The notes beneath the pieces are model-generated. The model did not search any database, had not been told where the DNA came from, and saw only the letters and a list, made by a program, of their open reading frames with translations. A stretch of 64,000 nucleotides of DNA from Heterostelium multicystogenum (lineage: Eukaryota > Evosea > Eumycetozoa > Acytosteliales > Acytosteliaceae): positions 1 to 64,000 of the forward strand of contig RCNN01000010.1 in assembly GCA_003667245.1 (NCBI GenBank), read 5' to 3'. The translations under genes and the position numbers were made by a program. This document shows, piece after piece, positions 1-64,000 of the stretch; positions within the stretch are counted from its first letter, which is position 1, and every line of letters starts with the position of its first letter.

Positions 1-600
1 TTGGTGGTTTGATACCGACTCTGACAAACAACTCTGGCACCAACAATGGTAGCTCAATAACTTCTCTCAACTCTCTGATTTGTGAATTTCAAACCACCGA
101 TATCGGAATAGTTGATGGCCCTGGGTTCTCTGTAGTCCCATGTTAAAGATGATTGGATCGACTTCACGTGGCAAAATCTTCAAAATAGTCAAAGTAGTAA
201 GATCGAGTGTAACACGGGCACCTGGGACCAAAAGATTGTGCTTTATCTTGATAATTTGAACAGCGTACAACATATCTTGGTCCATTACATGCCTTAACAA
301 TATCTCTAATATAATTAATTGATTTTCAAACAAGGTGTCAATAATCTATTTCCTATCATCTGTTGTCTATCAGTGTTCGACCTACATCTTTCTTCATCTA
401 ATGATCTTAAGACTTCACCAATGATTTCACCAATGTATTGAGTTGCTTTAAGATGATCCTCAGTCTTTGCATAGTCCTTCTTTAGCTTTTTAACCAATTC
501 ATGTGTCCTTATTAAACGCAATTCTGCATTCTTATGTTCGATCAATCTATCTCTATAAGATTGCAATGGCTTGCTCTTTCTTATCCTGTTCAGTTGACAT
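1..600 (-). CDS. psmC6: 26S proteasome AAA-ATPase subunit Rpt4 (partial, runs off left edge)
   Basis: Rpt4/PSMC6 is one of six ATPases in the base of the 19S regulator; it helps unfold ubiquitinated proteins and feed them into the 20S core. The N-terminal coiled coil ([20 protein letters not shown], then [16 protein letters not shown]), the OB-like region ([15 protein letters not shown]), PREVDP and the first part of the AAA domain ([24 protein letters not shown]) are visible. Walker A and B lie beyond the left edge. Two exons are supported: 386-600 and 1-303. The GT-AG intron 304-385 joins EER to [13 protein letters not shown], as in the family. The start is the ATG at 600-598 ([11 protein letters not shown]). 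The reading frame breaks near 560, 235, 130-150 and 70, always inside conserved sequence, so sequence errors are likelier than loss of an essential gene. Confidence 0.85.
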
Positions 601-1028
601 TATTTATTTATATATATATATTATAAAGATAGGTAGAATAGTAGTAGGTAGGTAAATATAAACTAAAGATGTATGTAAAAATAACTAACAATGAGATATG
701 AAATGATAACTAACTAAATATGTAAGAATAATAGTAATAATAATATATTATTTACAAGTAATTAAAATGAGATTGTTAAAAAATATAAAAACTAATATTT
801 TAAAAAGTGATGTTCAGTAGACTTTTAATCACACCAATAAAATTATTTACAAAATTATTTTTTAATTTACTTTTGTTTTTTTGTTTTTTTTTTTTTGTTG
901 AATTTAATTTATTATTAAATTCATTTGTTTTTTTAATTTGTTAATATTGTGATGACTCATAAAGAGATATAGAGGAAAGAAAGCATATATCTATCTCTCT
1001 ATCTGTCTGTCTATCTGTCTAGTCTAAT
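601..1028. other. Intergenic, AT-rich, 5' of psmC6
   Basis: No gene seen. It lies between the psmC6 start and the 3' end of ciao2b, both on the minus strand, so it should hold the psmC6 promoter and the ciao2b 3' end. Contents are a TATATATATA run just upstream of psmC6 (near 610-622), long T tracts (about 868-896) and a CTAT/CTGT tetranucleotide run at about 988-1022. Confidence 0.6.
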
Positions 1029-1635
1029 CTATTCAATCGGTAGTTTAATACATTCGTTGACTACATTTTAAAATCGATGAACTTGAATCTAAAGCTGCTG
1101 AAACTCTTTCTTTATCATTTAGTTGTTTATTTACTTTAAGATTTGAGTTGAGTATTTAATGTTAGTTTGGATGATCTATTTCTTATATGATTTATAAAGT
1201 TTGTAATATGATGATTTTGATGGGAGACATACCAGATTGTTCGGATGAATGACTACCAGGTGTGACTTTTACATCTACTTTAAAACGTTGTGGTAAACTT
1301 CTTGATAGTTTCTCTTTGATCGAAAGTCCTATGATGTTTGCCATTGAGCAGTGTGGTACTGTGGGTGTGAAGTAGAGTCGAATGAGATTGTTGTCTATAT
1401 CTATCTTTATATTCTCGTGTCTGACTACATTGAGTTGCTCAAGCGTCAGTGGATGTTCAGGATCATTTATATCTCTAACCAAATCGAATATCTCATAAAC
1501 ATCAAAGTCATCGACAGTCTGTTCATCCTCTGTGAATCTCTCACTATATAAGCTGCTATTATTATCCGACTCATCCTTGCTATAAACCACAGGATTAGGG
1601 TTGATAAATCCTTCTTCTTTTTGTGCTGCTGACAT
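1029..1635 (-). CDS. ciao2b: CIAO2B/FAM96B (MIP18 family), cytosolic Fe-S assembly
   Basis: CIAO2B is part of the CIA targeting complex (with CIAO1 and MMS19) that delivers iron-sulfur clusters to cytosolic and nuclear apoproteins. Family blocks run in order: [38 protein letters not shown] with the conserved Cys, [20 protein letters not shown], then [14 protein letters not shown] and [11 protein letters not shown] at the C terminus. The start is ATG at 1635-1633 (MSAAQKEEG); a longer upstream frame is not supported by homology. Exons are 1233-1635 and 1029-1133. The 99-nt intron 1134-1232 is phase 1 and restores [15 protein letters not shown]. One base is missing near 1072, just before VVNECIK. 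The gene is head to head with spermidine synthase across 298 nt (1636-1933), a likely shared promoter region. Confidence 0.9.
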
Positions 1636-1933
1636 TATCGTCGACTGTATCTCTATGTCTATGTAATATATACTAGATTTAAGCAAATCTAAATAAACAA
1701 ATAAAAAGTAAAAGTAAAATTAATAACAATCTTGAGAATCTCCCGCATTTTGTGCTTTGGCATTTTGGAAATTTAAATAAATTTGAATTTAAATTAATTT
1801 TAGTAATTTTTCGTTTTTGTAGGTTTTATTCTCAATTAGGGGTCTGTTTGCATTGCATATCATTCATTTTAGTTTAAAATTGAACAAGATATCTTTTATT
1901 ATATATCTTAGATTAATCAATAGTTAGACAAAT

Positions 1934-2893
<960 letters not shown>

Positions 2894-3317
2894 ACATCTA
2901 AAGTAATCAATCCACTATTTTTTTAAAATACCTCAAACTCAATCAAAGATATCCTATCTTGTTGATTCAATGACTATTCATTCCATTCTACAATTCAACT
3001 GTTAGTTCAGTTTACTGATGTCAACTTGCACAAATGAAAGAAATCCCAAAAGCCGCTATCCAAAAAAAAATATTTAGAAATATCTGACCAAAGCAAAATC
3101 CCGACTGTAATCGGACTTTTTTATGTATAGGATGTAGGGCGAATCCGCGAATGATTTATTTTTAAAATGTAATGTTCCTTTTTTTCTATTTTTTTTTTGA
3201 TCGTTGATTCCATGAGGACTATCATGAAAGTTTAAATAAATAATATGTGGGATAAGGTATTCGTGTACGCTAAAATTGTTGAATATGATTGATGGTTTGA
3301 TTTGTTTTGTGTTTGAT
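2894..3317. other. Intergenic between two converging genes
   Basis: No gene seen. This is the shared 3' region of spermidine synthase and HMG-CoA lyase. It contains A and T tracts and a weak hairpin followed by T (CCGA at 3101-3104, TCGG at 3111-3114, then T-rich), too short to call a functional element. Confidence 0.5.
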
Positions 3318-4443
3318 CTATATACAGGTTCGTTGAGCTTTGTGTGAGAGTGCTAATGATACTTTTGAGCTTGGTGTTTTACCTAGAATGTTGGATATCC
3401 ACAGACTGATGTCCAAGACTTTATCGAGGTTCACTTTACAATCGATTCCTAAATCTTTCATCATCATAGAGGACATCCTCAGTAGCTACATTACCGGATG
3501 CTCCAACTGCGTATGGGCATCCACCGAGACCAGCAACAGAGCTGTCTACTACGTTGATACCAAACTGAAGTGCCGTCAGAATGTTGGCGAGAGCTTGGCC
3601 ATAGGTGTCGTGGAAGTGGACTGCTAAACTGCTGAGTGGGATCTCCTTGGAGACAGCGGAGAGCATCTTGAATGTTGTACCGGGTGTTCCGATTCCAATG
3701 GTATCACCAAGTGAGATTTCGTAGCAACCAAACTCATAGAGCTTGCGTGAAACTTCGGCAACCTTTTCCACAGAGATTCTTCCTTCGTATGGGCAGCCAA
3801 GTACGCATGAAACGTAGCCTCTAATCTTTATATCGTGCTCTTTTGCGGCGTCACAGACATCTTTGTATCGTGCTAAACTTTCTTCGATGGAGGCATTGAT
3901 ATTTTTTTTTGAAAAACTTTCGGAAGCGGCGGCAAAACAAGGCTATTTCTTTTGCACCCGATGCCAATGCCTTATTAAATCCCTGTAGATTTGGGGTCAA
4001 TGTTGGATATGATACTCCTGGAACAGGGACAATTCCTGCCATAAACTTCTTTACAATCTGCCATCTATAATAACATAATCATTCATTAATATGATGATTG
4101 ACGAGTTGAGTATCAGCTTATACATACCTGTGGAACCCATTTTGGTGATACGAATGAGGTTGCCTCTACTACTGATAGGCCTGTGTTTGCTAGCCTGTTG
4201 ATCAAATCGATCTTTACGTTGGTTGGTACTATTTGCTTTTCATTTTGTAAACCGTCTCTTGGACCGACTTCTACAATCTTTACATATTCAGGGAATGGTC
4301 CAAACTGATTGTCACAACAATATTAGCAATGAATAACTGACTTTCATACAATTATACATACGTTTTAATATCTTGTTTTAATGTGATTGGGTTTGTTACA
4401 ACAGTGATGAATGATCTTCTACTACTACTGCTGTTGCTAGCAT
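3318..4443 (-). CDS. hmgcl: Hydroxymethylglutaryl-CoA lyase, mitochondrial
   Basis: Cleaves HMG-CoA to acetoacetate and acetyl-CoA, the last step of leucine breakdown and ketogenesis. Visible motifs in order: [109 protein letters not shown] with the active-site Cys loop, and NVATEDV. The short exon 1 (4362-4443) starts MLAT and reads [11 protein letters not shown], a basic/hydroxylated leader that fits a mitochondrial presequence. Exons 2 and 3 are 4128-4304 and 3318-4064; both introns begin GTATGT. Frame breaks occur in exon 1 (about 4415), twice or more in exon 3 (about 4043 and 3945), and after DVLY near 3472, where one extra base precedes [11 protein letters not shown]. The gene ends KAQRTCI. 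Confidence 0.9.
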
Positions 4444-5694
4444 TGTAGATTGAATTTATAATTTATACTATTGAGTAATCTACTCTTTTTACATGCATTA
4501 AATATTGAATACATTTCTATCTTTCTTCTTATCTATCTGACTTTTAGTTTATTTAAAATACTTTAAGTTCAATATATTAATAGTTTAAGATTAAATAATA
4601 ATGGGTTGTAATTGTAATGATGGTTTGAAGTAAGGTTGAAGTTGAAGTTGAATGGGTTGAGCTGGGTTTGAGTAAGTAGGTTGAATAAGTTTGAATTTAA
4701 AAATGCGTATTTGTTTGCTTTTATTTCTCGATAATATATATTTGAAGAAGTTGACTATTGATCTATCGATCTATTGAATCTAAAGATATATAACCACTAT
4801 TAAATGAATATGTGGAAAAGATAGATAATTAGAGATAATATGAATAAATTAATATCTGTGTCTGTGTATCTCTGTGTGTGTGTCCTCTGTGTGTCTCTGT
4901 GAGTCTGTGTTTAATTTGTAAAATGAACTTTAATTTGATGTTGTTTGTTTATTTATGAGTGTGTTGTGTTGTTGTTTTGTGTTGTTTTGTTTTGAGTATG
5001 TTGCATGCGTGCTTTCAGTTCTGTTCTGGGGTGTTGGTTTTGTTAAACAATGAGTAGACAGCAGTAATTCCGAAGGCGTGTTAGCACTTAAAACATTTTT
5101 AATTTAAATCAAATCAAATAAAACTAAATGAACTCTGACAAGGGGGTGGTTAGTGGGAAAAGAGGGGTTTGTTTTTTACATTTGGTACGAGTGATTCAAT
5201 TTGGAATTTTTGCAAACATGAGTATGACAACAAATCAACGATTAGTTGATGTCATTAAAAACATAAAATTTACACTTTACTGAATCGAGTTCCCAAAAAT
5301 AAAAGCAATAGAAAAATCAGATTTTTCATATTCTATGTAGAACACTCGCATAGAATGAACGATCAGAGGAACAGTGAAGTCAAAATACTCGAGTGAGTGT
5401 GTGTAGTGAATCACCATTTGCCCACACCACGGTGATTTTGATTTGTGAACATCAAAACAATGAAATGGTCAAGTCAAACTTTGAAACGTTGACTAACCTA
5501 TCCTCTGACTGACTTCTGATCACAAGTTTATTTTAGTTTTTGCTTGACTTAATTTGGTAGTGATCAATATTGTGTTTGACTTATTTGATATGACAGATTA
5601 AAAGATGAATATGTTTGTTTTAATGATACAACAAGATTTATTTACTAGTATTTCAAATAGATTTGAATGATGGCTCATCACAAGGGTGGGCCGT
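4444..5694. other. Long intergenic region upstream of HMG-CoA lyase and downstream of annexin
   Basis: No convincing gene in 1.25 kb. It holds a TG/TCTG-rich microsatellite (4856-4916), GTTGTGTTGTTTTG-type runs (4955-4995), G-rich patches (about 5140-5170) and a 7-bp inverted repeat AATCACC/GGTGATT at 5409-5415 and 5431-5437. A 21-codon frame starting MSMTTNQRL at about 5219 is followed in the same frame by more open stretches divided by stops; too little to call a gene. Confidence 0.5.
4856..4916. repeat. TG/TCTG-rich microsatellite
   Basis: Imperfect TCTG and TG repeats of about 60 nt, intergenic. Confidence 0.8.
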
Positions 5695-6657
5695 TTAAAC
5701 TGTAACGATGTCAAGCAATAACTTCTTGTAGTCACCGGAGCAATCCTTTTCGATGTCGTGTTGAAGTGATCTTCCAACGGTGGCAGCGTAGGCTCTGGCG
5801 ACATTGGTGATGAATGGTTGGCAGTATACGACGTTTCTGATGAGAGTCTCGTCGTTGGTTCCGACACCAGCCATTGACTTGTGGAGTACTCTGGCAAAGT
5901 AGGCGAATGAGTCTTGGGAAAAGAGGAGGATGGACTTCAAGGCTGATCTGATATCACCAGAGAATTCGCTTTCGATGGCCTTCTCGAGTGAGTGCTTCTT
6001 GTGGATGGTCTCGTAGATTCTGGCAATCTCACGGATTTGAAGGAAGTTACGGTTGGCAAAGATCTTGATGAAGGTCTTCTCGTCGGTTCCGATCTTACCC
6101 TCACCGGCCTTGTAGAGTGCCTCGGCGTCGGTGGCAGCTCTAGCTGGGTCGACAATCCATGACTCATCACGTGGGTCCAAGAGCTCTTCCAACAAGTGCT
6201 TGTAGTCACCGCTGGTCTCGGAGGAGATGGCGTGCTTGAGTGACTTTCCGGTTTGAGTGGCGAAGATTTGGCTGATTCTGGCCTTTTGAGCGTTGTTTCT
6301 GGTGACGAGGATTTCAGTCAAGACAGCCTCGTTGGTTCCGACACCCTTCATGGCCTTGATCAAGGACTCGACGTCAAAGATGGCTGGGTCGGTGAGGAGG
6401 GCAATCAAACCCTTCTCAAAGTTACCAGAGGTCTCAGACTTGATGTCCTTGATCAAATCTCTTCCGACGTGGGTGGTGTACTCTCTGATGATTCCGGCAC
6501 GCTCCTCCCAGTTACGGTTGGCAAGAATGGTGATCAAAGTTTTCTCATCGGTTCCAATTCCCTTCATAGCCTTTCTCAACATCTCAGCGTCCTTCTTGAG
6601 GTCGTGGGCAATTGAGAATGGAGTGTAGCATGCAAATGGTACAGCTGGAGCTTGCAT
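5695..6657 (-). CDS. Annexin, four repeats, short N terminus
   Basis: Calcium-dependent phospholipid-binding protein of cytosol and membranes. The 320-residue frame has four annexin repeats with GxGT calcium loops: KGIGTDEKT (about residue 32), KGVGTNEAV (about 105), GKIGTDEKT (about 190) and AGVGTNDET (about 265). Each is followed roughly 40 residues later by an acidic cap in SETSG, SETSG, SEFSG and KDCSG, so all four type II sites look usable. The N terminus before repeat 1 is only about 25 residues (MQAPAVPFACYTPFS), lacking the long Gly/Pro/Tyr-rich tail of the annexin VII type known in Dictyostelium. No intron and no frame break, unlike most neighbours. ATG at 6657-6655 is the only start that gives a full repeat 1. 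Confidence 0.95.
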   Translation of the reverse strand: MQAPAVPFACYTPFSIAHDLKKDAEMLRKAMKGIGTDEKTLITILANRNWEERAGIIREYTTHVGRDLIKDIKSETSGNFEKGLIALLTDPAIFDVESLIKAMKGVGTNEAVLTEILVTRNNAQKARISQIFATQTGKSLKHAISSETSGDYKHLLEELLDPRDESWIVDPARAATDAEALYKAGEGKIGTDEKTFIKIFANRNFLQIREIARIYETIHKKHSLEKAIESEFSGDIRSALKSILLFSQDSFAYFARVLHKSMAGVGTNDETLIRNVVYCQPFITNVARAYAATVGRSLQHDIEKDCSGDYKKLLLDIVTV

Positions 6658-7835
6658 CTTATAGATATTTTAAATTTATAAGTTTATAAAAAGATAATAG
6701 TAATTGAATTTGGTGAATGATAAATTGATAGAGGATGAGAAAATTAAATGGTTTAAGAGCCTTGGAATCTTTTATTTATATGTGGTGGTTGGACTCCTTT
6801 ATTACAGCAAGCTCCAAGCAAAGAAATCAAAAAATTAATAATAATAATAATTATAAATTAAATTCAAGTAAAATCTTGTGTTGCCTATTTTCATTAATCA
6901 CATTTCAGTTCAGGTCGTGACACACTAGGGATCAACCTTTACAGTTGTTGTTTTTCAATTTTTTCAGGTTTTGCAGACTTTTTTTTTAAACAGGTTGCAC
7001 ATAAATTAAAATCAAATCTATCTAGGTTTGGGTGATGTTTGATGGTTTAGAAGTCCCAGTGTTAAGAATTGATCTTTTTAGCTCGTACTTTATTATTATT
7101 ATTTGACTGTAGAGATGGAGGTCTTCAAGCAGATCCGTTGTTTGATTTTAGTTTCTTTTTGGTAGATGATCTATAGTTGGATCATCAAGTTGCAATCAAA
7201 AAAACAAAGAATTTGCCAAAATTCTTTTAATTTAGTTTCATTTTTATCGATTTTTTTAGCACTAAACCATGCAATTAAACAAAGGGTTGTTTAATTTTTC
7301 AGACATTTTATTTGGATTTCAGAAAAATCAAACAAGGTGGTATGAAAGTTCGAACTTTCATGCTCCATTCTGTTTTATCATCTTGACAAGGTTGTTTCTG
7401 TCTAATGAGTGGTTGTTTATTGAAGTGATTCTGATGATTCAATTTAACCATTATAACAGATATTTAGGTGAATCACTAATATGACGAAGTGTTTCTCCAA
7501 AATACATTACATTCAAATAATTGATGTTACCTTTAAAATAATGATTATTAGTTACTGATAAAGTTATTTTAACTTAAGCCCATACATTGAAAAGGAAAAG
7601 GAAAGGATTATTTCATTTGAAGTATAAAACAATTTAAACAGAATAAATTATTATCTACTATTGGGCATGGTTGATTCTTTTCTTCTTATCTTAATTTGAA
7701 TATTCCATCCAAGCTCATTGAAATACTAAAAACTTCTATTTTTTGAACCAGCACCAAACTGGAAACAAAAAAAAGACGAAACAAAACAGCTGATCACTTT
7801 AAATTCCTTTCAATTACAATCATCAATACAACAAC
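6658..7835. other. Long intergenic region upstream of annexin
   Basis: No gene I can support. Promoter of the annexin is expected near 6660-6720 (AT-rich). Open frames at 6735-6920 and 7269-7484 have hydrophobic, AT-driven composition and no recognisable domain. Confidence 0.5.
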
Positions 7836-8315
7836 ATGGAGAACATGAAAGACACCCTTTTGTTAACTCAATTTAAAAACAACAATTTATCACAAGAGAT
7901 TAAATTATCTATGGTAAGAAATAAAAGTTGAATAGCAATACTAATAATAAAATTGCCCAGTTTGAATTCAATGGTTAAAATTGCACCATTTAAAATGTAA
8001 ATGAATGTGGTTTAAAACGAGACTCCAAGTTGAACAACAAAGTTTTAAAATTTTAATGGGTCACCCTCATACTAAGGTATCCTACAAGATTGGAAAAGAT
8101 TTAGTTTAACATGTAAAATGGGTTACAGTTATCTTGTTAGTTATTAATTAAAATTGTGATTAATAAATTTAATATTATTGAACTAATGTAAAATAGAGCT
8201 AACTCAATTCATTACATTTCATTCTTCAAAACAAGATAAACAAATAAATGAATTGATGTATTATCTTTATCACATAAATAAACATCAACAATATTTATTT
8301 TATCAAATCTCATGA
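7836..8315 (+). CDS. Possible small two- or three-exon gene, unrecognised
   Basis: I do not recognise the product. Exon 1 (7836-7913) reads MENMKDTLLLTQFKNNNLSQ and on to KLSM, then a good GTAAGA donor. An acceptor TAGAG at 8194-8198 opens exon 2 (8199-8315) in phase: LTQFITFHSSKQDKQINELM then YYLYHINKHQQYLFYQIS and a TGA. That TGA sits directly before a GTAAGT donor (8316), and a third open segment (DSLSFQFGQSPHFFRG, about 8380-8434) follows an AG. One missing base could therefore join three exons into a protein of about 80 residues. The composition is Asn/Gln-rich and helical. It lies tail to tail with WDR83. Chance AT-rich sequence is a real alternative. Confidence 0.35.
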
Positions 8316-8618
8316 GTAAGTATTCTTTTAGAACTATATATAAGTACTTAAACAGTTACTAAATCAAGTTATTCATTGAAGATTCACTAAGTTTCCAATT
8401 TGGACAAAGTCCACATTTTTTTCGAGGATAAAATAAATATTGTTGAATGGAATGTATTTATTAATAAAGAACATCATCTATTCAATTAATAATAATGTAT
8501 GTTTAATTCTGTTTATTCATTTGAATCCAAAAGTGTTGAGAATGGAGAGTGAAGATCGTTGAATGGTAGTACTGTGTTGCCAATTAATTGCTAAGTTGGT
8601 AGACATGTAGTTGTTCGT
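8316..8618. other. Intergenic, WDR83 3' side
   Basis: AT-rich; may contain a third exon of the small gene upstream (about 8380-8434). Otherwise nothing seen. Confidence 0.4.
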
Positions 8619-9724
8619 TCATTTTCTTTCCCAATATCTAATGGTGTTGTCTGTTGATGCAGAAACAATGATGTGTTGCTTGGGGTGAGTGTCGATTGAT
8701 GTGACGACATTTTTGTGGGCTTTAAGCTTGTCGACTACGTATCCTTCAACAATGTCCCAAAGGTAGATATCATTGTCTTCGGACCCACTGACAACAAGTG
8801 AGTCATCAAACACGGTACAGCTGTTTAGTTTGTATACACTGTTGCGATGGCCTGTGAAATCATTGAGTAAATCACCTGTTTTCTTTTCTAATAATTGAAT
8901 ACTTGAACTCATGGAGCTCACCAACAAACACTTCTTATCATGTGTCAAATAAACCGAGGACAATGCATCTATTGAAAAACAACCATGATCAGTCAAGAAT
9001 CACTCAACTGGAAATCGATTAATACATACGATTCATTTGATCATATTTTAATTTTCCATTTCTGATGTCGTAGATTCTAACGCCACCATCAACACTTGTG
9101 GATATAATCTCGAACTCATCGTCGTTGAAAATGACCGATGTGATACTGTCTTGAGCATCATCAAGAACCTGAATAGGATCAATGTTTCTTGACTTCAAAT
9201 CCCATATCTTGATACTCTTATCATAGGATCCAGAGAGAAGAACCGACTGATCTTTGTTCAAAGCTATTGAATTTATAGTCTGTTTGGCAATAACAAGTTA
9301 GTAAGCAATCCATTCAGTCTCAATTATGGGATTCATTCCACACCATACATACATGTGAATGACCTTTGAACTTTCTTATAGTCTCACCCGATGGGATATC
9401 CCACTGATACAACTGTCTTTCCGCACAGCTGTATATATGATTGTTATCAGCAGAGCTACAGACATCGAGCACAGGATAACCATGTCCACCAAAAGTATGA
9501 ACCAACAACTGTTTAACTGGATTCCATAGTTTAATAGTTTTATCTTGTGAACCACTCAAGCAATATTGACCATCATCTTGAAAGTAAATAAATTCGATAA
9601 CCAATAAGTTAGTTTACTTGATTCAACTCAACACAGTGTATATCGATCGAAACATACGATTGAATCTTACAACTAAAACTGATCCTTGGTGACCTGTTAA
9701 TTCTTTGCTATTGGTAAACTTCAT
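8619..9724 (-). CDS. wdr83: WD40-repeat protein WDR83 (MORG1) homologue
   Basis: Seven-bladed WD40 propeller of 296 residues. The human homologue is found with spliceosomal C complexes and as an ERK scaffold. Four exons join perfectly in frame: 9658-9724 (MKFTNSKELTGHQGSVLVVR), 9353-9576 (YCLSGSQDKTIKLWNP, LDVCSSADNN, RQLYQWDIPSGETIRKFKGH), 9030-9279 (VLLSGSYDKSIKIWDLKSRN, QVLDDAQDSITSV, STSVDGGVRIYDIRNGKL) and 8619-8968 (LSSVYLTHDKKCLLVSSM, EKKTGDLLNDFTGHRNSVYK, VVSGSEDNDIYLWDIVEG, IIVSASTDNTIRYWERK). The block order LWNP, LDEAxD-like QVLDDAQD, DGGVRIYD and WDIVEG is specific to WDR83 among WD40 proteins. Introns are 61-81 nt. No frame break. Confidence 0.92.
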
Positions 9725-10600
9725 TCATTCATTCGTTCACTGAGCAACAGGATGGGTTCTTAACTTTTGAAATATTGGCAATCAACAACTTTCTCTAAAT
9801 GAAGTTCTTTATTTCATAATTTGCAAATTGTTTCCCCCTTTTATTTTTATAAGAAATAGTAAAATTAAATAAATAAATTAAAAAATATTTTTTGTTTGAT
9901 TTTATTTAAAAATTAATATAAAATAATATTAAGTACCTTTTTATTTATTTATCTTACAAAATAGTCTATCTAGTCGCATCCAGTCTAGTCTTGTCTATTC
10001 ATTTATATCATTCTTTGATAACATTTATAAAACAACCAAAGCCATCAAAAAGACTCAATTCAACTACACCACTAAAAAAACAATAATAGTAATAATAATA
10101 TAAACTATAACTACTGTAATAATAACAATAAAAACATAAGTAGTTTGTTTATTAGTTGATAATAAATAGAGTAGGTAAGTTCAAATGTTAGTTTGACTTT
10201 GTTTGTTTGCATTTGTTTGTTATTATTTTTATTTTATTAGTTATTAATTTGACATTCATTATAAAGTATTTAAAAGAGGAGAGGAGGTGAGAATGTGTTA
10301 TATTGTTGTTTGTGGTGTGTGTATTTAAGTGTGTGTGAGTACTCATATTCAAAAAAAACACATTTATAAAGCTTTTATTAATATTCTCATAGAATTAGTT
10401 ATATTTAGTTTGTTTCTATTCTATCTTTAGTTCTTAGAGTTACATATCCAGTTAGTTAGTTAGTCAGTAATTCAGTCAACCAGTCGCTTGATAGATTAGA
10501 TTCAAACATCTATCAAATAACTAAACTTATTTGATCGAGAATAGTAAAGAGAGAATATAAGATAGTTTATTTTAGAAATATATTAGATAATAGTGTAAAA
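9725..10600. other. Divergent intergenic region, WDR83 / CUE protein
   Basis: Between two head-to-head genes, so it should hold both promoters. It shows T tracts, AATAATAATA repeats (about 10080-10135), GTGTGTGT (10315-10340) and GTTAGTTAGTTAG (about 10450-10470). No gene seen. Confidence 0.5.
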
Positions 10601-12192
10601 ATGGAAGAGGAATCTATGCAGAATAATAATAATAGTAGCAGCAATATTGATGGTGGAATTAATAACAATGATAAGGATGGTATTGGAACACCAACAACAG
10701 TCTTGTCGGCTCAAAGTCCAACTTTAAGTGAGGACAACAACAATAATAATATACAAAATCATGGAATTCTTGGTAACAAGATTGGAGGTATAATGTTTCC
10801 GACATTTGCTTCTAATTCGAATGATTATTCACCAACTGCAGCGGCATCAGCTCAACACATGAGACCTGTTGTATCATTGCCATTGGCAGATCCAAACAGA
10901 TATAATAATGATAAAGGCGATGAAACTAATGGCAGTAAGAAACACGAGTTTAGTTTGCATACCAGATTCACTCCATACCGAGTTACGCCACACTTGGATT
11001 ACCAAGATCGTCTCGAACTAGTTGAACAGATCGTCTCTATGTTCCCTCTACTTGAGAAAGATGGTAAAGTTTACTCAATCCTTGAACGTAATTCTTGGAG
11101 TGTGGAAAAGAGTATTCCTGAGTTGCAAAAAAGACACGATCAACAGGAGTTAATTGCTGAGCAAGCTAAAAAATTGAATTTGGGAGGCGGAGATATCAAT
11201 GATTCAAGTCAGGAGATGTCAGAAGGCAGATCAATATCATTGTCAGATTCAATGAGCTATGAAGACGAGGATGAAGAGTTACTGGCAGATGAGGATGATC
11301 TTCCTCCAGCTACAGAAGAGTCTCTGTTCCCGAAGCTCAATGAGGATATAAAGACTTTACAAGACATCTTTGGCAACACCTATCAGGAGTTTGAATTGAA
11401 GGGTTATTATATCATGTGTAATGGTAATCTCGAGCTTGTTATCGACCAATTGGTGAATGAACAAAACCAAATAAATAAACTCAAAGAGGAGAAACCAGCT
11501 GCGCCACTGCCACCAAGACAACCACTCACCAGCAGACTTTCAGAAGCAGAAAAGCGTGCATTACAATTACAATTGATTGAAGAACAAGAGAAACTTGAAA
11601 AGAATTTTGAGCACATTAAGAAAGAGAAAGAATCATCTCATCCCAATAAGAAAACATATTCACAACAAGAAATTTTAAAAGTATGTATATGCACTCAATC
11701 TTAATTTCCAACATTTTCCTAACTCTACGAATTCATCTGCATCAGGAACTGAAAGAATTATTTGGAAAGACAGTAGAAGAAGGTGTAATTGATTGGGTAG
11801 CTTATTCATGCGATTATAATTTAGGAAATTGTGTTACTCAATTGATTGATCTAAAGAACAATGCACTGATGAAGAAAGGTCAGGCTGCAGCTACCGAGGC
11901 TATAAAACCACAGCTAGATCCATCCGTCCAAATGAAGCTACAACTTGGAGTTGCTGAGCTACTTAATGGAATGGCACCGAAATCCGAAGCTATGACAGAT
12001 GACAATACAACAACTCCTACATCCTTGACATCACAGGTTTCATTCGATTCTTTCATCACCGATGTACAGAGTAAACTTACAGTTCCCCACACTGAAACAA
12101 CCACAACTACAAACACTAAATCACCAAGTTTATGGGGAGCATCAGCGCAAACCAATATTAAATTAGATAAAGCAGATCATGATAAGAAATAA
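10601..12192 (+). CDS. Protein with three CUE/UBA-like segments
   Basis: A 508-residue protein in two exons (10601-11680 and 11746-12192; the intron starts GTATGT and is phase 0, giving EILK-ELKELFG). After an Asn-rich leader (residues 1-110) there are three spaced helical modules: DRLELVEQIVSMFPLLEKDG with the MFP motif of CUE domains (about 145-190), EDIKTLQDIFGNTYQEFELK (about 247-290), and EILKELKELFGKTVEEGVID with NLGNCVTQLIDLKNN (about 355-405). CUE/UBA modules bind ubiquitin, so a ubiquitin-receptor or adaptor role in the cytosol is inferred. An acidic linker and a charged coiled-coil stretch (SEAEKRALQLQLIEEQEKLE) separate modules 1, 2 and 3. The C terminus is Thr/Ser-rich. I do not recognise a named orthologue. 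No frame break. Confidence 0.85.
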
Positions 12193-12372
12193 CCATATTA
12201 AGATTGTAAAGATGAAGAAAATATAAAGAAATGTGGTCATGCCCACCACCCTATCATTAATTATTTATATTAAATTAGAAATAATTGATTGATTTGTGAT
12301 TTAACAAAAAATCTAAATCCAAGCTTTTTGTTATTATTTCTTGTTATATTTAAACTATCTTTTTATTATCTT

Positions 12373-15300
12373 TTATTGTGTAGCAGAATCTAAAAATAGA
12401 AATTCTGATGCAACAATGTAGAAAATATTTTTCAGTAACTCTTTGATTTCTTTCTCTGAAGTACAAATACAATCACTTAAAATGGTGAATAGCTCAAGGA
12501 GATGTGGTCTCTTGCCACCAAGCAATGCACTGCTGTTTGGATTCATTGAGCTGGATGGCTGATAGATTCCGGGTTGAAGCTGGAGATTTTGTATCTCCTT
12601 AAGGATAAATGATACCTCTGTTAGGCGATGTCGGGGTAGAGGGCAATTACCACTCTGTCTTTCGTCAATCACGAATTTCTGTAATACCTCTTTACATCGC
12701 TTCAAAAATTACTGGCAATATGATCTTAGCAATCTCAATCGATTCAGGGTTGTTGGAAGTTGCCTTTCCGCATACTGAAAACAAAATTCTGGTAACATGC
12801 TTGCGATACTTTTTCTCTACCCTGTGGCGAAAGCATCGATCCTTCATTTAGAATCTCTACCAATCTATCACGGATAATCGACACTCTCTCAACTCTAATT
12901 CCAGAGAATCCGACCATTTCCTTGGAGATTGCATTGATTAAATCAACATCGTAACGATCTTCCTCTGCCTTCTTGTCAGGTGATTGTGCATTAGCTGCAT
13001 TTCTTTCATGCAGTACAAATGTTTGAATTGAATCGATCAGCTCTGTCCATATCATATTTCTCTTTATATCATTTAATACACTAGAATCCTCATTAATTGA
13101 AAGTAAGCCAAGCGGCAACATCTTGATAAGATTTGATACTGCCAACTGTAAATTTTGTCAATATAAAGTAATTTTGAAGAATTTAAAAATAATCTTACCT
13201 TCCAAACATTGGAATGATATTTGGTATATTTTGTCATTATTGCTGCACCAAATACCTTAAGAATATCTTCATAAATTGAGGCTCTCATTGAGTTGGTCGT
13301 TGTTGGATGAAGGAATAGCTCACTAATCAAATCCATAGATTTTTCGGTAATCAATGAATAATATACCAAATCCTTTGAAATTGTTATGTTTGGGAATATA
13401 ATCTCATATGTAGATGGTGAATATTCGTAAGAAATTCCAATTGAAACATATTTTAGTAGCATTGAAATTAATGTTGGATATAGTTCTTCTGTAATAGGAG
13501 GCTAGTTGAAAGAAAATGATTAAGTAATTAGCCAACTATATATCAGAGTAAAAATTTTAACTATGCTTACCAAAGATTTAATCATTTGTAATGTATGAAC
13601 TTGTGGATTAGACAAGTCAGTGGCTGACTCTGATATGTAAAGACCTAATGGATAGAGAATCTGTAAAACTCGAAGCATTTGAGTGTGATTCAACGATAAC
13701 TTGGTTTTTTGGTAGAGGTCTAAAAATACTTTGATATAAACAGTCAGTGTTTTAGCAACAGAGTTAGAATCTGTAAGCTTTGTCGACAGCCTCAAGATAG
13801 TTTCCCAAACAGATTCACTTAGTTCGTGATGTGTTCCATCGGTTATATTTGAATTAACAATTTCGTGAAGTGATGATATTGATGCCATTGAAACCTCTTT
13901 GCTTGAAGATTTTGATTCAGTTTCCAAGATATTCAATAGTTTCTCCCATGCTTTGTTGAAAGTTGGTAGTTGACTGAGTGTGTCAAAGAATGTCTTGAAT
14001 ACAATAATCATTCTACCAATGGGTAATACTTGTGTTTCGTCCCATTGCTTCTGTGCTGTATTTCTACTATGATGAACCAACCTATTTATTTAAATAAAGA
14101 TTATTAGTATCAAGACTAAATATTGATGAAAAATATCTGTTACTTACAACATAACTCCACCTCCCAAGTCTGAATCTATTCTTTCTTTATCTGCTAATTC
14201 TGAACATTGCTTAACTTCTTCAATGAGTGGGAATAGAATGTTCCAAAGTATAGTTTCAATTAGATCCTTGTCGAGTAAATGTAAAAAGTTGGTGAGTGTT
14301 TGGAAAAGTGATACAATAACACCATTTCTGATGGCTGGACGAGGATCGATGCATAGCTGTTTCATTGAAGTGTACGCACACAACCACATTCTGCACATGA
14401 CACTCTGCTTTCGCTCGATAAAGAATGGTGATGAGTTTGGAATGCTTGGTCTGGCTCTGTTGTTTTTGCTTATCTGCAGTTGGTCAATTTTATCCTCATT
14501 ATTACGGTTTTGATCTATTGAATGGTTGATCTGTTCGATGGTGGTTGTATTGTATTTAGAGGTTGACAATGCATTTTCATTTGCAAGGAAATAGGTAAGG
14601 TCAGAAAGCAAACCAGAGCTGGCGGTCAAACTGATATTGATGTCGGATTTTTGTGATACAAATGCCGAGATAACCTCAATAGTTAGAACCAAACACTCTG
14701 GTGTTAAGTTGGAAAGGAATTCATTGCAAATCAACTTCAAACTTTCAAAAGCAATTGGAATGAATGCTTTTTCATTGTTTTGAGCGACTCGAAGCAAGAT
14801 GGAGAGAAGAATTGGCCAGGCTGTCGAAAGTGTCTGTCCAGAAGATGATAAAGATCTGGTGGATAGACTCTAGGATCTTCTCTTTGGTGTCGATGTACTG
14901 TGAGAATGATATCTCTTCGATGGTGTTGAAGAATTCTACTTGCATTCTCTCAATATTCCACTTGCGATAACGTTTAGCAGCTGGAACATATTCATCCTCT
15001 GATTTCTGAGGCAGCCTCATCGGTGACGTCATCCTCATTTTCGGTGGATGGGGGTGCTGGAATAGAAAGTGCTGTTTTGATGATGTTGGTAAGTGATTCA
15101 ACACCATAGAGACGAACATATGAATTCTTGTGGTTGCAGGTCTCGACGATGTAGGTTGAAATAAATCCCCATAACTTGTCGATACGACTTAGATTAGCCA
15201 TTGATGCCTCTACCAATTTGTTAATAGCAAACATGTTGGTTGGCGAATTAATTTGGAATCCAGACTTTGAAAGGGTTTGTTGACACAATTTGGCAAGTGC

Positions 15301-17897
15301 ATCAAAGAGGAAGTTTATGGATCTCTCATCGAGTTGAGATGAGGACTTGAAAAGGCTATTCATTGCTGTAATTAAGATAGGTACTTCACCTTGTCCGATT
15401 CGTGGACTAGAAACATTACTAACTGATGACGAGGAGGTTCTCTCTTCTTGTTGTTGCTGTTGATGCATAGTTTTGAGCACCTTATCCCAAGTCTCAAGGG
15501 TCTCCAATACTAGAATCCATGCTTCATCCAAAACAGAACCCATGCAATGTGCGATATTTAACAGGGTTTTAACAGAGAGAATGTTTTTTGTTGTAGGATA
15601 GTATTGTGAAGGTGTCAACATTGGCAAGGAATCCCTCTTGTTTTTGTCGTCTGTGTAGTTAGATCCGCTTGATTTATCTGTGTTGGCTGAACGTCCACTT
15701 GATTCGCCATCAATAGACATGTCGGATGGCTGATCAGCCAATGAAGGTGGTGTAGTGGTTTTACAAAGACACGTGAGCAGAGCATCACGTGGGGCAGACA
15801 AGTGAAGCTCTCCACAAGTGTTAGTGAAGGACTGTAGCGATTTCAAAATGATTTGGATAAGAGTTTCATCAGCAGCCTTGCTGAGAAGCATAGAGATAGC
15901 AGCAAGAATAGCCACCCAGCATGCTGAAGCCATTCCATGGGGGAAAGAATCTACATTTACATCAGGGTTGTTTATCTCTGCCACAGAGTTTACAATACCT
16001 GTGATACATTCAGTGCAAACCGATATGATGTATGACTCACGCACAGCTGGTGCTTCAGTTTGCCAAAGCATGTCCATCAATCTGTTCTTGCTAGTGTTTG
16101 TAAAGACATAATGTGAGCTGTCGAGGACGTACAATGTTTGAACATATCTTCCAATTGCCGAAGCCATATTCTCGAATATCTTTGCTGCATTGTTGTCCTT
16201 GTCATAATTCTTATAGAACATTCGAAAGTAATTGTGGATCCTCGCTGTAAACTTTAAACGATTCCAAAGCAAGTACCTGCATCCACGAAGTTGAATCACT
16301 TTCCAACATCCTGATGCTCTTTGTCAGCAAAACATCTGACTCTGTAACCATGACCTCGCTGTACTTTGAAATGAACTGTGTGATAATCCTCATTAAACGG
16401 ACTGTGTGGAAAAAGTCCATCTTAAACTTGAATGACTTAATCAATAATGGACATACTCTATCTTTTAATATAAATTTAAACTCCTCCAACTGAATGTAAT
16501 GTAAGTAGTGAGTAAATTGGCGCATATTAATTCCAATCTATAAACTTACATGTGTAAAAATTGGTTGATGTACAGATATAATCATCTCAATCAACTCCAA
16601 TCCAGTTGCTCTTGAAATGGTTGTGGTGGGGGGTAAACCAACTTGGATTGTCTCCACCTGTAATATGACATAGATCTTGAAGCAACAGATATGCATCACG
16701 CGCACATGGCTTCAATGAGGGTGGCGCTTTATTGCTAACGCCAAGTGTTGGTGACATCGGATCGGCAGGTATAGTTCCTGAAACAGAAGAATTCAAAATG
16801 GGTGATGAGTTTGTTGAATTGGTTATTGAAACTGATTGTTGTTGTGGCTGTTCATCGGCGGTGATATTTGGAGTAGATGAAGATGTCTCCTCAGTAGAGG
16901 TTGTCGTTGTAGTTGTTGTTTCACTAGCTTGTTCCTCGCTATGGTTAGGTGATTCAGAAGTTGTAGTTTGCTGTTGATCCATTGTATTTCCACCAATTGG
17001 GGTGATTTCAATAGTTGTAGCATCATTGTTTTGATCGCTGTTAGTGATGTCATCTTGGCTGCCATTGTTGTTCATCTCAGATATAACACGATCGAATATG
17101 ATTCTAGTGATCTGTGGCAAAGTTGCAGATGATGTCTTTTGAATTGATGTATTCTTACTGCAATGTAAACGAAAACATAGCACCAAACACTGTGATAGCA
17201 GATCATCATGCAGATCATGTAATGTAGTTATCAAAATCAACAATCCCTGTAAAACCTTTAGTTGTACTGGTTCTTCACTTCCAATATCAATCAACATTGC
17301 CATCTTACTCAAAATCGAAGGTAATGTAGTCTACAATGAGTGCAATCATAATTCGAAAAATAGATTATGAATGGATATGATTGATTTGATTAGTTACTAC
17401 TGCTGGTGCCGATAGACCCTCTGATATAACCAAACCTGATCTGGTCGACTCTGATCTGATTAATAAATACATACAATAGACACAGCGGATTGTGAAATCA
17501 ATTTTAGAATTGAGCCAATTGCAATCGACACCATCTTTTGGTTCTTGGTATCACATGACATCAAGAATGGCTTCAGCACATCCTCCGACTTTGACAATGC
17601 TTTTGAAAAGATATGCTTGTAAGCATCAATGATACGATGTAGGGTACACCCACTAGTGCACTTGATCAATGGAACTCAACATGATTACATACCAACTATT
17701 AGAGTATCGATGGAAGTAGATTGCTCTTCAATATACTTTAGCTTGAGAATACCACGTTCAGAGGCTTCTTTTATAGCAGGAAACTTTGATCTTGCCTCTT
17801 GAGAAATCGATCTCAGCTCCGTCTGTAGAACCGTTAGCAAACCCAGTCCGTTTGCCTTTGGTGTATTACTGACACCCGACATTAAAGGTGTCGCCAT
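12373..17897 (-). CDS. mon2: MON2 homologue, Golgi/endosome trafficking scaffold (Sec7/BIG-like)
   Basis: Large HEAT-repeat scaffold related to the non-catalytic regions of BIG-type Arf exchange factors; in yeast and animals it acts at the trans-Golgi in endosome-to-Golgi traffic. The N-terminal DCB-like region (LQTELRSISQEARSKFPAIK, VLKPFLMSCDTKNQKMVSIA), LVLCFRLHCSKN, the HUS-like block SLKPCARDAYLLLQDLCHI, FILKDRVCPLLIKSF and the C-terminal block GNCPLPRHRLTEVSFILKE all match the family order. Exons: 17693-17897, 17475-17599, about 17401-17455, 16550-17330, 14149-16489, 13571-14081, 13199-13501, 12373-13145, giving roughly 1,650-1,700 residues. A low-complexity Thr/Ser/Gln insert (about 16780-17080) interrupts the N-terminal part. 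Frame breaks occur near 17455, 16640, 16225, 15005, 14825, 12765 and 12690. It is convergent with the CUE gene across 180 nt and divergent from calnexin. Confidence 0.9.
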
Positions 17898-18583
17898 GGT
17901 GGAATGTGAACAGAGTAGATTAGAGAAGAGTAGGATAGAGTAGAGTCAGTATTAAGTAATGTTCTCCTCTGTTGATATATAATTAGTCTAGACTAAGGAC
18001 GAGGAGGAGGAGGCGGTCTTCTTCTTCTTAAGAGTAGAGTTGTTGTTGTTGCTGTTGTTGTTGATGTTGTTGCTGTTGTTGTGTTTTTTAGTCTGACTTG
18101 TTAGTGACACAAATCCAATATATTGAAATAAATAAAGCTAAAAGAAAGCTACAGCAGCACTAACAACAACCTAACAGCATGCAAGTTTTTATGTTATAAT
18201 ATTAATTTTTAATTTTTTTCATGAATTTTAATGTGGTAGTAGTGTGGTTGTTTTGTGTTGTTGTTAAATTGAACTTCATTATTTTTATATATTAATGTGG
18301 GGGGTGAAGTAGAGTGGTGAGTCATCTTCTGAATTGTAAAAATATTGATATTGAGTGACATGGCACACATTTCACACTTACTTATTTTTTCAAATATTAT
18401 TAAACAATAGTGTAGGTTTTTTATTAGATTAAACTTTAAATTAAAGTGATAGTTTAGTTTTAGTGACATTAGTTAGCTAAACTGGGATCCCATTCATCTA
18501 TCTTCTCTATCTCTTTCTCCCTAACTCTATCTAACTATCATCTAACTATCTATCTATCTATCTAATTTGTATAGGAACAGAAC
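17898..18583. promoter_or_regulatory. Divergent promoter region, mon2 / calnexin
   Basis: Both flanking genes start outward from here. Contents: TAGAG-type repeats close to mon2 (17910-17950), a GTTGTTGCT repeat (18040-18085), and a CTAT tetranucleotide run just before the calnexin start (18517-18562). No separate gene seen; specific factor sites cannot be assigned. Confidence 0.5.
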
Positions 18584-20155
18584 ATGAGAATTGTATATTT
18601 AACTATTATCTTGTCGATCATTGTTGGTTGTGTGTTGTCCTTCACCCCGGGACAGTCCACTGTCTTCTTTGACGACTTCCAATCGGCTACCCACTCACGT
18701 TGGGTCAAGTCCGTACATTCAGAGGCTGACTATGAGATTCGTGCCGCTGAGAAAACACTTTCGACCCATCCGACAAGGGTTTGGTACTCCCACAATTGGC
18801 CAAGCGTTATGCGATCACCAACAAGCTCATCAAGCCAATCGACAACACCGGTAAGGACTTGGTAGTACAATACGAAGTCAAGTTGCAAAATGGTTTGGAC
18901 TGCGGTGGTGCCTACGTCAAGTTGTACCAGGCTTACCGACTCCTTCGACATTGATCAAGTCAACGGAAACACCCCATACTCCATTATGTTTGGTCCAGAC
19001 AAGTGCGGTTCTGACAACCGTATTCACTTTATTGTGCAATCATTGAACCCAATCACCAAGACCTTCGAAGAGAAGTTGATCGAGTCCAAGCCAGCCATCA
19101 AGACTGACAATCTCTCCCATCTCTACACTCTTCACATCAGACCAGACAACAAATTCAGCATCTACCTCGACCAAGTCAACTCACTAGAGGGAAGCTTCCA
19201 CACCTCCTTCCAACCACCATTCAACCCACCAAAGGTTATCGATGACCCATCTGATCACAAGCCAGCCGACTGGATTGATGATCCTCAGATGCCAGACCCA
19301 ACTGCTACCAAGCCAGATGACTGGGATGAAGATCAACCAAACAGAATTGAGGATCCAGATGCCGTCAAGCCAGCAGAATGGTTGGACGACGAACCAGAGT
19401 ACATTCCAGATCCAGAGGACCAGAAGCCATCCGAGTGGAACGACGAAGACGACGGAGAATGGGAGCCAGCTACCATCCCCAATCCAAAGTGTGCCGATGG
19501 TATGTGCGGAAAATGGAAGCCACCAATCATTCCAAACCCATTGTATAAGGGTAAGTGGTCAGCTCCAATGATTGACAACCCCGCCTACAAGGGTGTCTGG
19601 AAGGCCAAGCAAATTGACAATCCAAACTACTACGAAATCGAGAACCCATACATCGTCGAAAAGATCGGTGCCATTGGTATTGAGATCTGGACCATGTCAC
19701 CAAATCTCTACTTTGACAACTTTATCATCACTCACGATAAGGCTGAGGCTGATCGTTTGGCTGCTGAAACCTGGGCTCCCAAGTTCAAATTGGAAAAGGA
19801 ACGTCAAGCCAAGGAAGAAGAGGAAAAGGCTAAAAAGTTGAACCCAGAGCTCTCACTTTTCGATCAAGCTTTGATGTACACTGAAATGTTCACCGTCTAC
19901 GCCAAGGAAAATCCAGTCCCAGTTGCAGGTGCTGTCGTTCTTGGTTTCCTTCCATTCTTGATCTGTTTGGTCAAGCCATCCGCTCAACCTACCAAGGCAA
20001 CCACCACTGGTAGTTCAACTTCAACAAACACAACCGCTACCAAAGAAAGCGCTAAAATCGAACAAGATTCCTCATCTGAATCCGAAGAGGAAGAAGAAGA
20101 AGAAGAACAAGAAAAGAAACCAGTTATCCAAAGAAAAGGAACCAAAAAGATTTAA
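18584..20155 (+). CDS. cnxA: Calnexin, ER lectin chaperone
   Basis: Type I ER membrane lectin that holds monoglucosylated glycoproteins during folding. A signal peptide ([20 protein letters not shown]) is followed by the globular lectin domain ([46 protein letters not shown]). The P-domain has four type 1 repeats ([55 protein letters not shown]) and four type 2 repeats ([58 protein letters not shown]). Then follow GIEIWTM, a membrane segment ([20 protein letters not shown]) and an acidic cytosolic tail ending KGTKKI. Single exon, about 523 residues, the normal length. Breaks near 18762 and about 18940 shift the lectin domain out of frame, so the frame that starts at 18890 is not the true N terminus. 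The tail lacks a perfect KKXX signal. Confidence 0.95.
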
Positions 20156-20708
20156 ATAAATAATTTATAATTTTTAAATATCATTATTTTGTAATTACAA
20201 AATAAGTCTGTTCAAATTATCAAGTTATACATCATCAGGGATATCTAGAAGTGTAAAGATGTTCAAGTCACAATGTTATCTTACATTATTTCTCATCTCA
20301 GATAGAGGCAAATTAATTTAGAAGTGTACACCCCTGAATTTTGATTAATTGCATACATATATATACTTCATCTATTAGCTAGTGGTCAAGTTGAACAGAT
20401 ATATTAAATTCTTGTTTTTTATTAATTGAAAACAACAAAACACTCACACTACAACTATACAATCACAGCAACACCAAATCATTTTTAATTTATACCTCTA
20501 TAAATTCAAGTTACTGACACACAGTGGTATGATCATACTAAACAAATAATGATTGTCTTTTAATTGGACAAATAAAATATAAATAAATTTTATACTATAC
20601 AATTAATTACTCTTCTCTTTACTTACTATAAATATTTTCAATAAAGTAGAATAATAATTATATTTATACCTAGTTGGTTTACTAGTAAATGTAAAATTAG
20701 CAATAAAA
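20156..20708. other. Intergenic, calnexin 3' side and upstream of IPT/TIG gene
   Basis: AT-rich, TATATATA near 20360. No gene seen. Confidence 0.5.
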
Positions 20709-22005
20709 ATGAATTCTTTAATATTATTATTAGTATTTATTTTAATAACTTTATCTTTAACCAAGGGTAAAAACATTATGTTATTTTATACTTAAAAAAC
20801 TTTTATCTAACTAAGTTAATATAATGATACCTTATTAATACTAATAGGTGAAATAACTGTACCAGTAGTTTCATATGTAAAGTTTAAATTCACAAAACAT
20901 TACTCTACATGGTGAGTTTCCTTTAGATCAAGAGTATTATATATACTTTGATGAATCAGAGGACACAAAATCCTATGTATTAGTACCAATTACACCGATA
21001 AATAATACTACAATGGTCTATCCTATACTAGATATCAATGTATTATCTCCAAGGTGTAGAATATGTGTGTTGGAATTAAAAAGGTTTTGTTCAGAATATA
21101 AAGATCTTAATTTAATAAGGTTAGATCCAGATTCTATTACAGTCCCAACATCTTCCCAAACCCAGATTACAGTTACTGGTCATTTTTTCAAATCAATGCA
21201 TCAAGAACCTCTTAAATTCGATTTTGGATCTGAAATCAGTGTAATTAACGATACTACAGGTTTCTTTACATTGTCATCAGAGGTGATTTTAAACAATATT
21301 GAGAAGTCATCATTTTCACCACAATTAAACATTGGAAAAATAAGAACCTTTCCAACAATACACTGGGAAGGTAAGTTGACTTAATTTCAATGGATTTCAT
21401 TAAAGTGTTTGTTATAATATTTACTATTAAAAATGTAGATCCAGAAATATCCTTTGTCTATACCACAGATAATGAGATAACTATCGTTGGAAAGAATTTT
21501 GGATACAATCCCAAAGACATAATGGTTAAATTGAGTTCAGGCTATACCCAGGAAGAAATAATAATGGCTGAGAATAACACTATGATAGTTATTCCAATAA
21601 AAGAACAATCAGATTTCGTTTCACTAAAAGTTGTATGGACGAGAGAGCTCAGCATATATAATCACAGATGGTAAGTTCATTTTAATCATTACTTGATGAT
21701 TAAATATTAATATTTACTTTAAATTAAAAAACCTACCTATTCAAGAAAATAAGTCCTACTTTCCATTTAATATTATCTCAAAAAATGTACAACAAACATA
21801 TTCAAATACAACTGAACAAGGAGGTAATATTATTATTAATAAGAAAAATGTTCGTACACTAACTTTAAGGAAAAATATAGATCCACCCATGTATGTTGTT
21901 CTATTATTATGTTTTGGAGGTATGATTTTGGTAAATAATTGTTTGTTATACTTTCAATAGTATACAAAGTGTGTACTCATCAACATTACCGGCATAGACC
22001 TGTAA
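20709..22005 (+). CDS. IPT/TIG-repeat type I membrane protein (Tgr-like)
   Basis: The protein starts with a signal peptide (MNSLILLLVFILITLSLTKG; exon 1 20709-20766). Exon 2 (20848-21370) and exon 3 (21439-21670) carry two E-set/IPT-TIG-like modules marked by PTSSQTQITVTGHFF and TTDNEITIVGKNFGYNPKD. Exon 4 (21746-21930) ends in a membrane segment (PPMYVVLLLCFGGMIL), and exon 5 (21961-22005) adds a short tail. Several NxS/NxT sites fit a secreted ectodomain. Dictyostelids have large families of IPT/TIG transmembrane proteins, including the Tgr proteins used in cell-cell recognition; this one is short (about 340 residues) and whether it acts in recognition is only an inference. Frame breaks lie near 20890 and 21640. 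The start and splice phases are consistent once those are allowed. Confidence 0.7.
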
Positions 22006-22270
22006 TCCAACCCCCAAAGTAATCAATAGAATAGGTTTCCCCAATATATAGTTCAAAACAATTTATATTATTAGGATTGTGTAAAAGAGAATGATAAGAT
22101 CTGCTTGTCTTATTGTATTCAATTTTGATAGAACTCTTCTATATCAACTATTTCTTGATGGATTTCATGCTAAATATTTCCAGAATAATTTAGATGATTA
22201 CTACTATCATTAATAAATTGTTGATAAATTGGTGATTCTACTGTAATATAAATTCGGGAATCCATAAAAA

Positions 22271-23099
22271 TTATATTGTTGAAGTAGAGGAATTCAATTC
22301 GGTAGGAGGTTGATTAGGAAAACTAATGATTTCTGTGCTATCCACAATGGTGTTTTGAGTAATACAATGGTGTTTGGTGGAGTAATTATTAGATGAAATC
22401 TTATGTGTTTTGATTGTTCTAAATAGTTGGTAAATGTGTAAGACTTTGGTTTTTTGTTTTTCAAATACTTTGTCCCAATAGTCATAGTTGAGGGTATAAT
22501 ACTTTCTAACGACTATAAAAAACAGAATCCAAACTAATATTGAGAAGTTGAGAGTCAAGAAAGGTCTCTATTTGAAAAGGAACAACTTTGATTATTTTGG
22601 ATAAAAATAGACTCGGAATCCACCACCTTTGGGTACTCGATCTCTAACATCCCTCTTGGTTTAAGATAATTCGTTTCAGAAATAGTAAAAGTAGGATAGG
22701 GACAATGAATTAGCAAAAACAGGGCATTCCTCATTGAGATGATATTTTACAAGTCTACCAGTCTTCTTATAGGTAATAGAACAACTATTATTATATCTTC
22801 TCTTCCATTTCTTACTTTTATTATTGTTTGGTTTATTTCCAATTAAAACTACAAGAGAATCATATTCTTTAAAGGATAGTTAATATTTATCACTGACAAA
22901 TTGATTGACCAGATGTGGTGATTGAATGGTTGAAAGAACATACCGTAGTTTGAAATAGATTGATTTTCTTGATTAAAATAGACTGATATCATTTCAGAAT
23001 TATTATTATCCAATAAATCTCTAATAGATAAATTTGGAATAAATATTTCCTGTTGCCAATTGTCTATGTTACTTTGTTTCTAAGGTCTAAATCACTCAT
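22271..23099 (-). CDS. Unrecognised single-pass membrane protein
   Basis: No family recognised. Exon 1 starts at ATG 23099 (MSDLDLRNK) and reads DNWQQEIFIPNLSIRDLLD and VYFNQENQSISNY up to a GTATGT donor near 22943. Exon 2 reads EYDSLVVLIGNKPNNNKSKK, CSITYKKTGRLVKYHLNEEC, then TISETNYLKPRGMLEIEYPK. Near the C terminus is one strong membrane helix (LNFSILVWILFFIVVRKYY) followed by a basic/aromatic and then polar cytosolic tail. There is no N-terminal signal peptide from this start, so either an upstream exon is missing or the protein is anchored through its C-terminal helix. Frame breaks near 23065, 22690 and 22562. It faces the IPT/TIG membrane gene tail to tail. Confidence 0.55.
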
Positions 23100-23415
23100 T
23101 GTGTCTGTTTAACAATTTGTCAATCGCATGAAATCACATGATAAAAGGACTCCTAATTCCATCCCAGTTGAGGTGAGTTGAAAACTCAACTTTTTTGATG
23201 TTTGTTAAGTTGGGCCAGTGAAAACTCATAGTTAACATTTGTCAAACCATGCCCAACAAGAAAAAAGATGTAATAATCGCAACATGTTGATTGAAGACAT
23301 GGAATGAATACTTTAAGAAAAGGATCATAGATTTACTTTATTTGTATTAAGTACAAAGTTGGTTGGTTATAAATAAATAAAATGTTATATTAATATCATG
23401 AGTTGTTGATTAGAT
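23100..23415. other. Intergenic
   Basis: Between the membrane-protein gene start and the 3' end of the EH gene, both minus strand. AT-rich; could hold a missed 5' exon of the former. Nothing definite. Confidence 0.4.
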
Positions 23416-24475
23416 TTAATTGAATCGATTCTTATTCTTTTTGAGTGCTGCGTCCAAGTCTGCACCCAATGCAACTCTTTGTTCAAATGTAATAGCACTT
23501 CCTGCTACATGATTACTTGGTTTATATTGGCAGGTACAAAGTCTTGTGGGTTGTTGGAGAAAAATTGTTGTTGTTGGAGGGTTGTTGTTGAATGAATTGA
23601 TTCTGTGGGTTGATGGCTAAATGTACTGGTTGTTGTTGTGCTTGTTGTAGTGAGACTGAAGTCTGTGCGAAGGATTGCCAGTCGTTCTGGTTGTTGGCAG
23701 TGGTTTGATAATAGATTACCTTGGAGTCTGGCACTAGATACTTCGGTAGAATCTGTGGCAATGGCAATCCATTCTTTACGGCATATATAGGTGCATGGCA
23801 ATAATAAATTCCTCACGATCCAAATGTCCGTCGCGATCAAGATCTGAGAGCATCCAGACTTTTGCTAAATCATCGTTAGAGAGTCCAGACTTTTGGAAGA
23901 TTGGTCTTGCGATATTTCCTGGCATTTTTGAGGAATCGGTTGCACCAACTTTGTAGAATACATTCGAATATTGAGCTTTTTGATTCGTTACTAATCGATG
24001 GAATCTTTCCTGGCTCAGTAATTGGTTGTGGACTTTGTTGTTGACCTTGATTTGGTGATGGAAAGCTTATTTGGAACACCAAAGAATGAATTATCAAATC
24101 CTTGATTTAATTGTTGTTGTTGTTGCTGCTGCTGCTGTTGTCTTTGTAATTGTTGTTGCTGTTGCTGTTGTTGCTGCAATTGATGCTGTTGTAATTGTTG
24201 TTGTTGAAGTTGTTGCTGTTGTAATTGCTGTTGTTGCAATTGCTGTTGTGTTGTTGTTGTTGTAACTGCTGCTGTTGCAATTGTTGTTGTTGATACTGAT
24301 ATTGTTGTTGCTGTTGCAACATTTGCTGTTGCTGCAGCATCTGAAGTTGCTGTTGCTGGTTATACATCTGTTGTGGAGGTACAGAAACCATTGAAACTGG
24401 TTGTTGTTGATTATACATTACACCACCAACTCCATTTACTCCACCTCCATTCATCATCATTGAATTTGAATACAT
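23416..24475 (-). CDS. PolyQ EH-domain protein
   Basis: EH (Eps15-homology) domains bind NPF motifs in endocytic adaptors. From ATG 24475 the protein reads MYSNSMMMNGGG, then a long Gln-rich region (roughly 24110-24400), PSPNQGQQQSP, and one EH domain: FHRLVTNQKAQYS, GNIARPIFQKSGLSNDDLAK, VWMLSDLDRDGHLDREEFII (an EF-hand loop with D-x-D-x-D-G-x-L and a Glu at the last position, so calcium binding is plausible) and AMHLYM. The C-terminal part holds LPQILPKYLVPDSKV and a Gln/Asn-rich segment ending AGSAITFEQRVALGADLDAA and KKNKNRFN. Single exon. Breaks lie inside the polyQ tract, near 24020-24060, 23930, 23860, 23785 and 23505. The role is inferred to be endocytosis; the N-terminal polyQ is not part of the fold. 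Confidence 0.75.
24112..24400 (-). repeat. CAA/CAG repeat coding polyglutamine (EH protein)
   Basis: Imperfect Gln-codon repeat interspersed with Leu codons; read on the minus strand. The reading frame is lost here, as expected where slippage or sequencing errors are common. Confidence 0.85.
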
Positions 24476-25758
24476 CTTCTATTATTTTTTCTATTACTAA
24501 TATCAATTGGAACTAAAAATATTATATCTATATAAAAATATCTATATGTTTTTATCGTATTAAAATGAATCTTTATTTATCTATATGTATGTTGTATTAA
24601 CTAATTAACTAATTAACTATCTATCTATTTATCTATATTATTATTATTTATTTATTGATTATTCTTAATCAAAATGAATTTATCTATATCTGTATCTGTT
24701 TAGTAGTGTCTCTCTATATTAAATAATAATAATAAATAACATGCAGATATTGCTTGTAGTTTATGTTATTTTCTATCGTTGTAATTAATATAAATCAACA
24801 ACAACAATACAATTCAATATGTATGGTTGGTTGTTGTTGTGTTGTTGTTTGATAATCAATAAAATTAAATTAAAATAATAATAATAATTGTTAACCAATC
24901 TTTTTGAATTGTTTGACGTTGTTGTGGTATTTGAGCTATTGATGTCATGTTCTTATAAACTAGTTCGCATTCAAAAGCAACACACACCACCCCTTCACTT
25001 TACAAAAAGAAAATAAATATTCTATTTTTCAAATAATAATAATGGGGGTTGTTCTATTGTCAAACCCATCACCAAATATTAAGGTGAATGATCTACGCTG
25101 TTTTCTAAAAATAATAACTATTAATTTAAAGTGATTTTATTTGAAATTTTAACATTTGTACAATAATAATAATAACTTAGATGTGGGAAACATCAATGTT
25201 GATTGATGGATTGCCTGTTGCCTTTGGTAAACATCTTGGAACTTTCCAAAGAAGAGAAGTAAAGCAAAGTGAAGCTTACCTTTGTACGACTCCGTGATGA
25301 ACTAATGTTAGTTGTATATATTATGTTCCATCGTTGTTGTTGATGATGATGTTGGCTTTACAAGTAACTTGCTATCTATTTGGTGATGATCATTAAGGTA
25401 AGCTTTGTTATCATTGTTATTATCATTATATTTATTATTTTAACATAACATTGAAGTTAATATATTATATTATATTCCTTGAAAAGTACTTTCAAGATTT
25501 AAATCAAGGCTGGTTGGTTGGTTGGTTGATTGGTTGATTGTGGCTGTTTGTTTTTGTGTTGTTAAATAAACAATCATTGTGAAATTTATGGTTACCATCA
25601 AACCAAGTTGAGTGAGTATCGACGATATCCATCGGATTTGGATTTCGATTGGTTTGGTTTGGATTTCGAAATAGAATATGAGATGTGATTCATATGGTTG
25701 AGTGTTTTGCGGATCGTTAGATCGTTATTCAGCGGATGGCTGCTGTTCACCATTGTTG
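24476..25758. other. Long intergenic region with one possible small exon pair
   Basis: Upstream of the EH gene and 3' of DR1. Mostly AT-rich with TTATTA/AATAAT and GTTGTT repeats. At about 25185-25310 the minus strand reads without stops on both sides of a GTAAGC donor (25280) and an AG (about 25250), for example PKATGNPSINIDVSHI or FQDVYQRQQAIHQST depending on frame; this is suggestive of a tiny gene but unsupported by any family. Confidence 0.35.
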
Positions 25759-26439
25759 TTATTTTTGATAAGCAGATTTGGCCTGTGCAAATAAAAGTTG
25801 TTGTTCTCTGAGTAGTTGTTCTGGTGGCTTGTTTCCTTCGAATTTCTTTGATTTACTTGGTTTTGCACTTGCTTCCTCTTTATGTTTGTCATAGACTTCT
25901 GATACTTTCTGTGTATATTCGTTAAATCCCAATTCCTGTTGTTGTATCTAGTTATTAATACTCAAGTATCTTTGATATCAAATTTCAGTGACTGAATATC
26001 GCATTAATATTTACATTCAAAGCTTTGATAACATGTTCAGCAGCAATGGTTTTTCTTGTTTCCTTTTGACATATATCGTTTGCTTCACTTGAAATCAAAT
26101 GTATAAACTCTATCATTGAACCAAAAGGTTATTAAAGTTAATTGATCATCAGTTCTTTCTCCTGACTTGCTGGGACTATGGAATAAATAATGAATACCTA
26201 CCAACACAACATTCTAAAATTAAATCTCTAGTCTCTGTAGAACATTTAACACCATCTGGTAATACCTCTTAATTAACTTTGATACGGTGGCTATAGATCA
26301 ACGTAACACATCAAATATTAGTAACCCCATTCAAAATTTCCTCCTATCTATTCTACTCAAGTCGAAACATATATACATCAATCATACCTTTAGGTAATGA
26401 TAAATTATCATCCTTTTCACTTTTAATCATATCAGCCAT
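25759..26439 (-). CDS. dr1: DR1 / negative cofactor 2 beta
   Basis: NC2-beta pairs with DRAP1 (NC2-alpha) through a histone fold and represses TBP-dependent transcription. Exon 1 26388-26439 (MADMIKSEKDDNLSLPK), exon 2 26202-26290 (ATVSKLIK, then EVLPDGVKCSTETRDLILEC), exon 3 26015-26109 (EFIHLISSEANDICQKETRK, TIAAEHVIKALN), exon 4 25759-25947 (QQQELGFNEYTQKVSEVY, KKFEGNKPPEQLLREQQLLF, AQAKSAY). The histone-fold helices and the PPEQLLREQQ segment match DR1 closely. One base is missing near 26270 (LIK-EVLP). The in-frame stop is at 25759-25761; a shift two codons earlier would extend it through GEQQPSAE to 25725, which fits the Gln-rich tail of other DR1 proteins. Confidence 0.9.
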
Positions 26440-26780
26440 TGCTCTCTACTTATTATTATACTATATACAATTGTATCTATATTATCTAATATCTCTTACT
26501 ATGGTATCTGTTACACTACTCTGCTTGTAGTTGTTGGTTCTTGTTGTTGCAAATAAACTTAGTATAATTATTTGTTCGTTTATTTTGTTTGTACTTTGAA
26601 TTCATGAATCAACAACAATAAAATAAATAAAAATTGAAATTTAAGTAATGTTTGGTGGTCTATGCAAATTAGGGGTAGTTTGTTGTTATTTGTTTTGTCA
26701 TTGCTATTGGGTGCTATATGTTTTGTTTTGTTTGAATATAATGTTTTAGTTATTTGTTTATTTATTATTATTATTATTAT
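26440..26780. other. Intergenic, DR1 promoter side
   Basis: Between the DR1 start and the 3' end of the L24 gene. Contains GTTTTGTTTTG and a TTA triplet run (26758-26780). No gene seen. Confidence 0.5.
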
Positions 26781-27660
26781 TTAAATGGTTGGTCTTGGGT
26801 CTATGCTATCGATAACACCGTCGTATGTCTTTTGCTTGACAACGGTAGCTGGTGTGTCCAATGGTCCTTCGATGTTCTCTTTACGCCACTTCTTGGACAA
26901 ATCAACGGTTGGTCTTGGAATGATTGAGTTTGATGTCTTTGAGATTCTCTCACGAACACCATCTATTAATTGGAAGTGTACTTTACATGCTTTTCTATAT
27001 ATTATTTTGATCCATAAATGTTAATTCTACCTATTCTAATCTTATCGAATCATCTATTATTATTATTATAAATGAATGACATACTGAGTATTTGGATCGA
27101 CGTGAGCTAAATTTGAATAATGAATTGGTGCTTCCTTTGTGTATGCACCACCTTTTTGATTCTTGGTGGACTTTGCTAACTTCTTAATCAACTTTAAACC
27201 TTCTACCAATACATTGTTGTGTTTTCTGTTTACTGATTTAATAATACCCTGCTTTCCCTTATCTCTACCTGCCAAGATTTGAACCTGTATCATTATTTAT
27301 TGTTATAAATGATATGAATGATTAATATTCTTTTCTAATATTAACTGCTGCTATTGACGATGATGAAGAAGACGACTATTGAAGATGATTAATCTTCATT
27401 TCAATGAGCCAATATAACTTGTTTCAATTGAGTATCTGTCATTGGTAACATTATTATGACACTGATGATGACACTGATGATCATGTCATTCATGTATTTG
27501 GCTAGTTCATAGTGTTAACACTACTATTGATACTGTCTACTGACTTGAGTGAGTGTATCAGTAGATGTAGAATACATACCTTGTCACCAGTCATAAACTT
27601 CCATTTGTTGATTAAATATAAACCCTCTTTGAAGGGACGACCACCAAACAAAGTACTCAT
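26781..27660 (-). CDS. mrpl24: Mitochondrial ribosomal protein L24 (uL24m)
   Basis: Large-subunit mitoribosomal protein with a KOW RNA-binding motif. Exon 1 27580-27660 (MSTLFGGRPFKEGLYLINKW, MTGDK), exon 2 27085-27284 (VQILAGRDKGKQGIIKSVNR, KHNNVLVEGLKLIKK, GGAYTKEAPIHYSNLAHVDP), exon 3 26781-26962 (RERISKTSNSIIPRPTVDLS, KKWRKENIEGPLDTPA, YDGVIDSIDPRPTI). GDKVQILAGRDKGKQGIIKS is the KOW core, and the later EAPIHYSNLAHVDP block is typical of uL24. Exon lengths sum to one base off a multiple of three, so one base is missing or the exon 2/3 junction differs slightly. The C-terminal extension is longer than in bacterial L24, as in mitochondrial forms. About 153 residues. Confidence 0.8.
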
Positions 27661-27776
27661 TCTGTAGTAATCTAATATATAATTAATAACTATGTTAAAG
27701 TAATGATCTGATTGTCAAGTTTTGCAATCACATTATTATTGAAATCTACACACAAAGTTTCGTTTTTTTCAAAATG

Positions 27777-27794
27777 TTTTTTTTTTTTTTTTTT
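27777..27794. repeat. Poly-T tract
   Basis: Uninterrupted T run upstream of mrpl24. Confidence 0.85.
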
Positions 27795-27945
27795 AAGACA
27801 AAAAGGTCCTCCTAAATTTGTTGGAAGTGTATGGATACACTAATCTATTCATTTTAAACTAACTTATATATATATATATATTTATGATGTAAAACTAATT
27901 TATTCATAGATAATAATGATCATTATTGAGATTTATATCTAAATC

Positions 27946-28193
27946 AGAAGTTGAAACGAGGTTTTTCTATTTGGTGATAAGGATGATGATGTGAATGAAG
28001 AATCAAAAAAACAAAAAGTCCTTCAGATACTCTATTATTATCCGTCATCAATTTCTATTACCAATTTACTTCTGGTATCCATGGTCCAGCCAGTAGATTG
28101 GTCATAGAAGTGTTAAACATTGAACATCCAAGTTTATCTTCCTATATTACCAGTCTAACCTTCACTGAATTTATTAATTTCTCTTATGAGTGA
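27946..28193 (+). pseudogene. Coding-like remnant in two frames, unrecognised
   Basis: The plus strand reads GDKDDDVNEESKKQKVLQIL and YYYPSS in one frame (about 27970-28050) and, overlapping its end, INFYYQFTSGIHGPASRL, VIEVLNIEHPSLSSYI and TSLTFTEFINFSYE up to a TGA at 28191 in another (about 28040-28193). Amino-acid composition in both is protein-like, not AT-driven. No start codon or splice partner is obvious. It may be a decayed gene fragment, or part of a gene whose other exons I cannot place. Family unknown. Confidence 0.35.
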
Positions 28194-28581
28194 CCAAGAA
28201 AAGGAATGAACTAATATTCACACAAAGTTTAAATCATCAACAATTTTGATTCCTACTTTATAACAATACACAATCCATTAGAAAATATGATATATTGAAA
28301 TTAATAAAAATATTAAATTTTAAATAATTAAAAAACAATTTGAAAAAATTAAAAAAATAAAAACGACCGACTTGATTCATAAGAAGAGAACAAACTAACA
28401 TTTATAAATATTTCAAGGTAGCGATCTTTCTTTCGTCACCCACCTACTTTTATTATTATATCAGGTCAATTATTTTAGCTAAAATATACATACAGTATAT
28501 ACATATACATATACATATATATATCTTAAAAGTGTTTTAAATATATATCATTATACTAAATAGTAATAATAATAATAGAAA

Positions 28582-29769
28582 ATGCAACAAGATGATGTAA
28601 TTTGGGAGGTGATCAATCACTCGTTTTGTTCCTTTAAAACAACGTATGTGTGAAAAAAAATAAAATAGAATGATGATAATGATGAGATAGAGATTAATAT
28701 ATAATGAAACATTTGGAAATAATGTGATGATATTTTGATCATTTAGATTTAAAGAAGCAAAGTTTTGTAGAAATGAATATAATGTCTCTGGTGCATGTAA
28801 TAAGGTATCATGCCCATTGGCCAACTCAAGATATGCTACCGTGCGTGAAGAGAATGGTGTTTGCTATCTCTATATAAAGACAATCGAACGTGCACATACT
28901 CCTGCTAAGCTATGGGAGAAAATCAAATTGGATCAAAACTTTATGAATGCAATCGACACCATCGACAAGAATATGGAATACTGGCCCGGACACATGATTC
29001 ATCGTGTCAAACAAAGATACATCAAGATTACACAATATTTAATTAGAATGAGAAAGCTTAGAAAACAAATCAAGTATGTTCATTATCTACCACTTCTGCT
29101 GGTGACTTCATTGACCTAAATGACCGACGAATTAACTTTACTTTTACTGTCTAGACGTGAGTTGGTACCCATCAAGAAGAAGACAGAGAGAAGAGATGCT
29201 GCTCGTGAGCAAAAGGCTATGGTTGCAGCTCAACTTACAGTTAATATTAAGAAGGAGTTGATTGAAAGATTGAATAAGGTATTAAACTATTATATATAAA
29301 CCAGACTTGTCAGACTATACCATCGAGAGTAGAGTTTAGTTTGAACTTGGACTTGGTCAACCAATAGAACAGCAGAAATACTTACTTTCGTTTTTTTTTT
29401 TAGGATGTACATGGAGATATGTATTATTTCCCAGAGAAGATTGTCCAAGATGTTTTGTTGAAGGAAGGTGTTCAGGATCAAATGGAGGAAGAAGAATATG
29501 AATATGAAGAAGAAAACGATCAATATGTCGAAGGTGACGACGAAGAGTTGGACGAATTCGACGAAGAAGAAGGAGATATGGAAGACTATGAACAAGAAGA
29601 TATTGACGACGACGACGATGATATCATTGGAGAGGACGACGAAGACGAAGAAAGCGATGAAGAATATCAACCTAAAAAGCCAGCAACCAAAAAGCGACCT
29701 TTGGTCAGAATTGAATATGAAAACGAAAACGAAACAGAGTCACAACCATCTCAAGTCAGAAGACTATAG
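28582..29769 (+). CDS. mak16: MAK16, 60S ribosome biogenesis factor
   Basis: Nucleolar protein needed for 66S pre-ribosome maturation. Four exons join in frame: 28582-28643 (MQQDDVIWEVINHSFCSFKT), 28747-29073 (FCRNEYNVSGACNKVSCPLA, NSRYATVREENGVCYLY, YWPGHMIHRVKQRYIKIT), 29155-29278 (RELVPIKKKTERRDAARE, KKELIERLNK) and 29404-29769 (DVHGDMYYFPEKIVQDVLL then a very acidic tail and RPLVRIEYENENE). The four N-terminal cysteines (CSFK, FCRNEYN, CNKVSC) form the zinc/Fe-S-like motif of the family. The acidic tail followed by a basic KKRPLVRIEYE end is typical. No frame break. Confidence 0.95.
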
Positions 29770-29791
29770 TCAGCTTATGAATAAAATAATA

Positions 29792-31738
29792 TTAATAATT
29801 TAAAGAAACATGGTTGAGCCCTGAAGAATAAGATAGGATAGGATAATGTAAACAGCTTGCGGTAGTACAGGTTTTTATTGATCCACTCTTTGTTTTTTGG
29901 ATGGTGATGGTTCTGTTGTTGTATTTTGTTGATGCTGCCGTTGTAGTAGTTGTTGTTGTTTGATTTACATTTGAAGATGATGATGATGTATACAATGATT
30001 GATTTCCAATGGTAGAGCTCATCAAACTCTCTTTGTCTGCCATTACTTCACCAAAAATATCCAATAGTTCTTTAATGTTGTTCTCTAAATTGGTAACTCT
30101 GTCACTTAAGTAACTGATTGATCCATGTAACTATGTTTGTTGTTGCCGCCAACAATACGATGCCATTGGATTAGTAATCAAGATATCTTCGAAGTAGCAT
30201 CACTCACTACTTACATTTGATATATATTTATTTTCGACTGGCAATGACGGTGCTATACTGCTACCGTTGCTACTTGATTCCGAATCTCGACCTGCACCCA
30301 ACTGATAACTAGAGATAGAGATGATGATGATGATTATGAGTGAAATGTTGATGTACCTGGCCAAAGATGATCGACTACTTACTATGATATAGAGTCGCTT
30401 TGCAAAATATAATATGAGTTTAATCTATAACCAATTTCATTACTGCAAATAGGACACGACAGTATGCTATCGCTTTCGGTCTCCTGCTGTTCGTCTAGCT
30501 CTGTCGATTCAACTATAGAATGAGCAACCTTTGTCATAAGATAGCACTTTTGAGTCACCATAAATTGCTCTTGTTCTTCGGTTGGCTCACTAACCAACAT
30601 GGTCGAGTCTCCAACCACCATATTGCATCCTACACAACAGAATACCAGTATTGAATTGAAATAGTCTTGAAGCTTCAGCATCTGCATCGCTTGGATATCT
30701 TCTTGCTGTCTTCTCTTCTTTGCTGCTGAATTCAAGTGGTTTGGTGTTGCTTTGACTGATGCCGAGGATTTGCTCGGTGTACTGGCTTGATTCTTTCTGA
30801 TGGGAGTTGGCATGAGTGGAGACTTGGTGTTGTCATTGCTGTTTGCTGCTCGGTGTTGCTTGGTTGTGGAGGTTGGCGTTGAAGGGTAGGAGCGGTGGCT
30901 TGCGGTTGAGCGTGCCGATCCATTTGGTAGCTTAAACGGTGAGTTGGAAGATGGAGTTGAGAAAACACTCGACTTGATATCTGAAGACATAGGTGACGAT
31001 TGTGTCATCGACGACATTGGAGTTCCAATTACCGATATAGTAGTTTCCGAGTCATCATTATTGTCGAATGAATGATTCTGCTGTTGCTGCTGTTGTTGTT
31101 TCGATGGAGTTCTGTTGGAGGCCAACATTTTTGTTGAAGGTGACAGCAGAGATTTGGTTGGAGTTTGTTCCTGCAACGGGTGATGTTGATTTCAAAGGCG
31201 ACAATCCAATAAAAGGGATCTCGCTGGGTAGCGGTGAGTTGGAGCGTCTTGGAGAATGTGGAAGAGGCTCTTTAAAGAGAAGCGAAGTGGATGTATCTTT
31301 TTCGTTTGGTGTATGTGGATGGTGTTGAGCGGGCGATTGATCCAGCTGGTGAAGTGAGAGTAGATTGTATTTCTTGGGCGGCGAGCGGTGTGAGTGTGAA
31401 GCAGCGGACAGTGTTGGAGAGATTCTAGGCGAACGAGGCGACAGTGGCATGGGGGACAGTTGCTCCTTAAGCAAAGAGAGGGCAGCCTGGGGGCCAATAT
31501 CGACAATCAATTCATTATCATCATTCACCTTGAATCTATCACAACCCGCGCCAGGACCATGTGCATGGTTGGGGCACTCGTCTCCGCAGCTGGTCGTGAC
31601 CACGACGGTCTTTCCAGGAGACGAATTCATGGACGAAGGTGACATTGTAACACTTGGAGTGGAACTTGAGGATTCCGAGTCTTTTACCAACTGGACCACT
31701 ACAGTCTTATCATCACTACTAATACCACTACTTTCCAT
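29792..31738 (-). CDS. Mis18-domain protein
   Basis: Mis18 proteins prime centromeres for CENP-A loading through a Yippee-like zinc fold. The long N terminus (from ATG 31738, MESSGISSDDKTVVVQLVKD) is Ser/Pro-rich with many SP and TP sites (SPMPLSPRSPRISPTLS, TPTKSLLSPSTK), good CDK-type sites. The domain follows: YFNSILVFCCVGCNMVVGDS (first CxxC plus VGDS), VTQKCYLMTKVAHSIVES, ILSCPICSNEIGYRLNSYYI (second CxxC plus IGY). After introns near 30303-30382 and 30123-30220 come YQLGAGRDSESSSNG and a C-terminal helix (LSDRVTNLENNIKELLDIFG). Length is about 590 residues, much longer than human Mis18 alpha because of the disordered N terminus. One break near 31170; the last codons before 29792 may also be shifted, as another frame ends SPSKKQRVDQ. 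Confidence 0.75.
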
Positions 31739-32151
31739 ATTAAAACATATAATACTTTAAATAAAAAATAAAAGCAAACAAAACAAATGTAATACAAATA
31801 GGTCTAGATATATCAATGACTAAATAGGACAATACTAAAATCTTTATTTGGTCAAATTAAAAAAAAACTGATTTGGAAGAGTGCACCCACTTGGCGCCAA
31901 ATGACTTTTCAATTTAAATTGAACTAAAGTGGAATTTCGATTCGAATCGAACAAAATAAATTTATTAAGTTTAAAGTCACTGAATGAACTAAAGCTAACA
32001 GGTAGCTAAATTGGCAGAGTTGGTTGGTTGGTGGTTGGTTGTGATTGGTATAGGTGACTGTGATATTAAAGAGAGATGTTGATAGAAATTAATTTAGATT
32101 TAGGAAACTGAAGGATGTTCTTGTTGTTGTGGTGGTGGTGATGGTGATAGT
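31739..32151. other. Intergenic upstream of Mis18-like gene
   Basis: AT-rich with a GGTTGGTTGGTGGTTGG run (about 32018-32040) and GTGGTGGTGATGG (32130-32150). No gene seen. Confidence 0.5.
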
Positions 32152-32995
32152 TTATTCTAACTGTTCTTGGTATTCATCCCTTTTAACAAAAGATGTTGGC
32201 TCTTGTATTTGGAAGCTAACAAAGAAAGATAAAATAAAGGCTACACAGTTGAAAAATGCAGCAATAATAGCAAATGCCCAACCTAATAGTAAAATAATAA
32301 ATTATGCATGATGGTAAGTCGAATGAACGCTGTGTGGAGTTGGAGGTGTTACATGTTTACTTACCAATGTAGGGTGTCCAGGATAATGAGTCATCGCCAT
32401 TTGTAAAACTTCCAATCAATGATTTATTTCCAAAGGTAGTGCAGCTTCCATAATAGACAGAGCCGCTGTTGGCTTCACAGTCAGCTTTGCATGATTCAGG
32501 CAGACGAGTGAATGCCAAAATACCAATGAGAAGGAATACCAGTGAAATGAAATTGGCGATACGAAGAGAGAGGTTGACTCTCAGCTTGACGCAGCTCTTC
32601 AAAAGATTGAAACTTCCAAGTGATGAGATGACCCAGGAGAAGAATGTGGTAATAAAACTTAAAATTACAAAAGCAACGCATACACCATAGAGTGCCTTTT
32701 CTCTCTTACGCTTGCTGGCTTGATACCAACTGTCAGACGATGTATAAGTGCCACCTTCTCGCTCTTCCTTCAAGAACTTTATATAAATGTGGGTTTTGCT
32801 GCTTCCATCGTTTGCTGAAATTTTATACCAATAGGCTATTGTAAAAATTTAATGAGCAACAACGTCATCATCATTTTGTATGTTAATTTACATGGGTTTC
32901 CACTGGCACTTGTACTTACTTGTGAATGAAATCACTGAACAGACTGCAGTGATTGTGATCAACAATACAACAATGATTTGTGTTCTGGATGGCAT
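32152..32995 (-). CDS. Four-helix (claudin/tetraspan-like) membrane protein
   Basis: Three exons join cleanly: 32920-32995 (MPSRTQIIVVLLITITAVCS), 32365-32835 and 32152-32282, giving 225 residues. Helix 1 is TQIIVVLLITITAVCSVISF, helix 2 ALYGVCVAFVILSFITTFFS, helix 3 IANFISLVFLLIGILAF, helix 4 WAFAIIAAFFNCVAFILSFF. The first loop (residues about 25-70) carries YWYKISANDGSSKTHIY. The second loop between helices 3 and 4 has three close cysteines (CKADCEANSGSVYYGSC). The tail QIQEPTSFVKRDEYQEQLE faces the cytosol. The layout resembles PMP22/claudin/tetraspan-type proteins but lacks the CCG tetraspanin motif, so I leave it unnamed. Role unknown; plasma-membrane or endosomal location inferred. Confidence 0.8.
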
Positions 32996-33575
32996 TATTT
33001 ATTTTGATAACTATAAATAAATGTAAGGACCAATCTTTTTTTGTTTGATGCCTTTAAAGTATTTTTAAAGTAGAAATCGAAAAAACAAACATTTTAAATT
33101 TAAATTGTTGTTGATAATCCCTCATTACGAAGAAACCCAGATTTTTTATTTTTGGCTGAGTGACCCACAAGATCTACAAATCGAGATCAGATATAGTAAC
33201 CACTTTATGTAAACTTATTATAAGTAGTAACTCTCAATATATTCAATATTTATGTTTAGTATATAACTTTTGTTTGTATTACATATAATTGAGGCATCTC
33301 TATCTATTTTGGTAATTAAGAATAGAACTTACTTAAACTTGTGGTAATGCTCAAATTGATGAATTCTCAAAGTAAGTGAATTTGATCAATGGAATATATA
33401 ACCTTATAAATCAAATCCCACGACAATCCATTTAATATTAATATTATTTATAGAGATATCTAGATTTCATCATTAATTTAAAATGACAAATGAGGAAAAT
33501 AAGTAAGATAGATAACCATTTTTTCTTGATTGATGTGTTTTACAATAAAAAAATGTTGGAAGTTGTGGTACCGTG
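32996..33575. other. Intergenic, AT-rich
   Basis: Promoter side of the tetraspan gene. No gene seen. Confidence 0.5.
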
Positions 33576-33843
33576 TTAGATTAATATGGAGAGTTGGATG
33601 CTTGGATTCTTCTTTTGAAAATTACTTGATCTTGGCACAAAACGATCTCTTGGTTCTCCAACAAACAAAAGATGCCAATTTTCGAAAAATACTGTATTAA
33701 GACGGACTTGCAACCTTACAATACACATGCCACTTGACGATGCGTTCGAACGGTATCGTGTCATAGTTCTCCATTGTTTTCTCCCAGGGAAGTAATAGTG
33801 ATGCACAAAAAATTTTTACAAAAACATATTTAATTTTAGTCAT
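33576..33843 (-). CDS. Possible small secreted protein, unrecognised, one frame break
   Basis: ATG 33843 opens MTKIKYVFVKIFCASLLLPW, which resembles a signal peptide, and continues EKTMENYDTIPFERIVKWHV and YCKVASPS to a TAA near 33700. Overlapping it, a second frame reads NTVFFENWHLLFVGEPRDRF and VPRSSNFQKKNPSIQ and ends at 33576. Codon content in both is like that of neighbouring genes, so one protein of about 88 residues with a single-base break near 33705 is the simplest reading. No family recognised and no intron needed. It could also be a pseudogene fragment. Confidence 0.4.
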
Positions 33844-34534
33844 AAATATAGTGTGAGTGCTGTTTTTATTTTAAACAATCAAAAATAGATTGAAAAATTC
33901 AAAGTAAAATTTTGACATGTTTCAAGTCATAACCCCCAAAGCCCACTATGGAAAAGAACCTAGTTTAACGATACAATTTATTTTAAATTTTTTAAAAAAT
34001 TATAATTTAATATAATATTATTAATAATATTAATAAAAGTCAAAATCTGGAAAATTACATTCCTTCTGAAAGTAGGACATAATCCATAGATTGATTTACA
34101 GTTTCAATTGATTGATTGATTGATTGAAAATCATTTGTCAATAAATATATATATCAAATTGTTTTTTAAATATAGTAGAAAAGAAGTAGAATACCACTGT
34201 TCTAATTTTGATGAATCAATCAGTGGACTTTCAGATATCTCATACATACCAATCTTCACACCATCTCAACAAATAAATATAGCACTTTTTTATTTTACGA
34301 AAATTTCCCCACTTTACTTTTCCTAGATATCACCCCTAAAGTGATCACTTTGATTAAATTAGTATAAAAAAAGCAACTAGTTTTTAAACATATTAAAATA
34401 ATTAATAATCATCCAATCACACTTATTTATTTATCATTGTTGTATTTATTTATTTGTAAAATTATATTAGAGAGATCAATTAATAGTAGTAGTACATAGA
34501 TAAAATTAATTAAATAATTGTTGTTGGGAGAAAG
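33844..34534. other. Intergenic, AT-rich
   Basis: Divergent region between the small gene and the next membrane protein. ATTG tetranucleotide run at 34106-34126. No gene seen. Confidence 0.5.
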
Positions 34535-35227
34535 ATGAGTTCTAAATATAATGGATCCACTAGGATTGTGTTGGAAGGAAATGGAATGTCAGGATTTGAT
34601 ACAACCTATCCAGATGTGTTTGAAAGGAAAAATTCATTCTCTGGACTTTGACAATATTATGTACAGATACAATTACCAGATTGAAGTATTTTATGGAGCA
34701 TTCGTACAATTCCAAGTGACCAATATCATTACATTGTTGATTTGTATTCCACTTTTAGTACTTTCAATTCTGAGAATCACTGATCAGTGGTTGAATCTTG
34801 AAATTACCAGTGGAATTGGTATACTTGGAATTATTGGTATGTTTGCATATATTATCAGTGGAAATAAAAGTGTATGTATAGAGATTTGGCCTCCAATAAT
34901 TTCATGATTATTAACATTCATTTGTCTTTTGTCTTCACGAAATAGATCATGAAAAAATGTAATGAGTTTTCTTCTGATTTGACCGATCGATATGCAGACC
35001 AAGGAATTTCTTTCTCATTGGAGAAAAAGCCAAAGGGTGCTCCTTACAAGCTTGGTAGAATTGTATTAACAGCTGCATCCTATGATATTATTATTAATTG
35101 TCCTACCAACAATTTCGAATATTCCAACGCCTACAATGCCAGCATCCTAAACAGTCGGCCTGAAGACAACAACATAGTAATCGATGTCAACACACCGCTT
35201 CTCAGCAACAAACAGTCCATCAACTAA
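34535..35227 (+). CDS. Two-helix membrane protein, unrecognised
   Basis: From ATG 34535: MSSKYNGSTRIVLEGNGMSG and FDTTYPDVFERKNSFSGL, then after a break near 34645 YNYQIEVFYGAFVQFQVTNI. Two membrane helices follow, IITLLICIPLLVLSILRI and ITSGIGILGIIGMFAYIISG, separated by about 13 residues (TDQWLNLE), so both ends probably face the same side. Exon 1 ends at 34871 (GTATGT donor) and exon 2 (34946-35227) gives IMKKCNEFSSDLTDRYADQG, KKPKGAPYKLGRIVLTAASY and a tail ending VDVNTPLLSNKQSIN, whose PLL could be a dileucine sorting signal. About 205 residues. No family recognised. Confidence 0.65.
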
Positions 35228-35890
35228 CCCAAAACGAATGGAATTAATTCACCATCCAATACTTAAGTATTATCAAACCAAACCTGATCATGTTAGTGAT
35301 CATTAAATTGATCATCCAACAATGTCAGTGATTGAAATATACATAATTCCATCATTCTACTCTATTCTATCCTATTCTATTATTTTCCATTATATATATA
35401 TTCTATCTCCATCAATTATATGATATTATTATTATTCTATATAAGAATGATCAACATAACATGTTTTTTTAGTTAATGGACCATATTTCCAGGATATCTT
35501 GGAACGAACCCTACTTGTCAAAATAAATTATATTTACTTTTAAAATCACATAAAAAATTTACACCTATTCAAATAGTATGTGGGTTGGATAGGGTTAGGG
35601 TGAAACCATTTCAATTTGTAATTCTTTCTAAGTCTGCCTTTGACATTACATTTCTTCAACAGGACAAGTCATTAAATTATTGTTGTTGGAGCTGGACAGC
35701 AGAGCTTCTTTGTTTTTTGTTTTTCTAGAAATTTTGATGATTTTTTTTTGATGATCAATTTTAATAATAATTAATCCCATTTTTTTCTTAAATTAAATTT
35801 AATATTTTGAAAAGTTAGACTCTATTCTAGTTTTTGTTGTACTTATTTGTTGTAGAATAGATATAAGATAGATTCATAGGTGGTGTAAAT
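35228..35890. other. Intergenic upstream of csn7
   Basis: AT-rich, TATATATATA near 35391-35401, T tracts. No gene seen. Confidence 0.5.
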
Positions 35891-37156
35891 ATGACTCAAG
35901 AAGCTGATATATTGACTGAAGGAACTGCTTTAAAGCAGTACTGTGTGTTGGCCAAAGCTAACAAAGGTAGAGCTTGTGTTGCTTTGATTGAGCAGGCTTT
36001 GAACAACCCTGCTGTCTACGTATTTGGTGAGCTTTTAGATATGCCAAATATCCAAGCTGTATGTGTCTAATCAAACTAGTAGCTGAAATCTATAGATTTC
36101 TTCGCATCGTTAATAGAGCAAGACTTACTAATCTTACTACTACTACTACTACTACTACTACTACCCTCCTACTTAATCTAATCTAAACTTACCCAGTTAC
36201 AACAATCAGAGTTTAAATCATCATTCGATCTTTTGAATATATTTGCATTTGGAACCTATGCTGACTATATGAGTAAGTTATACTGAGAGAACATGCCATT
36301 AGACAGATAGAATGGTGGTTCATTGGTTCGTTGACTAACTCAAAATATTGTGTAGAGAATAAAGATAGCTTGCCTGCACTGTCACCACAGATGACTTCCA
36401 AGCTTAGACAGTTGACTATTGTATATTTATCTACCATCTCAAAGGTTATCCCATACACTCTTTTGCAAGAACAGCTTGGTATTACAAATCTTAGAGAGTT
36501 GGAAGATTTGATCATTGACTCCATTTATCAAGTATGTTGATCAACTACCATCATTTAGCGATTGGTAATCGTGACGCTTTATTAGTATGATATTAATAAT
36601 TGTTTTGATTTTACTTGGTTACACTAGAATATCATTAGAGGAAAGTTAGATCAAAAGAACAAGCATTTGGAAATTGAATTTGCAATTGGTAGAGATGTAT
36701 CTATTACTCAAATCGATAATATCATTACAGCTTTGGATACTTGGTAAATATAGGCACTAGCTCAACGATGTGGAGTAGCCGATATCGGATATTAACATGA
36801 TTGTAATTAATTAATATTGTAGGACACAGACTTCTGATGAATTACTTGGTAACATTTCATCATTGATTGCACATACAGACAGAGTACACGAGAATAATCG
36901 TAAGGAGAGAGAGGAGTTCGCCAAGAAAGTCGAGCATGCCAAATCACAAATCAAACCCGAGTCAGAAACTGCTCAATTCGAATCCTCTGAATACTTGGAT
37001 GAGTTTAGATCAAGAAAAGGGTAAATATAAACTATAAGAACAATAACAAATTGGAAGATAATAATAACAACAAAGACCATCATCTAACCATCAATATTGT
37101 TTTTCAGTGCCAAGCATATGAACAAAGTAAAGGATCACTTGCACAAAAGACCATAA
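35891..37156 (+). CDS. csn7: COP9 signalosome subunit 7
   Basis: CSN7 is a PCI-domain subunit of the COP9 signalosome, which removes Nedd8 from cullins. Six exons join in frame: 35891-36058 (MTQEADILTEGTALKQYCVL), 36197-36272 (SSFDLLNIFAFGTYADYM), 36356-36531 (NKDSLPALSPQMTSKLRQLT, IVYLSTISKVIPYTLLQEQL, NLRELEDLIIDSIYQ), 36628-36743 (NIIRGKLDQKNKHLEIEFAI, GRDVSITQIDNIITALDTW), 36833-37020 (C-terminal helix) and 37108-37156 (AKHMNKVKDHLHKRP). The winged-helix part of the PCI domain is clear from LRELEDLIID to DVSITQID. About 256 residues, normal for the family. Intron 1 contains a CTA triplet run. No frame break. Confidence 0.93.
36134..36164. repeat. CTA triplet repeat in csn7 intron 1
   Basis: About ten tandem CTA triplets. 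Confidence 0.85.
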
Positions 37157-37733
37157 ATCAGTCGATTAAAGTCACCAAGCAAGATATATAATGGTATAAT
37201 AGTATTTTAAATAGCTCGTAAATTGACAGGTTAAAGCCGCAATATCCCTTTAACAGCCAACAACAACAATCAACAACAGCATGAATTCAACAACACAATG
37301 TAATAAAATATACTTGAAAATATATAGATAAAAGTATTGCATTACTTCAATAGTAAACACAGGCAGGTGTGTCTGGCTGTCATATTGGTTGAGGGAAAGG
37401 ATGAAGTTCATGCTATATTTTTAAATTCAAGATTGAAAATTTGAATTTTGAAATTGCGCCATTTTAAATTTTTAACGGATGATTGTACAATCAAATGTAG
37501 CACCAATTTTTGGGGCATTTCTAAAGTTAACTTTAAAGAAAAGTAAAGTATTGTCCACTGACTTATACATATTGTCTTATTATTAAATGAATATAAAGAT
37601 TTTGAAAGTAAATTAAATTTGGTAGTAGATAGATATTTCATTTCATTGTTGTTCATTATTATTGTATATATAATATTTATTATTCAATCATTCAATTGTA
37701 ATAGATTTAAAATAGACAATTAGCAAACAGGGT
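37157..37733. other. Intergenic
   Basis: 3' of csn7 and promoter side of the CLASP-like gene. AT-rich; no gene seen. Confidence 0.5.
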
Positions 37734-40543
37734 ATGAATATAAATTTAAAATCAATTATAAATCAACTGAGATCAAATGGTAGGTACCACCTTTCTTTCT
37801 CCACAGATTAGAAATTTCCATGACTTCTTGGCGAGCAGTGTTTGATTAATTTATTGCCAACTTCAATTATGTTATTTTAATCTAGATCAAACCGATATTT
37901 ATAATGGATACGATCAATTAATAAATTATGTGAAATACAACATTGTCGAGGTATGTAGTCTTTTTATGGATCATGTGGAAAAAATCAAATTGACAAAAAG
38001 CATTATAATATTAATATACAAATATTATGAAACCTGGATGCAATTGGAATTATAATAGAGTCAATCCATTATAGATATATTTGAATTTATCATCCCTCAT
38101 TTAATTGACCAGGATATATGTGATGAGTTGCATTCAAAGGTTCTGGAGGTTTCCAATTTTATGATTGATTTCTTCACAGAGGAGCACCATGAGATTATCT
38201 GTGTGTTGTTGGACACCTTGAGTCAGTATGGATTCATCGGCAATGAGAATAGCGACATTTTGGAGAAGGTCGAAAATCTGATCTCCACTATATTGAAGTG
38301 TGAAGGAACGGTCGGCATGGTTGCAGTCCTCTTCTCCCATTGGATCGACGACGAATCGTGGCGATGTAGACAGCACATTGTTACCCTCATGACAATGGCC
38401 ATCACATCATCGCTTCTCGATGTTGGCCAACTCTTTGAGACACACCCTGCACTTATTACCAGTGTATTGACATTGTTTGGCAACTCAATAGACGACGAAG
38501 ACCTCCTTCAACTGGTATCACTCATGCACAACGAGTCAAAATCAAGACTCGAGGATTTCATTCATTCCAATATCAAGGATATCAAATTGAAAGCACAATT
38601 GTACAGTAAATTGGAGATAGCTCCACCATCAGCAACAACAGCCACAGCAACCAAGTCACATACATTTAGCCTCGCAAAAACAAAAGCTCTAGCTCCAACT
38701 CCAACTCTAGCTCCGGCTCCTATAAGATCCAACATTAATATCAATAAGCCAAGTACAACAACAAGAGCAATCGGATCAAGACCAAACAATAATAATGATC
38801 CCTTCGGAATGCTTTTATTAACTCAAGACTTGGATGACGAGCTACTCGAAAGCAAATTAAAAGAGATTATAGCAAAGTTGTCGGACTCTAATTGTGAGTG
38901 GAGTATCAAGGTGAATAATCTTATCAAGTTGCAAGCATTGATGAAAGCAGGTGCAGCTGATCTGCCACTATTCCATACACTCTTCCACAAGTTAAAGGAG
39001 CCCCTTCTGCTTCAAGTTTGCGATATGAGATCTCAATTAGTCAAAGAAGCCTGCGCAACTATTGGAGTAGTGGCCGAATACATGAAGGCTCAATTTGAGC
39101 CATTTGTCGATCGTTACTTTGAAATATTGATAAAGAATGTTATCATCACCATTCAGGTATGTATCAACTCTTTATAGATAGGTAGATAGCTTGGGTATTA
39201 ACAAGGATCATGACCGAGTAGATTATTTCACAATCCAGTGATAATTGTATAAAGAGTATTCTTACAGCATCAAAGTCATTGAAAGTCTTGCCACGATTGA
39301 CAGATATGTTGAAGCACAAGAGTCCTGTGATGAGAGCGAGATGCTTTGAGTATATCCATATATTATTAAAGATTGTATCACCATCGATTCTGGAGAAGCA
39401 TCTGGATGTGTTTGAAAAGACCATTCGCTCTGGTGTCAGTGATGCCGATCCAAACTGCAGAAAGTTCTCCAGACAGTCTTTTCTCATCTACTCGGCGCAC
39501 TTCCCTCATAAGAGTGAGCAATTGCTTCAATCGTTCGACTTGACTGCCAAAAAGCTAATCACAAAAGAGATGCAGTCTTTCAATCCTTCGGCTGAGATGT
39601 CGAACACCGACAATATTAGTAGTAGTGAGTCATCATCAGTAATCAATCATAGAACCACACCAAAAGGCAACTCTCCAAACTAACAGGGGTTTGACTTCAA
39701 CACCAGTCAACAAAGTGCCTCAAGCTAGACCCAACACACCTTTAAGCGGTCGCCAGCCAATGACACCAACCACAGGTGTCAGCAAACCTGCTGGTTTTGA
39801 CATTGACAACTCTCAATAGCAATGTGTTGGTCGGATCATCGTCTAAGCCACCAAGAACTGTTACACCACTGAGCAACGCATCCTCGGTTGGTGTATTAAA
39901 GAGAAAGCCGATCACCTCAACCACCATTACAACTCCATCCACAATCACAACTCAAAAGCCATCATCGACCTTATTAACAAAGCGTAGTTGTTTCGATGAA
40001 GAACAAGCCAGATCGAACAAACACATAAAGTTGGACAAAGAGAACCAACATCATAACATTATTCACAGTCGTCCACCAACACCAATTGGAGCACCATCAT
40101 CGTACTCCAAACTACACTCTGTTAAGAAGCCACCCATTATTCCGACATCAAAGACATCTCAACAATTTGTATCATTCTTTAATAACAACAACAACAACAT
40201 CCATACTGCTACTAATATCAATGGTAACAACCATTTGAATTTGAAATCATCACTCATGGCATCGACTTCTCAAACATCATCATCATCAATCAATCAACAA
40301 GCCCAGCAACACCAGCAGCTTACTATATCACAATTACTTGGACAGCCTAGTGTTAAGAATATCAAGACTACAGGCTCGTCTCCATCAATGGCATCGATCA
40401 TGTCCACACCTCCTCAACAGACTACATCAAAGACCAACAACTACTTTAGAAACACATCGAAGCAAGCAGCATTGACTCCATTTTCATTATCATCCTCAGT
40501 CAACAGAGAACTCCAACTTTCAGATTTGGGAGGAGGACTGTAG
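37734..40543 (+). CDS. CLASP-like TOG/HEAT microtubule protein
   Basis: CLASP proteins use TOG domains to stabilise microtubule plus ends. Exons: 37734-37779 (MNINLKSIINQLRSN), 37886-37950, 38059-39156, 39222-40543. An N-terminal HEAT/TOG segment (IIDIFEFIIPHLIDQDICDE to about residue 180) is followed by a low-complexity linker (APTPTLAPAPIRSN) and a CLASP_N-type TOG domain (VNNLIKLQALMKAGAADLPL, FHKLKEPLLLQVCDMRSQLV, KEACATIGVVAEYMKAQFEP, VLPRLTDMLKHKSPVMRARC, SGVSDADPNCRKFSRQSFLI). The C terminus is Ser/Thr/Pro-, Asn- and basic-rich (KRKPITSTTITTPS), typical of microtubule-binding tails. Breaks near 39683 and 39818 split the tail. About 840 residues, shorter than animal CLASP; a single clear TOG2-like domain remains. 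Confidence 0.75.
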
Positions 40544-40728
40544 TATTCACAATAACAACATCCAATAGCTACAGCAACCATTAATTAAGATCAATCTATT
40601 CTATTTCAATATAATACATTTAAATAAATTAGATCATTCAAATTACTTTACCAAAACAACATCGACTTGCTTATCATCAATCAATAATGCAATATGTACT
40701 ATTATTATTATTATTATATAATGTAACG

Positions 40729-42077
40729 TCATTTCCAAATTACAGTGTATTGCTCTGGTTCTGCTATTTCTGCCAGTAGCTTCTCTACAACATCCATTCC
40801 AACCGATAATATACAACATATCTCATCGAAACTCTTGTTTCCATTCAATAATCTGGACATTAATTAGGTTAGTATTTCTCTCTAGAGAGTTAAACATGCT
40901 TGTTATAAATCCATTATATTTACCTTTTCTTATCATTCGGAGGCAGTTTCTCGAGTACTTTAAGATTGTTGAGTATTGGATAACGTTGTTTTCTTCTCAG
41001 GAATCCATTGATGACACCGAATATAATGAAGGATCGCTCGTCAATGCCCAATGAAGTCAACTCATTCTCTGTACAGTACTCTCTAAATGGAGTATCGGTG
41101 CTCATGTTGGCATAGAGCATAAATATCGTCTCAAATGAACATATGGTTGCGCCAGGCGTTGTGATAAACTTTGAGCACTCGCTCTGCATATCCAAATTGG
41201 ATGCCAACTTTCTAATCAACGGTGTAGGATTGTAGATATTGGAGTACTGGAAGATATCGACCATCTTTACGATGCTGTAGTAGACCAAGTGTTTGATACA
41301 TGATTTCACGAGATTGATGTCGATCTCTGTTAGTTTCGATATTCTGCTGACATAGTTGACGCCGTCGATGTACGGCAGTATCTGCAGCAGAGTCAGGTCC
41401 CATTCCGATGCGTTTGACGTGTCGATTTCCTCGATGAGAACCGGTACCTGGTGGTCGAGAATCTCGATCGGCTCCGTTGGCTTATTGAACAGCTTTACAT
41501 TGATAGTGTTTGCGTCGTCGACCGTAATCGTGCTCTCGCCGTAGCTATTCAACTCTATATACAATGTCTCCAGGATCTTCAGTAGATCAGGTTGATCTCT
41601 TACTTTCGACTGATTGAACAAATATTCTGTTTCCGTCTCCAATGTTCTGAGTATGGTGCCCAGCTTTCTTATGATATTATGATATATGGTTGTGTCTGTG
41701 TTCTTATCGAACACCATTGCCAAGTTAAAGAGCAGAGCATTTCTGTGATATTTTACATCCTGTAGTAACACCGGATAGCCAAGTATCTTGTAGTCGAATG
41801 CCGTCAGGGTGATGACCTTACCGCACAGCTTTGGCTTGGGAATAATAAACTCTGCGAATCCTTCGAATACATCATTAGCAATGAACCTAATATTACAGCG
41901 TGATCAATGGAGATCGATTCGAATTGATTGCAACTTTAGTTTAAACGACTCTTGTTTGAAACAGGACCAAAACAGTCGTATCATATCACATACCCTTCCG
42001 GATATTGGTAGAATATCTTTGTACCATATATATTTATGAAACTCACTGTAGAATATACATTTAATTGGTCCCTCCAT
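40729..42077 (-). CDS. nprl2: NPRL2, GATOR1 subunit
   Basis: GATOR1 (DEPDC5-NPRL2-NPRL3) inhibits TORC1 at lysosomes by acting as GAP for Rag GTPases; NPRL2 supplies the catalytic arginine finger. Exon 1 41994-42077 (MEGPIKCIFYSEFHKY, then YQYPEG), exon 2 40924-41886 (FIANDVFEGFAEFIIPKPKL, CGKVITLTAFDYKILGYPVL, KYHRNALLFNLAMVFD, EWDLTLLQILPYIDGVNYVS, QYSNIYNPTPLIRKL, LRRKQRYPILNNL), exon 3 40729-40852 (GNKSFDEICCILSVGMDVVE, ending YTVIWK). KYHRNALLFNL and WDLTLLQILPYIDG are diagnostic. One break in exon 1 near 42037 (after HKY). About 388 residues, the normal length. In Dictyostelium this pathway would couple starvation to TORC1. Confidence 0.93.
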
Positions 42078-42284
42078 TATTATTATTTATCTAATATATC
42101 TTCGGTCGTTTGACCAGTTATTAATAAATTACCACAATACCTTGTTTATCTTTTAGTTGTTCAATTTTAATTTACCCCCCTCACTGACCTCAACCAAAAA
42201 TTTATAAAGTTTTTACACCACACTCATAGGTAATACAGAGTGTAAACATATAGAATATATATATATTAGAGATAAGACAATGAA

Positions 42285-44405
42285 ATGAAAGAAGAAACTA
42301 GTAATAATAATACAAGTGCAATTGATGAAAGTCTAAATGAGAGTAATAACAACAATAATAGCAATAGTATTATAGCCGACAATGATATAAATAAAAGTAG
42401 CAACAATGACAACGATATCCCAATGCAGAGTACAGAACAAGAAGAACATACAGATAAACAGACAAATGGGATAGTAGAGCCTGTGTCATCATCAAATAGT
42501 AGTAATAATAGTAGTAATAATGAAAATGAACATAGAGCAAACAACAATAATAATACTAATAATAATACAAAGTTAAATGATTCAAATATGACGACAACAA
42601 CAACCACAACTACTACGAATACAGCTACGACTACAGCTACGACTACAGCTACGACTACTGTTAATACTACACCGCTAAAGAGAAGTGAAACTGCAACGAA
42701 TGGAAATAGTAGTAAAGGTGTATTGCTAAGCTCGTCGAGTTCAGTTGGAAATACGCCTTCTTTGCATGGTAATAGTGGTGTTCTCTTTATTTTGAAGGAT
42801 TCGGAAATTGTAAAGGTATTCGCTCAGGTGCCCAAGGAGACTATTGTCAATTGCCTCAAATCGGTCAGCGGTTTATACCATTTGACCATTGACGAGAGCA
42901 TTGAGAAAGTTCCGAAACTTAAACTGCTTCATGTAGTGAACGAGTGTATTTGCTTCACTGGAATCGATGATTTCACTGGCTGTCTACCTTCGACTTCTTA
43001 TCCTTCACTTCTATCGCTTCTCGGCTCACCTGAGTGCCTGGTCAATCATGCATTCCTTCAGGTCGATCCAAGCGTTGCTGACGAGCACCGCTTGTCTTTC
43101 TATCAGCTGCTATCTAGCCACATAAAGCGCAAGGGAATCAACTGGATACTTGAGAACTCAGATGACCAATTGAAATCACATTTCTGTCAATCACTTAGAC
43201 TGGGCGATATCGCTGATCAGCAGCAGGGCACCAATATAAAGAATAGGATAAAGGACGAGATTATACTGCGAGGAACTGAGTCGTTCCTCAAGAATGTAAA
43301 AGCACCTGTCATTCGTGCAGTTGCAGAAGGATTGAAGATAAACAAGGTCGGAAGCAAAGAGCTGATTATCGATAAGATTATGGAGACAATATTCAATTTC
43401 AAACAGGTGAAAGAATCGGGTACAAACGAAAATGTGGATGTCGGTGGCAGTCTTACAGATGCAGAAAACCCTACAATCTCAGTGACTCCTCTTTCAACAC
43501 CAGAGCAGGAGCACGATGAAGATGAATCACCACCTCCACCAGTACCTCCTACTACACCAAGCAGAAGATCCAATCGATCTAGCTCAACAGAACCATCCAC
43601 ACCAACGACAAAAGTTAAGATTCCAATTAAAGCACTCATGACAAATTCGCCATCTACAAGTAGATCCAGCAGATATCAGCAACAGCAAGAAAAGCAACAA
43701 ACGCAAGCTAAGGTCGTTGAACAAGCGCCACCAGAGCTTAATGCATTTGGAAGGATCAAGAGAAAACAGAAACCAAACATGAAATATTTTGACGAGGAAA
43801 GTGAGCATGAGGAAAAGCATGTCGTTAGCAAAGAAGAATCATCAAGAAAATCAGTGGAGATAAAATCGGATGAATCAGACGAGGAGAAATCACAAGACGA
43901 ATCGGATGAAGAAAACAACAGTGAGTCCACTGATAGATCGGGTGATTCTGAGAGTGAGGAGGCACAATCTGAGGAATCTGAGGATGAAGAAACTCAACTT
44001 GAAAAACCAAAGCGAAAGAGAAAAGCAACCGAGCCAACGAATACACCACTATCATTAATTGTCAAAGGAATTACTAGAGAACAACTTCATACATTGTAAG
44101 AGACATACCAATGGCACCTAGTTTAGTAGATACTAACTGTATGCTTCTGAAAAATTTTTCCAAACAGGTTCCATGCACCAGACCTAAAGGAATATTGTAA
44201 ATTGAATGCACTCAGATCAACAGGTTCAAAGAGAGATATCATGAGAAGAATATTATTATTTCTAAAGAGAAATCCCAACAACAAAAATGCAGCAACTACT
44301 ACAGAAAGCACAACACCTTCTTCTCCATCAAGTACAAATGCACCTGCAGTTTCAACACCAGCAAAGCCAACTCCAAAAAAGAGAAGAAGGAGACGAGTTT
44401 ATTAA
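42285..44405 (+). CDS. SAP-domain nuclear protein with conserved N-terminal region
   Basis: Two exons, 42285-44095 and 44168-44405, 682 residues. Residues 1-160 are Asn/Thr-rich. A globular region follows (about 165-375: GVLFILKDSEIVKVFAQVPK, ETIVNCLKSVSGLYHLTIDE, CICFTGIDDFTGCLPSTSYP, LSSHIKRKGINWILENSDDQ), with an SAP-like helix pair near its end (VIRAVAEGLKINKVGSKELI). Then come a Ser/Pro-rich region, KRKQKPNMKYFDEES, a strongly acidic Ser/Glu region (about 500-575) and a basic patch KPKRKRK. The C-terminal SAP-type motif is LHTLFHAPDLKEYCKLNALR with STGSKRDIMRRILLFL, then a basic tail KKRRRRRVY. SAP motifs bind AT-rich DNA, and the basic patches look like nuclear localisation signals, so a chromatin role is inferred. 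I cannot name an orthologue. No frame break. Confidence 0.75.
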
Positions 44406-44486
44406 AGATATAGCTATCAATATTTATATTTGAAAAAAAAATGTAATATATATAATACTCGTTTATTTTTAAATAGGATAGGTTGA

Positions 44487-45204
44487 TTATTTGCAGTGGA
44501 TACATTCTCTTCTACCATTCTTGCAATGGATACAATTTGACATCTAAAAGAAGAAATTGGATGTTAGTCAACTATTGGATTGAACATTAAGTTAGTCAGT
44601 GAATCCTTACCAATGATTTTCCAGTTCCGTTACAGAAAGAACAAATCTTGTAACCCATGCTATCACAGAACATGCATTTCTTATGGTGGTGAGTGGCGGC
44701 TGGTGGTGGACAGTGGGAGTGACCTGGAGCTGGTGCGTGGTGTGATGGGAAACCATGTGAGTGACTTGGAGGTGATGCGGCTGATGGTGGACAGTGGGAG
44801 TGACCTGGAGCTGGTGCTGGTGCGTGGTGTGACGGGAATCCATGTGAGTGACTTGGAGGTGATGCAGCTGATGGTGGACAGTGGGAGTGACCTGGAGCTG
44901 GTGCAGCTGGGAATGGGTGTACAACGGCGGCTGGTGGATAAGCATGTTGTGATGGGTAGGCTACGGCAGCTGGAGGTGGTTGTACATGTACAGAGAATCC
45001 AGCAGTTGGTGGGTATGGTTGTGGATGTGAATGAGCTTGTGGTGGCTCAATGAGTCCAGTTCCGTTGTCATATTAGAGATATACTTTTGAGTTACGTGTT
45101 TGGTATCTGAGAAATGCTTCAAATGAGACATTCTCTTCAAGGACTAATCGATCAGGGAGAGTGGGTATCACAATCTTGAAAATTTTTTTCAATGTCAAAA
45201 TCAT
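44487..45204 (-). CDS. CxxC zinc-finger protein with His/Pro tandem repeats
   Basis: The minus strand reads, after YDNGTGLIEPPQAHSHPQPY, a Pro/Ala/His-rich region with three tandem copies of PGHSHCPPSAASPPSHSHGF (the last partial), then a cysteine cluster CMFCDSMGYKICSFCNGTG and, in exon 2 (44487-44543), NCIHCKNGRRECIHCK. The CxxC/CxxCxGxG pattern is like the DnaJ-type zinc ribbon. Exon 1 is 44611-45204 from ATG 45204 (MILTLKKIFKIVIPTLPDRL, VLEENVSFEAFLRYQ). An in-frame TAA at 45073-45075 separates that N-terminal part from the repeat region, so either the start is elsewhere, a small intron is missed, or two compensating errors are present. Function unknown; metal binding by Cys/His is likely. 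Confidence 0.6.
44708..44960 (-). repeat. Tandem repeat, units of 81 and 87 nt
   Basis: On the plus strand GGACAGTGGGAGTGACCTGG recurs at 44708, 44789 and 44876, i.e. spacings of 81 and 87 nt (the longer unit has an extra 6-nt GCTGGT). Units differ by few bases, so the duplication is recent. They encode the His/Pro repeats of the zinc-finger protein. Confidence 0.9.
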
Positions 45205-45232
45205 TTCTTATGAGATAATAATACTTTAAACA

Positions 45233-46694
45233 ATGACAGATAGCTTTCTACCAAAAACAACTCAACTTCAGATTCTAAGTAATATATTAAATGAGCATTT
45301 TCTAATTGACCAATCAGCATTCCGAAACTATTGTATTCAATATATGCACTGTAATGAAGGTGAAAATTTTACTCGAATCTCATCAAAGTTCTTTATGAAT
45401 AGAACCAAGCCGAAAGGAATATTATCATACATACTGGTTTGCAAGAAATGGTTTAGCTATGTGTCAATCAACTATTGTACTCAAGCTGTCATTTATCAAA
45501 ACTATAGAAACCAAATATGGAAACTAGTGGAAGAGCATCATAAATACTCATTGTTTCAAACAAACGAACATCAAGGAGCTCTATCTATTTGACACATATC
45601 TAAATGAAGATATTATAGAAAGCCTCAAAGAGAGTTCACTCCAACTCGAAAGAATCTACCTTGTAACTGCCAACAAAGTAATCATTAAATCAATCATCAA
45701 ACATTTTTCTGATATTCATTTAGAATTAGTGATCAGTCAGGTGTGTGATTTGTCGGAGTTTGATGATATGGACTTTTCTCCATTTAAATATCTCTTTATG
45801 ATGACGGACAACCTCGCTCAAGATGGGAGCTATTATGGTCCAGGATTTGAATTTGATTTCACTCCATTTGCCACACACAAGGTCGACTCACTTCAATTTA
45901 TCTATGACAAAGCTAGATTAGGCGGAGTATATCACCTGTCATACACGAAGCTTTTTGAGATATCAACACTAAAGAATCTTTGGATTTCACTCTTTGACCA
46001 TGTTGATGCCTCGGAACTTATTTATATATGCAATGATCATATCGAATCATTCAATGCAAATGTATTATTTGGAGGATTCAGCTTGGATGCAGATCAGACT
46101 ACAGAGCCTATTTTATGACCTTTCATTTTACTGCTGTAACTTATGTGATCGATTCAGTGAGTTTATCTTGCCAGTGCTCTCCACACATCGCATGCAACAC
46201 TGGATAAACTTTTGCTCAGTCTTGGCTCACAATAAAACACTGAAGCATTTATCATTGTACGACTATTGTCAAGGAAATCAACTTAAACCACAAGATGTTG
46301 GACAGCTATCGTATCATCTAAGCAATGCTCTCCTCTCCAACAACACATTGACATCTCTTGAGATAACATGTTTCATATTGGATTCATCATTTTATTAATG
46401 CAATAGCTCAGACATTTTATATACGCGATTTTACGTCTTTTAAATTTGGATTCCAACCATCTAGAACAACTCGGAAACTCACTCAAGTTGAATAGCTCTA
46501 TAAAGAAATTAAACATTACAGCATTGTTTGACAGCACGGTAAGCGCAAAAGCTAAAAACCAATTAGTGATCTTCAACGATGCGATCAAATTGAACAAAAC
46601 AATATCAACAATCAAACTGTTTCCAACCCATTACAATAGTAACTATATAGAGGAATTTTTGAACAAATTGACTCCAAAACCAACACTTGTATAA
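45233..46694 (+). CDS. F-box/LRR-type protein, frame-broken
   Basis: From ATG 45233 (MTDSFLPKTTQLQILSNILN). An F-box-like start, GILSYILVCKKWFSYVSINY (about residues 65-85), is followed by irregular leucine-rich repeats: SLQLERIYLVTANKVIIKSI, HKVDSLQFIYDKARLGG, LKNLWISLFDHVDASELI, NKTLKHLSLYDYCQGNQL, NNTLTSLEITCF, NSSIKKLNITALFD and NKTISTIKLFP. Large families with this plan exist in dictyostelids; F-box members act as substrate adaptors of SCF ubiquitin ligases, but substrates are unknown. Breaks lie near 45590, 46100, 46398 and 46470, giving about 485 residues if joined. With this many breaks in a multi-copy family type, a pseudogene cannot be excluded. Confidence 0.6.
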
Positions 46695-47411
46695 ATAAAT
46701 ATTAGTATTGGATATTGATTTGATATTATTTTCAATTATGTTCCAAAAGAATCTGATTCTTTGTCAAATCCCAAACATAATAAATATATCTCACCGGTGG
46801 CTTTAGATAGTTATTTAATTATTCAAATCCATTTAATCTTGATATTAAAAATAAAAAGTTCAAAGTTGTGGACTACAGCTAGATACTATCTATTCTCTAC
46901 ATTATTTGCAACCCTTAATATCTTGTCCACACTCTTTTTAAAGATGGGTATGTCTATTTCTCTCCATTGGTAGTGTCAAAAGAATACTTGAAGATTAATA
47001 TGTTCAGAAGATTCTTTTACTATTCTTTTATAAAGATAATTAGTTATCACCTTATAACAGGAGAAATCACAGATTTCTGATTGAAGCCTTTGCATTATCT
47101 ATAGTAGACCCATTGATAGTTTTATTATAATAAATATCTTTATTGAATAACTTTTATAAATATCTACTACTTGTTATTAATTTGTAAAAATCAATGTGCT
47201 GTCGTAGTGCCACAGGAGACTGAGTTGTCTTTCAGGGAATATTTCCACTAAAAATAAAAATGATTCTGATCTTTTTAAATGGGGGCTTTTTTAAATGTCA
47301 AACATTTCATTTTGAAAACTTGACTTATAAATATTCCAACTTAGGATCCTTCCTTCTTTGTACTTTAAATTATTTTATTATTTCAATCAATCAATATACA
47401 TATTTAATAGA
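46695..47411. other. Intergenic with faint coding-like remnant
   Basis: Between 46737 and 47083 short plus-strand stretches look protein-like in shifting frames (FQKNLILCQIPNIINISHRW, NLDIKNKKFKVVDYS, LFKDGYVYFSPLVVSKEYLK). They could be a decayed F-box-type relative of the upstream gene. The rest is AT-rich promoter of the RT-like gene. Confidence 0.3.
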
Positions 47412-50087
47412 ATGAAGACCGCCAATCTTGTCAGTGAAATCACCTCCAGAAAGATGAAGGCTCTCGCCAAAGAGAGACAGATTCTAAAGGATACATACCA
47501 ACAGTTGTCTGTTGTCCTCAATGATGAAAAGCTAACTTTGCCCGAGAAGTTCACCCAATTGTACCAAGGACTAACCAACAGTGGAATGAGCAAATTCCAT
47601 CCCGACATTAAGAACCTTGATCCACTTGTAAAGCTGGCCAAAGAGGGTTGTGTTTCTGACACCCTTCTCACTTCTTGGATTGACAAGTTTGCCAAGGAAG
47701 TCCAGACCGGAAAGTACAAGCAATTGCAAGGTTTCATTTATGGTTCAATCCTCGACGAGTATATTAAGTCCAAAAAGATGAATCCTCGCCAACTCTCGAC
47801 ATGGAGTTTGAATTGATTCCAAAGAGCACCACACCTCCTACCACCGTCAAGGTTGACAATAGCACTCCAAAAGCGACCAACAAGTAAAGAAGAAGAGCCC
47901 CTCAAAACCCTTTTCACTCCTGCCGATCCATCCAAGTACAATCTTGAGTTCTTTGATACATTCTTTGATCAATACCCACCAACTTTGTTAAAATCAACCA
48001 TTTGCCTCAGCTTGTGAGACTATCATCACTGACACAGTTGACCATGATGAAGTTCTCAGAGCCACAGAGTCATTGCTCACAAAGGGAACATTGAGAAATG
48101 ACCTCAGAAACTCATTGATTCAGCTCCAAAAAAATGACATCATCTTGAAGGAATATGCTTCAGAGATTCAATTGATGCTTGGAGAAATTCAAGAATGGAA
48201 TTGGTTGGAGACCGATGATGAAAAGAAATTCTATCCCTCCGTATATGTAAAAGACTACAAAAATGGCAAACAAAGGTAAGTTCCTTAAGGATCAGCATAT
48301 CTTGTTATATTGACTAACTATGGTTCCCTTTATTTTAGAGTACATCTAGACTGTAATCCAATCAATGCTGTTTTTCATTGAAATTATAGGAGTCAGATGG
48401 ACTAATGCAATTAGGTCAAATCTTCATTCTTATTATCAAGGAGTATTTAATTTCAAGCATCTTAAGACCACCTATGAAGACAGGGCAAGAGGATCGATAG
48501 TATATCCAAAGGCAGGAATCAGAACTACTTTGAAAAACATTTCTCTTTGATTGCTCAGGATACATGTCGATTAAACAGTACTAGAAGAGTAAACAGAAAT
48601 GAATATGATGGAGATAATACAGATGAAGTAGATGAAAATAACCTCCATGTTTCATTTGAAGACACCGAGGACAATGAGGTAGTTGAGTCTCGTAATTTCA
48701 TTCTCAACTACTTATCAACTCAGATCAAGCAAGTTCACACTTTGCTTCCAGATAACGAACTTTCTATCCTCCAAACACAGACATTGAGAATTGCTATCCA
48801 TCAATTGTTCACCCCGTTCTTTTTAAAGTGTTAGAGTGCTATGGTTTCAATGCTACCTGGTTGAGTTTCTTCAAAAGATATCTTGAGCCAATAGTCAATC
48901 TTCCAGATGGAACACAGGCTCAAATTGAAAGTGGTGTGTTCTTAAAGCAACAACTCTCTTTGCTCTTCGTTGAGTTACTGTTGGCTATTGTTGACATTTC
49001 TGTGAAGTCTTCTGATTACTCTTTCAATGGACCACATCCAATGGATCTCACCTATGTCCGTGCAGTTGATGACACCTATATGTGGTCTCTTTCCCATGAC
49101 ACTATTCTAAATGCCTGGGAAAAAATAAATCATGTTCTTACTCAAATGGGTCTTAAAGTGAACATGGAAAAATCTAGCGCAACATCCTTAACAAGAAGCT
49201 CCATGGAAACTGGATCGGACTCACCTATAAAGAGACAAAAAATCAATATTGAATTGCCTAAGAATGATATAACCTTTGGCTTCCTCATTCTAAACAAAGA
49301 TACCTGGGAGTGGGATATCAATCAAAAGAAACTCAGTATTCTTGTTGAAAAGCTCTATGACAGAGTCGGCAAGTGCACTTCCATCATTGGTAAATCAAAT
49401 ATTTATAACTCCTACATCAAGTATATTGAACATCAATTCAGCAAGTGTTCAATCCCCCTCGGTACATCACACATCGACAAATGTATCGAAGCCATGAAAT
49501 CAATCAACAACAACTTCATTGAACCAGGACAAACTCAATTCCAGTACTTCGAGAAGGAAATTAAAAAGAGATTCTCAACTGAGCTGGAAAGTATTCCAGA
49601 GTGTTTCTTTGTCTGGCCTTTGACCGCCGGTGGTCTTGGTTTGCATCATTCTGTACTTCAGTACACTGTCTCCAGATGCTCCATGGTTGACATTAACTTT
49701 AACCCAGAGCTTAAGCCACTTGATCCAGAAACTAAACTCTCCAGTAACATTTATTTCAACTCCCTTAAATGGTTGTTAAACAGTGAAGATCAGCACTACC
49801 AAACATTTGAGAAAATATTAGGATCGAATTTCAATATGCCTGAACCAACCAAAACTGAACATCATAAACAAGTGGTCCAAAGATTTACCTCCAGATTCGA
49901 CTATCAAAAACCTTCGGAAACTTATGGATACAGAAGAAGACAATCAAGCATCAATTTGAGTCCATACTGGAGTTGGATTATTGCCACCTACGACTCTCAA
50001 ATGGTGAGCTTGTTTGGTGATTACTCTTTCACCTCAAGCGGAGTCGTCCCAGTAAGCTTAATTTTGGAGATCAAATCAGCCAAGTAA
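47412..50087 (+). CDS. Reverse-transcriptase-like protein (cellular, fungal-type family)
   Basis: From ATG 47412 (MKTANLVSEITSRKMKALAK) a helical N-terminal region leads into an RT-like core. YGFNATWLSFFKRYLEPIVN plus GVFLKQQLSLLFVELLLAIV correspond to the segment around motif B (usually GTPMSH.LS..FGE), YVRAVDDTYMW is motif C with the catalytic Asp pair, MGLKVNMEKS is motif D, and FGFLILNKDTWEWDINQKKL resembles motif E. The C-terminal part has FFVWPLTAGGLGLHHSV. This order matches RT-like proteins I know from fungal genomes, not LINE, LTR, DIRS or telomerase. No motif A Asp is evident, and motif B lacks the usual GxP, so activity is doubtful. One intron at 48278-48338 (GTAAGT). Breaks near 47780, 47885, 48000, 48365, 48525 and 48830. 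About 870 residues. No terminal repeats, endonuclease or gag seen. Confidence 0.65.
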
Positions 50088-50263
50088 GAAACATCAATGA
50101 TTCTCGACATGTCATGTACTCTTAAATTTGTTCATCAAGAATAAATCACAAAAATAAAGATTAGATTTTAGAATTCCAACTCATAATTAGAAATTGTTTC
50201 TGAAACAACTTTGAATTGAAATAAATAAAATGTTTATTGTTACTAATTATTTTCACCATCAAT

Positions 50264-52445
50264 TTACAGACCAAGTGATTTCAAAGTTTCTTCGGAAGTA
50301 TGATTTGGCAATGTTACTTTAAGTAATGGCTCGATTTTCATTGCACGTTGGATAGTTGTTTCTGCATTGTCATTGTAAGACCATGATCTTCTAGCAATAC
50401 CATTGTTTACATCCCATGACAACATCATACGTGCTTTTTCCTCAGAGTCTTGAGATCCATCCAAAACCATACCGAAGCCACCATTGATAGCTTCTCCCCA
50501 ACCAGTACCACCACCATTGTGTAGTGAAATCCAAGTGGCACCACGATGAGCATCACCAACAAAGTTTTGTACGGCCATATCAGCACAGAATTCAGAACCA
50601 TCAATGATATTGGATGTTTCTCTCCATGGGCTGTCGGTACCACTGACGTCGTGGTGATCACGACTGATAACAATTGGTGCAGTAAGTTCTCCACTTGCGA
50701 CGGCCTTGTTAAAGGCAACTGCCAACTCAACTCTACCCAATGCATCAGAGTAAAGAATACGAGCTTGGGAACCTACAACCAACTTGTGTGCGCCTGCTTG
50801 AGTGATCCAGAGATGATTGTCATTAAATTGCTGGTGGACATTGGTTGGGATATTTTCGGATCTCAATTTTTCAATGACCTGTCTTGCAATATCGTCTGTC
50901 TTTTGGAGATCGCTTGGGTTTCCAGAAGTACATACCCAACGGAATGGTCCAAATCCAAGAGAAAAGATATCACCCATAATATCTTGGACATAGGATGGAT
51001 AACGGAACTCCTTTGAATTGGGCTTGTAAATATCAGCTTTTGCACGTGATGCCTCCAATAAGAATGAGTTACCATAGTCCCAGAACTTCATTCCACGTTG
51101 TGAAGAGGGTATTGATGGCATTTGCATGACGAACCAAACTAGATTCTACCAAAGACTTGAATTTAGTTGGATCTTTGACCATCATTGTGTTGGCCTCTTC
51201 GAAACTGATTTCAGCTGGATAGTAACCACCATTATATGGATTGTGAAGTGAGGTTTGATCTGAACCAAGTTCAACAGCGACGTCGGATTGTACCAACTTT
51301 TCCCACAAATCGACGACATTACCGTGATAAGCAATTGACATTGGCTTCTTTTCTTGCTTGGCAACCTTGATTCTCTCAATCAATTGATCAAGATCAGAGT
51401 ATACTTCGAGTACCCATCCTTGGGCATGACGCTTGGTCACAGCATCCTTGTTGACCTCTGCAACAACACCTACTGCACCGCAAATTACAGCGGCCTTAGC
51501 TTGTGCACCACTCATTCCACCAAGACCAGAGGTGACAAAGAGCTTACCACTCAAATCGTCGGTGGACATGTATTTACGACCAGCATTCAAAAGAGTGATT
51601 GTGGTACCATGGACAATACCCTGTGGACCAATGTAGCAGTAGCTACCAGCAGTCATTTGACCGTATTGTGAGACACCAAGAGCGTACATTCTCTCATAAT
51701 CAGCTCTTGATGAATAATTTGGAATAACCATACCATTGGTAATGATAACTCTTGGACTTGATGGTTTGCTTGGGAACAATCCCATTGGATGTCCAGAGTA
51801 CATCGACAATGTTTGATTCTCAGTCATCTCTGAAAGATATTTCATAACCAAATGATATTGTGCCCTAATGATTGTAATGGTAAATAGAACTAATCATACT
51901 TGGTGCATCATTTTGTGATAACTTACCAATTTTGGAAAACAGAAACCGTTACCACCGTAAGTAATCAATTCATGTGGGAATTGTGCAACCTCCTTGTCGA
52001 GATTGTTCATAATCATCAACATGATTGCAGCGGCATGTCTGCATTTAGCTGGGTACTGATCGATTGGATATGCCTTCATTACATAGTTGACTGGTCTGAA
52101 TCTGTACATATAGATATGTCCGTATCTATTGAGTTCATCCAAGAACTCGGGTGCTAATTTTTGATGTAAACTAGATGGGAAATATCTAAGTGCATTCTTG
52201 ATTGCCAACTAGAATAATAACAATCATTGATCAGAGAATGTTAATAAAGTCTACTAAACCAACCTCAACGAGGTAGTTAACTATGATTTTATTGTATTTT
52301 AACATACTTTCTTTTCTTGAGCACTCAAGTTTATTGGACGACCTGGTGCATGAGGCACAGTGGTATCGAATGGAGGAAGCTCAGGTAATGGATCCAAGAC
52401 CAAACCCTTTGTTAATGAATCTAATACATTAGTTGAACCACCCAT
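50264..52445 (-). CDS. uroc1: Urocanate hydratase (urocanase)
   Basis: Converts urocanate to 4-imidazolone-5-propionate in histidine breakdown, using bound NAD+ as electrophile. Exon 1 52308-52445 (MGGSTNVLDSLTKGLVLDPL), exon 2 51927-52208 (LRYFPSSLHQKLAPEFLDEL, FPHELITYGGNGFCFPKL), exon 3 50264-51864 (YSGHPMGLFPSKPSSPRVII, NGMVIPNYSSRADYERMYAL, QMTAGSYCYIGPQGIVHGTT, the NAD-binding TSGLGGMSGAQAKAA, QGWVLEVYSDLDQLIERIKV, GSDQTSLHNPYNGGYYP, FRWVCTSGNPSDL, ISRDHHDVSGTDSPWRET, EFCADMAVQNFVGDAHRGAT with the catalytic-site Cys, SLHNGGGTGWGEAINGGFGM). About 670 residues, the length of eukaryotic urocanase. One base is off at the exon 2/3 junction (51864) and one break lies near 51107. Convergent with the RT-like gene. 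Confidence 0.95.
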
Positions 52446-52995
52446 GATCTATCTATCTATCTTTTAGTGATCTATGAAATATGTGAAAGTGAAGTGATAA
52501 TAACGATAATAATTGCAATACAATAAAAATGAATGAAATTTAGAGTTTCTTAAAAAATAAAATAAAAATTAAAACAAATTAAAAAATTAACATGTTAACA
52601 CTCACGCATGTACAGTGTTTAATTATGTCATGTAAATTTCACTTTGGGAATTGGGAACGAATCGTGCTTCCAATTACCCCGACTTTAAATAAATAATCCG
52701 ATATTTTTTTAACTTTTTTTTTTTATTTTCTTTGGAGCTTGGACAGATGCCAAATATGTACATATAATTTGCAATTGAAATGATAAACAATATTGAATAA
52801 TGTGTGTTATAAATAATAAAATATTAATAATTGATTAATAGAGAATGTGTTGTCGGTGTCGATGTTGTTGTCGATGTTGTGACTGACATAATTTGTTTTG
52901 GCTCAGGTCAGTCAGACTTGGAATCATATTTAATATATGTATCTACAGGCAGTCAATTAATTGCTTTGTTTTGTTTTGTTTTGTTTTTGATTGGT
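52446..52995. other. Intergenic, urocanase promoter side
   Basis: AT-rich, T tract at 52715-52725, TTTTGTTTTGTTTTGTTTTT at 52968-52987. No gene seen. Confidence 0.5.
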
Positions 52996-55650
52996 TTAAT
53001 TCTGAGTGACTGGGGATACTTTGTTGGAGTTAAGTTCTTTATGCTCGAGTGACTCCGAGAGGGTGATTGCTTCCCAGATAGAGTGGATCATTTGGAGATT
53101 GGAACCGGATGATTGTGGATTGGTATATACTTTGGTGATGAGGAGTGCCTCTTGGTATGGTGAGAGAATAAGTCCAAGTTGCTCATAGGTAAAGAGTAGC
53201 AGTGACTTTTCTTGCTCCAAATTCTCTTTGATGGCATCGAGACGCTCTCCCAACAATGTAATATTGGACTGTTGTTGTGTTGGACTGGTATGGTCATCAT
53301 CCATCTTCTGGGTGGGTGAAGATTGCTCGGTACCACCACTGCTACCAAAGTAGCTCTTGTTGAAATTGAATACCTTTGATTGGTAGAATTCTTTAACTTC
53401 TTTATTCAATACCTGTCTCTCCTTAATAAACTTCTGGTGTTGTTGGGTAAAGTCTGTCTTGAGTTGTCTGTAATTCAAAAATTATTATTAGTTGGAAATA
53501 ATATTATATGTCATAGGGATCAACTTACTTAATTCTCTGAATTTGTAAATCATTGAGGTTGGCTTCATGGACATATTGATTCCACCACGAGGATATTTGA
53601 TGAATGGTGGATGAAGTTGGTGAGGATACCTCAGGGTATTCATGAATGTTGGTTGGTCAGGTGTATTTGGAATCTGGCAAACAGATATAGAGTTTTGAGC
53701 TGATACATCTGCATCCAACAATACCAACTTTGCTTGTGTACATGGATTTACAATTTGTTTAATTTGATCTGTATATACATTATGTCTAGACTTAAGGGTT
53801 TGATAGAATAGCTAAAATATAAACAGATTAGTAATGTGTCAACCAACTGATAGTTGAGCAATCTTACTTTAAGAGTATTGGTAATTTCACCCATTTTCTG
53901 TTCATCTTGGACGTCATCGCTTTGACGGTCTGATTTGGTTCCAAGTTCGAGTCGTTCAATGAGTACAGAGATGTCAGCCTGATCTTCGGGTGGAACGAAA
54001 ATCTCCTCGGTTTCATCTTCATCAGATTCATCACCTGTGCATCCTGGAATGTCTGACTTTCGCATAGGCGTTCCACCGCTTCGTAGAATAGCATTTTCCT
54101 GGAGTAGTCTGTTAGCAAGTTTTCTTGCTTCGTGATTCTCACGCTTCAAACGAGAAATCTCTTCCTCCAATGCCTCCACCTTTGCCTCAATATCGGTGAT
54201 ATATGCCTTCTTTCTCTGTCTGTAGTTCCTGCTTGCCAGATTTTGACTGGCTCTTCTTCGATTCTTTTGTTTGTCGGTGAGATTTGGATCGTCAAACTCA
54301 TCATTCAAAATAAACGAGTTGAAAGGGTGCATAGGAGTGGATTTCGATGGAATTGTTTGTACAAAAGGAACTTGAGAAAAGATGGCTGGGTCTGGAATTG
54401 ATGCCGTTGCAGTGCCAGAATGTGAAATAGGAGGTTGTTGCTGTGGAGGTGGGGATTGTGCCATTTTGTTTGGTATAACTTGTTTCGGGATTTGCTGTTG
54501 AACAGAAGAATTGTCTATACTTGGTGATGAAACAGGAAGTGGTGAAGAGGGTTTGAACTACCCATATGGGTATGATGATTAAGAATTTGTTGTGCTTGAT
54601 TTACATTGTGATTTCCATTCATACTTTGGATTGGTGGTGATGTCTTTGGACGTGATTGTTGATATATCATTTTTGGTTGCTGTTGTTGATATAGATTAAT
54701 ATTTTGTTGTTGAATCTGTTTGTTGTTGCTGTTGTTGCTGATATATTTGTTGCGGTAGGATATGCTGCTGTTGCGGTTGTTGTTGAATTGGTGAAGTTTG
54801 TTGTTGGATTATATTTTGTTGAATAGGTTGTTGCTGTTGTTGTTGTTGATATAATAGCTGTTGCTGTTGTTGTAATAAAATGTTATTAACTTGTTGTGGA
54901 ATCGTTTGTTGTATTCCATTTTGTTGTTGAATTGGTTGATTTTGCATAAATTGTTGTTGTTGAGGTTGATATATCTGTTGCTGCTGTTGTTGTTGTGGCT
55001 GCTGATTTGGTATAAATTGTTGCTGTTGTTGCTGTTGTTGTTGCATTAGGAGCTGCTGTTGTTGCTGCTGTTGTTGCTGTTGCTGTTGGATTTGTTGTTG
55101 GATATTGTATATACCTCCATCATTGTTCAAAGCGGATAACAGTAGAAGATTTTTTTCGTCATTGAATGGCAACACACCCATATTCTCGCCTCCAAGCATC
55201 AGGTACATTCGATTGTGGTTAGCCTGCACATTGTTATTGAAGCTAGCTAGCATTGACTGCTGCTGGACTAACTGTTGTTGCTGTTGCTGTTGAATACGAT
55301 TTAGTGCAGCAGAAGTGGCCGCGGCCATGGAAAACTCTGAGGTCTGCTGTGGTTGTTGCTGTACAACCTGTTGAGGTTGTGTCTGCTGTTGAACCTGCTG
55401 TTGTGGTTGGACCTGCTGTTGCTGTTGCTGCTGTGGTTGGACCTGTTGTTGTTGTTGAGGTTGGGGTGCTGACAAAGGTGGGTCTTCACTAATACCAAAA
55501 TAGTCATAGCCCTCGGAGAAAGCAGAGGGAGATGGAAGAACCTCCAATGTGTACAGAGTTCGAGGGTGGGAAGTCGTCATGGAGGAGGAAATCGTTCATC
55601 ATCGGGTTCGTTCCTCCATTGGTTCCATTGTGGAGTTGTGTGGTGAACAT
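52996..55650 (-). CDS. PolyQ bZIP transcription factor
   Basis: From ATG 55650: MFTTQLHNGTNGGTNPMMND, FLLHDDFPPSNSVHIGGSS, then after a break near 55540 SPSAFSEGYDYFGISEDPPL, followed by hundreds of Gln-rich residues with a short non-repetitive island (LASFNNNVQANHNRMYLMLG, GENMGVLPFNDEKNLLLLSA). The bZIP region is NRRRASQNLASRNYRQRKK (basic region, N-x7-R spacing) and a zipper TDIEAKVEALEEEISRLKRE, then NRLLQENAILRSGG. Two introns follow the bZIP (about 53812-53867 and 53467-53528). The C-terminal domain has KLVLLDADVSAQNSISVCQI, NMSMKPTSMIYKFREL, EQEKSLLLFTYEQLGLILSP and IHSIWEAITLSESLEHKE. An acidic stretch (DESDEDETEEIF) lies between. Breaks also near 54700, 54545 and at the last junction. 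Nuclear DNA binding is clear; target genes and regulation are not. Confidence 0.8.
54700..55100 (-). repeat. Polyglutamine-coding repeat, bZIP gene
   Basis: Dense CAA/CAG codons with scattered Ile, Pro and Leu; a second block lies at about 55262-55462. The frame is lost near its 3' end. Confidence 0.85.
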
Positions 55651-57448
55651 ATGTATTACAAATGTCTTCAAAAAGCTTCTTCTTCTTTTTTATAAATGAA
55701 GTATTGTTGTTTTTTGTTTACTACAATAATTACTATGATAAAGTTTCCAAATTAGTATTACTATTGCTAATGTATTGAACTGATAACATTAATTATTATA
55801 GTAATAGTAATATGAGTAATATCAGTAATATCAACAACGATATTCACATTATATACTATAATGATAATTTGTTGTATGTGTTTGTGTCACACTTACTTTC
55901 AAGGTTCGTGTAGAATTATAGAAGGGATGTACGTGTTGCTATAATTCTATTGATTTACAGTAGTAGTATTTCGGAGGGTTAAAGCTAATGAATTACGAAT
56001 CAATGATATGAATGCTTAGGTAAACTTTGCTTTATTTATAATGTTTGTTTATTTTAACCAAACCAACCGACCAAACCAATGTTTATTTTTATTCAAATGC
56101 TAGTTGTTGTTGTTGTTGTTGTCAACTCACTAATAATAGTAATATTATTATGGTTGTTATTTATTATTTGTTATGAAAAATGGGTATTGAGGAATAGTGA
56201 GTGGGGTTGGGGAGTTGAGAGATGTGGTAATGTTTAAGTAACTAAATGTGCTACTAAACAATATTTAATAAAAAAGTATAAATTTCTTATTTATTATATA
56301 ATATTAATAGTAATAGTAATAATAATGATATTAATAATAATAACTATTATGTTATCTATTGTTTTTTCGAAATTAAGTTTCTGTGATGTAATTTTTTAAT
56401 AAGCTTAGTTTGTCATTAAAACCAGAGATATTTTTTTGTTTTTTGGATACTCTAAATTGCTTTGCATGATGCTAGCTTCTTTGCATTGCAATAAAATATA
56501 ATTAATGAAATTCAACTACTATTGGTCTGACCAAAATAACTAGTTTCAAAGCCTATAGTAAAGTTAACTAAAAAAAAAACTTAGTTTTACTAGAAAAGAA
56601 AGCAATAATAATTATAATACTAATAGTAGTAATAATAAAGATGATTATAATTTTTAAATTCAAATTTCAACTGGAGGATTTAAAGAAGATTTGTGGGGTG
56701 GTACCAAGAGTGTGTTGTGGTTCTCTTGTTTAACTTTTGGTTTGTTGAAATCAGATATATAAAAGGTGTGGGGTAAAGATTGGAATGGATAAAACATGTG
56801 ATTGGAGAGTGGTTTGTTTGTTTGATTGATTTAAAGTGTTCACATCATATCAGTGTTTACAAATGATTCAACCAACAACTACCTCTAATTCTGAATAAAT
56901 TATATTCCATCATCACCCATTTTCTAGTATTGATATGATGCCAACATACTCCAGAGTAAAACAATCATTACCAACTATCTTGTAAAACACGATAAACTCA
57001 CGAAATCAGTACAATATCATCAACAAAATTAAATTGTTGACTCTAAGAATTGATCTGTTGAAAATGATGCATCATCTTAATCAGCTGATCAATCAATCAA
57101 TCAATCAATCAACCATTCAAGAGAGCAAGCAATCCAATCTTTAAGAAAAAATGTAGAATATAATCTGCTTGAAAGACATATCAAGTCAGTCCATCAATCC
57201 AACCAAAACCATCAAAAACTCAACTCATCAAATCCATCTCTTCATCCAGTCGCCAATCATATCACTAGCATGCTAATTACTCTTTTAGATTTGATTTGAT
57301 TTGATTCTAGCTGTTTATTTTAATTTAAATTATAATTTACATTCTAATACTACTGTTGCTGCTGTTGCTGCTGCTGTCTAATTTAAGATCTGATAGTGAT
57401 GATGCTTCTACTTCTGCTGTTGTTGCTGTATTGTCCTCACTATCATAT
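55651..57448. other. Long intergenic region, bZIP promoter side
   Basis: About 1.8 kb with no gene I can support. TAATAATAGTAATAT-type repeats (56125-56150, 56305-56345, 56600-56640), a GTTGTT run (56104-56122), an ATCA run (57088-57112) and GCTGTTGCTGCTGC near 57355-57375. The length suggests a large regulatory region for the bZIP gene, or an unseen non-coding RNA. Confidence 0.45.
57088..57112. repeat. ATCA tetranucleotide repeat
   Basis: About six tandem units. Confidence 0.85.
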
Positions 57449-58455
57449 TAGCTGGATGTAGTAGTGGTGGTAGATGGGGGTGTATTGGTTAGAGTAGTGA
57501 CTGATGGTCTTGCTTTTCCAGTTTCCTATAATATTATTATTATGATAATTATCGTTAGTATGCAATTCTTTGGTGCTGCCAACAGTGTGATTATTATTAT
57601 TGAATATGAGCTGGAGTCCATTTGGAAATAACTTACTCTATAATAAATAGTGTCGTATGCATCTGATTTCAGGTACTTGATCAATACGTCTGGTCCTCTC
57701 TTGGCTTCTTCTTCGAGTACCTTGTTGATTGGGTTGAGAGAAATATCGATCTTTTCCAATCTGTCAATACGTCCAAGAGTTGGTGGGATCCATTTGATCT
57801 TGTTGTTGACGACGTTGAGATTTCTGAGTTTTTGGAGTTGTCCAAATTCCTGTGGGATTGAGGTGATGGCGTTGTTTGATGCGTTGAGGAACTCGAGTTC
57901 GGAGCATCTAGAGAGTTCGACAGGCAACTCTGTGATCTTGTTGAACGCAATGTGCAACTCCTTGAGGGTGGTAATCAAACCGATCTGGCTAGTTACTTCA
58001 GTCAACTTGTTGTATGAGAGATCCAAAAAGAAGAGATGGTTGAACGAACCGAAAACCACGTGGCAGTGCTGGCAGTTTATTGATTGAGAGGTTCAATGTT
58101 TCTAGATTGGTTAGCTGTGTAATCTCATGTGGCAATTCCTTCAATTCGTTTTGGAACAAACTCAAGAATGTCAAGTTTCTCAAGTTACCTAAATGAATTC
58201 ATTGATTGATTGTTAACAACAACATCATTCTGCAGTCTTGCAAGATGCCTATGCTCCACAATGGAACACTAACAACAACATACCAATGGTTGATGGTAAT
58301 TTTCTAAGTTCATTTCTGCTCAAATTCAAGTGAGTCAAAGTCTCGACGGTCCCGATGTTTGGTGGAAGATCTTCCAGTCCTTTTCCAGTAAGATCGATCT
58401 TTGTCTCCTTGTTCTCTCTTGCCTTATCGAAGGCCTTTGAAAGTTTAGCACCCAT
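57449..58455 (-). CDS. N-myristoylation-type leucine-rich repeat protein
   Basis: Starts MGAKLSKAFDKARENKETKI, where Gly2, Ser6 and Lys7 fit N-myristoylation, so membrane attachment is likely. Regular 23-residue LRRs of the SHOC2/plant PIRL type follow: KGLEDLPPNIGTVETLTHLN, NELRKLPSTI, NELKELPHEITQLTNLETLN, NKLTEVTSQIGLITTLKELH, NKITELPVELSRCSELEFLN, NAITSIPQEFGQLQKLRNLN and NKIKWIPPTLGRIDRLEKID. Exons 58284-58455, 57637-58188 and 57449-57525 (ETGKARPSVTTLTNTPPSTT tail). One break near 58050. About 265 residues. Dictyostelium LrrA is a similar small LRR protein, but I do not claim identity. Probably a signalling scaffold at a membrane. Confidence 0.8.
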
Positions 58456-59440
58456 TCTATTTAAAAGTTATCTCAATGACTATACCTAAATATATGAATG
58501 TAATGTAGTGATACTAATATCAAATGCAAAAATGGTGATCACAATGTATTAATATTTGAAAAATAAAAATTGATTTTTTTGTTGTTGTGGGTGGATCAAT
58601 CAACTGTCATAGTTGTTTTGAAGTGGGTTTACTTTCAAAAAATTTTCAAATATCCAAAGTGAATGAAACGACTAATTAGTAGTAAACTTATTTTGGATTG
58701 GGCAAATCAACTCCTTTATAAAAGGAAGAATGTAGGTGTCAGCATACTTGTCTCAATGATAGAAGTGGATTCTTGCAATCCACACTCCTATAGTTGCCAA
58801 AGATGTTAAAAGACTACATCTATCTTCGTGTCTGATGGCTGGCACAAGATTTGAGTTTAATCTAATATGTTTAAGATTGAATTGTTCAGATCTTTTATTT
58901 TCTATCATCTAAGCCACAGTAAATTGAGTATAATTAATACTTTGATTATTTTGATGACTTCTTCTTGGAAATAATAAGTCATAAAAATCATCAAAGTCAT
59001 CTAAGATGTTTACATTTAAATTACAGTCTATTGTAAGTTCTCTTTGGGATTGATAGTTCATTTATTTCACTTTGGAGTTTTTAGCTTCTTGGAATTCTAT
59101 GATTGTTGTTTCTATTAGAACAACCAAAGAGGTATGGTCCTATCATCTATACTTATATATATATATATATATATTTCCAGACACAAAGGTGATTTGTCTC
59201 TACAAGTTTTAACTTTGAGAGTATTCTCTTTATTGTTATCAAGTAAAATGAAAAATCCAATTAAAATTAATAATTTTAATCTTATTGCCATAGTATACAG
59301 TGTTACTCCTTCGTTTTTCGTTTTTTAAAAATAAAAATAATTAATAAAATATTCTCAATTTGTTTGTGTTTCAAATTAATAGTAGTAGAAGTAGTAGTCG
59401 TGACTAGTAATATTTATATAAAGAAGATAATAATAATACA
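58456..59440. other. Divergent region between LRR gene and ltv1
   Basis: Both genes start outward from here, so both promoters lie in it (TA repeat at 59153-59173; AT-rich 59280-59440). The central part (58600-59136) carries the decayed coding stretch listed separately. Confidence 0.5.
58600..59136 (-). pseudogene. Single-frame coding stretch broken by five in-frame stops
   Basis: One minus-strand frame reads protein-like for 537 nt: IETTIIEFQEAKNSKVK, stop, MNYQSQRELTIDCNLNVNIL and DDFDDFYDLLFPRRSHQNNQ, stop, MIENKRSEQFNLKHIRLNSN and LVPAIRHEDRCSLLTSLATI, stop, DKYADTYILPFIKELICPIQ, stop at 58672, FHSLWIFENFLKVN, stop at 58600. No frame shift is needed. Two of the stops are directly followed by ATG (TAA-ATG at 59062-59059 and TAG-ATG). 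Runs of 46-51 codons are unlikely by chance in DNA this AT-rich. I recognise no family. A decayed gene is the simplest reading; a run of very short ORFs is the alternative. Confidence 0.45.
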
Positions 59441-61081
59441 ATGCCACCAAAACCTTTTATTAATAAGAAAAATGCTCAAGTATATAGTTTGGTACAATCA
59501 TCTTCGAGAGATAGATACGGTCGTGAAGTATCGCAGGTCGATTTGGTTGAACAAAAGGTGGGTACTATTACTTTACTTGGACTCAACAGCTGACGAGAGG
59601 AATCTAGACTATACTAGATAGATAAAAACTAGTGTGTTTGGATGGATAGATAGATAGGTGCATAGATGATTAGTTGAATCTATACTAATATGAGACATTT
59701 CATCCCGTTTGAATCGAATAGAGCAAAAATAGTACTGTAAAAGAAGAACAATATGAAGGAAGTGATGCTGAAGACTATTATGATGATGAATACTACGATG
59801 ATGATGAGTATTATGACGATGAAGAGTATTATGATGATGATGATGATGACTATGAACAGTCTGGATCTGGTAAAGATAAAGTTACAAGAGATTTAGAAAA
59901 GGACGATTTGCATTTGCTTGGTTCAAGAATGATGGTTACGATTACAGCCAACATATGAAGCCAATTGGTGGTGGTATTTTCATTCCTGCTATATATGACA
60001 TGAACGAGTTGAAGAAACATAAGGGTGGTATTTTGGAGCTGGTACAGCCAAGTCAACCCACCCCATATATGTATGGTCTTGAAGAGATCAGTAAAAACTA
60101 TGTAAAAAGATGGTGAGTACCTCCGACTATAGATTGTGAATTTGTTATAAGTGACTAACCAATTGATAACTCTGATGATCATGGTGATATATAGAGAAGG
60201 AACTCAAGGGTAAAGTCGATGATGATATTATTGAGGCTTTGGCAGAGGATGGCGGTGAATTCGAAGAGCTGGACGATGATTTCATTCTACAGGCTAATGG
60301 AGGTACTTTGGATGGTCTTGAAAAAGAGGTTAGAGAGACTCAGAGACGTTTGAAGCAGATGGAGTTGCTCGATGAGGACGATGAATTATACTATGACGAG
60401 GACGAGGATAATGTAGATGGAAAGAGAGCAAGACGACCAGCAGATAATCACTTTGACGAGCAGCTTAATCTTGCACTAGAAGAGTATGACGACGATGACA
60501 TTGGAGAGCTTGACAAAGAGCGTGCTCAAGGTACATTGAGTACAGACGCCTACAAAGATGTTTTTGACGAATTTATTGCCGACTACGAAGCCAATCACAA
60601 ACCACTACACGAACAAATCGAGATTTTAAAGAGTAAAGACAAGAATATTCCACTGACAGAGGAAGAAAAGAAAAATATCATCGAGAGAGACTGGGATGCA
60701 GAGGAAGAAGAGGAGGTATCCGAGGAGGAAGAGAAGGAGCAATGGGATTGCGAAACCATCTTGACTACCTACTCAAATATATACAATCATCCAAAGCTTA
60801 TCAAGGAGATAGCCCCAATCAAACTTTCCAAAAAGACTGGTATGCCACTTGGTGTTTTGAACCAAAAGAAGAAGCAACAAGAGGCTGAAGAGGAAGAGGA
60901 AGAAGTCAGAGTAAATCTTGGACAATCTAGAAAGAACGAAACAAAGGAAGAAAAGAGAGCAAGAAAGAAGGCTTTGAAGGAAGAGAAGAGAGAGAACAAG
61001 CAGGTGAAGAAAGAATTGAAGCAAGCATTCAAATCGGAGGAAATCAAAACAGATGAACGTTCTCAAATCACAGAAGCTTAA
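59441..61081 (+). CDS. ltv1: LTV1, 40S ribosome biogenesis/export factor
   Basis: LTV1 binds pre-40S particles (near uS3 and eS10) and is released before final maturation. Exon 1 59441-59557 (MPPKPFINKKNAQVYSLVQS, QVDLVEQK), exon 2 59722-60112 with an acidic Tyr/Asp run, then GYDYSQHMKPIGGG, IFIPAIYD; exon 3 about 60195-61081 with LDDDFILQANGG, FDEQLNLALEEYDDDDIGEL, DKERAQGTLS, WDCETILTTYSNIYNHPKLI, KLSKKTGMPLGVLNQKK and RKNETKEEKRARKKALKEEK. EEYDDDDIGEL and WDCETILTTYSNIYNHP are diagnostic. Breaks near 59905 (after the acidic run) and at the exon 2/3 junction. About 465 residues, normal length. The sequence from 60239 is only its C-terminal two thirds. Confidence 0.93.
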
Positions 61082-61238
61082 TAAATTGGTATCAATTCAG
61101 TATTGATGTACATTACTAGGATTTTAATAAATAGACCAACCAACATGACGAAAGAATAAAAGACAAATTTTTGCGACTTATTTGTTTGTGGAGTAAAGTA
61201 ACTATAGTAATGTTATAAATTTAATTTAATGAATTCAT

Positions 61239-63243
61239 TTAAAATAGTAGATCAAAGTTGTTTGAGTTGTTGGCGGTGTTGTTTGTATTGAAATTGTTGG
61301 CGGTATTATTCATTGGTGAAATTGGTGAGTTGTTATTGGCAAAGTTGTTGGCAAATCCAGAATTATTGGAAGCTGCTGGTGTTGATGGCTTTGCTGGTGA
61401 TGCAAACATCTTTGAGTCTAATGAAGCAAATTGACTTGGTGGTTTCGATGTAGTTGTGCTATTGTTGATTCCACTAGCTCCACCAAATGTGTTTCCACCC
61501 ATCAAATTGGGTTGATGTCCACCTGGAGGTGGCAAGAATGCATTGAAAGTATTGTTGTTCATGCCTCCATTCATTGGCATCATTCCACCGTTCATTGGCA
61601 TCATTCCGCCATTCATTGGCATACCTCCATTTGGCATCATTCCACCATTCATTGGCATCATACCACCGTTCATTGGCATACCACCATTCATTGGCATCAT
61701 TCCACCATTCATACCACCATTCATTGGCATACCTCCATTGGGCATCATTCTATTCATACCATTGTTCATACCACCGTTCATTGGCATCATACCATTGTTC
61801 ATTGGCATCATACCACCATTCATTCCTCCATTAATCATTCCTCCATTCATTCCTCCATTCATTCCACCATTCATTCCACCATTCATTGGCATCATTCCAC
61901 TATTCATTCTTCCATTCATTCCACCATTCATACCAAATGAATTGTTACTAAAGCTGTTGTTGCTTGGAGAAGATGTATTTCCACTTGCCAGTGGATCAAA
62001 GTTAAATGATTGTTTTGGTGCTGGTGGATTTGGATTAAAATCTTTTAAAATATTAAATTAATATTACTATTAGATTTTCAAAAGTTAAAGATGCTATCGA
62101 CATACCATCATCTATCAAATTCTTGCTAGTACCATTTGGTGCAGAGTGCCATTCAAATTGGTCGTCCATGAGTGAAGCTTTTGGTTTAGGTAGTGGTATT
62201 GATACATTGTTATTATTTGTTTTGGAATGGTGTTATTGCTGTTGTTGCTGCTGCTACTGTGGAAGGATGAGAATCCGTCATCTCCTCTGTGATTATTGTT
62301 GCTGCTGCTACTGTGGAAAGATGAGAATCCATCATCTCCTCCTCTATTATTGCTGAAACCATCGTCTCTGAATCCACCATGGTTATTGCTATTATTTCTA
62401 CCACTGTTGTGGTTATTGTTTCGACCATGGTTGTTATCATATCCATTGTTGTTTTCTACCATGATTGCTATCATATCCATTGTTTCTTCCACTGTTATTA
62501 TGGTTGTTGTATCCATTGCTTCTTCCAGAGGAATGGCTGTCATAACCATTGTCATTGTCGTAACCGTTATTTCTACGGTTGTCGTGGAAAGAATTGAACT
62601 CGTTGGATGAGTTATTTCTCTGATATTGCTCATTGTAGTTCTCTTTGTGGTTTCATTGAATCCACCACCACCTCTTCTCATTTGTGATGCACTACGATAA
62701 CCTGAAGATGCACCATCTGGTTTTGTGAACTCTTTTCTTTCATATTTTGCACGAATGAATTGTTCCAATGAGCTTTTGGAGGCGTCAGTGGTTAGTAGCT
62801 ATATACATCATCAAAACACAAATCTCTACTTACTAGGAGTCAGCATTTGAGTCGGGCTTTCTGAATCCACTTGGAAGATACTCTTCGTAGATCTGATTTG
62901 ATTTTTTGTTACCATGTTTTTCATTCCCTCCAAGAGCTCTGGTGTCCATTTATCGAGTGACACCGATCTAACCTTTGAGATATGAACACCGAGTGATCTG
63001 TGAATACCAGAGCATTTCATGCAAATGAAAAATACCAAGATTGGTAGATGCCCATCTTGGTGCTGTAATCATCAACCAAGTAATAATACTATTAATAACT
63101 GTCTTGATTGAATTGTCATATTCGTTCAAATCATACCTTTAGTGTTACAATCGGCGCATTGTTTATTTTCATCCTGCTTTAATAAATCCTCAAGTACAGC
63201 AATGCATGCTTGACTGACTTTTTTCGTCTTTAATTGAATTCAT
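61239..63243 (-). CDS. ArfGAP protein (SMAP/AGFG-like) with MPMNGGM repeats
   Basis: ArfGAP domains stimulate GTP hydrolysis by Arf and act in coat-vesicle traffic. From ATG 63243 (MNSIKDEK): [32 protein letters not shown], then [37 protein letters not shown]. The zinc finger is C-x2-C-x16-C-x2-C, and the catalytic Arg is in IHRSLG. Next come [20 protein letters not shown] and [11 protein letters not shown], as in SMAP-type proteins. The C-terminal half is an Asn/Gly/Arg-rich region (62200-62640), a clathrin-box-free linker, then dozens of Met-Asn-Gly-Gly units (61561-61930) and NNFDLLF at the end. Introns near 62045-62103, 62770-62833 and 63064-63137. Breaks near 63215, 63040, 62935, 62640, 62460 and 62210. 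About 590 residues. Confidence 0.85.
61561..61930 (-). repeat. Tandem repeat coding MPMNGGM units
   Basis: Imperfect 12-30 nt units built from ATGAATGGTGG(A/T/C) and ATGATGCCAATGAAT on the minus strand, read in frame as Met/Asn/Gly/Pro repeats of the ArfGAP protein. Confidence 0.9.
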
Positions 63244-64000
63244 ATTGCTACTATTATTATTTTGTGTGTTAGTTCTCCTATTGTTATAAAGTTTGAATGA
63301 TGGTGATCATTGTAATGATTATTATTAGGATACATTTTTGGAAATTAAAAAGAGGAATAGAAAGGCAATAAATTATATTTTATAAATTTATAAAATATAG
63401 ATAAAATAAGATTATAGCTATTTGATTTGATTCTATCTATTTAATAATAAACTAAACTAACTAACTAAACTAACTAAACTAAACAAACAAAACTTGAATA
63501 ATTAACAAAAACTAACCCCAAACTCAACTCTCCAATTCTGTTGATGTGTTGTTGTTATTGTTCTGTTTTGTGTACGTGGTGGTTAGATGTAGAATGGATT
63601 ATAAAAATAATGAAATGAAATGTGTGTAATATTAAAATTAATAATAATTGAATATAATGTGTTGTTGTTGTTTTTTTGTTTTTTGTTTAGAATGTAGAGA
63701 TGAGTTATTATGATTGTGTGAAGATTGGCTTGTTGTTATTTTTTATTGACTTGATTGTGTGAAATGAGGTGAGAGATTGATTTTTGTATTTTTATCAACA
63801 CAGTAGCTGTAGCATCAGATATCTAAAGATTATAAATAAGCCAGTGCTGCAGTATGACATTAACAGCTATGAATGATAATAATACAAGTTATATTTCAAA
63901 ATGATCGATAATATTAAAGTCATTGAGTGAGGTCTTGCATAGTGGAGATTGAAAACAAACTATTGATTCATTCATTTGAAATGTTGCTTATTCTAATAAA
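63244..64000. other. Right-edge intergenic region
   Basis: Promoter side of the ArfGAP gene. CTAACTAAACTAA repeat at 63455-63495, T tract near 63670. A possible first exon of a plus-strand gene begins at 63854 (MTLTAMNDNNTSYISK, then DNIKVI up to a GTGAGG donor near 63929), cut off by the window edge; weak. Confidence 0.4.

Follow-up and report, generated by a model that had tools for sequence, protein, structure and literature searches.

A predicted member of the rvt family of reverse-transcriptase-like genes in the social amoeba Heterostelium multicystogenum

The rvt genes, a family reportedly described by Gladyshev and Arkhipova, are to our knowledge among the few host genes besides telomerase that derive from a reverse transcriptase (RT). 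The proteins have an N-terminal coiled-coil part; the eukaryotic genes can contain introns, evolve under purifying selection and show conserved synteny. One published bacterial rvt is reportedly carried by Herpetosiphon aurantiacus. In the portion of PMC5718144 concerned with the family, RVT is the only RT group known in both bacteria and eukaryotes, and motif 2 is separated from motif 3 by a large loop, 2a. The Neurospora protein is described in excerpts of PMC3520738 as non-essential, strongly induced by inhibition of protein synthesis and active in vitro as a terminal transferase. Passages of a meeting report (PMC10680173) state that in bacteria, fungi and rotifers RVT improves survival when amino acids run short or certain antibiotics are present, and that this relief of stress is a matter of non-templated polymerisation for which the catalytic residues are required. 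Searches of the openly licensed literature returned no report of rvt in dictyostelids.

The DNA analysed here (the window) is a stretch of 64,000 nucleotides of the H. multicystogenum genome. One myosin has as its best PDB match 1lkx, MYOSIN IE HEAVY CHAIN, from Dictyostelium, a weak indication by itself of a dictyostelid host. A gene at 47412-50087 (+) runs from an ATG to a stop codon in coding pieces of changing frame, with one putative intron (Table 1). Its second half is a 443-codon open frame (the ORF); given the stop-codon frequency of the window, and assuming independent codons, so many open codons would be expected by chance with a probability of about 5e-13. Reading the translations against relatives revealed at least six frame changes, all located from 47412 to about 48800, whereas the final 1.3 kb had none. 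Nine other stretches of the window served to train a codon model, which called coding pieces, again in changing frames, at 47407-47775, 47776-47884, 47885-47997, 47998-48225, 48605-48831 and 48832-50084, and called 48226-48604 non-coding. Two Pfam matches on the piece 48478-48831 were both below cut-off and were taken as chance.

Table 1. Features of the rvt-like gene in the window and of one bacterial hisG-rvt locus
Feature	Position	Strand	Basis or remark
N-terminal piece, helical/coiled-coil part	47412..47816	+	co-linear with start of bacterial relatives
Second N-terminal piece, ends at putative 5' splice site	47992..48275	+	RT_UG37
Putative intron GTAAGT...TTTTAG	48276..48338	+	read from sequence alone
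Pieces between fingers and palm, acid-rich, site of the family's long insertion	48339..48755	+	frames read from translations
RT palm, thumb and C-terminal domain, 443-codon frame	48756..50087	+	RT_UG37 E 2.2e-54; P0004 tblastn E 4.8e-31; AF2 model
RT motif A, TDIENCYPSI	48777..48806	+	catalytic Asp codon 48780-48782
RT motif B, SGVFLKQQLS..., without PQG	48921..49001	+	20-row alignment
RT motif C, VRAVDD	49047..49097	+	DD codons 49068-49073
RT motif D, MGLKVNMEKS	49137..49190	+	20-row alignment
RT motif E region, FGFLILNKDTWEWDI	49269..49331	+	20-row alignment
Thumb stretch, conserved YN and H	49368..49490	+	20-row alignment
Family signature, IPECFFVWPLTAGGLGL	49593..49655	+	20-row alignment
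C-terminal signature, LSPYWSW...VVP	49941..50069	+	20-row alignment
hisG-rvt example, locus L022	431-1453 and 1471-3843	same strand	

Relatives of the gene were sought in protein databases. With the read-through window protein as query, none of 7420 candidates reached E<=0.001. The next query, a profile of the ORF aligned to a constructed bait string patterned on RT-like proteins of fungi, found six proteins (P0001-P0006) among 5694 candidates, and a third search, with alignment A2, gave none at E<=0.001 among 7996 scored. Plain tblastn of all six proteins matches the RT half of the gene, at E-values that are scaled to the 64-kb window: 4.8e-31 for P0004, 3.9e-26 for P0005, 2.0e-25 for P0006, 2.8e-23 for P0001, 1.4e-20 for P0002 and 7.3e-19 for P0003. 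The relation is thus independent of the constructed bait. P0006 is the Herpetosiphonaceae gene of locus L003 (100% identity); P0001-P0003 are presumably fungal-like, judging from their motifs.

Model searches gave a clearer assignment. The PADLOC model RT_UG37 matches the ORF at E 2.2e-54, followed by RT_UG19 (8.9e-8), and it matches 19 of 19 relatives. At E<=10, its matches in the whole genome are confined to this gene, in three co-linear pieces with E-values of 1.6e-53, 3.5e-12 and 0.035, covering model positions 370-772, 9-124 and 161-232, respectively. The same lax limit also brings matches in three of 14 control genomes (E. coli, Bacteroides ihuae and Methanosarcina acetivorans), and for that reason only strong RT_UG37 matches count here. 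Taken in isolation, the first piece of the gene matches the model at 1.2e-14, and tblastn relates it to P0005 (E 9.9e-8) and P0006 (E 1.9e-6); an N-terminal part of the rvt type, with a putative coiled coil, is thus present. The isolated second piece matches model positions 165-232 at E 1.3e-4. Two of the four N-terminal-half pieces tested singly against PADLOC, both from the region between fingers and palm, gave no match. In NCBIfam the matches were confined to models of group II introns and of DRT, well under their cut-offs, and the PHROGs gave no match for the ORF and one RT family for P0006. Identity of the window protein is 23-30% to any aligned row and about 23-27% to the bacterial rows.

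From these similarities we conclude that the window gene is a member of the rvt family, known in bacteria as RT_UG37. The bacterial UG37 genes are probably the same as the published rvt; RT_UG37 also matches locus L021, which we take to be from H. aurantiacus. An unstudied domesticated RT, as the preliminary description had it, the gene would be for this organism at most, the family being the published rvt class.

Most of the relatives come from Chloroflexota, and they occur as stand-alone RT-like genes. In a scan of genome contigs, 111 stretches matched the pattern and nine loci were found; these lie in Herpetosiphonaceae, in Ktedonobacteria-type and other Chloroflexota, in a Parabeggiatoa and in a Planctomycetaceae MAG. 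The gene was present in 15 of 400 Chloroflexota genomes, six of them seeds, and in one of 392 Planctomycetota genomes, which was the seed; the class of genome G006 accounted for seven carriers among 47 genomes, all included in the 15. Each of the nine seed genomes has one gene, in some cases in pieces. Among 24 stretches of viral contigs that fit the pattern there were no relatives, and P0006 found no match in the plasmids and phages searched.

Motif conservation was counted on a 20-row alignment (A5) of the window protein and 19 relatives. As had been noted from the translation, VRAVDD, MGLKVNMEKS, FGFLIL and WPLTAGGLGL follow one another in RT order, and all lie within the 443-codon frame. 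The Asp pair of motif C is kept in all 20 rows, the window protein included. The motif A Asp, which the preliminary description could not see, is present in TDIENCYPSI and is kept in the 19 rows out of 19 that have letters at the site; the C-terminal block, given there as WPL-x4-GGLGL, reads WPL-x2-GGLGL in the alignment. The altered motif B was rightly noticed, in that both the PQG of the canonical RT motif B and its Pro are missing from the window protein (GVF, as against the usual GVP, GLP or GIP). It is not peculiar to this gene: PQG is absent from 20/20 rows, and Pro, kept in 17/20, is also missing from L007 and P0005. The change thus appears to be mostly a family trait. WPLTAGGLGL and the C-terminal LSPYW are common to the window protein and the bacterial-type rows and differ in P0001, which alone among the presumed fungal rows has letters in both C-terminal blocks. 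On our own assignment of the motif 2 hairpin, the interval from there to the motif A Asp is 151 residues in P0006 and 121-162 in 15 other uncut rows (left out as cut were P0002, 96; P0004, 29; and L009, 0). The corresponding interval in the window is about 143 codons by DNA distance, across a stretch where the frame is broken, and the spacing was compared within the family only.

The predicted structures are consistent with these assignments. AlphaFold2 (AF2) gave a model of middling confidence for the ORF (pLDDT 66.3, pTM 0.58) that folds as an RT palm and thumb, as structure prediction had been expected to show if the gene was RT-like. Each of the 50 Foldseek matches listed for this model was an RT, Prp8 or a viral polymerase; over the whole chain the TM-scores were 0.25-0.44. 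The relative P0006 was modelled with higher confidence (pLDDT 84.5, pTM 0.85), and its matching N-terminal part opens with a helix at residues 3-35. Among solved structures, Foldseek and VIA-align place the R2/LINE-1 RT and the group II intron RT nearest, at 10-20% identity; these belong to a different setting, there being no mobile element around the window gene.

The gene can be compared with several described systems. It resembles the rvt/RVT of Neurospora crassa, as portrayed in excerpts of PMC5718144, PMC10680173 and PMC3520738, in being a single-copy host gene of patchy distribution whose product has an RT palm with the catalytic Asp residues, a long stretch between fingers and palm and an N-terminal helical part. 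It differs in its amoeba host, in a motif B without Pro, in a motif C of AVDD, compared with HDD in P0001-P0003, and in C-terminal signatures nearer those of the bacterial rows. With the rvt genes of Chloroflexota, Herpetosiphon among them, it shares co-linearity over most of its length, the R-x-[VI]-DD type of motif C and the C-terminal blocks, the differences being the low identity and the hisG gene that lies upstream in six Herpetosiphon-like loci and not in the window. RT_UG37, by far the best model for the ORF and for its relatives, is filed in PADLOC under DRT; it is a bacterial class defined by sequence, with a putative role in defence. The RT_UG37 match joins domesticated eukaryotic RTs to candidate bacterial defence RTs, so that a result from either field can be put to the test in its counterpart, and an rvt copy in a social amoeba brings the family into organisms with good genetics, a diet of soil bacteria and defined starvation responses.

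Searches of the 29.7 Mb assembly located the gene at a single place, both as protein and, with its flanks, as DNA (47300-50200). Repeats of at least 20 nt were sought in 45000-52500: inverted repeats were absent and direct repeats amounted to one AT-rich pair of 23 nt. Pfam has no endonuclease or RNase H match in the gene. These findings bear out the earlier view that this is an ordinary single-copy host gene, in its layout like other cellular RT-like proteins, and no retroelement, with one place in the genome in lieu of many near-identical copies. Of the normal genes said to flank it, the downstream one is urocanase-like (50264-52450, convergent); the upstream F-box/LRR gene is doubtful, and the codon model sees no coding signal in 45200-46800. 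A tandem array of period 87 occurs at 44696-44909 (2.5 copies, 92% matches). The proposed check against PF00078 (RVT_1) gave a match to the ORF just below the cut-off of 29.6 (E 3.7e-6, 27.3 bits). The gene is one of 63 rows listed for PF00078 in the genome, where it scores 28 bits, again below cut-off; the 62 other stretches, many in equal-score groups with long open frames, probably represent several retrotransposon families. Telomerase_RBD (PF12009) occurs once in the genome, at 13562-14005 of contig C63 (60.2 bits), beside an RVT_1 match of 22 bits, below cut-off. Together they form the candidate TERT of the organism (C63:12362-14005, L002), in two pieces: the domain that binds RNA and a part with weak RT similarity.

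The frame breaks have counterparts in conserved genes of the same window. Spermidine synthase (2191-2850) runs through three successive frames by the codon model, and its Pfam parts lie in different frames with overlapping ends; this broken copy is the best spermidine synthase match in the genome, a match on another contig having only 24.8 bits. The match of the urocanase model falls into pieces of two different frames at about 51100, and since the pieces adjoin there is no room for an intron. HMG-CoA lyase (3150-3990) loses its frame near 3453: as far as residue 160 of 168 it aligns with relatives of solved structure (E 4e-70), after that it is out of frame, and its continuation was read in another frame. 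Two urocanase stretches were in the training set of the codon model, and the urocanase control is therefore not fully independent. Because these three genes are broken in the same way, the breaks of the rvt-like gene are probably assembly indels, which we regard as the likelier cause; they most likely come from the assembly and are not to be taken as gene death. Small indels are probably numerous in the assembly, and gene calls in the window need care. A second, unbroken urocanase, of a different kind from the divergent window copy, is found at C53:28757-30388 (L012; 1019 bits on the bacterial-type model).

The reading that we consider reasonably likely is that of an rvt family member that is a probably working host gene, with breaks that are assembly errors and a product that is a template-free polymerase of the stress response. 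It draws on homology in three co-linear pieces spread along the gene, intact catalytic residues, the RT palm and thumb of the model, a single copy and a search that found no mobile-element trappings. Set against it are the six or more frame changes in the first half, the lack of a family match for two of four pieces taken singly, two empty protein-database searches out of three with a constructed bait in the other, a model of middling quality, the long branch described below and the GVF of motif B. A dead or dying copy, with real frame changes and a second half open by chance, would account for the concentration of breaks in the first half and for the long branch, and degraded copies exist in bacteria. 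The annexin and cullin-like genes of the window are unbroken, moreover, and the window urocanase might be redundant given the second copy on C53. We nevertheless hold gene death to be unlikely: breaks of the same kind affect three conserved neighbours, among them the strongest spermidine synthase of the genome, and the 443-codon frame is open with its catalytic residues kept. An origin in recent transfer from a soil bacterium would agree with the WPLTAGGLGL, LSPYW and VVP signatures, which are nearer to the bacterial rows than to P0001. A 20-row tree grouped P0001-P0003 (support 100/100) and 16 bacterial-type rows (97/97), with the window protein between these groups; its end branch measures 2.85. 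The tree is rooted at the midpoint, and the program warns of long branches meeting and calls the place of the window protein unsure. All that we take from the tree is that the protein was apparently not copied recently from any of the bacterial genes sampled. Together with the putative intron and the low identity to every row, its position outside the bacterial-type group makes recent transfer highly improbable. The chance that the gene is a retrotransposon or telomerase RT is negligible. The RVT_1 match and the TERT-like spacing of some motifs, judged by inspection, speak for such an identity; the single copy, the one AT-rich pair among the repeats and the absence of endonuclease and RNase H matches speak against it. 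Retroelement identity was rejected on copy number and flanking repeats, and TERT identity because a separate candidate exists on C63 and the rvt-like gene has no PF12009 match. Its likeness to telomerase RT is that of a cellular RT with the general palm and thumb fold.

As to function, the intact D/DD triad makes it most likely that the window protein polymerises like the studied RVTs. We propose that the N-terminal helices may hold the protein as a multimer, that the palm with its D...DD triad would add nucleotides without a template, in the manner of a terminal transferase, with RNA, DNA or a protein as the primer, and that the enzyme might be called on under stress, when translation is blocked or amino acids are short. 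An RT fold kept for a structural purpose such as RNA binding, the use suggested in the preliminary description, would suit the altered motif B with its lost Pro. Prp8 is an RT fold of this non-catalytic kind, and the related Prp8 appears in the fold searches. With the Asp of motif A and the Asp pair of motif C present, we do not favour a purely structural role; the suggestion of RNA binding is weak and we judge such a role very unlikely; relatives with the same change in motif B are reported to be active, in the parts of PMC3520738 and PMC10680173 that deal with RVT. An active enzyme could instead have an antiviral or anti-element task like that of bacterial defence RTs, making nucleic acid that harms or blocks the invader. 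The evidence for this consists of the PADLOC label and resemblance in fold, and we find it distinctly unlikely. The UG37 class label derives from sequence, the known DRT models are far weaker on the ORF (Drt9 3.3e-7), no adjoining gene is common to the diverged bacterial loci among 11 compared, and the RVT studies, in the portions cited (PMC3520738, PMC10680173), point to the stress of blocked translation. Among the best matches listed in the openly licensed literature there was no report of UG37 in defence. A wider version of the stress-polymerase reading is more doubtful, and we offer it tentatively: an intact amoebozoan RVT could stand as a third deep lineage between bacterial UG37 and the fungal-type RVTs, all being one template-free enzyme, across soil bacteria, amoebae and fungi, that works when translation fails. 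If so, a candidate anti-phage class of bacteria and a domesticated stress polymerase of eukaryotes would be the same thing.

The bacterial loci provided some further observations. One ORF family is common to L006, L007 and L008, at varying distances from rvt. At L004 a gene just upstream of rvt (6376-7902), not seen at the other compared loci, weakly resembles TIR-type anti-phage models, with scores that fall far short of the cut-offs. Decayed rvt copies were seen at L009 (1790-4197, split), at L010 (5418-6870) and L027, both with large internal gaps, and also at L025, which suggests that rvt decayed repeatedly in bacteria. In six Herpetosiphon-like loci (L019-L024) hisG, the gene for ATP phosphoribosyltransferase, immediately precedes rvt on the same strand; it was identified by model for L019 and L022 and by tblastn for the rest. 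As all six loci are close kin, the adjacency is probably one event, and it fits a link with amino acids. In the window the gene next to rvt happens to be one for histidine breakdown, the urocanase.
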